DNA from: a virus
Strand: one strand, 5' to 3'
DNA length: 24,598 nucleotides
IMG/VR virus record: IMGVR_UViG_3300017781_000125
Coordinates: 1 to 24,598 of that record
The stretch's first letter is position 1. Each line of letters begins with the position of its first letter. The notes beneath the pieces were generated by a model that saw only the letters and a program-made list of their open reading frames with translations, searched no databases and was not told where the DNA came from. A program made the position numbers and the translations under genes. Positions 1 through 24,598 of this stretch are shown one piece after another.

Positions 1-770
1 ACATCAACATCCCAAGAATTTTGTACCATTAAAGGCACACCATTAAATCTTAATGCTCCAACACCATTTTGTAAATCTGCATAAGCAGCTGTATGTGAAC
101 CATTAGATGCTCTTAATTCTTTTGCATAAGAATCAGCAAAAGCTCTTGAACAGTAAATTACTTGGTTTTCAGCAGTAGCTAATTCAGTAGAACGAGCCGC
201 TAACATAGCCTCTAAATGAGGTATTGTAGCTGTAGAACCTTGAAGTAAAGTTTGAGATGCAGGTAAAGTTCCAGCACCATGAGCAGTATCTAGAGCTTTC
301 CATACACCATTACATAATGCTTGTGTTCCAGCACCATTATCAGAATCTCCCCACCATAAAATAGTAGACATATCTCTCATTATACCTTGTAATACTAATT
401 CAGAAACGATTTCCATAAAGATAGTTCCTGATAAATCATAACGACTTATACCTCTTCTCAATAATTGAGATTTAATGTGAGATAATAAAGCTGTTGATTG
501 TTGTGCGTGTTCAACTTCTAATCTACATAGAGTTAGAGTTATCACATCATTTGCTGATCTTGTATCATCAGCTTGAAAGCATGAAGTATTCATAGCTTTT
601 GTTAAATCTTTAAGTGCTGAGTACCTATCTAATTTTATAGATGCTCCAGACACATCAGAAATAACCTCCATCCCTTTTAGATGGTCATTTTCAAAAAACA
701 ATGGAGATAGGAAATACTTTCTAGCATCTTCTTGACTCCATGTTAAACTTGTGTTAATTACATTTGCCAT
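1..770 (-). CDS. Major capsid protein, N-terminal part (truncated by window edge)
   Basis: The reading frame opens with ATG at 770-768 (MANVINTSLTW...) and stays open for 256 codons to the left edge, so the C-terminus is missing. It lies 13 nt downstream of the protease-scaffold gene on the same strand, which is the usual protease-scaffold-capsid order. The start is preceded by an A-rich tract (GAAAAAAATG) and not by a Shine-Dalgarno sequence. The visible part mixes helical stretches, for example RLEVEHAQQSTALLSHIKSQ, with glycine and serine loops, as expected of a phage capsid shell protein. The identification rests mainly on gene order and general character; an HK97-type fold is inferred. 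It should assemble into the procapsid on the scaffold and be transcribed from the late promoter upstream of the protease. Confidence 0.72.
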   Translation of the reverse strand, partial: MANVINTSLTWSQEDARKYFLSPLFFENDHLKGMEVISDVSGASIKLDRYSALKDLTKAMNTSCFQADDTRSANDVITLTLCRLEVEHAQQSTALLSHIKSQLLRRGISRYDLSGTIFMEIVSELVLQGIMRDMSTILWWGDSDNGAGTQALCNGVWKALDTAHGAGTLPASQTLLQGSTATIPHLEAMLAARSTELATAENQVIYCSRAFADSYAKELRASNGSHTAAYADLQNGVGALRFNGVPLMVQNSWDVD

Positions 771-783
771 TTTTTTCTAATTT

Positions 784-1155
784 TTAATTTTTAAAATAAA
801 TTTTCTTGTCATTTGAGATGCTGTTAGCTAATACATCCCACGCATTTTCAGAATTTACTTCTGGAGTTGGGTTAGGGTCTTTGCTAGGTACTACATCACT
901 TGGAGTTCCCTCCATTTTTGCTACTTTAAAAGTTGAAATTTCATCTTCTAAAGTTGCTATGTAACCATCCTTTTCAACAATTTTGCCATTTAGTTCAACG
1001 ATTGCTTTATTAGACTCTTCAATAGACTCTTCTAAGGCACTCATTTTTTCAACAACAACATCATTATCAAGAATTTTTACTTCTTTTACTTCTGCTCCCT
1101 TTTTATTAAAAAGTTCAGAGATGTAAGTTTTTAAGTTTTCAAACTCATTTTCCAT
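784..1155 (-). CDS. Possible nested scaffold protein from an internal start
   Basis: An in-frame ATG at residue 372 of the protease-scaffold gene opens a 123-residue product, MENEFENLKTY..., that covers only the coiled-coil, acidic C-terminal part. The ATG is preceded by an A-rich tract (AAAAAAGAAAGTAAT), which resembles the start regions of other genes in this window. Lambda makes its scaffold Nu3 from an internal start in the protease gene C, so this arrangement has a precedent. There is no direct evidence that the site is used. Confidence 0.35.
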   Translation of the reverse strand: MENEFENLKTYISELFNKKGAEVKEVKILDNDVVVEKMSALEESIEESNKAIVELNGKIVEKDGYIATLEDEISTFKVAKMEGTPSDVVPSKDPNPTPEVNSENAWDVLANSISNDKKIYFKN

Positions 1156-2268
1156 ATTACTTTCTTTTTTAATGTTATTAAATAAATTACTTACAAGAGT
1201 TTTATTCTTGTAATCATACTTGTTTATATCAAATCTTGCAGCAAGTTTGATTGGTTCTTCAATTTTATCTACAAAACCATTTTCTACTGCCTCCGAACTG
1301 TTAAACCAAGTTTCCTCATTCATCCAAGAACGAATTTGCTCTTCGCTTTTACCACTCTTGGACATATATATACTTACTAGCCTATCACCCATTTTATCCA
1401 TAAGGTCGGCTGCTTTTCTTAAATCTTTTGCATCTCCTACTTCACCACCCCATACATTATGTATCATGTATAAAGAGTTTTCACTCATAGTAACCACATC
1501 ACCTGCCAAAGCAATAACACTAGCCATTGATGCAGCAATACCTTCTATACGAGTTGTAACTTTTTGAGGCATTCTAGATATAGCATCAAATATTGCTAAA
1601 CCATCTACTACAGAACCTCCTGGTGAATTTATTCTTAGAAGAACATTTTTATCTGTTGGAATAGCTTTTATTTCATCTATAAAAGATTTTGCATCTACTC
1701 CATAGTTTCCTATCTCATCATATATCATAACCTCAGTAAAATTACTAGCGGCTACGTTTTTTATATCATACCAATTCATTTTTATTGTATTTTTTATTTT
1801 GGCACTTACCTCATCATGTTCATGGCTATAAGTAAAAAGAATTGTCATTTCTGTGCCATCTTCATCTGTTTGGGTTACATATAACTCCCCAACATCATGT
1901 AAGGTTTTCATGTCAGATTCACTAAAATCATATTTATGATCAAAGTATTCGTTTTTGTATTTTGACTTTTTGTCTATTTGTTCTAATTTTTTTATAGCCC
2001 AATTAATACCACTCGTTCCTCCCCAACAATCGTACATTAATCCTCCACAGCCTTCATCATAAGGAACATCTTTGTGTTGTTGATGTCTTTTAAAACTCGC
2101 CATGCGAGAAATTGTTGATCGGCTTAGCTTTTCTCTTCGTGCCAACTGCCCTGCCCGAGTCCAGCCTACGTTTGTTCCACAACTACTGCCATTTTCTTCT
2201 TTGTACTTGATAGCTCTTTTTGCATTATTAGTTGCAGATTGAGGGTAGTCGTTGTAAGTCTCAGCCAT
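784..2268 (-). CDS. ClpP-type (S14) prohead protease fused to scaffold-like C-terminus
   Basis: The 494-residue protein has three parts. Residues about 5-95 form a conserved-looking module with CGT-VGW-RA-QLA, RMASF-RH and DVPYDEGCGG-LMYDCWGG blocks; its function is unknown to me. Residues about 175-340 are a ClpP-like serine protease: SPGGSVVDGLAIFDAI, GIAASMAS with probable nucleophile Ser247, MIHN with probable His270, and ETWFNSSEAVENGFVD. Residues about 370-494 are a charged coiled coil with a Pro-rich linker, like a scaffolding domain. The enzyme should assemble with the procapsid, then cleave scaffold and itself during maturation. The start at 2268 lies 2 nt after a promoter-like TTATATTGTA box. 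An in-frame ATG at 1155 could give a separate 123-residue scaffold. The capsid gene follows directly. Confidence 0.87.
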   Translation of the reverse strand: MAETYNDYPQSATNNAKRAIKYKEENGSSCGTNVGWTRAGQLARREKLSRSTISRMASFKRHQQHKDVPYDEGCGGLMYDCWGGTSGINWAIKKLEQIDKKSKYKNEYFDHKYDFSESDMKTLHDVGELYVTQTDEDGTEMTILFTYSHEHDEVSAKIKNTIKMNWYDIKNVAASNFTEVMIYDEIGNYGVDAKSFIDEIKAIPTDKNVLLRINSPGGSVVDGLAIFDAISRMPQKVTTRIEGIAASMASVIALAGDVVTMSENSLYMIHNVWGGEVGDAKDLRKAADLMDKMGDRLVSIYMSKSGKSEEQIRSWMNEETWFNSSEAVENGFVDKIEEPIKLAARFDINKYDYKNKTLVSNLFNNIKKESNMENEFENLKTYISELFNKKGAEVKEVKILDNDVVVEKMSALEESIEESNKAIVELNGKIVEKDGYIATLEDEISTFKVAKMEGTPSDVVPSKDPNPTPEVNSENAWDVLANSISNDKKIYFKN

Positions 2269-2270
2269 TT

Positions 2271-2316
2271 TACAATATAACTCATAAAAATTGAATTAGT
2301 TTGGAAATTAGTGGAA
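2271..2316 (-). promoter_or_regulatory. Late promoter for protease-capsid operon, with phased TTCCA repeats
   Basis: Reading the minus strand, TTATATTGTA (2280-2271) ends 2 nt before the protease ATG. Upstream, TTCCA occurs at 2316-2312 and again at 2306-2302, exactly 10 bp apart, the second inside TTCCAAA. The second copy starts 26 bp upstream of the box, the same place as the first copy at the promoter near 22740. The box resembles the Bacteroidota -7 consensus TAnnTTTG. If it is the -7 element, transcription starts at or next to the ATG and the message is leaderless. Confidence 0.6.
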
Positions 2317-2321
2317 TAAAA

Positions 2322-2355
2322 TTTGCATATCTCGTTTTTTGTTCATTACATTGTA
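2322..2355 (+). promoter_or_regulatory. Early promoter P1 (TTTG-N20-TTACATTGTA)
   Basis: TTTG at 2322-2325 is followed after exactly 20 nt by TTACATTGTA at 2346-2355. The same two elements with the same spacing occur at 7330-7363. This fits the Bacteroidota -33/-7 pattern (TTTG and TAnnTTTG). The first early gene starts 22 nt downstream, so unlike the other sites this transcript would carry a short A-rich leader. It is divergent from the late protease promoter and shares its upstream DNA. Confidence 0.6.
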
Positions 2356-2377
2356 GTTCAAATCAAAACAAAACTTT

Positions 2378-2722
2378 ATGAATTTTACCACAAAACTATC
2401 AGGACAAAATGCCACAGCCTTTAATATAACCAAAGAACCCCTTGACTCTACTTCAGAATTTTTAGTTGAATGGGAGTTTGTTGCAGAAATGCGTGAGTGG
2501 GGAGTAAAAGGTATTTATGTATATATAACTAAAGTAGTAGGTTTAGTTTCTGTTGATTATTTAGATAATGACAAAACAAAAGAAATAAATATACATAGTG
2601 ATAATGATAAATGGGATATAGAAACAGAGTTCGCAAGTAATTACGAGCTTGGCGATTGTATTCAACCACAAAGCATTTGTGCAGATATAGAAAGTAATAT
2701 TATAACTGTTTATTTTTACTAA
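2378..2722 (+). CDS. Hypothetical early protein, 114 residues
   Basis: This is the first gene of the plus-strand early block, 22 nt downstream of the P1 -7 box. It encodes a small acidic protein with alternating hydrophobic stretches that look beta-rich (FLVEWEF, GIYVYITKVVGLVSVDYL, NIITVYFY). There is no signal peptide, membrane helix or motif that I recognise. The start context ACAAAACTTTATG is A-rich. First genes of early phage operons often encode host-takeover or defence-counter proteins, but nothing in this sequence identifies such a role. The next gene starts 1 nt after its stop codon. Confidence 0.72.
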   Translation: MNFTTKLSGQNATAFNITKEPLDSTSEFLVEWEFVAEMREWGVKGIYVYITKVVGLVSVDYLDNDKTKEINIHSDNDKWDIETEFASNYELGDCIQPQSICADIESNIITVYFY

Positions 2723-2723
2723 T

Positions 2724-3020
2724 ATGAGTTACGATAATTATAAATTAAGCAACCCTATAGATGATGGGTTTTATAAAGGCATGGTAAGTAGATGTTGTGG
2801 TGCTGAAATAGGCACTACTAACATAAGTAACTGTTGTTCTTCTAAAGTATATGAAGAAACAGATATATGTAGAGAATGTAATGAACACGCTGATTTAGAT
2901 GAAGAGTGTTGTTTAGAATGTGGCGATTCATGTGAAACAATAGAAGATTATGAATACATAGCCTTAGAGAGAGAAAGTAGAGAGGAAATGATGCGAGATG
3001 GTGCAAAAGATGAATATTAA
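2724..3020 (+). CDS. Small acidic cysteine-rich, probably zinc-binding protein
   Basis: The 98-residue product carries several cysteine pairs: RCCGAEI near residue 24, NCCSS near 37, DICREC near 48, an intervening NEH, then ECCLEC near 62 and a further Cys (DSC). The spacing suggests one or two zinc ribbons, the first beginning with the common CCGAE form. The C-terminus is charged and probably helical. Zinc ribbons of this kind may bind nucleic acid or host transcription proteins, but the function is unknown. It starts 1 nt after the stop of the preceding gene, so the two are probably co-transcribed and coupled. Confidence 0.72.
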   Translation: MSYDNYKLSNPIDDGFYKGMVSRCCGAEIGTTNISNCCSSKVYEETDICRECNEHADLDEECCLECGDSCETIEDYEYIALERESREEMMRDGAKDEY

Positions 3021-3033
3021 CTAAAATTAAATT

Positions 3034-3207
3034 ATGTCAAAAATTAAAGAAGTAGTGGATTTACAATTAGAAAGAGAAGATGAGGTGGCAAAATACTATT
3101 CACAAGTATATAAAGTTGCAGGTTACATGGGAGTAGAAAAAATATGCCTTGAATTAATTAAAGCGAATGTTAAATTAAATAAAAATAAAAATGACAAAGG
3201 AAACTAA
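3034..3207 (+). CDS. Small hypothetical protein, 57 residues
   Basis: ATG at 3034 opens a 57-codon frame (MSKIKEVVDLQLERED...) that ends with TAA at 3205-3207, overlapping the next gene by 17 nt. It fills what would otherwise be a 170-nt gap in a tightly packed operon, and its start follows an A-rich tract (CTAAAATTAAATTATG). The product is charged and predicted helical, with no motif that I recognise. Gene packing, coding-like composition and the start context support it. Confidence 0.6.
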   Translation: MSKIKEVVDLQLEREDEVAKYYSQVYKVAGYMGVEKICLELIKANVKLNKNKNDKGN

Positions 3208-3586
3208 AAAAGAAACACTAAAAAGATTATTTCTAGCTTGTAATCTTGTAAAAGAGGATGTATTTAAACACAAGCACTATACAATAATAACAAGAGCAGG
3301 TATTGACAAAATAATGGCTGCAAATCAAATAGAAATTCAATACGATATAGTAAATTTATCTGAAGATCATAGCCATTGTCTTATAAAAGCTCTAGGCAAA
3401 AAAGGAGATAAAGTAATACAAACATTTGGTGAGTCATCACCTAAAAACAATAGTAACGCATATCCTGTTGCTATGGCTGAAAAAAGAGCAAAGTCTAGAA
3501 TAGTTCTTATGTTAGCTGGGTTTTATGAGCATGGCATATTTAGTGAAGATGAGGCAGATGATTTTGCAAGTTCAAACCCTAACTAA
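3191..3586 (+). CDS. Early protein, possibly recombination-related (Rad52/ERF-like features)
   Basis: The 131-residue protein has an N-terminal helical part, a central ITRAGIDKIMAAN block and a C-terminal AMAEKRAKSRIVLMLAGFYEHG stretch followed by an acidic SEDEADDF tail. The AEKRAKSR-type helix near a central sheet resembles the last helix of small phage single-strand annealing proteins, where basic residues contact DNA; this is a weak analogy, not a firm assignment. The position just upstream of replication genes fits a DNA-metabolism role. Its start context, AAATAAAAATG, is typical of this genome. The stop and the next start share an A (TAATG). Confidence 0.5.
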   Translation: MTKETKKETLKRLFLACNLVKEDVFKHKHYTIITRAGIDKIMAANQIEIQYDIVNLSEDHSHCLIKALGKKGDKVIQTFGESSPKNNSNAYPVAMAEKRAKSRIVLMLAGFYEHGIFSEDEADDFASSNPN

Positions 3587-3828
3587 TGGAAGAGAACGAT
3601 TGGATAGATGATGTTTTAGATGATGAAGAGTGTTCTCTATATCAAATAGGAAAAATAGAAAGCCTATTAGTAACATCAGCATCCAACATATATTATGAGA
3701 ATATTAATTTAGAAACATTAACATACAATGAGGCAGAGGCTATCATACAAGACTTATACACGAACAACTGCACTACAGATACTAGAGAGCAATTTAAACA
3801 AATGTCTAGAGCAGGGGTATTTAAATAA
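3586..3828 (+). CDS. Hypothetical acidic protein, 80 residues
   Basis: The gene begins at a TAATG junction with the upstream gene, so its translation is probably coupled. The product has a very acidic N-terminus (MEENDWIDDVLDDEE), a helical centre (QIGKIESLLVTSA) and ends REQFKQMSRAGVFK. No family is recognised. Its last 101 nt also encode the start of the next protein in the +1 frame, an unusually long overlap for this window. Confidence 0.65.
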   Translation: MEENDWIDDVLDDEECSLYQIGKIESLLVTSASNIYYENINLETLTYNEAEAIIQDLYTNNCTTDTREQFKQMSRAGVFK

Positions 3829-4270
3829 TTGGGATAAAGTAAAAAATGTTATAAGAATTAACAAAGAATTTGTAAAAGATGTAATTCCTATAGGTACTAA
3901 AACATACATACCATTAACAGATTTTATAATTTTTTTAGAAATAGTTCCTGAAGAATTATGGTGCGGTTCTCCAGTTTTTTATTACGACATAGATAGATTT
4001 TGTTGGGATGCTTTAGGTTTTTTGGGAGAAAAAATTCATAAGTCTACAGTTAGAACTAAATACTTACAATTATGTTTTGCCAAACTAGATATAAGCATAT
4101 CAGAGGTTTTAGATAATGAAGAAGATTTGTTCTTAAAATATAAAAACAACAAAGAAAGATTTTTAGCAGCCATAGGTTATGTAGCCCAAAGGCTAACAAA
4201 AGCAGATTTAAAACAAATATTAATTAAAGCAAAAAAATTAAGTGATGAAAGATTTAATATCTCTGAGTAG
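3728..4270 (+). CDS. Hypothetical early protein, 180 residues
   Basis: The only ATG available to this frame before the conserved-looking body is at 3728, which places its first 34 codons inside the preceding gene. The start context (CATTAACATACAATG) is A-rich and acceptable. The protein looks mostly helical and ends KADLKQILIKAKKLSDERFNISE; no catalytic motif or membrane segment was seen. Its 3' end overlaps the next gene by 26 nt. It sits among replication genes, but nothing in the sequence gives a function. A +1 ribosomal shift from the upstream gene is an alternative way to express it, with no specific supporting signal. Confidence 0.62.
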   Translation: MRQRLSYKTYTRTTALQILESNLNKCLEQGYLNNWDKVKNVIRINKEFVKDVIPIGTKTYIPLTDFIIFLEIVPEELWCGSPVFYYDIDRFCWDALGFLGEKIHKSTVRTKYLQLCFAKLDISISEVLDNEEDLFLKYKNNKERFLAAIGYVAQRLTKADLKQILIKAKKLSDERFNISE

Positions 4271-4670
4271 TACAGAAGAGGCTATGTTTAATTTAGTTTC
4301 TGTATGTAGTAATTTAAGCTACAGACAAATAAAAGCAAAAAGTAACGAACAAAAATATGTTATGCCAAGAAGTGTATTATCTATTTTATTATTAGAAGAA
4401 AATATACCTGCTAATAGAATAGCTTTAATTCTTGGTAAAAATCATTCTTCAATATTAAGCTATAAAAGAAAGCATGATATAAATATGCAATATTACAAAC
4501 CTTATAGAGAATTATATGAAGAGTGTAAGGATGAATATTATACAACCTTTAGAGCAGCAAAAGTAGATTCAATGGCTGATCAAATAAAAAATTTACAGAA
4601 AAATATAAAAAAACTTCAAAGAAATATGAAGAGAGTAAATGAGTATGAAAAAAGTAAAACTAACTATTAA
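4245..4670 (+). CDS. DnaA domain IV-like DNA-binding protein
   Basis: Residues about 24-78 (SYRQIKAKS...MPRSVLSILLL...IPANRIALILGKNHSSILSYKRKH) resemble the C-terminal DnaA-box-binding domain of DnaA. The GKNHSSILSYKRKH segment corresponds to the GRDHTTVLHACRKI signature. There is no AAA+ domain, so this is a stand-alone DNA-binding module. The C-terminus (MADQIKNLQKNIKKLQRNMKRVNEYEKS) is a basic coiled coil. It may recognise the phage origin or DnaA boxes, which is inferred. The frame also allows a GTG at 4242, but ATG at 4245 is preferred. The gene overlaps its upstream neighbour by 26 nt. Confidence 0.6.
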   Translation: MKDLISLSSTEEAMFNLVSVCSNLSYRQIKAKSNEQKYVMPRSVLSILLLEENIPANRIALILGKNHSSILSYKRKHDINMQYYKPYRELYEECKDEYYTTFRAAKVDSMADQIKNLQKNIKKLQRNMKRVNEYEKSKTNY

Positions 4671-4686
4671 TTAAATTATTACAAAA

Positions 4687-4956
4687 ATGGACAAACAAAA
4701 GCAGTATATAAATGGCATGATTATTAAAGAAAAAACTTTTGATAATGGTGGCACACAATTAAAAATGAGTATAAAAACTACAGATTTAATTGAACAATTA
4801 AACAAACTAAATGATGAAGGTTGGGTAAATTTAATTGTAGCCAGAAGGCAAAACCCAAGTGAAACAGGCGTAACACATTATGTTTATGTAGATACTTGGA
4901 AACCTACAAAGAAAAAAGCTATACAAGTAAGTACAGAAGATGACTTGCCATTCTAA
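4687..4956 (+). CDS. Small SSB-like protein with DDLPF tail
   Basis: The 89-residue protein has a beta-rich body (YINGMIIKEKTFDNGGTQLKMSIK... GWVNLIVARRQNPSETGVTHYVYVDTWKP), a lysine-rich linker and a C-terminus ending TEDDLPF. Bacterial single-stranded DNA-binding proteins end in an acidic DDIPF-type tail that recruits partners; here the same tail type ends a short, probable OB-fold-like protein. Its place between the DnaA-like gene and the replisome organiser fits a role in replication. It is shorter than classical SSBs, so SSB function is inferred. Start context: TTACAAAAATG. Confidence 0.58.
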   Translation: MDKQKQYINGMIIKEKTFDNGGTQLKMSIKTTDLIEQLNKLNDEGWVNLIVARRQNPSETGVTHYVYVDTWKPTKKKAIQVSTEDDLPF

Positions 4957-5050
4957 ATAACCTTAAATGAGGGGAGTAGGCAACTACTGCCAACCTAATA
5001 TTAATATTATTAAATGTTTTTTTGCTCCCCTTATTTTTAAAACTATATAA
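4957..5050 (+). ncRNA. Intergenic structured RNA element or attenuator candidate
   Basis: The gap between the SSB-like and organiser genes holds nested complementary segments: AGGGG (4970-4974) can pair with CCCCT (5027-5031). Directly inside is a perfect hairpin AGTAG-GCAA-CTACT (4975-4988) with a GNRA-type tetraloop. The palindrome AATATTAATATT and a T7 run lie between the arms, and TTATTTTT follows the outer arm. This could be an attenuator, a terminator with read-through or a cis-regulatory RNA. The GC-rich arms stand out against AT-rich surroundings. Transcription is unproven. Confidence 0.35.
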
Positions 5051-5632
5051 ATGACAGAAACACCAAATTATTGGGCTAACCTACCAGCTAACGTAAGATA
5101 CAGTGATAAAATAAATCCTATGGAAAGATTGCTTTATGCAGAGATAACTGCTCTAAGCAACTATAAAGGATATTGTTGGGCTAGTAATAAGTATTTTGGT
5201 AAGATATTTAAAAAACATCCTAATAGTATAAGCAGAAATTTATCAAAACTTGCCTTACATAAATTTATAAAAATACAAATAGTCAAGACAGGTAATCATG
5301 TGGAAAGCAGAAGAATATCTATAGCTGATAACCCTAAACAAAATTGTGAAGTACCCATTAACAAAAATGTTAAGTATAATAATAAAAAAGAAAAAGAGCT
5401 TTTATTTGAAGAGTTTTGGAATAATTATAATTATAAAAAAAGCAGAAAATTATGTTATGCCAAATTTATGAAACTAAACATTGAAACTTGCAAAAAATGT
5501 GTTAGTTCTGCTACAATATATACTGATTCAATAAAAGATATAAAGTTTAAAAAACATCCTGCAACTTGGTTAAATCAAGGCTGTTGGGATGATGAGTTTG
5601 AACAAAGCAACAATGATAAAATGGTATATTAA
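5051..5632 (+). CDS. Winged-helix replisome organiser / helicase-loader-like protein
   Basis: The N-terminal 75 residues (NYWANLPANVRYSD...NPMERLLYAEITALSN...NKYFGKIF...SISRNLSKL) form a winged-helix domain like that of phage replication initiators. The C-terminal part carries FEEFWNNYNYKKSRKLCYAKFMKLN and HPATWLNQGCWDDEFE, a pattern common to phage DnaD- or O-like replication proteins that bring the helicase to the origin. A short polar linker joins the two. The primase-helicase gene follows directly at a TAATG junction, so the two products are probably made together. The gene sits just after the structured gap and may be controlled by it. Confidence 0.7.
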   Translation: MTETPNYWANLPANVRYSDKINPMERLLYAEITALSNYKGYCWASNKYFGKIFKKHPNSISRNLSKLALHKFIKIQIVKTGNHVESRRISIADNPKQNCEVPINKNVKYNNKKEKELLFEEFWNNYNYKKSRKLCYAKFMKLNIETCKKCVSSATIYTDSIKDIKFKKHPATWLNQGCWDDEFEQSNNDKMVY

Positions 5633-7329
5633 TGACATTTTACGACTATGGCATACAAATAAAAAAGTCTTCAGGGCAAGTAAAAACTAAGTGTCCTAAG
5701 TGTTCACATGAACGTAAAAAAAAGTCTGATCCTTGTTTATCTGTAAACATAGATGATGGCGTTTGGAATTGCCATAACTGCGGTTGGAATGGTGCTATTA
5801 AAAAACAAAACAACTATATGCAAGAAAAAATATATGTAACTCCAAAATCAACTAAAGATATGTTTGACTATTCAGAGAAATTTATTGAATGGTTTGCAAA
5901 TAGAGGCATATCTAAAAGCACTTTAATTCAAAATAGAGTTGGTGAAGGAAATGAATATATGCCACAAGTTGGCAAAGAAGTAAAAACAATACAATTTAAA
6001 TATTATAGAGATAGTTCTTTAGTAAATATAAAGTATAGAGATGGTGCAAAAAACTTTAAATTAGTAAAAGATGCAGAACGAATTATGTATGGTATTGATG
6101 ATTTACTTGGGAAGAAAGAGGCAATAATAGTTGAAGGTGAATTAGACAAATTAGCTTTTTATGAGGCAGGATTTAAAAATTGTGTTTCAGTTCCAAATGG
6201 TGCTAGTAATTTAAAAATGGAATATTTAAAAGATTTTCCAACTAATATAGATAGAGTATACATAGCTGTTGATAGTGATGAGCCTGGACAAAAATTACAA
6301 GAAGAGTTAGCAAGAAGAATAGGTAGAGATGTTTGTTATAGAGTTACATATCCAAATGATTGTAAAGATATAAATGAAGTTCTTATAAAAAATAAATCTT
6401 TTGGAGTAAAAGATTGTATAAGTAAAGCACAAGCATATCCTTTAGATGGCGTTTTAAATGTAAATGATTTTGATTTAGATATAGATACCTTATATGATAA
6501 TGGTTTACAAAGAGGTGAAACAGTAGGGCATGAAAAATTTGATCAGTTATTTAGTTTTGCATCATCACAATTAACTGTAGTTACAGGCATACCTACACAT
6601 GGTAAAAGTAATTTTTTAGAACATATTTGTATAAAATTATCATCAAAACACAAATGGAAATTTGGGGTTTTTAGTCCTGAACATTTTCCTATGCAATTAC
6701 ACTTTTCAGTTCTTGCAGAAAAACTTATGGGTAAGTCTTTTAGAAAAGCCACTAAGTATGAAAGAATGAGTAAAGAGGATTTAGACATAGCAAAAAGATT
6801 TATATCTGAACACTATCATTGGATTCGCCCAGATGGAGATGTATATACTATTGATGCAATATTAGAATCAGCAAAAGGTTTAATTAGAAGGCATGGTATT
6901 AACGCATTAATAATAGATCCTTACAATAAAATTGATGCAAATATAGGCTCACAATCAGAAACTAATTTTATAAATAAATTTCTTACAAAACTTACAATAT
7001 TCAAACAAAAATATGATATACATATATTTTTAGTAGCACACCCTCGTAAAATGCAAAAAAAAGATAATGGTTATTATGAAGTTCCAAGTTTATATGATGT
7101 AGCAGGTAGTGCAAACTTTTACAATCAAGTAGATAATGGCATTTCTGTATATAGAGATTTTAAAAACTCCCTAACAAGCGTGTATGTGCAGAAAGTTAAA
7201 TTTAGACATATAGGCGAATTAGGTTATGCTCAATTTAAATATAACATACAAAATGGTAGATATAGTGAGGTTGGCGAACACTTGGATAATGATACTTACA
7301 TTAGTGATAAACAAGAAACAATGTTATAA
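5632..7329 (+). CDS. Bifunctional primase-helicase (T7 gp4 / Twinkle-like)
   Basis: The 565-residue protein has the full replicative primase-helicase layout. An N-terminal zinc ribbon uses Cys21, Cys24, Cys47 and Cys50 (CPKC...CHNC). A TOPRIM domain has IIVEGELDK (Glu168) and YIAVDSDEPGQ (Asp214, Asp216). The DnaB-like RecA domain has Walker A GIPTHGKS (319-326), Walker B LIIDP (426-430) and a LVAHPRK motif near 467-473. It should unwind DNA 5'-3' and prime the lagging strand at the phage fork. It starts at a TAATG junction after the organiser gene. It is the last gene before the internal promoter at 7330. Confidence 0.92.
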   Translation: MTFYDYGIQIKKSSGQVKTKCPKCSHERKKKSDPCLSVNIDDGVWNCHNCGWNGAIKKQNNYMQEKIYVTPKSTKDMFDYSEKFIEWFANRGISKSTLIQNRVGEGNEYMPQVGKEVKTIQFKYYRDSSLVNIKYRDGAKNFKLVKDAERIMYGIDDLLGKKEAIIVEGELDKLAFYEAGFKNCVSVPNGASNLKMEYLKDFPTNIDRVYIAVDSDEPGQKLQEELARRIGRDVCYRVTYPNDCKDINEVLIKNKSFGVKDCISKAQAYPLDGVLNVNDFDLDIDTLYDNGLQRGETVGHEKFDQLFSFASSQLTVVTGIPTHGKSNFLEHICIKLSSKHKWKFGVFSPEHFPMQLHFSVLAEKLMGKSFRKATKYERMSKEDLDIAKRFISEHYHWIRPDGDVYTIDAILESAKGLIRRHGINALIIDPYNKIDANIGSQSETNFINKFLTKLTIFKQKYDIHIFLVAHPRKMQKKDNGYYEVPSLYDVAGSANFYNQVDNGISVYRDFKNSLTSVYVQKVKFRHIGELGYAQFKYNIQNGRYSEVGEHLDNDTYISDKQETML

Positions 7330-7363
7330 TTTGGAATTTAAAAAAATTTTTCGTTACATTGTA
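7330..7363 (+). promoter_or_regulatory. Early promoter P2 (TTTG-N20-TTACATTGTA), predicted leaderless
   Basis: TTTG at 7330-7333 and TTACATTGTA at 7354-7363 are separated by exactly 20 nt, identical to the site at 2322-2355. The box ends 2 nt before the ATG at 7366, so a transcript from this -7 element would start at or beside the start codon. The site begins 1 nt after the stop of the primase-helicase and would drive a second early sub-operon containing the methyltransferase. Confidence 0.6.
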
Positions 7364-7365
7364 TT

Positions 7366-7548
7366 ATGAATTTTCCTGTTATTATAATTATAATAGTTAC
7401 AATATCAATAGGTTTTGCTATTGGCACAATAATTACACTACTTATGGTGAACCAAGATATTAAAGATTTAAATGCCGAATTAGAATCTTGGAGAGAGCAA
7501 TACTATAAACAATTAGATTTATTTAAAAACAAATATACAGATGATTAA
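7366..7548 (+). CDS. Small membrane protein with one transmembrane helix
   Basis: The 60-residue product has a hydrophobic N-terminal segment at about residues 4-27 (VIIIIIVTISIGFAIGTIITLLMV) and a charged, probably coiled-coil tail (DIKDLNAELESWREQYYKQLDLFKNKY). It is likely anchored in the inner membrane with its tail in the cytoplasm. It is the first gene after P2 and overlaps the methyltransferase by 8 nt, so the two are translated together. A role in superinfection exclusion or as a membrane anchor is possible but unsupported; a holin seems less likely in this early position. Confidence 0.68.
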   Translation: MNFPVIIIIIVTISIGFAIGTIITLLMVNQDIKDLNAELESWREQYYKQLDLFKNKYTDD

Positions 7549-8701
7549 AGTGGGAACTTTTTTTAGTGGCATTGGTAGTCCTGAACAAGCTCTTCTTAAT
7601 TTAAATATAGATCACGAAATAGAATTTGCTTGTGATATAGATAAATTTGCTAGGGAAACTTACACAAAAAACTTTGATTGTAAAGAAATGTATAACGATA
7701 TAACTACTTTAGATATGCAAAAATTATCTTATGTAGATTTATTAGTGTTTGGCTTTCCTTGTCAAGCATTTTCTTTAGCAGGCAGAAGAGGTGGCTTTGA
7801 TGACACAAGAGGTACTTTGTTTTATGATGCCTTAAAATATTTAATTGAACACCGCCCTAGATATTTTATTGCAGAAAACGTTAAAGGTTTAGTAAATCAC
7901 GATAATGGCAAAACTTTTAGAACTATTTTAGATTGTTTAAGTAAAACAGAAAACAATCAATTTTCTTTAATGCCATTTGATAATTTAGGTTATAACATAC
8001 ATTATAAAGTTTTAAATACAAAAGATTTTGGAATTCCACAAAATAGAGAACGTATTTTTATTATTGGCATTAGAGATGATGAAGATAATAATTTTAGATT
8101 TCCAAAAGGTGAAAAATTAAAACTTACATTAAAAGATATTTTACAGGATAATTACGACAATAAATATTATCTAAGTGAAAAAATGGTAGCTGGTATTTTT
8201 AAAAGTAATTTTCAAGAGAGAAAGCCTATGAATATTGATAAGGTTTCTAAATGTTTAAAGATTGGTGGTGATATACCTTGCTTTGAAGTTATAAGCCATT
8301 CTTTATATCCAAGAACAGGTGATCCAAAACAAGGAGGCACAGGGCGTTTAAAAAAATCAGATGGCACTTCGTATTGTGTAGATACACAAAATATGCAGGC
8401 AGTAGAGGTAGTGCAAGTAAATCAATCTAAAGAAAGCCATAATCAACAGCCATATCAACAAAATAGAATTTACGATACAAAAGGTTTATCTCCTGCTCTT
8501 TCTGCAAATTTAGGTGGCGAGAGAAATCATTTATTAAACACAAAAAAAATTAGAAGATTAACACCAATAGAGTGTGAAAGGTTACAGGGGTTTCCTGATA
8601 ACCATACAGATGGAGTTAGCGACACACAAAGGTATAAGCAGTGTGGTAACACGATAACAGTGAATGTGATTCAGGCAATAATTAATAATTTAATAAATTA
8701 A
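7541..8701 (+). CDS. DNA (cytosine-5)-methyltransferase
   Basis: The 386-residue protein carries the ordered C5-methyltransferase motifs: motif I TFFSGIGSPEQAL (SAM binding, residues 6-18), motif IV GFPCQAFSLAGRRGGF with catalytic Cys74, motif VI AENVKGL (111-117), motif VIII PQNRERIFIIG (166-176), then a variable target-recognition region, motif IX RRLTPIECERLQGFP and motif X RYKQCGNTITVNVI. It transfers a methyl group from SAM to C5 of cytosine. No restriction endonuclease is nearby, so it is an orphan enzyme that probably protects phage DNA from host restriction. The recognition sequence cannot be read from the gene. Confidence 0.95.
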   Translation: MIKVGTFFSGIGSPEQALLNLNIDHEIEFACDIDKFARETYTKNFDCKEMYNDITTLDMQKLSYVDLLVFGFPCQAFSLAGRRGGFDDTRGTLFYDALKYLIEHRPRYFIAENVKGLVNHDNGKTFRTILDCLSKTENNQFSLMPFDNLGYNIHYKVLNTKDFGIPQNRERIFIIGIRDDEDNNFRFPKGEKLKLTLKDILQDNYDNKYYLSEKMVAGIFKSNFQERKPMNIDKVSKCLKIGGDIPCFEVISHSLYPRTGDPKQGGTGRLKKSDGTSYCVDTQNMQAVEVVQVNQSKESHNQQPYQQNRIYDTKGLSPALSANLGGERNHLLNTKKIRRLTPIECERLQGFPDNHTDGVSDTQRYKQCGNTITVNVIQAIINNLIN

Positions 8702-8703
8702 AT

Positions 8704-8910
8704 ATGCAATTTGAAAATATTGTTTTAAATATGTCAAGAGCTGAAAAAATAAAGTATCTTCACGAATCTTTAGAAGAAAGAAACTTTGGAATGTTTCATT
8801 TACTTTCTACTATTTTATCTTTAAGAGATAAAAAACATGGTGGCATAGATAAAAAAGAAATAGATCTTATTTATCAAAAAGTAATTTTAGATGCCAAAAC
8901 CAATATATAG
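8704..8910 (+). CDS. Hypothetical protein, 68 residues
   Basis: This gene begins 2 nt after the methyltransferase stop with context TTAAATATG. It encodes a small, mostly helical, charged protein (NMSRAEKIKYLHESLEERNFGMFHLLSTILSLRDKK...). No motif or family is recognised. Its last 20 nt overlap the start of the next gene. It belongs to the sub-operon downstream of P2. Confidence 0.65.
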   Translation: MQFENIVLNMSRAEKIKYLHESLEERNFGMFHLLSTILSLRDKKHGGIDKKEIDLIYQKVILDAKTNI

Positions 8911-9136
8911 AGTGTTGGTAAAGTTTGAATACCGAAACACAAAACGAAGTAATTATATTAAGGCTAGAATTAAAACAGGAAATATTGATACATTTGCCTT
9001 ATCTAAAAATAAAGAAGAAATTCTTGAACACATAAAAGCAAGAATACTTTTTCAGATTGGTAAGAAAGATGGTGAAGTTGATATTAGAATTATAGATTAC
9101 GAAATAGAAGGACAATATGGCAAAACAAATTACTAG
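8891..9136 (+). CDS. Hypothetical basic protein, 81 residues
   Basis: The ATG at 8891 lies within the last 20 nt of the upstream gene. The product is basic with alternating beta-like segments (IYRVLVKFEYRNTKRSNYIKARIKT...) and a helix (NKEEILEHIKARILFQIG). No motif that I can assign is present. It overlaps the downstream gene by another 20 nt in a junction of similar sequence. Confidence 0.65.
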   Translation: MPKPIYRVLVKFEYRNTKRSNYIKARIKTGNIDTFALSKNKEEILEHIKARILFQIGKKDGEVDIRIIDYEIEGQYGKTNY

Positions 9137-9527
9137 AAGTAAATACTATTATGATTATGATAGAAATACTAATCAAACAAAAACAAAAACTATGATAAAT
9201 CCAAAAATGAAAATGACTAAAGAACAACTAGGCTTAGTTTCTAAAGAGAGAAAAGAAAAGCCTGTTTATACTGGAGTATTAAAATATTTTCCAGATGCAA
9301 TTTTAGAAGTTGCAAAATGCAGCTTTAAAGGACAAAAACAACACAACCCTACCAAACCCTTGTTTTGGGATAGAAGTAAGAGTAGTGATGAACTAGATGC
9401 TCTTGCAAGACATTTAATTGATGCAGGAACAATAGATAGTGATGGCGTAAGACATTCTGCTAAAGTTGCTTGGAGAGCTTTAGCTAATTTACAAAAAGAA
9501 ATAGAAAATGAAAAGAAGAGAAGATGA
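9117..9527 (+). CDS. dATP/dGTP diphosphohydrolase-domain protein
   Basis: Residues about 50-130 match the family of phage dATP/dGTP diphosphohydrolase-domain proteins (DUF5664-like): VLKYFPDAILEVAKCSFKG, HNP-KPLFWDRSKSSDELDALARHLIDAG, DSDGVRHSAKVAWRALANLQ. Family members are alpha-helical and may hydrolyse purine deoxynucleotides to monophosphates, in some phages to reshape the nucleotide pool. The N-terminal 45 residues are polar and basic (YYYDYDRNTNQTKTK). No adenylosuccinate synthetase-like gene, which would suggest base-Z synthesis, is seen here. The activity of this copy is inferred from the family. It overlaps both neighbours by 20 nt. Confidence 0.68.
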   Translation: MAKQITRSKYYYDYDRNTNQTKTKTMINPKMKMTKEQLGLVSKERKEKPVYTGVLKYFPDAILEVAKCSFKGQKQHNPTKPLFWDRSKSSDELDALARHLIDAGTIDSDGVRHSAKVAWRALANLQKEIENEKKRR

Positions 9528-9714
9528 GTCTTATGAAGATTATGTCATAAGAAGAAAAGAAGAAAATGCTAAAACAAAAAGAAAATTAAAAGGGATTAAT
9601 ATATTTCCTGGCGATTGGGGTACTTTTGATAAAAGAATAGATGGTGAATTAGAATCTAGAATGAAAAAGGTTATGGAAAAATTTAAAGATAGATTTAGAA
9701 ATAAAGATGAGTGA
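9508..9714 (+). CDS. Hypothetical charged protein, 68 residues
   Basis: A highly charged, lysine- and arginine-rich small protein (MKRREDESYEDYVIRRKEENAKTKRKLKG...) with a hydrophobic middle (INIFPGDWGTF) and an amphipathic C-terminal helix. It overlaps the preceding gene by 20 nt and the following one by 8 nt. No family is recognised; nucleic acid binding is conceivable from composition alone. Confidence 0.62.
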   Translation: MKRREDESYEDYVIRRKEENAKTKRKLKGINIFPGDWGTFDKRIDGELESRMKKVMEKFKDRFRNKDE

Positions 9715-9853
9715 TAAGGTATGTGCTATGTGTGATAAGCCTTTAAGTGGTTGTCCTTGTAATCATAGGAAAGCAGATGATGGTGAAATTGTTCATGATC
9801 GTTGTTTAGATAAATATAATTATATACTAAAAAATAAAACAAATGGCAAATGA
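9707..9853 (+). CDS. Small zinc-finger protein, 48 residues
   Basis: ATG at 9707 opens a 48-codon frame (MSDKVCAMCDKPLSG...) that ends with TGA at 9851-9853. It overlaps both neighbours slightly, as is usual in this operon, and fills a 128-nt gap. Cysteines are arranged CAMC at residues 6-9, CPC at 16-18 followed by NH, and HDRC at 30-33. Such spacing fits one zinc-binding finger. The function is unknown; small treble-clef-like proteins are common in phage early regions. Confidence 0.6.
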   Translation: MSDKVCAMCDKPLSGCPCNHRKADDGEIVHDRCLDKYNYILKNKTNGK

Positions 9854-10067
9854 GTTAGATGATAAATTTAGGGTTATGGTAGATTTAAAAGTTAAAGGTA
9901 ACGCTACAGGAACTATATTTGTTAGAAACGATTTAAAAGACACTATACAAAGAATTGAATCTACAAACGAAGATAGAGTTGTTGGTATTGTTTATGATGG
10001 CACATATAACTTAGAAATACTTACTCAACCTCTGCAAGACAAAGATAAATTAAAGAAAATTAAATGA
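9843..10067 (+). CDS. Hypothetical protein, 74 residues
   Basis: A small beta-rich-looking protein (FRVMVDLKVKGNATGTIFVRNDLKDTI... VVGIVYDGTYNLEIL) with a lysine-rich C-terminus. The start context AAAACAAATG fits this genome. It overlaps the small zinc-finger frame by 11 nt and the RusA gene by 4 nt (ATGA). No motif that I recognise is present. Confidence 0.65.
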   Translation: MANELDDKFRVMVDLKVKGNATGTIFVRNDLKDTIQRIESTNEDRVVGIVYDGTYNLEILTQPLQDKDKLKKIK

Positions 10068-10444
10068 TAGTTTATCCTTTTCCTCCTATGGCTAAACCAA
10101 GAATGACAAGAGCAGATAGTTGGAAAAAACGCCCAATAGTTTTAAAGTATTGGGATTTTAAAGACAATATAAAAAACTGGGCATTCCAAAACAATTTTAG
10201 ATTAGGCAACGAAATATATTGTGTATTTCACATACCTATGCCAAAGTCTTGGAGTATAAAGAAAAAAACACAAATGATTTATGCTGATCACCAACAACGC
10301 CCAGATGTAGATAATTTATTAAAAGGCTTAATGGATGCTTTGTTAGAAGAAGATTCACACATTCATACAGTATATGCAAGAAAGGTATGGAGTGATAAGG
10401 GATGTATAGAGTTTTATTCTCTTACTAATCTTTTACTCTCTTAA
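10064..10444 (+). CDS. rusA: RusA-type Holliday junction resolvase
   Basis: The 126-residue protein carries the RusA hallmarks: an N-terminal PPMAKPRMT strand, HIPMPKSWS, and the acidic catalytic block RPDVDNLLKGLMDALLEEDS with the DVDN aspartates, followed by a strand with KVW. RusA dimers cut four-way DNA junctions; in phages they resolve recombination intermediates or branched DNA before packaging. It is the last gene of the plus-strand block, and its stop overlaps the tail of the opposing minus-strand gene by 20 nt. Confidence 0.88.
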   Translation: MIVYPFPPMAKPRMTRADSWKKRPIVLKYWDFKDNIKNWAFQNNFRLGNEIYCVFHIPMPKSWSIKKKTQMIYADHQQRPDVDNLLKGLMDALLEEDSHIHTVYARKVWSDKGCIEFYSLTNLLLS

Positions 10445-10748
10445 TATTATAATCTTTTGATGTTTTGTATCTTTGCTTGTAAATTATATTACGGCATTGT
10501 CTTTCACTTAAATCATGTCTAATAGCAACATCCATAATAGTGTTACCTATATTACCTTCATTCTTTGTAATATAAATATCAAAATCTCTAAACATCATAT
10601 AATTTCTTAATGATTTTGGTGCTATAATACCATTTTCAATCAAATGATAGACTAAATCTTTTACAGTAAAATCTTCACCCCACCTTATAATAGACTGATC
10701 TCTAACTAAATCTAAAAACTCATCTATAATTTCTATTCTATTTGGCAT
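10425..10748 (-). CDS. Hypothetical protein, 107 residues, possible helix-turn-helix
   Basis: The frame also has an ATG at 10772, but ATG at 10748 forms a TAATG junction with the upstream gene, the arrangement used repeatedly in this genome, so the shorter start is preferred. The C-terminal part (TIMDVAIRHDLSERQCRNIIYKQRYK) could form a helix-turn-helix. No family is recognised. It is the last gene of the tail arm and overlaps the 3' end of the RusA gene on the opposite strand. Confidence 0.6.
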   Translation of the reverse strand: MPNRIEIIDEFLDLVRDQSIIRWGEDFTVKDLVYHLIENGIIAPKSLRNYMMFRDFDIYITKNEGNIGNTIMDVAIRHDLSERQCRNIIYKQRYKTSKDYNIKRVKD

Positions 10749-10981
10749 TAACTCCAATATCCTTTTGGACATTTAATAAAATCCTCTTCAATCCTATTTT
10801 TAGTTTGTAAGAAACAACCACAAGTTCCACACTTTTCAATTACTTTTAAAATGTTTTTGTATTCTCCACAGACATTTGATCTACAAATATCTAATCTTTT
10901 TTTAAACTTTTTTTCTGTTGTAAACTTGACACCCTTACCAATAATAAGTTGCCAAAATAATTTTCTTAAATCTTTAAACAT
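10748..10981 (-). CDS. Small zinc-ribbon protein, 77 residues
   Basis: An ATG at 10981 gives a 77-residue protein; a TTG six bases upstream is in frame but less likely. Cysteines fall in C-x4-C (CRSNVC), CGTCGC and C-P-x4-W (IKCPKGYW) patterns, like a common family of short phage zinc-ribbon proteins that end in CP...W. The N-terminal part is basic and hydrophobic. The start lies 3 nt after TACATTTG, a perfect match to the Bacteroidota -7 box. The function is unknown. Confidence 0.68.
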   Translation of the reverse strand: MFKDLRKLFWQLIIGKGVKFTTEKKFKKRLDICRSNVCGEYKNILKVIEKCGTCGCFLQTKNRIEEDFIKCPKGYWS

Positions 10982-10984
10982 AAA

Positions 10985-10992
10985 CAAATGTA
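10985..10992 (-). promoter_or_regulatory. Possible -7 promoter box (TACATTTG), near-leaderless
   Basis: TACATTTG on the minus strand matches TAnnTTTG fully and ends 3 nt before the ATG at 10981, nearly the geometry of the other leaderless sites here. No convincing TTTG or TTCCA element lies at the matching upstream distance, and the region is very AT-rich, so a chance match is possible. Confidence 0.3.
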
Positions 10993-11003
10993 TTATATTA
11001 ATA

Positions 11004-14000
11004 TTAAAATAAACTAGCTATAGACTCTTGAACTTGAACATTAGATTGTGAATTACTTATGTCTGATTCGCTTACTATAACTTTTTGTTGGTTTAATTTT
11101 TGTGCAATCGCCTCTGCGACATCACTAGCAATAAAACCTTGACCTGCATCTTTTAGTGCCATATTAGATGCTGGAGTTATACCGCCACTTTCAAAAGCAA
11201 CACCACCACCCGCAACATTCATAGCACTTAATTGTGGCTTAAACATAGCTGTAGATTTTCTATTTATTACAGCCTCGCCTCCTTCTAGTTCTGCTACTCT
11301 ACCACCAACAGCAAACTTAACACCACCTTGTGCGTGTCTAGCTCCATGCACCATACCACCTTTAGCAAACTTATCATCTGCACTAGGAACTAAACCACCT
11401 TGCTCACCAACAAATTTTTGACTAGCAATAGCACCAATTTGTGCTGCAACAAAAGCAGACATTAAAGGTGCTGCCGCAATAGCACCAATACCTGTTTGTG
11501 AAGAAACTTTTGTTATTGCTACTGCACCATTTATAACAGCTGATATTATTGAGTTGGTTTTTTCCATGATAAATAACTTTCTTTTTATCTCTCTTAGTTT
11601 TTCATCTTTTATTTTTTCTTGTGCTATTTCTCTTCTATCAAAAGCTCTTTGCATAGCCTCTGTGTCTTGCCCTGCCGCCTCAGCTTGTGCTAACTCTGCA
11701 TCAAATTTATTTTGTCTATCTAAAGACTCTCTTTCAAAACTATCTTTAATTCCTTTTTCTTGTACTTCAGCTTGGTTTGATACAAATTGTGAAACTATGC
11801 TAAACATTTGACTATATATTTCGCCAACCTTTGCTAATCTTTCATCTTCTAAAGCATTCATAGAATCAGTTGCTTTTTTTGCTATAGCTAGTTTATTTGC
11901 TTGAAATTGTGCTTCACTAATTTCTCCTAAATCACGAAGATTTTGATTGTTATCGGTTTCTTCCTTTTTTAAATCTCCAATAAGTTTTTGTTGTTGTTTA
12001 TTTATTTTAAATATGCCAAGTAAACCTTCATTTTCTTTATCTAACTCAAATTGTTGTTTTTGTAAAATGTTTAAAGCATTGTCATTTCTTTGTCTTTCTA
12101 AAATAATATTTATTTCATTTTCAGCTTTTAATTCTGCTTGTATTATAGCATCTTTATTGGTTTGTAGTTTTTTTAGTTCTTCATCTAAAATACCAGCAAA
12201 AGCATTTTTTCTAGCTGTTTGTCCTTTATCAGTTTCGGCATTTATTTCTTCCCAACCAAGTATTGTTAATTTTTTAAGAAATTCAAATTTATTTTTATTT
12301 GCCTCTAAAAATTTTATATCAGCTTTTACTTGCCCTTCTTCATTTTTATCTTGCTGTATATTTATATTTTTTATGTTAGCTTGATTTAGCGAAAGTTGTT
12401 TCTTAAATTTATTTATGTCAATATTAGCTAATTCTTTTGCGTTTTCTATTTCTCTTTTTTGTGTATCTTTTATATTAGCTATTCTTAGCTTTACTAATTT
12501 GTCAAAGTTATCTTTTGTTTTTTGTAGTCTAAAAGCAGATAAATCTCCATCCTTAAAAGCATCACCACCTCTTTTTAATGCAGCGTTGAGGTTAGTTACT
12601 TTAGTTTCCATCTCTTGTATTATAATATTTAACTCTTGACCTTGTTTGTTAAATTCCTTGTTGCCATCTTGAAATAATTTAAGCTGATCGTTTTCCATTA
12701 AACTAAAAATAAAATTATCGTAATTTATTTGTGCTTGGTTAATTAGCTTAGTATCTTCTGCGGCTTGTTGCTTTGTAAGTTCGTGTTGTAACTCTTGCCC
12801 TTCTTGTATTAATTTTAATCTTGTTAATTCAGATTCAGTTTCAGCTAAATTAATTTTTTGTTTTTCAGCATTCATAGATCTAAAATTTTCCAAATCTTTT
12901 TTGTAACTATCTCTTAATTTTAAACGAGTTGTCTTATCTTTTAAAATTCTAAAATCGCTAGTTTCTTTATCTGTACTCATTTTAAACTTTAACTCTTCTC
13001 TCTTTTGTTTAAGTAAATCAATATGATTTTGACTAACATCTTTTGCGTTATCTTTTATCTTTTGTCTTTCTATTTCTATTCTATTCATTTCTAAATCAAA
13101 ATGTGCTTGGGAAACAGTATTTCTATCTAAAGCTAATCTTATCGCATCTTCATCAATTTGTAAAAGTCTTTCTTTTGCTTTTTGCTCATCAGTTAAACTT
13201 TCTGTTAAATCTTCTAAAGTGGCAATATCCATTCTTATTTGTTCAGTTTCTGTAAGAAGTTTATTTAATTTTACAAGCTGATCTTTGGTTAGAATTTCTA
13301 CATCATAATTTTCTAACATATCACCATGATTTTGTTTTAATTCTCTTAGTGCATTTGTTCTATCTAAAGAACCTTGCACATGAGCTTGTGAAGAGTTTAT
13401 GTCTTTTCTAATAGCATCATTTAATCTTTCTTGCATCAAAGCAGCCTCACCTACTTCATCACCATAAGACATTATAGCCTCTATTGCAGTAGCTAATATA
13501 ACAACAAATATTCCTATCCCTGATCTCGTTAAAGCAACTTTAAAAGCATTTGTTGCGGCTGTAGCTGAAACAGTTGCAGATGTATATAAACCCATGTTTA
13601 TTGCTAAAGCACGAATACCTAATCCAACAGGTTTTAATAATACTCTGTAAGCAATAGTTGCGGCTTTCATGCCACCAAAAACTATAATATAGTTTTTAAA
13701 TGCCAAAACAATAGTGTTTACAGCAAGTCTAAGATTTGATAAAGTAGCATCACTTTGCGATAACTCTTGAACCCAACCAGTTAATTCATCTATAGAGTTT
13801 CTAAGCGAAACATTAAAAGTTTCTCCAATAGCAATACCTAATCCTTCTGTAGCAGATTTTAAAAGTGTAAAATCACCTTCAAGAGTATTAAGTCTAATTG
13901 CTGCCATTTTTGCAATAGAACCTTCAGCTTTATTTAGTGTATCTAGCGAACCTTCTAAGCCATCTATATTTTCTAGTAAAGTTAGAAAAGCTGGGGCTGA

Positions 14001-14969
14001 TCTTTTATCTAATAATTCAGTAGCTTCAGTAACACCAAAGGTTTCATCTTTTAATCCTTTTAGTGCTTCAATAAGCTGTGGCAATCCTTGTACAGTACCA
14101 CCTAATTTTTTGTTTAATTTTGAGTTAGCATCACCTAATCTTAAAAATATGTTTTTTAAAGCGTTACCTGCTAAAGAACCTGACAAACCATTGTTCGCTA
14201 AAATTGCTAATTGTGCAGATGTTTCTTCTATTGTAAACCCAGCAGCCCTTGCTACAGGAGCTACAAATTTCATTGATTGTGTAAACCTTTCTAAGTTTAA
14301 TGCAGAACTTGTAAAAGCAGCACCCATAATATCAACTACCCTACCTGTTTGACTTGCCTCAATACCAAAAGCTCTTAAAACAGAACCAGCAGTTTCAGCA
14401 GAAGATTTAAGAGATTCACCTGTACCAGCAGCTAGAGCAAGAGTACCATTTTGTGCTGCTAATATTTCTTCAGTTGTAAAACCTAATCTTGCATACTCTT
14501 CTTGTAGTTGTCCTACTTGTGTTGCAGTAAATACTGTACTTGCTCCTAATTGTCTTGCCGAATCTTCTAGTTTTTTAAACTCTGCATCTGTAGCACCAGT
14601 TATCGCTTTTACAGCAGCCATTTGTGATTCAAAATCAGCAAAAGTTTTTACAACACCACGAATACCACCTATTATAGCTCTAAACGCAAAAGCAGAAACA
14701 ATAGCTATACTGGCAGAACGAAAAATGCCAATCATTTTATTCCCAGTTTTATTTAAAGTTTTAGCACTTCCATTTAAGCCTGCAATACCATCTTTGTTTT
14801 TAGCAACCGATTTAGTTAAACCATCAATCTTGCCTGTTAATGCAGCATAAGCTGCTGTTTGAATTTTTAATCCTTTCAGGTTTGCTTTAGCTAACGCAAG
14901 TTTTTTGTTTAACTCATCTAATTGTTTTAGATTAGCTTTAAACTCATAAAGTGTTGTTGTATTAGCCAT
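11004..14969 (-). CDS. Tail tape measure protein (TP901 family)
   Basis: This 1321-residue protein is the expected size and layout of a siphovirus tape measure. The N-terminus is helical, followed at about 110-320 by the TP901-type core (FADFESQMAAVKAITGATDAEFKKL... RLGFTTEEILAAQ... GFTIEETSAQLAILANNG). Hydrophobic segments occur near 415-490, then several hundred residues of charged coiled coil. The C-terminus has hydrophobic and Gly-rich repeats (FAKGGMVHGARHAQGG, GGRVAELEGGEAVINR). It sets tail length and may contact the membrane during DNA entry. Translation is probably coupled to the upstream micro-ORF through TAATG. No lytic domain was seen. Confidence 0.92.
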   Translation of the reverse strand: MANTTTLYEFKANLKQLDELNKKLALAKANLKGLKIQTAAYAALTGKIDGLTKSVAKNKDGIAGLNGSAKTLNKTGNKMIGIFRSASIAIVSAFAFRAIIGGIRGVVKTFADFESQMAAVKAITGATDAEFKKLEDSARQLGASTVFTATQVGQLQEEYARLGFTTEEILAAQNGTLALAAGTGESLKSSAETAGSVLRAFGIEASQTGRVVDIMGAAFTSSALNLERFTQSMKFVAPVARAAGFTIEETSAQLAILANNGLSGSLAGNALKNIFLRLGDANSKLNKKLGGTVQGLPQLIEALKGLKDETFGVTEATELLDKRSAPAFLTLLENIDGLEGSLDTLNKAEGSIAKMAAIRLNTLEGDFTLLKSATEGLGIAIGETFNVSLRNSIDELTGWVQELSQSDATLSNLRLAVNTIVLAFKNYIIVFGGMKAATIAYRVLLKPVGLGIRALAINMGLYTSATVSATAATNAFKVALTRSGIGIFVVILATAIEAIMSYGDEVGEAALMQERLNDAIRKDINSSQAHVQGSLDRTNALRELKQNHGDMLENYDVEILTKDQLVKLNKLLTETEQIRMDIATLEDLTESLTDEQKAKERLLQIDEDAIRLALDRNTVSQAHFDLEMNRIEIERQKIKDNAKDVSQNHIDLLKQKREELKFKMSTDKETSDFRILKDKTTRLKLRDSYKKDLENFRSMNAEKQKINLAETESELTRLKLIQEGQELQHELTKQQAAEDTKLINQAQINYDNFIFSLMENDQLKLFQDGNKEFNKQGQELNIIIQEMETKVTNLNAALKRGGDAFKDGDLSAFRLQKTKDNFDKLVKLRIANIKDTQKREIENAKELANIDINKFKKQLSLNQANIKNINIQQDKNEEGQVKADIKFLEANKNKFEFLKKLTILGWEEINAETDKGQTARKNAFAGILDEELKKLQTNKDAIIQAELKAENEINIILERQRNDNALNILQKQQFELDKENEGLLGIFKINKQQQKLIGDLKKEETDNNQNLRDLGEISEAQFQANKLAIAKKATDSMNALEDERLAKVGEIYSQMFSIVSQFVSNQAEVQEKGIKDSFERESLDRQNKFDAELAQAEAAGQDTEAMQRAFDRREIAQEKIKDEKLREIKRKLFIMEKTNSIISAVINGAVAITKVSSQTGIGAIAAAPLMSAFVAAQIGAIASQKFVGEQGGLVPSADDKFAKGGMVHGARHAQGGVKFAVGGRVAELEGGEAVINRKSTAMFKPQLSAMNVAGGGVAFESGGITPASNMALKDAGQGFIASDVAEAIAQKLNQQKVIVSESDISNSQSNVQVQESIASLF

Positions 14970-15025
14970 TAGTATGATTTTTTAGGTTTCGGTTTTTTAA
15001 CTATCTTTTTCTTTTTTTTTGCCAT
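14969..15025 (-). CDS. Lysine-rich micro-ORF (18 residues) leading into the tape measure gene
   Basis: ATG at 15025 begins an 18-codon frame, MAKKKKKIVKKPKPKKSY, ending in TAA that shares its A with the tape measure ATG (TAATG). It starts 1 nt after the stop of the 1295-residue tail gene. Eleven of 18 residues are lysine. It may act as a coupling leader, or as a small basic peptide in its own right. Its exact fit into the only gap between two large genes supports translation, although AT-rich DNA makes lysine codons common by chance. Confidence 0.5.
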   Translation of the reverse strand: MAKKKKKIVKKPKPKKSY

Positions 15026-15026
15026 T

Positions 15027-18000
15027 TTAGTATTCGTTATTTTCGCTATTCGTGTTATAAATATTTTCTATCTCATCAGCCTCTAAATATAATTTTCTTA
15101 TATCTTCATCATCAGTGTAAACTACATGACAAATACTGCCATCATCTTCCTCAACAATAAGTTCTCCACCATAAAGTTCTAGTTCTCCTGATCTATTAAA
15201 ACGTAAGGCATCATCAATTTTTTCTAAGTTTGTTTTCTCTCTTACTAAAGGAGTTTCTTTACCAGAACGCTGCTTTAATTCGCTTTTTCTAAGTGTTAAT
15301 TGTCCTTCAGGTTGTGCTATTTTGTTTTGTATTAAACTAGGAGTGGCATAATTACTATCATATCTCCATTCAATTAATTCTACACTAGTTAGTTGTTTTA
15401 CTCCTGGCTTAAAATCTTTTATTTTATGTACAGTCCAATAAGTAGAAACATTATCTATTTTTAAATGAACAATATCTCTATAATCAAATAAATTAATATC
15501 TACAGGACTTAAAGCTATATTACAAGTTCTTATAGCTGCACCACCACTTATTTTGTTATAAGAATTTTTCCAATACTTTGTAAATAATCCAGGACTTACG
15601 TTACCATGTCCGTCATCAAAATCATTCCAAGATAAATTGTAATCATCAATAGCTATGCCTTTTTGCCAACCGTTAATCCAATCTAAATATGGATATTCAA
15701 ATAAAGGAACATTTTGTCCACTTTCTTTTTTATAAACATATCTTGCACAATCAGTTTTGCCATAATAATTTAATATTCTTATACCTGCTTTTGGCAACCT
15801 TTTGTAAGGTGGTCTTTGGAATCCATTAATATGTCCACCATCTTCAGTCCAAATAACTGGCATCAAAGGATTGTTTGAGTTTGTAACAGGATTTGTCCAA
15901 GTTAAATCACCCCAAGCATAAGCGTTAGGAGCTACCGGATGATTACTACCTTGTTGTAGTGGATTTGGTTGTAATCCATAATTATTAAATCTATAAGTTG
16001 AATGAAATACTGTAGTTCCTAATTCTAAAGTTTCTTTTTTAAATCTTTGTAAATTTATAATTTCATAAGATTTATACTCATCTAAATTATTATCTTCTCT
16101 CCAAGCCGCTAAACTTTCTATACCATTATCTCCACTATCTACTTTGTATTTAAACTTTACATTTTGTGCTAAATCTTTTGCTATAAATTTATCAGTCCAA
16201 GATGTTCTGTCTAATTTATTTGTCCAATCTACAACTTTACCAGAACCAAAAAAAGAATTGTAAGGTTCACATTTTACTGTTTTAGTTTCTTTATCTGCTA
16301 TCCACTGTAAATTAAATAATTCAGTAATTCCTTTTAAATAAGTTTTTTGATCAGTACAAGGTAAAACTCTTGTTAAGTTTACATCTACCTCTGGAGCAGT
16401 TGATGAAAACACAGGAAATATATCAAAAGTTAAATCTGAATGATCACACCACATACTGTAAAATGCCGAATAATTTCTTACTGTTATCTTTACAGATATT
16501 TTATCATTTGCATTTAAATTATGTATAGCGTTGTCGGTAACACTTAACCCATCACCAATACCTGATTCGCCCACATCTCTTTGTCCTCCTAGATAGCTAT
16601 GTCCTTGCCTAGACATACTTTGTCCATTCCTTAAAACTTCTAATCTAATATGGCATAAGCTAGTTGCTCTAAAATCTTGTGCTACGTATAATGTGCCACT
16701 TATACTAATATCATAATTAGATGTAAAAGGCACTACATAACCTAAGTGAACTGTATTTGTGCTAAAATTATTTCCATTATCAAAACCTTCAACTATAGCT
16801 GGAAAAGTATATCTTGTAGTATAAAAGTTTAAACCAGAGGGTGGACACTTACCTCCTGAATCAAAATTACCACCGCAAGTAGTTTTATTAAATAATGCAA
16901 GAGAACAGCTATGTCCTCCATCTACATCATACAAATCATTCTCCATGTAATCTTCACCTGAAGTATAAGGTATAACTAACTTTTTAAAAGTTTCTGATTC
17001 AATAAATTCACTATCTAAAACGTAACCAATATCTTCAAATATTTGATGAGTTACTTTATATGCAAAAATAGCAGGATGAAAGTCATTATTATTTTTTATA
17101 TATTGTTCGTTTGGATTTACACTAGGTGCGTTCCATTCACCATAATTTATTAACCCATAAATATGACTATCTGTGTCTGCAGTATTATCCCATGAACTAA
17201 CTATGTTATTATGATTTTTTTTGTTTTCAGTAGAAAAAGCAAGTTCACATATTTTTTTATTGTCTAATAAATTAGCCCAATCTATAGAATCAGAAACTAT
17301 ATGGCAAGAGAAAAAACCACCTTTCCCTGTAATTCCTTTTTCAACTCTAATTAATCCTTTAAAAATTACAACGCTATCTACAGAAACTCTACATGGCTGC
17401 CAATTTATATGTACTCTCTCCGAACCTACAGCTAACATAGGATCTAATACCCTACAATTATGTTTGTTAGCAGGTATTGTAAATGTTTTACTAAAAGCTG
17501 CATTTTGTTTTGTTAAATCATTTAAATTATTTATTTGAAAAGTTAAAGCTAAAGGAATAGTATTGTTTTTTAAAATATCTAAAAAATTCCATTCTATGTC
17601 ATCAATATTATATGTGTTTGTAATAAAATTAGGAACTGCTCTGTTTTGAAATTCTGTGTCTTTTCTTGTTATTTTAATATAATCAACAGTACATCTTGCA
17701 GGAGCTCTTCTATCTATTGCTTTCGCATTTATTAAATTTACAGAACCATTACTAGAATGAAAATGAGTACCATTGTCCATCATAGTAACACCACCATTAG
17801 TCATGGTTTGTCCAAAAATATCAGTGCGTTTTAAAGCAGCTAAACAAAAAGTATAAGTACCAACATCTTTAATTTGTAAATCATTTTGTGTATATAAAGA
17901 AGTTATATTGTTATTGTAAGGCTGTCCTTCTAAAACATCTATAGTTGCATTAATTATTTGTGAAACTCTTATTTCAACCTCATATTGATCAGCACTACCT

Positions 18001-18914
18001 CCAGCACCTGAACCAAAAGAAACATTAGTTAATCCTAACAAACCAGGACTTGTAAAACAATCGTTTTGCTTTACTCCTAAATTTGCATCTCTGTAAATAG
18101 AGCCTTCGTAAGAGCCTATACTTGTATTGTGAGATAAACTCCCACCAATCCAATGAAAAGGCGTGTTAGAGCCTCCAGAACTATCCCACGCAGCCGAATG
18201 CTTGTATGCAGATATATAAAAAGTATGTCCTTCAGGGTCATTCCATAAATCTGTTAAATGTAAACTATAATCATCTAAAGTATCAGAGCCATTCCCTCTT
18301 AAAATCATATCACTACCTGAACTAGCAATTATATCAAAACAACTTAAATTTCTTCTAGTTACATTGTTGCCTGAACCAGATGTGCTATTTTCATTTACAA
18401 AATATATTGCTCTACCTTGTATATTATCAGCATGAATAACAGAATTTCTTGGGAAAAACCTAGCACCTCCCGCGTTGCTTTGTGGATTATTGCTTGGAAA
18501 ATTTATTTGTGTATAAGGATTTTGTGTAGAGTATGCAGTTAGATAAACTATTTTATTATCATCTGTGTTTGTTCCAGGACGGAATTCTCTATTGCCAAAA
18601 ATATTTAAATATGTTAATTGACAACCTTGTATGCTTGTATTACCAATACCTACCATTTCTTGTAAAGAACCACCAACATTAACTGATGGTGAAGGCATAT
18701 AACCAGTGTAAACTACTCTTTGGTTTACATTATTAATAAATAATCCATTTAAACCACTATTAAATCCTTGATCAGAATATTGTATATTGTCTTTACAACC
18801 TACAGATGTAATTATTGAGGTTGTACCAACTTGTGTTGTATTTGTAACTTCTTTAGTACCAACTACTTCGCCTATTTCTAAAACACAATTTTCTGCTGTA
18901 TAATTTATTGCCAT
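15027..18914 (-). CDS. Large tail/baseplate protein, 1295 residues
   Basis: This very large protein lies directly upstream of the tape measure gene. The first ~430 residues are rich in Asn, Ser, Thr and Gly with predicted beta structure, like a receptor-exposed region. At about 440-560 is a block (PLALTFQINNLNDL...FSKTFTIPANKHN... VVIFKGLIRVEKG) of a kind found in Bacteroidota phage tail proteins. Later regions (VDWTNKLDRTSWTDKF, WTVHKIKDFKPG) continue the beta-rich pattern, and the C-terminus is acidic. A tail-tip, baseplate or side-fibre role is inferred from size, composition and position. The preceding gene ends 1 nt before its ATG. Confidence 0.72.
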   Translation of the reverse strand: MAINYTAENCVLEIGEVVGTKEVTNTTQVGTTSIITSVGCKDNIQYSDQGFNSGLNGLFINNVNQRVVYTGYMPSPSVNVGGSLQEMVGIGNTSIQGCQLTYLNIFGNREFRPGTNTDDNKIVYLTAYSTQNPYTQINFPSNNPQSNAGGARFFPRNSVIHADNIQGRAIYFVNENSTSGSGNNVTRRNLSCFDIIASSGSDMILRGNGSDTLDDYSLHLTDLWNDPEGHTFYISAYKHSAAWDSSGGSNTPFHWIGGSLSHNTSIGSYEGSIYRDANLGVKQNDCFTSPGLLGLTNVSFGSGAGGSADQYEVEIRVSQIINATIDVLEGQPYNNNITSLYTQNDLQIKDVGTYTFCLAALKRTDIFGQTMTNGGVTMMDNGTHFHSSNGSVNLINAKAIDRRAPARCTVDYIKITRKDTEFQNRAVPNFITNTYNIDDIEWNFLDILKNNTIPLALTFQINNLNDLTKQNAAFSKTFTIPANKHNCRVLDPMLAVGSERVHINWQPCRVSVDSVVIFKGLIRVEKGITGKGGFFSCHIVSDSIDWANLLDNKKICELAFSTENKKNHNNIVSSWDNTADTDSHIYGLINYGEWNAPSVNPNEQYIKNNNDFHPAIFAYKVTHQIFEDIGYVLDSEFIESETFKKLVIPYTSGEDYMENDLYDVDGGHSCSLALFNKTTCGGNFDSGGKCPPSGLNFYTTRYTFPAIVEGFDNGNNFSTNTVHLGYVVPFTSNYDISISGTLYVAQDFRATSLCHIRLEVLRNGQSMSRQGHSYLGGQRDVGESGIGDGLSVTDNAIHNLNANDKISVKITVRNYSAFYSMWCDHSDLTFDIFPVFSSTAPEVDVNLTRVLPCTDQKTYLKGITELFNLQWIADKETKTVKCEPYNSFFGSGKVVDWTNKLDRTSWTDKFIAKDLAQNVKFKYKVDSGDNGIESLAAWREDNNLDEYKSYEIINLQRFKKETLELGTTVFHSTYRFNNYGLQPNPLQQGSNHPVAPNAYAWGDLTWTNPVTNSNNPLMPVIWTEDGGHINGFQRPPYKRLPKAGIRILNYYGKTDCARYVYKKESGQNVPLFEYPYLDWINGWQKGIAIDDYNLSWNDFDDGHGNVSPGLFTKYWKNSYNKISGGAAIRTCNIALSPVDINLFDYRDIVHLKIDNVSTYWTVHKIKDFKPGVKQLTSVELIEWRYDSNYATPSLIQNKIAQPEGQLTLRKSELKQRSGKETPLVREKTNLEKIDDALRFNRSGELELYGGELIVEEDDGSICHVVYTDDEDIRKLYLEADEIENIYNTNSENNEY

Positions 18915-18915
18915 G

Positions 18916-20385
18916 TTATCCTTTTTGTAGTGTAATTTTTTCTGAATATATATAACTAAATTCTACAAATTGTAAGTTACTTTCTGTTGTGTAAATAGCA
19001 AAAGAGTTTGGCACTATTAAAACAGGAACAAGTTTACCATTGTTTAAATTGGATGTTGTATTATGTTGATATTTACTTTCTTTTTCTATCCAAACTAAAG
19101 GACTAGTAAGCATTTCTTCACAATGTAAAGCAACATCTTTTGACATAGGTTGAGAAACTACTGTAAAAGTATCTTCTCTATCATTATATAAAGTTTTTCT
19201 TGCGTGTTGTGATTCGCCTAACATACTTGTAGATGGTAGTTTGTCAAAAGTAGAGCTTTCAAATTTTGTGTTTTTACTTTCAGTACCATAAATGTTTAGC
19301 CAATCATAACCACCCGAAGAAGTTCTAAAAACAAATTTAGTTCTATTGCACTTGCCATTATCTTGTTTATCACTCCAATCAGCATATAAAACATCTACTA
19401 AATAACCTGTAGTATGGCTAAAAGTTCCAGGAGTACATAAAAACTTAACCTGTCCACCACTTGTTTTTACAAAAGGTGCTATAGCGACACCACTTGAAAC
19501 TAAATCATTATTAGCATCAATAATATTATTTCCTGTAGTACCTCCATGAACAGCTATATAATTCATTAAAAGTTCTGGATGAACAGGTATCTTAACTAAA
19601 GAAGATTGTGTTACAAAAGTTTGTATTGTAGAACTTGCTGCATAATCTCCATTATTATCAAAAATAAATATAGTTAGCCAAAACTCACTCCAAGTGTTAT
19701 CTAAAGAAACAGGCTGGTATATAGCATCATTACGAGAATCTTTGCGATTTATAGTGTAAGATCTACTTGCCCTATGACTGCGGAAGGCATCATTAACAAA
19801 GACATTGGGAGAGTTGTATTGAGGTGAGTTTTGGCTAAATCTTAAACTTATATCGTTGCTTCCATTAGCTAAATTATCACCTAAAATTAACCTATCAATA
19901 TTTAAATGATTGGCATGAGGAAACGTAGCATTTGAGTTTAAGACTAATTCTTGTGTTATATCAGTTGTTGTGCCTAAAGATAAAAAAGGACTAGACTCAA
20001 CGTTATCTATAGGATCAGTTAATAAAGGACTATCAGGCGTAGAACTATATCTGTTTGCATAAACTACAATTCTAAAATGCGTTCCTGTTTCGTAAAAACC
20101 AGATGTAACCATTTGTGAGAACTTACTAAATGTGCCTGTTACTAAGAGTTCTCTTATATAGCCCATAATATTAAAAGTATAATGATCAGGATTATCGTAA
20201 TCTTCATAAGCATGACATATTATACCTGTAGGCAAAAAACCTGAAGTTGTAGTTATGGTTATTTTTCTTTGTATTTCGGCACTAAGATAAGCTGCAGTTC
20301 CATCTAAATCTTTTACTTGTAAAAGAATTGGGCGATACGCAGAATAAAATTCTCTGTCAAAATCTTGTGTTATTTGTAAACTCAT
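18916..20385 (-). CDS. Tail structural protein, 489 residues, possible receptor-binding role
   Basis: A beta-rich protein with aromatic and Gly/Ser/Thr-rich segments. The C-terminal third has KFVFRTSSGGYDWLNIYG, a pattern I associate with Bacteroidota phage tail proteins, and ends SNLQFVEFSYIYSEKITLQKG. No enzymatic motif was seen. Its place in the tail arm, between a neck/tail-completion-like gene and the large baseplate-like gene, supports a structural role at the tail tip or shaft. It starts at a TAATG junction with the upstream gene. Confidence 0.68.
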   Translation of the reverse strand: MSLQITQDFDREFYSAYRPILLQVKDLDGTAAYLSAEIQRKITITTTSGFLPTGIICHAYEDYDNPDHYTFNIMGYIRELLVTGTFSKFSQMVTSGFYETGTHFRIVVYANRYSSTPDSPLLTDPIDNVESSPFLSLGTTTDITQELVLNSNATFPHANHLNIDRLILGDNLANGSNDISLRFSQNSPQYNSPNVFVNDAFRSHRASRSYTINRKDSRNDAIYQPVSLDNTWSEFWLTIFIFDNNGDYAASSTIQTFVTQSSLVKIPVHPELLMNYIAVHGGTTGNNIIDANNDLVSSGVAIAPFVKTSGGQVKFLCTPGTFSHTTGYLVDVLYADWSDKQDNGKCNRTKFVFRTSSGGYDWLNIYGTESKNTKFESSTFDKLPSTSMLGESQHARKTLYNDREDTFTVVSQPMSKDVALHCEEMLTSPLVWIEKESKYQHNTTSNLNNGKLVPVLIVPNSFAIYTTESNLQFVEFSYIYSEKITLQKG

Positions 20386-20900
20386 TATATTGATATATTT
20401 AAAACAGCATCTACTCTTTCATTTACTGTTTGTGTTGTTCTTAAAACTATTATTTCGTTTATTTCTTCATCTAAATTTTTTTTCACTTCATCAATCCAAC
20501 CAGGATTACTAGGAGTTGTACTTGTACCACCAAATTTACTGTTAGAGCCTGCTTTAGTGTTTGCTATTGCAAAAGCAGTTTTTTTAGCCCTTTTGTAACC
20601 CATGCCTTTTTTATTCATTAACCACATTGTAAGTCCTTCAATGTATGGCGAACCTGGATTACTACCAGCTTTACTTTGTAAATTAATAGGAGCAGGAAAA
20701 GTTGTGTTTAAAAGTTTACCATACCATAAGCCTTCTAGTATTATAGTTTGGAAACCATTACTATCTCTAACAAAACTTTTTATACTTCTTTCTAAAGCTC
20801 CTGTAGTGGACATACTAAATTCACTACCACCTCGTTTGGTTCTTATAGCATCACTAAACCTTTTCTCAACTAAACCTTGTATTTCTAGAAATATTGACAT
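20385..20900 (-). CDS. Tail-completion / minor tail-like protein, 171 residues
   Basis: The frame can be extended to a GTG at 20927, but ATG at 20900 lies 1 nt after the stop of the upstream gene and is the better start. The protein has a TTGALERSIKSFV block, then a LEGLWYGKLLN block and a PYIEGLTMWLMNKKGMGYKRAKKTAFAIA block, and a C-terminal helix. This pattern resembles small phage proteins that sit at the head-tail joint or complete the tail (HK97 gp10-like). The assignment rests on pattern and position, not on a diagnostic motif. Confidence 0.55.
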   Translation of the reverse strand: MSIFLEIQGLVEKRFSDAIRTKRGGSEFSMSTTGALERSIKSFVRDSNGFQTIILEGLWYGKLLNTTFPAPINLQSKAGSNPGSPYIEGLTMWLMNKKGMGYKRAKKTAFAIANTKAGSNSKFGGTSTTPSNPGWIDEVKKNLDEEINEIIVLRTTQTVNERVDAVLNISI

Positions 20901-20901
20901 A

Positions 20902-21486
20902 TTAATCGTTACATCCACTTTGTTCACAATCAGCTAAAGAAGAATAACTACCGCTACCATCACCTGGATCAACGCACTCGCCATTTATACAATTATAACT
21001 TTCAGCTATTTGCGTTGGTGGGAAATTATTTGGGTTCATGTCAATACAATCTACAAAAACCTCTAAATTAAATTGACAGCTTACAGACACTAAATTATCA
21101 TTATGCGTACCTTTTTGTCTAATAAAATTTATTGTGTCTGGTGGCAAAACATCTTGTGCATTGTTACTAGATGCTAAACAACCTAAAAAATTTAAAATTC
21201 TTTTTTCTAAAGCACTCATTATAACATGAACATTATCAGTTAGTTCTACTCCTGTAATATTTCTTTTAGATGTTGGGCGAAAAGCTGAAATTATACAATT
21301 ATAAGTTTTTAAATTAGTATTTACATCTACAATACTAGAAGTAGGATATTGAAAATTTAACATATCGTATTGTATGCTATGATCAAAGTTGATTGATGTC
21401 AAATTACCAAACTTAAAAGATTTAAACCCAACAGCAGTTGAGCAAGTACTCATATTGTTTACTATATTTGTTAAAGATGTAGCCAT
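20902..21486 (-). CDS. Tail-module protein with Cys-rich C-terminal tail
   Basis: The 194-residue protein begins at a TAATG junction with the -1 frame of the chaperone pair. Its body is beta-rich (GFKSFKFGNLTSINFDHSIQYDML, LVSVSCQFNLEVFVDC). It ends in a compact Cys-rich tail of about 32 residues with the layout YNCxxGxC-DPG-G-G-YSSLADC-x3-C. Such tails recur in marine Bacteroidota phage proteins as I recall them and may be small disulfide- or metal-stabilised modules. A tail tube or completion role is inferred from location only. Confidence 0.6.
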   Translation of the reverse strand: MATSLTNIVNNMSTCSTAVGFKSFKFGNLTSINFDHSIQYDMLNFQYPTSSIVDVNTNLKTYNCIISAFRPTSKRNITGVELTDNVHVIMSALEKRILNFLGCLASSNNAQDVLPPDTINFIRQKGTHNDNLVSVSCQFNLEVFVDCIDMNPNNFPPTQIAESYNCINGECVDPGDGSGSYSSLADCEQSGCND

Positions 21487-21785
21487 TATTTTTGTTTTTT
21501 ATTTATATCTGTTAAAATTTCCTCAAACTTTTGACAAGCATTTTGCCATGACAAGTAAGTTAAAATTTCATCTAATCCTGCGTTTAAAACGCTATCTATA
21601 GGGCTTAAATCTTTGCTAGTAAAAATTCCATCTTTTGCAATTCTGTAAACAGAATTTAGCCAACCATAACCATCTATTGTTCCTTTTGCTGCTCTTTTAG
21701 CCTTTGGATCTCCACCGCTTGATAGGTTAGGAAACTGGTCAGCAATCCTTGTTCTAACTTGTTCAAAAAAAAAGCGACATCCCAA
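21486..21785 (-). CDS. Tail assembly chaperone, -1 frame extension (GT-like part)
   Basis: This open frame lies in the -1 frame relative to the 218-residue gene and overlaps it by 112 nt. It contains no ATG anywhere; its only nominal start is a TTG at 21785. A T9 run lies at its beginning. If ribosomes slip back one base after the second TTT codon there, the product joins 188 residues of the upstream protein to the last 93 residues here, giving about 281 residues. The extension contains GYGWLNSVYRIAKDGIF and a helical end, like the T part of lambda G-GT pairs. It ends in TAATG with the next gene. Confidence 0.7.
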   Translation of the reverse strand: MGCRFFFEQVRTRIADQFPNLSSGGDPKAKRAAKGTIDGYGWLNSVYRIAKDGIFTSKDLSPIDSVLNAGLDEILTYLSWQNACQKFEEILTDINKKQK

Positions 21786-22330
21786 ATTGTTGCCATGTCT
21801 AATTTTTCAAACAATTTTGCTCGTTTATCTATTAAATCATCATTTAACTTCTCATCTTCACCCTCTTTTTTACAAAGAATAGCTAGTTGTCTTGGCATAT
21901 ACTCTATTTTACCTCCTTCAATTAAATTAGATTGTATTTCTAATTGTTCTGCTTCAATATACCTTCCAAAACTAGACTTACCCATTAAATCTTTTGGTAA
22001 AAAAAACTTTTCAGTTCCTATTGTAAAAGATTGTATATTTATAGGCACATATTGTTCATTTATAAAAGATAAAGATTTCATAATCTTTTCTGCCTCTCCT
22101 AAATCCCAATGTGATACCTCTTCCTCACTGCTATTTGTCCAAAAAGCTAAAACCTGCGTGTTAAACTCTAAAGCCCTTAGTGTTTTTTTATATTCATCTT
22201 CTGTTTTATCCTCTTCCTTATCTTCGTATCTTTTAATTAGTTTTGTAAAATCAAAAAATTTATTCCATTTTACTTCTAACCAGTTTTCAGGTAGATTTAC
22301 TACCTTATCGTTCATCTTGAATTCAATCAT
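21674..22330 (-). CDS. Tail assembly chaperone-like protein (G-like, zero frame)
   Basis: A soluble, charged, mostly helical 218-residue protein (MIEFKMNDKVVNLPENWLEV...). The C-terminal half has KSSFGRYIEAEQLE, EGGKIEYMPRQLAILCKKEG and DLIDKRAKLFEKLDMATIWDVAFFLNK segments of the kind found in tail chaperones of Bacteroidota phages. Chaperones of this type hold the tape measure protein soluble while the tail tube assembles. The last 30 residues follow the T9 frameshift site and would be replaced in the fusion product. It starts at a TAATG junction with the upstream gene. Several tail genes separate it from the tape measure, unlike lambda. Confidence 0.66.
   Translation of the reverse strand: MIEFKMNDKVVNLPENWLEVKWNKFFDFTKLIKRYEDKEEDKTEDEYKKTLRALEFNTQVLAFWTNSSEEEVSHWDLGEAEKIMKSLSFINEQYVPINIQSFTIGTEKFFLPKDLMGKSSFGRYIEAEQLEIQSNLIEGGKIEYMPRQLAILCKKEGEDEKLNDDLIDKRAKLFEKLDMATIWDVAFFLNKLEQGLLTSFLTYQAVEIQRLKEQQKEQ
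21765..21773 (-). promoter_or_regulatory. T9 slippery run, candidate -1 ribosomal frameshift site
   Basis: On the minus strand the zero frame reads GCT TTT TTT TTG across nine consecutive T residues. The -1 frame reads TTT TTT TTT GAA and continues open to 21486. A T-TTT-TTT heptamer allows both tRNAs to re-pair after a one-base slip. No strong downstream stem-loop was obvious by eye. Confidence 0.6.
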
Positions 22331-22734
22331 TAGTTTAAGTTTATGTTTATTTCTTTTTCAGTCAAAGGACTAGCTATAATGCTAGTATTTAACCTATCAA
22401 GAACATTAATAGTCAAAGATAATAATTTTTGCTCATAATCCTGAACCTCTTGTTCTTGATATAATTGTAAGTTGGCAAAAAACCCTTTACAACACCAATA
22501 CATATTGTTTGGCAAAGAAATATACCATTCTCTTCTATTTACACTACCAGTTGCTACATAATCGCCTAAACCATTGTGATACGCAACTACTCCATGAATC
22601 AAATCTTCAAAGGCTTCATAATCTTCAGTAAAAAAAGTTGCATCATAAACTAAGCTATAAACATCATCTAAATAGCTGTTAATTATTTTAGAATGCTCTT
22701 TGTTTAAATAAAAAATTTCTAATTCAAAAGCCAT
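22330..22734 (-). CDS. Hypothetical tail-module protein, 134 residues
   Basis: This is the first gene of the tail operon, starting 2 nt after the TTATATTGTA box, so its mRNA may be leaderless. The protein is mostly helical and acidic with aromatic residues in the centre (REWYISLPNNMYWCCKGFFANLQLYQEQ), and ends KEININLN. No domain is recognised. Because it lies between the terminase and the tail chaperones, a head-tail joining or tail role is likely but not shown. Its stop shares an A with the next ATG (TAATG). Confidence 0.65.
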   Translation of the reverse strand: MAFELEIFYLNKEHSKIINSYLDDVYSLVYDATFFTEDYEAFEDLIHGVVAYHNGLGDYVATGSVNRREWYISLPNNMYWCCKGFFANLQLYQEQEVQDYEQKLLSLTINVLDRLNTSIIASPLTEKEININLN

Positions 22735-22736
22735 CT

Positions 22737-22772
22737 TACAATATAACGAATATACTTTGGAACTTTATGGAA
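22737..22772 (-). promoter_or_regulatory. Late promoter for the tail operon, with phased TTCCA repeats
   Basis: On the minus strand TTATATTGTA (22746-22737) ends 2 nt before the ATG at 22734. Upstream, TTCCA occurs at 22772-22768 and 22762-22758, exactly 10 bp apart, as at the protease promoter. The pair begins 26 bp upstream of the box here and 36 bp upstream there, a shift of one helical turn. It lies in the 54-nt gap after the terminase gene, so the tail genes can be transcribed independently of the terminase. Confidence 0.62.
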
Positions 22773-22788
22773 CAAAAAGTTAATTTTT

Positions 22789-24108
22789 TTATCTCCACGC
22801 CAAAATGCTTTTACCACCTCCAAACAAATATCTCATTCTCATCATAAGAGAATCTGCGAAATCAGGTGAGTGTCCAAGCACTGCTTTCATCTCTTTTTTG
22901 CTAATTATTGCTAATTTATTGTCATTATCCATGTTTTTTCTTCTAATAACCTCAAATTCTTCAATTATTTTGTTCCTCATGTCAGTATCGTTGCATTTTA
23001 TCCAAATATTACCCACATTTACTTGTTCTGCAAGTTTATAATAGCATTGTGTCTTTAAATTTTGATAGTTTTCTTTGCTTAGAGGTTTGCTATTATTAAC
23101 AAAAGGCAATACTCCCTTCATGTAGTGAGAAAGATATTGTCCAACACCATCACTATCAATAATAATGTTTTTCTTCTTGATGTCGTGTTTTTCGGCTAAA
23201 TTTCTTATCAATTTTTCTACATTATCTGCAGATGTTTTGTCTTTTGTTACAATTTCTTCTACTACTAGCCCATGCCACACACATATTACTAATTTATCAC
23301 TACCAAGTAAAGCAACATCACAAGAAAGATACTTTTCTGCGTTTTCAGTTGATACTGAAGAGTTTGTAAACATATTTAGTATCGCTTCATAGTCAAAAAG
23401 CCTATCTTCACCTGAATCATACTCCCAATTTCCATGTAAAAGTCTTTCTCTAGATACAGGGTCAAGTTTTCTTAGTTGTTCTTCATAAAATTCAGAAATA
23501 TGTGGATTATCAACTAATTTAGCTTGAACAAATTTCTTATGATCAGCTAAAGTGTCATCTCTATTCTGTTTGTAGAAATCGTACACCCAATTCTTGGCAG
23601 GGTTACAAGACATAAGAACTTTCGGGCGTAGTTTATATTCAGAAAGTTTATATCTTATTCTTGATGCAACTACATTTTTTGCTTTTTCAGTACATTGGTT
23701 CACCTCATCTATAAAAGCACCTGAAATCTCCAATGAACCAAGTGAGTCAAAATTAGGATCAGCAGGATATTGATATAAATCTTTTAATATAATTGTGCTG
23801 CCATTTAAAAACTCAATAACATTAGATTGAGCATTAAATTTATAGTTTTCTCCTTTTTTAACACCCCAATCAGAGCAAACCATAAAAAAAGAGTTTAAAG
23901 TAGTTTCTTTTAGTGTTTTTAAGACTGCTCTACCCATAAGCCATCTTGTTCCTGGATAGCGTAAGCAAGAATACAATAACCAAGCAGCACCAAAATAAGA
24001 TTTACCACCACCAGCACTACCTCCAAATAATATTTCAGAAGTAGAGTTGTCGTGTAAATATTCCCAAGCTAAATGTTGTTTTTGTGTAGGTTTAAAATTT
24101 ATTTCCAA
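22789..24108 (-). CDS. terL: Terminase large subunit
   Basis: The 439-residue protein shows the packaging ATPase and nuclease motifs: Walker A FGGSAGGGKS (28-37), Walker B SGAFIDEV with Asp134 and Glu135, a coupling-type MSCNP motif (166-170), and nuclease aspartates in LSCDVALLG (Asp264), IIIDSDGVG (Asp318/Asp320) and SPDFADSL (Asp416/Asp419). It drives DNA into the procapsid and cuts the concatemer. No in-frame ATG exists before residue 58, so TTG at 24108 is the only start that keeps the N-terminal adenine-binding region (KPTQKQ) and Walker A. It overlaps the upstream small gene by 10 nt. Confidence 0.93.
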   Translation of the reverse strand: MEINFKPTQKQHLAWEYLHDNSTSEILFGGSAGGGKSYFGAAWLLYSCLRYPGTRWLMGRAVLKTLKETTLNSFFMVCSDWGVKKGENYKFNAQSNVIEFLNGSTIILKDLYQYPADPNFDSLGSLEISGAFIDEVNQCTEKAKNVVASRIRYKLSEYKLRPKVLMSCNPAKNWVYDFYKQNRDDTLADHKKFVQAKLVDNPHISEFYEEQLRKLDPVSRERLLHGNWEYDSGEDRLFDYEAILNMFTNSSVSTENAEKYLSCDVALLGSDKLVICVWHGLVVEEIVTKDKTSADNVEKLIRNLAEKHDIKKKNIIIDSDGVGQYLSHYMKGVLPFVNNSKPLSKENYQNLKTQCYYKLAEQVNVGNIWIKCNDTDMRNKIIEEFEVIRRKNMDNDNKLAIISKKEMKAVLGHSPDFADSLMMRMRYLFGGGKSILAWR

Positions 24109-24278
24109 ACCTTTTTTACTAAACTTTTAGTTGTGTCAATAATTAATCTTGCCAATATCCATAAAATTACGGATGGCAAAACAGAACAAACAGCGGTTAT
24201 TCCAAAAGCCCACTCTAAAACACCAGGTTTTTTGTCTTTATTATAATTTTCTGCAAAATCTTTTACGTTTTCTAACAT
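24099..24278 (-). CDS. Small one-helix membrane protein, 59 residues
   Basis: ATG at 24278 opens a 59-codon frame whose A is shared with the stop of the preceding gene (TAATG) and whose end overlaps the terminase start by 10 nt. The product has a charged N-terminus (MLENVKDFAENYNKDKK), a hydrophobic stretch at about residues 24-48 (AFGITAVCSVLPSVILWILARLIID) and a basic tail (KSLVKKVWK). It is probably an inner-membrane protein with one helix. A holin-like or other lysis-related role is possible given the late position, but not supported by any diagnostic motif. Confidence 0.62.
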   Translation of the reverse strand: MLENVKDFAENYNKDKKPGVLEWAFGITAVCSVLPSVILWILARLIIDTTKSLVKKVWK

Positions 24279-24598
24279 TATCTAAAATTTATTCCTCTAT
24301 CTGCTAACCAAGTTTTTGAATCAGATGATAAATCAAAATTTTCCATAAATGGATTAAGTCCATAAACTGGATGCGAACGATGTTTAAACCCAGCTGTAAG
24401 ATTAAAATTTCCAACATCTACCTTACCTCTTACCTCACCTCCAAATGTTTTAAGTTTTATTTCTTGATTATCTACATACTCACCTTTAACTAAAAAGTAT
24501 TTACCTACGTGTCTGTACCAGTATTCTTGGTTAGTAAATTTTCTACCCCTATCACGAACAAAACTACAGGATAATAAATACTCGCCACCAGTAACAGC
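24278..24598 (-). CDS. Beta-rich protein of unknown function (truncated by window edge)
   Basis: The frame is open from the right edge to TAA at 24280-24278; its N-terminus is missing. The 106 visible residues alternate hydrophobic and polar positions in many short segments (GGEYLLSCSF, YWYRHVGKYFLVKGEYVD, EIKLKTFGGEVRGKVDVGNFNLTAGFKHR), as in beta-barrels or beta-sandwich proteins, and end WLADRGINFR. Outer-membrane-like barrel structure is possible but I cannot confirm it. It is coupled to the small membrane protein gene by TAATG, so the two may act together. Confidence 0.6.
   Translation of the reverse strand, partial: AVTGGEYLLSCSFVRDRGRKFTNQEYWYRHVGKYFLVKGEYVDNQEIKLKTFGGEVRGKVDVGNFNLTAGFKHRSHPVYGLNPFMENFDLSSDSKTWLADRGINFR

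Follow-up and report, generated by a model that had tools for sequence, protein, structure and literature searches.

The window, that is, the whole stretch of DNA analysed here, is the 24,598-base virus contig IMGVR_UViG_3300017781_000125, in which the terminase gene and a single 134-aa gene are followed by a pair of overlapping reading frames, hereafter A and B (Table 1). The nearest relatives of the terminase are those of Flavobacterium phage 11b (51%) and then Cellulophaga phage phi10:1 (47%), and the host is therefore probably a flavobacterium; the family of phages carrying the pair has hosts among both marine and freshwater bacteria. Four genes, of 194, 180, 489 and 1295 aa and together spanning approximately 6.5 kb, separate the pair from a solidly identified tape measure gene (1321 aa), which lies downstream in the window as well as in a relative (G001). 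The preliminary description had called these four sizeable tail genes: their number and size stand, but no family match better than E 0.05 supports their tail identity, and Pfam and PHROGs look-ups of A, B and their neighbors yielded no function. A second nine-base run falls in the intergenic stretch that separates the tape measure gene from its 1295-aa neighbor. Elsewhere the window encodes a ClpP-like head protease with an N-terminal extension of about 160 residues, which matches phrog_2859 weakly; the relative of this protease in L173 has 330 aa and no such extension. In the two G001 loci, L172 and L173, packaging and tail genes form one block and the protease, probable capsid and portal genes another, so that the terminase does not adjoin the portal.

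Table 1. Positions of the A/B pair, its slippage site and other features referred to in the text
Feature	Positions	Strand	Remarks
ORF A	22330..21674	minus	218 aa, ATG start; short, unshifted product; weak phrog_25418 match
T9 slippage run (A9 on plus)	21765..21773	minus	register (GC)T TTT TTT TT(G); contains heptamer T_TTT_TTT
G after T9 run	21764	minus	invariant in the window's clade
Frame B	21486..21773	minus	-1 to A; 95 aa from run to TAA stop (21488-21486); no ATG
Predicted A-B fusion	21486..22330	minus	281 aa; junction ...WDVA-FFF-EQVR...
Second nine-base run	15012-15020	plus	T9
ClpP-like head protease	784-2268	minus	
Nonlabens phage P12024S gp38, gp39	23136-23830 of L176 (NC_018271)		
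B match with in-frame TGA	L294 / G014:C1:10167-10412		
6H gp10 vs. 23T gp10	L169 8402-9300 vs. L170 8968-9849		6H gp10 shortened

Measured from its TTG at 21785, frame B overlaps A by 112 nt (133 nt from the previous stop), and its exact -1 relation to A, its want of an ATG, the T9 run in the appropriate register within the overlap and a fusion of about 281 residues, all read off the sequence in the preliminary description, were reproduced on recomputation. The site reads GCT TTT TTT TTG in the A frame and CGC TTT TTT TTT GAA in the -1 frame. An AlphaFold model of A (mean pLDDT 79) is mixed alpha/beta and then helical, and B carries the conserved pattern FFF..R..I...FPNL ... GYGWLNSVY ... EILTYLSW. 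We propose that most decoding would end in protein A, with a minor fraction slipping by one base at the run to enter frame B, such that both A and the A-B fusion would be made; in the ribosomal version, tRNAs on T_TTT_TTT would re-pair one base back. Programmed slippage of this kind, by either the ribosome or RNA polymerase and within a G/GT-like chaperone pair, is what we consider the quite probable explanation of the locus.

The evidence lies largely in the relatives of the pair. A search with A returned 35 of them (41-69% identity), each of which shares the register of the window's T9 run and has an open B frame in -1; because one of the patterns in that search contained the FF residues, it was repeated with B alone and with patterns away from the site, and all 80 loci thus recovered (55 distinct) show a run of exactly T9, a G next to it and frame B in -1. 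The same T9 element is found in a divergent group (L107 and L155-L162) with A proteins 23-29% identical to that of the window. The comparison with relatives that the preliminary description had suggested as a check shows the T run and both frames to be conserved. Nor is the run a product of chance: across 299 nonredundant ORFs (74,037 codons), every one of the 36 T9 runs is this slippage site, and in 31 diverse A genes (18-79% amino acid identity) the third positions of the A/G-F-F-L codons are invariant (T, T, T, G); nearly all other conserved codons vary in these genes, with few exceptions, e.g. Phe 25, Asp 184 and Leu 201. The G after the run is held at the nucleotide level, since TTG makes up 12% of Leu codons in A, and at the B position opened by this G all five GNN amino acids (E, D, G, A, V) occur and none besides. 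The only other nine-base runs inside ORFs of L001-L164 and the window are A9 runs in three ORFs, near the start of a recurring 180-aa gene (GCTGAAAAAAAAATAAG). A scan of genome contigs gave a single match, which we attribute to chance, the Chloroflexi contig concerned carrying a regulator-like ORF; tblastn of A and B against phage records found no match, and B of the divergent L107 alone led to Bacteroides phage BT-TP2.

Foldseek with the A model pointed to the cultured Nonlabens phage P12024S, where gp38 follows the terminase and contains a T9 run in another register (CTT TTT TTT TAT), with a B homolog in -1. The annotation of that genome treats gp38 and gp39 as two distinct hypothetical genes, and gp39 is the tail of the -1 frame that begins at the T9 run within gp38. 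Searches starting from P12024S (45 and 78 distinct loci) delineated a second, distant clade that includes the Nonlabens phages P12024S/L and has T9 or T10 in a register unlike that of the window's clade; profile comparisons between the two clades bear out their kinship, A aligning at a probability of 98.7 (E 3.5e-16), with the FF residues matched, and B at 97.5 (E 7.7e-12). In one locus (L294), the B match has a single in-frame TGA. As near-copies inflate counts, distinct contexts are reported: the 152 with a T run comprise 144 T9, seven T10 and one T8 (L295), a distribution in which the T-run share of the second clade may be overstated, since sampling there leaned on FF-containing peptide patterns and members other than T9 may be under-counted. 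These contexts have the core NNT TTT TTT T in common. Members of the window's clade gain their ninth T 3' of this core (GCT/GGT..TTG), those of the second clade 5' of it (NTT..TAT/TGG/TCG); in two further cases, AAT..TTT and AGT..TTG, a T is missing 5' and regained 3'. Seven relatives at 45-51% GC use TTC and TTT for Phe in A at 44:14, yet all seven have CTT TTT TTT TAT at the site.

A further lineage, clade 3 (15 loci, GC 43-52%), has no run over four T; all of its members carry NNA_AAT_TTT with B in -1. In the tree, where sites were labeled as 5' codon, A_AAT_TTT, T8 or single, clade 3 is nested in the second (T9) clade, with weak support for its exact neighbors. With no homopolymer present, it must be the ribosome that acts in this lineage, if the fusion is made. 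Flavobacterium phage 23T gp10, laban6-1 gp17 and Bacteroides phage BT-TP2 gp31 constitute one family of single-ORF homologs, and the front of gp31 matches A and its back B in short profile matches of modest score, which is what a functional fusion would lead one to expect. Such phrog_25418 proteins (23T gp10, BT-TP2 gp31) are collinear with the predicted fusion, their N and C ends resembling A and B, respectively, but they are read in one uninterrupted frame and so yield no short product by slippage. The gp10 of Flavobacterium phage 6H was considered as a natural frameshift and rejected: a mismatched block of approximately 40 nt and a 2-nt difference from 23T point to a likely assembly fault.

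Given a run kept in more than 100 diverged relatives, the slip at T9 is, on this comparative evidence, very probably real, and the programmed -1 expression put forward in the preliminary description draws strong support from four features: conservation of the run, conservation of its register, the placement of B in -1 to A, and a B frame devoid of ATG. Two other readings of the same frames were weighed. B could be a separate gene with its own start, either at the window's TTG, which precedes the run by 12 bases, or at an internal ATG such as that annotated for P12024S gp39; however, B homology begins at the run itself, upstream of the annotated gp39 ATG, 153 of 159 contexts lack an ATG around the beginning of B, the seven clade 3 contexts have neither ATG nor GTG nor TTG there, and the synonymous conservation of the run would be left unexplained, all of which makes independent initiation very unlikely. 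Homopolymers also mutate readily, and the run might toggle the locus between a long intact gene and a disrupted form, either as a phase switch driven by replication slippage or, seemingly, through a sequencing error. No T-run relative has an in-frame fused variant, with B invariably in -1, T8 and T10 included; because such variants are absent, we dropped a switch at the DNA level, and regard this reading as exceedingly improbable.

As for the machinery behind the programmed slip, we lean slightly toward the ribosome. Heptamers of the ribosomal X_XXY_YYZ type stand in the 0-frame as T_TTT_TTT in all T-run members, where any T9 contains one, and as A_AAT_TTT in clade 3, and both this clade and the T_TTT_TTT heptamer speak for ribosomal slippage; U_UUU_UUU/C is shift-prone in E. 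coli (PMC4066793). T9 is also a standard slippage site for RNA polymerase, and insertion of one extra U would lead into the very same fusion, so the ribosome is not the sole option: the polymerase would add one U (or drop two) at the run, and the U10 mRNA would then be translated normally into A-B, a route that we rate as possible rather than probable. It fits a run that falls short of nine in just one of 152 contexts, its ninth T coming from the 3' side where the 5' base is not T and from the 5' side otherwise, and a shift codon that is never TTC, although GC-rich members prefer that codon and U_UUU_UUC works efficiently as a ribosomal motif in E. coli (PMC4066793). It is likewise in keeping with the result of our structure searches, in which no RNA structure was found down- or upstream of the site (mean z about 0 for sets of 31, 49 and 9 sequences, pseudoknots being outside the model); no consistent strong Shine-Dalgarno-like stimulator was seen in any clade. 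Stimulatory structures or Shine-Dalgarno-like elements are usual for -1 frameshifting, though not required. Long runs are, moreover, avoided in other ORFs (A runs of at least nine, 3 seen vs. 8.5 expected; T8, 3 vs. 7.8; T9, 0 vs. 1.0), and in many bacteria selection against slippage sets in at runs of nine (PMC1088944). Against the polymerase stand the A_AAT_TTT clade, which has no homopolymer and cannot use this route, the single T8 locus and the invariant G after the run in the window's clade, which polymerase slippage does not explain. The trait expected of transcriptional slippage, a homopolymer of about nine bases kept whatever its register, is accordingly present in T-run members and absent in clade 3. 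Homologous genes may use either route, as does dnaX (PMC5009743). In common with the A9/T9-type sites of Thermus thermophilus dnaX, Shigella mxiE/spa13 and IS elements, where RNA polymerase slips, the present site is a coding-region homopolymer some nine bases long that selection maintains, with no RNA structure seen; it differs in that one subclade has exchanged the run for a ribosome-only heptamer.

The products themselves invite comparison with tail assembly chaperones, the identity that the preliminary description had given the pair. As in phage lambda G/GT and its siphophage relatives, the frames overlap in the tail region, the second is in -1 and has no start of its own, the slippery sequence in the overlap is conserved among relatives, and the N-terminal protein would occur in short and extended products. 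The pair differs from lambda G/GT in its T9 slippery element (that of lambda is G_GGA_AAG), in having no detectable sequence homology to named chaperones, and in being preceded by the terminase and one further gene; a position directly upstream of the tape measure gene, typical of G/GT-type pairs but not strictly defining, is also absent here. A gene in the group adjoining the pair has a neck/tail-completion match in a relative, and seven of eight tailed phages in a set including the Nonlabens phages are reported to have siphovirus morphology (PMC8776804). No profile, Pfam or PHROG match of A or B to a known chaperone was obtained: phrog_25418, 32199 and 38404 are listed in PHROGs as 'unknown function', the chaperone-named Foldseek matches of the A model are weak (E 0.12 and 0.47), and PDB searches by sequence and fold gave no useful match. 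A search with PF10145 found no tape measure in 15 clade 2/3 genomes, and a literature search no paper joining tail assembly chaperone, frameshift and Flavobacterium. Thus the layout fits the earlier assignment, but the family listings and structural matches do not extend to it, and given these and the tape measure gene four genes downstream we call the pair chaperone-like rather than a member of the class. By analogy, a tail assembly chaperone is plausible, and we think it likely that the pair acts in a G/GT-like manner, A outnumbering the minority of molecules that also carry B; in known systems, reporter assays put the shift in tail chaperone genes at 6-7% (PMC3711429), and lambda gpG and gpGT occur at 30:1 (PMC5009743).

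Together, these data attribute a coding strategy with two products to families of phage proteins that are listed as of unknown function, and correct the annotation of cultured phages, namely that of Nonlabens P12024S gp38/gp39. They also provide a natural series within one gene (T9, T10, T8, A_AAT_TTT and a single ORF) for testing ribosomal against RNA polymerase slippage. More tentatively, the isoform ratio in T-run members could be set by RNA polymerase at a run of at least nine, one sublineage having switched to the ribosomal A_AAT_TTT; if true, this would mean that the same output has moved between transcription and translation inside one phage gene family.
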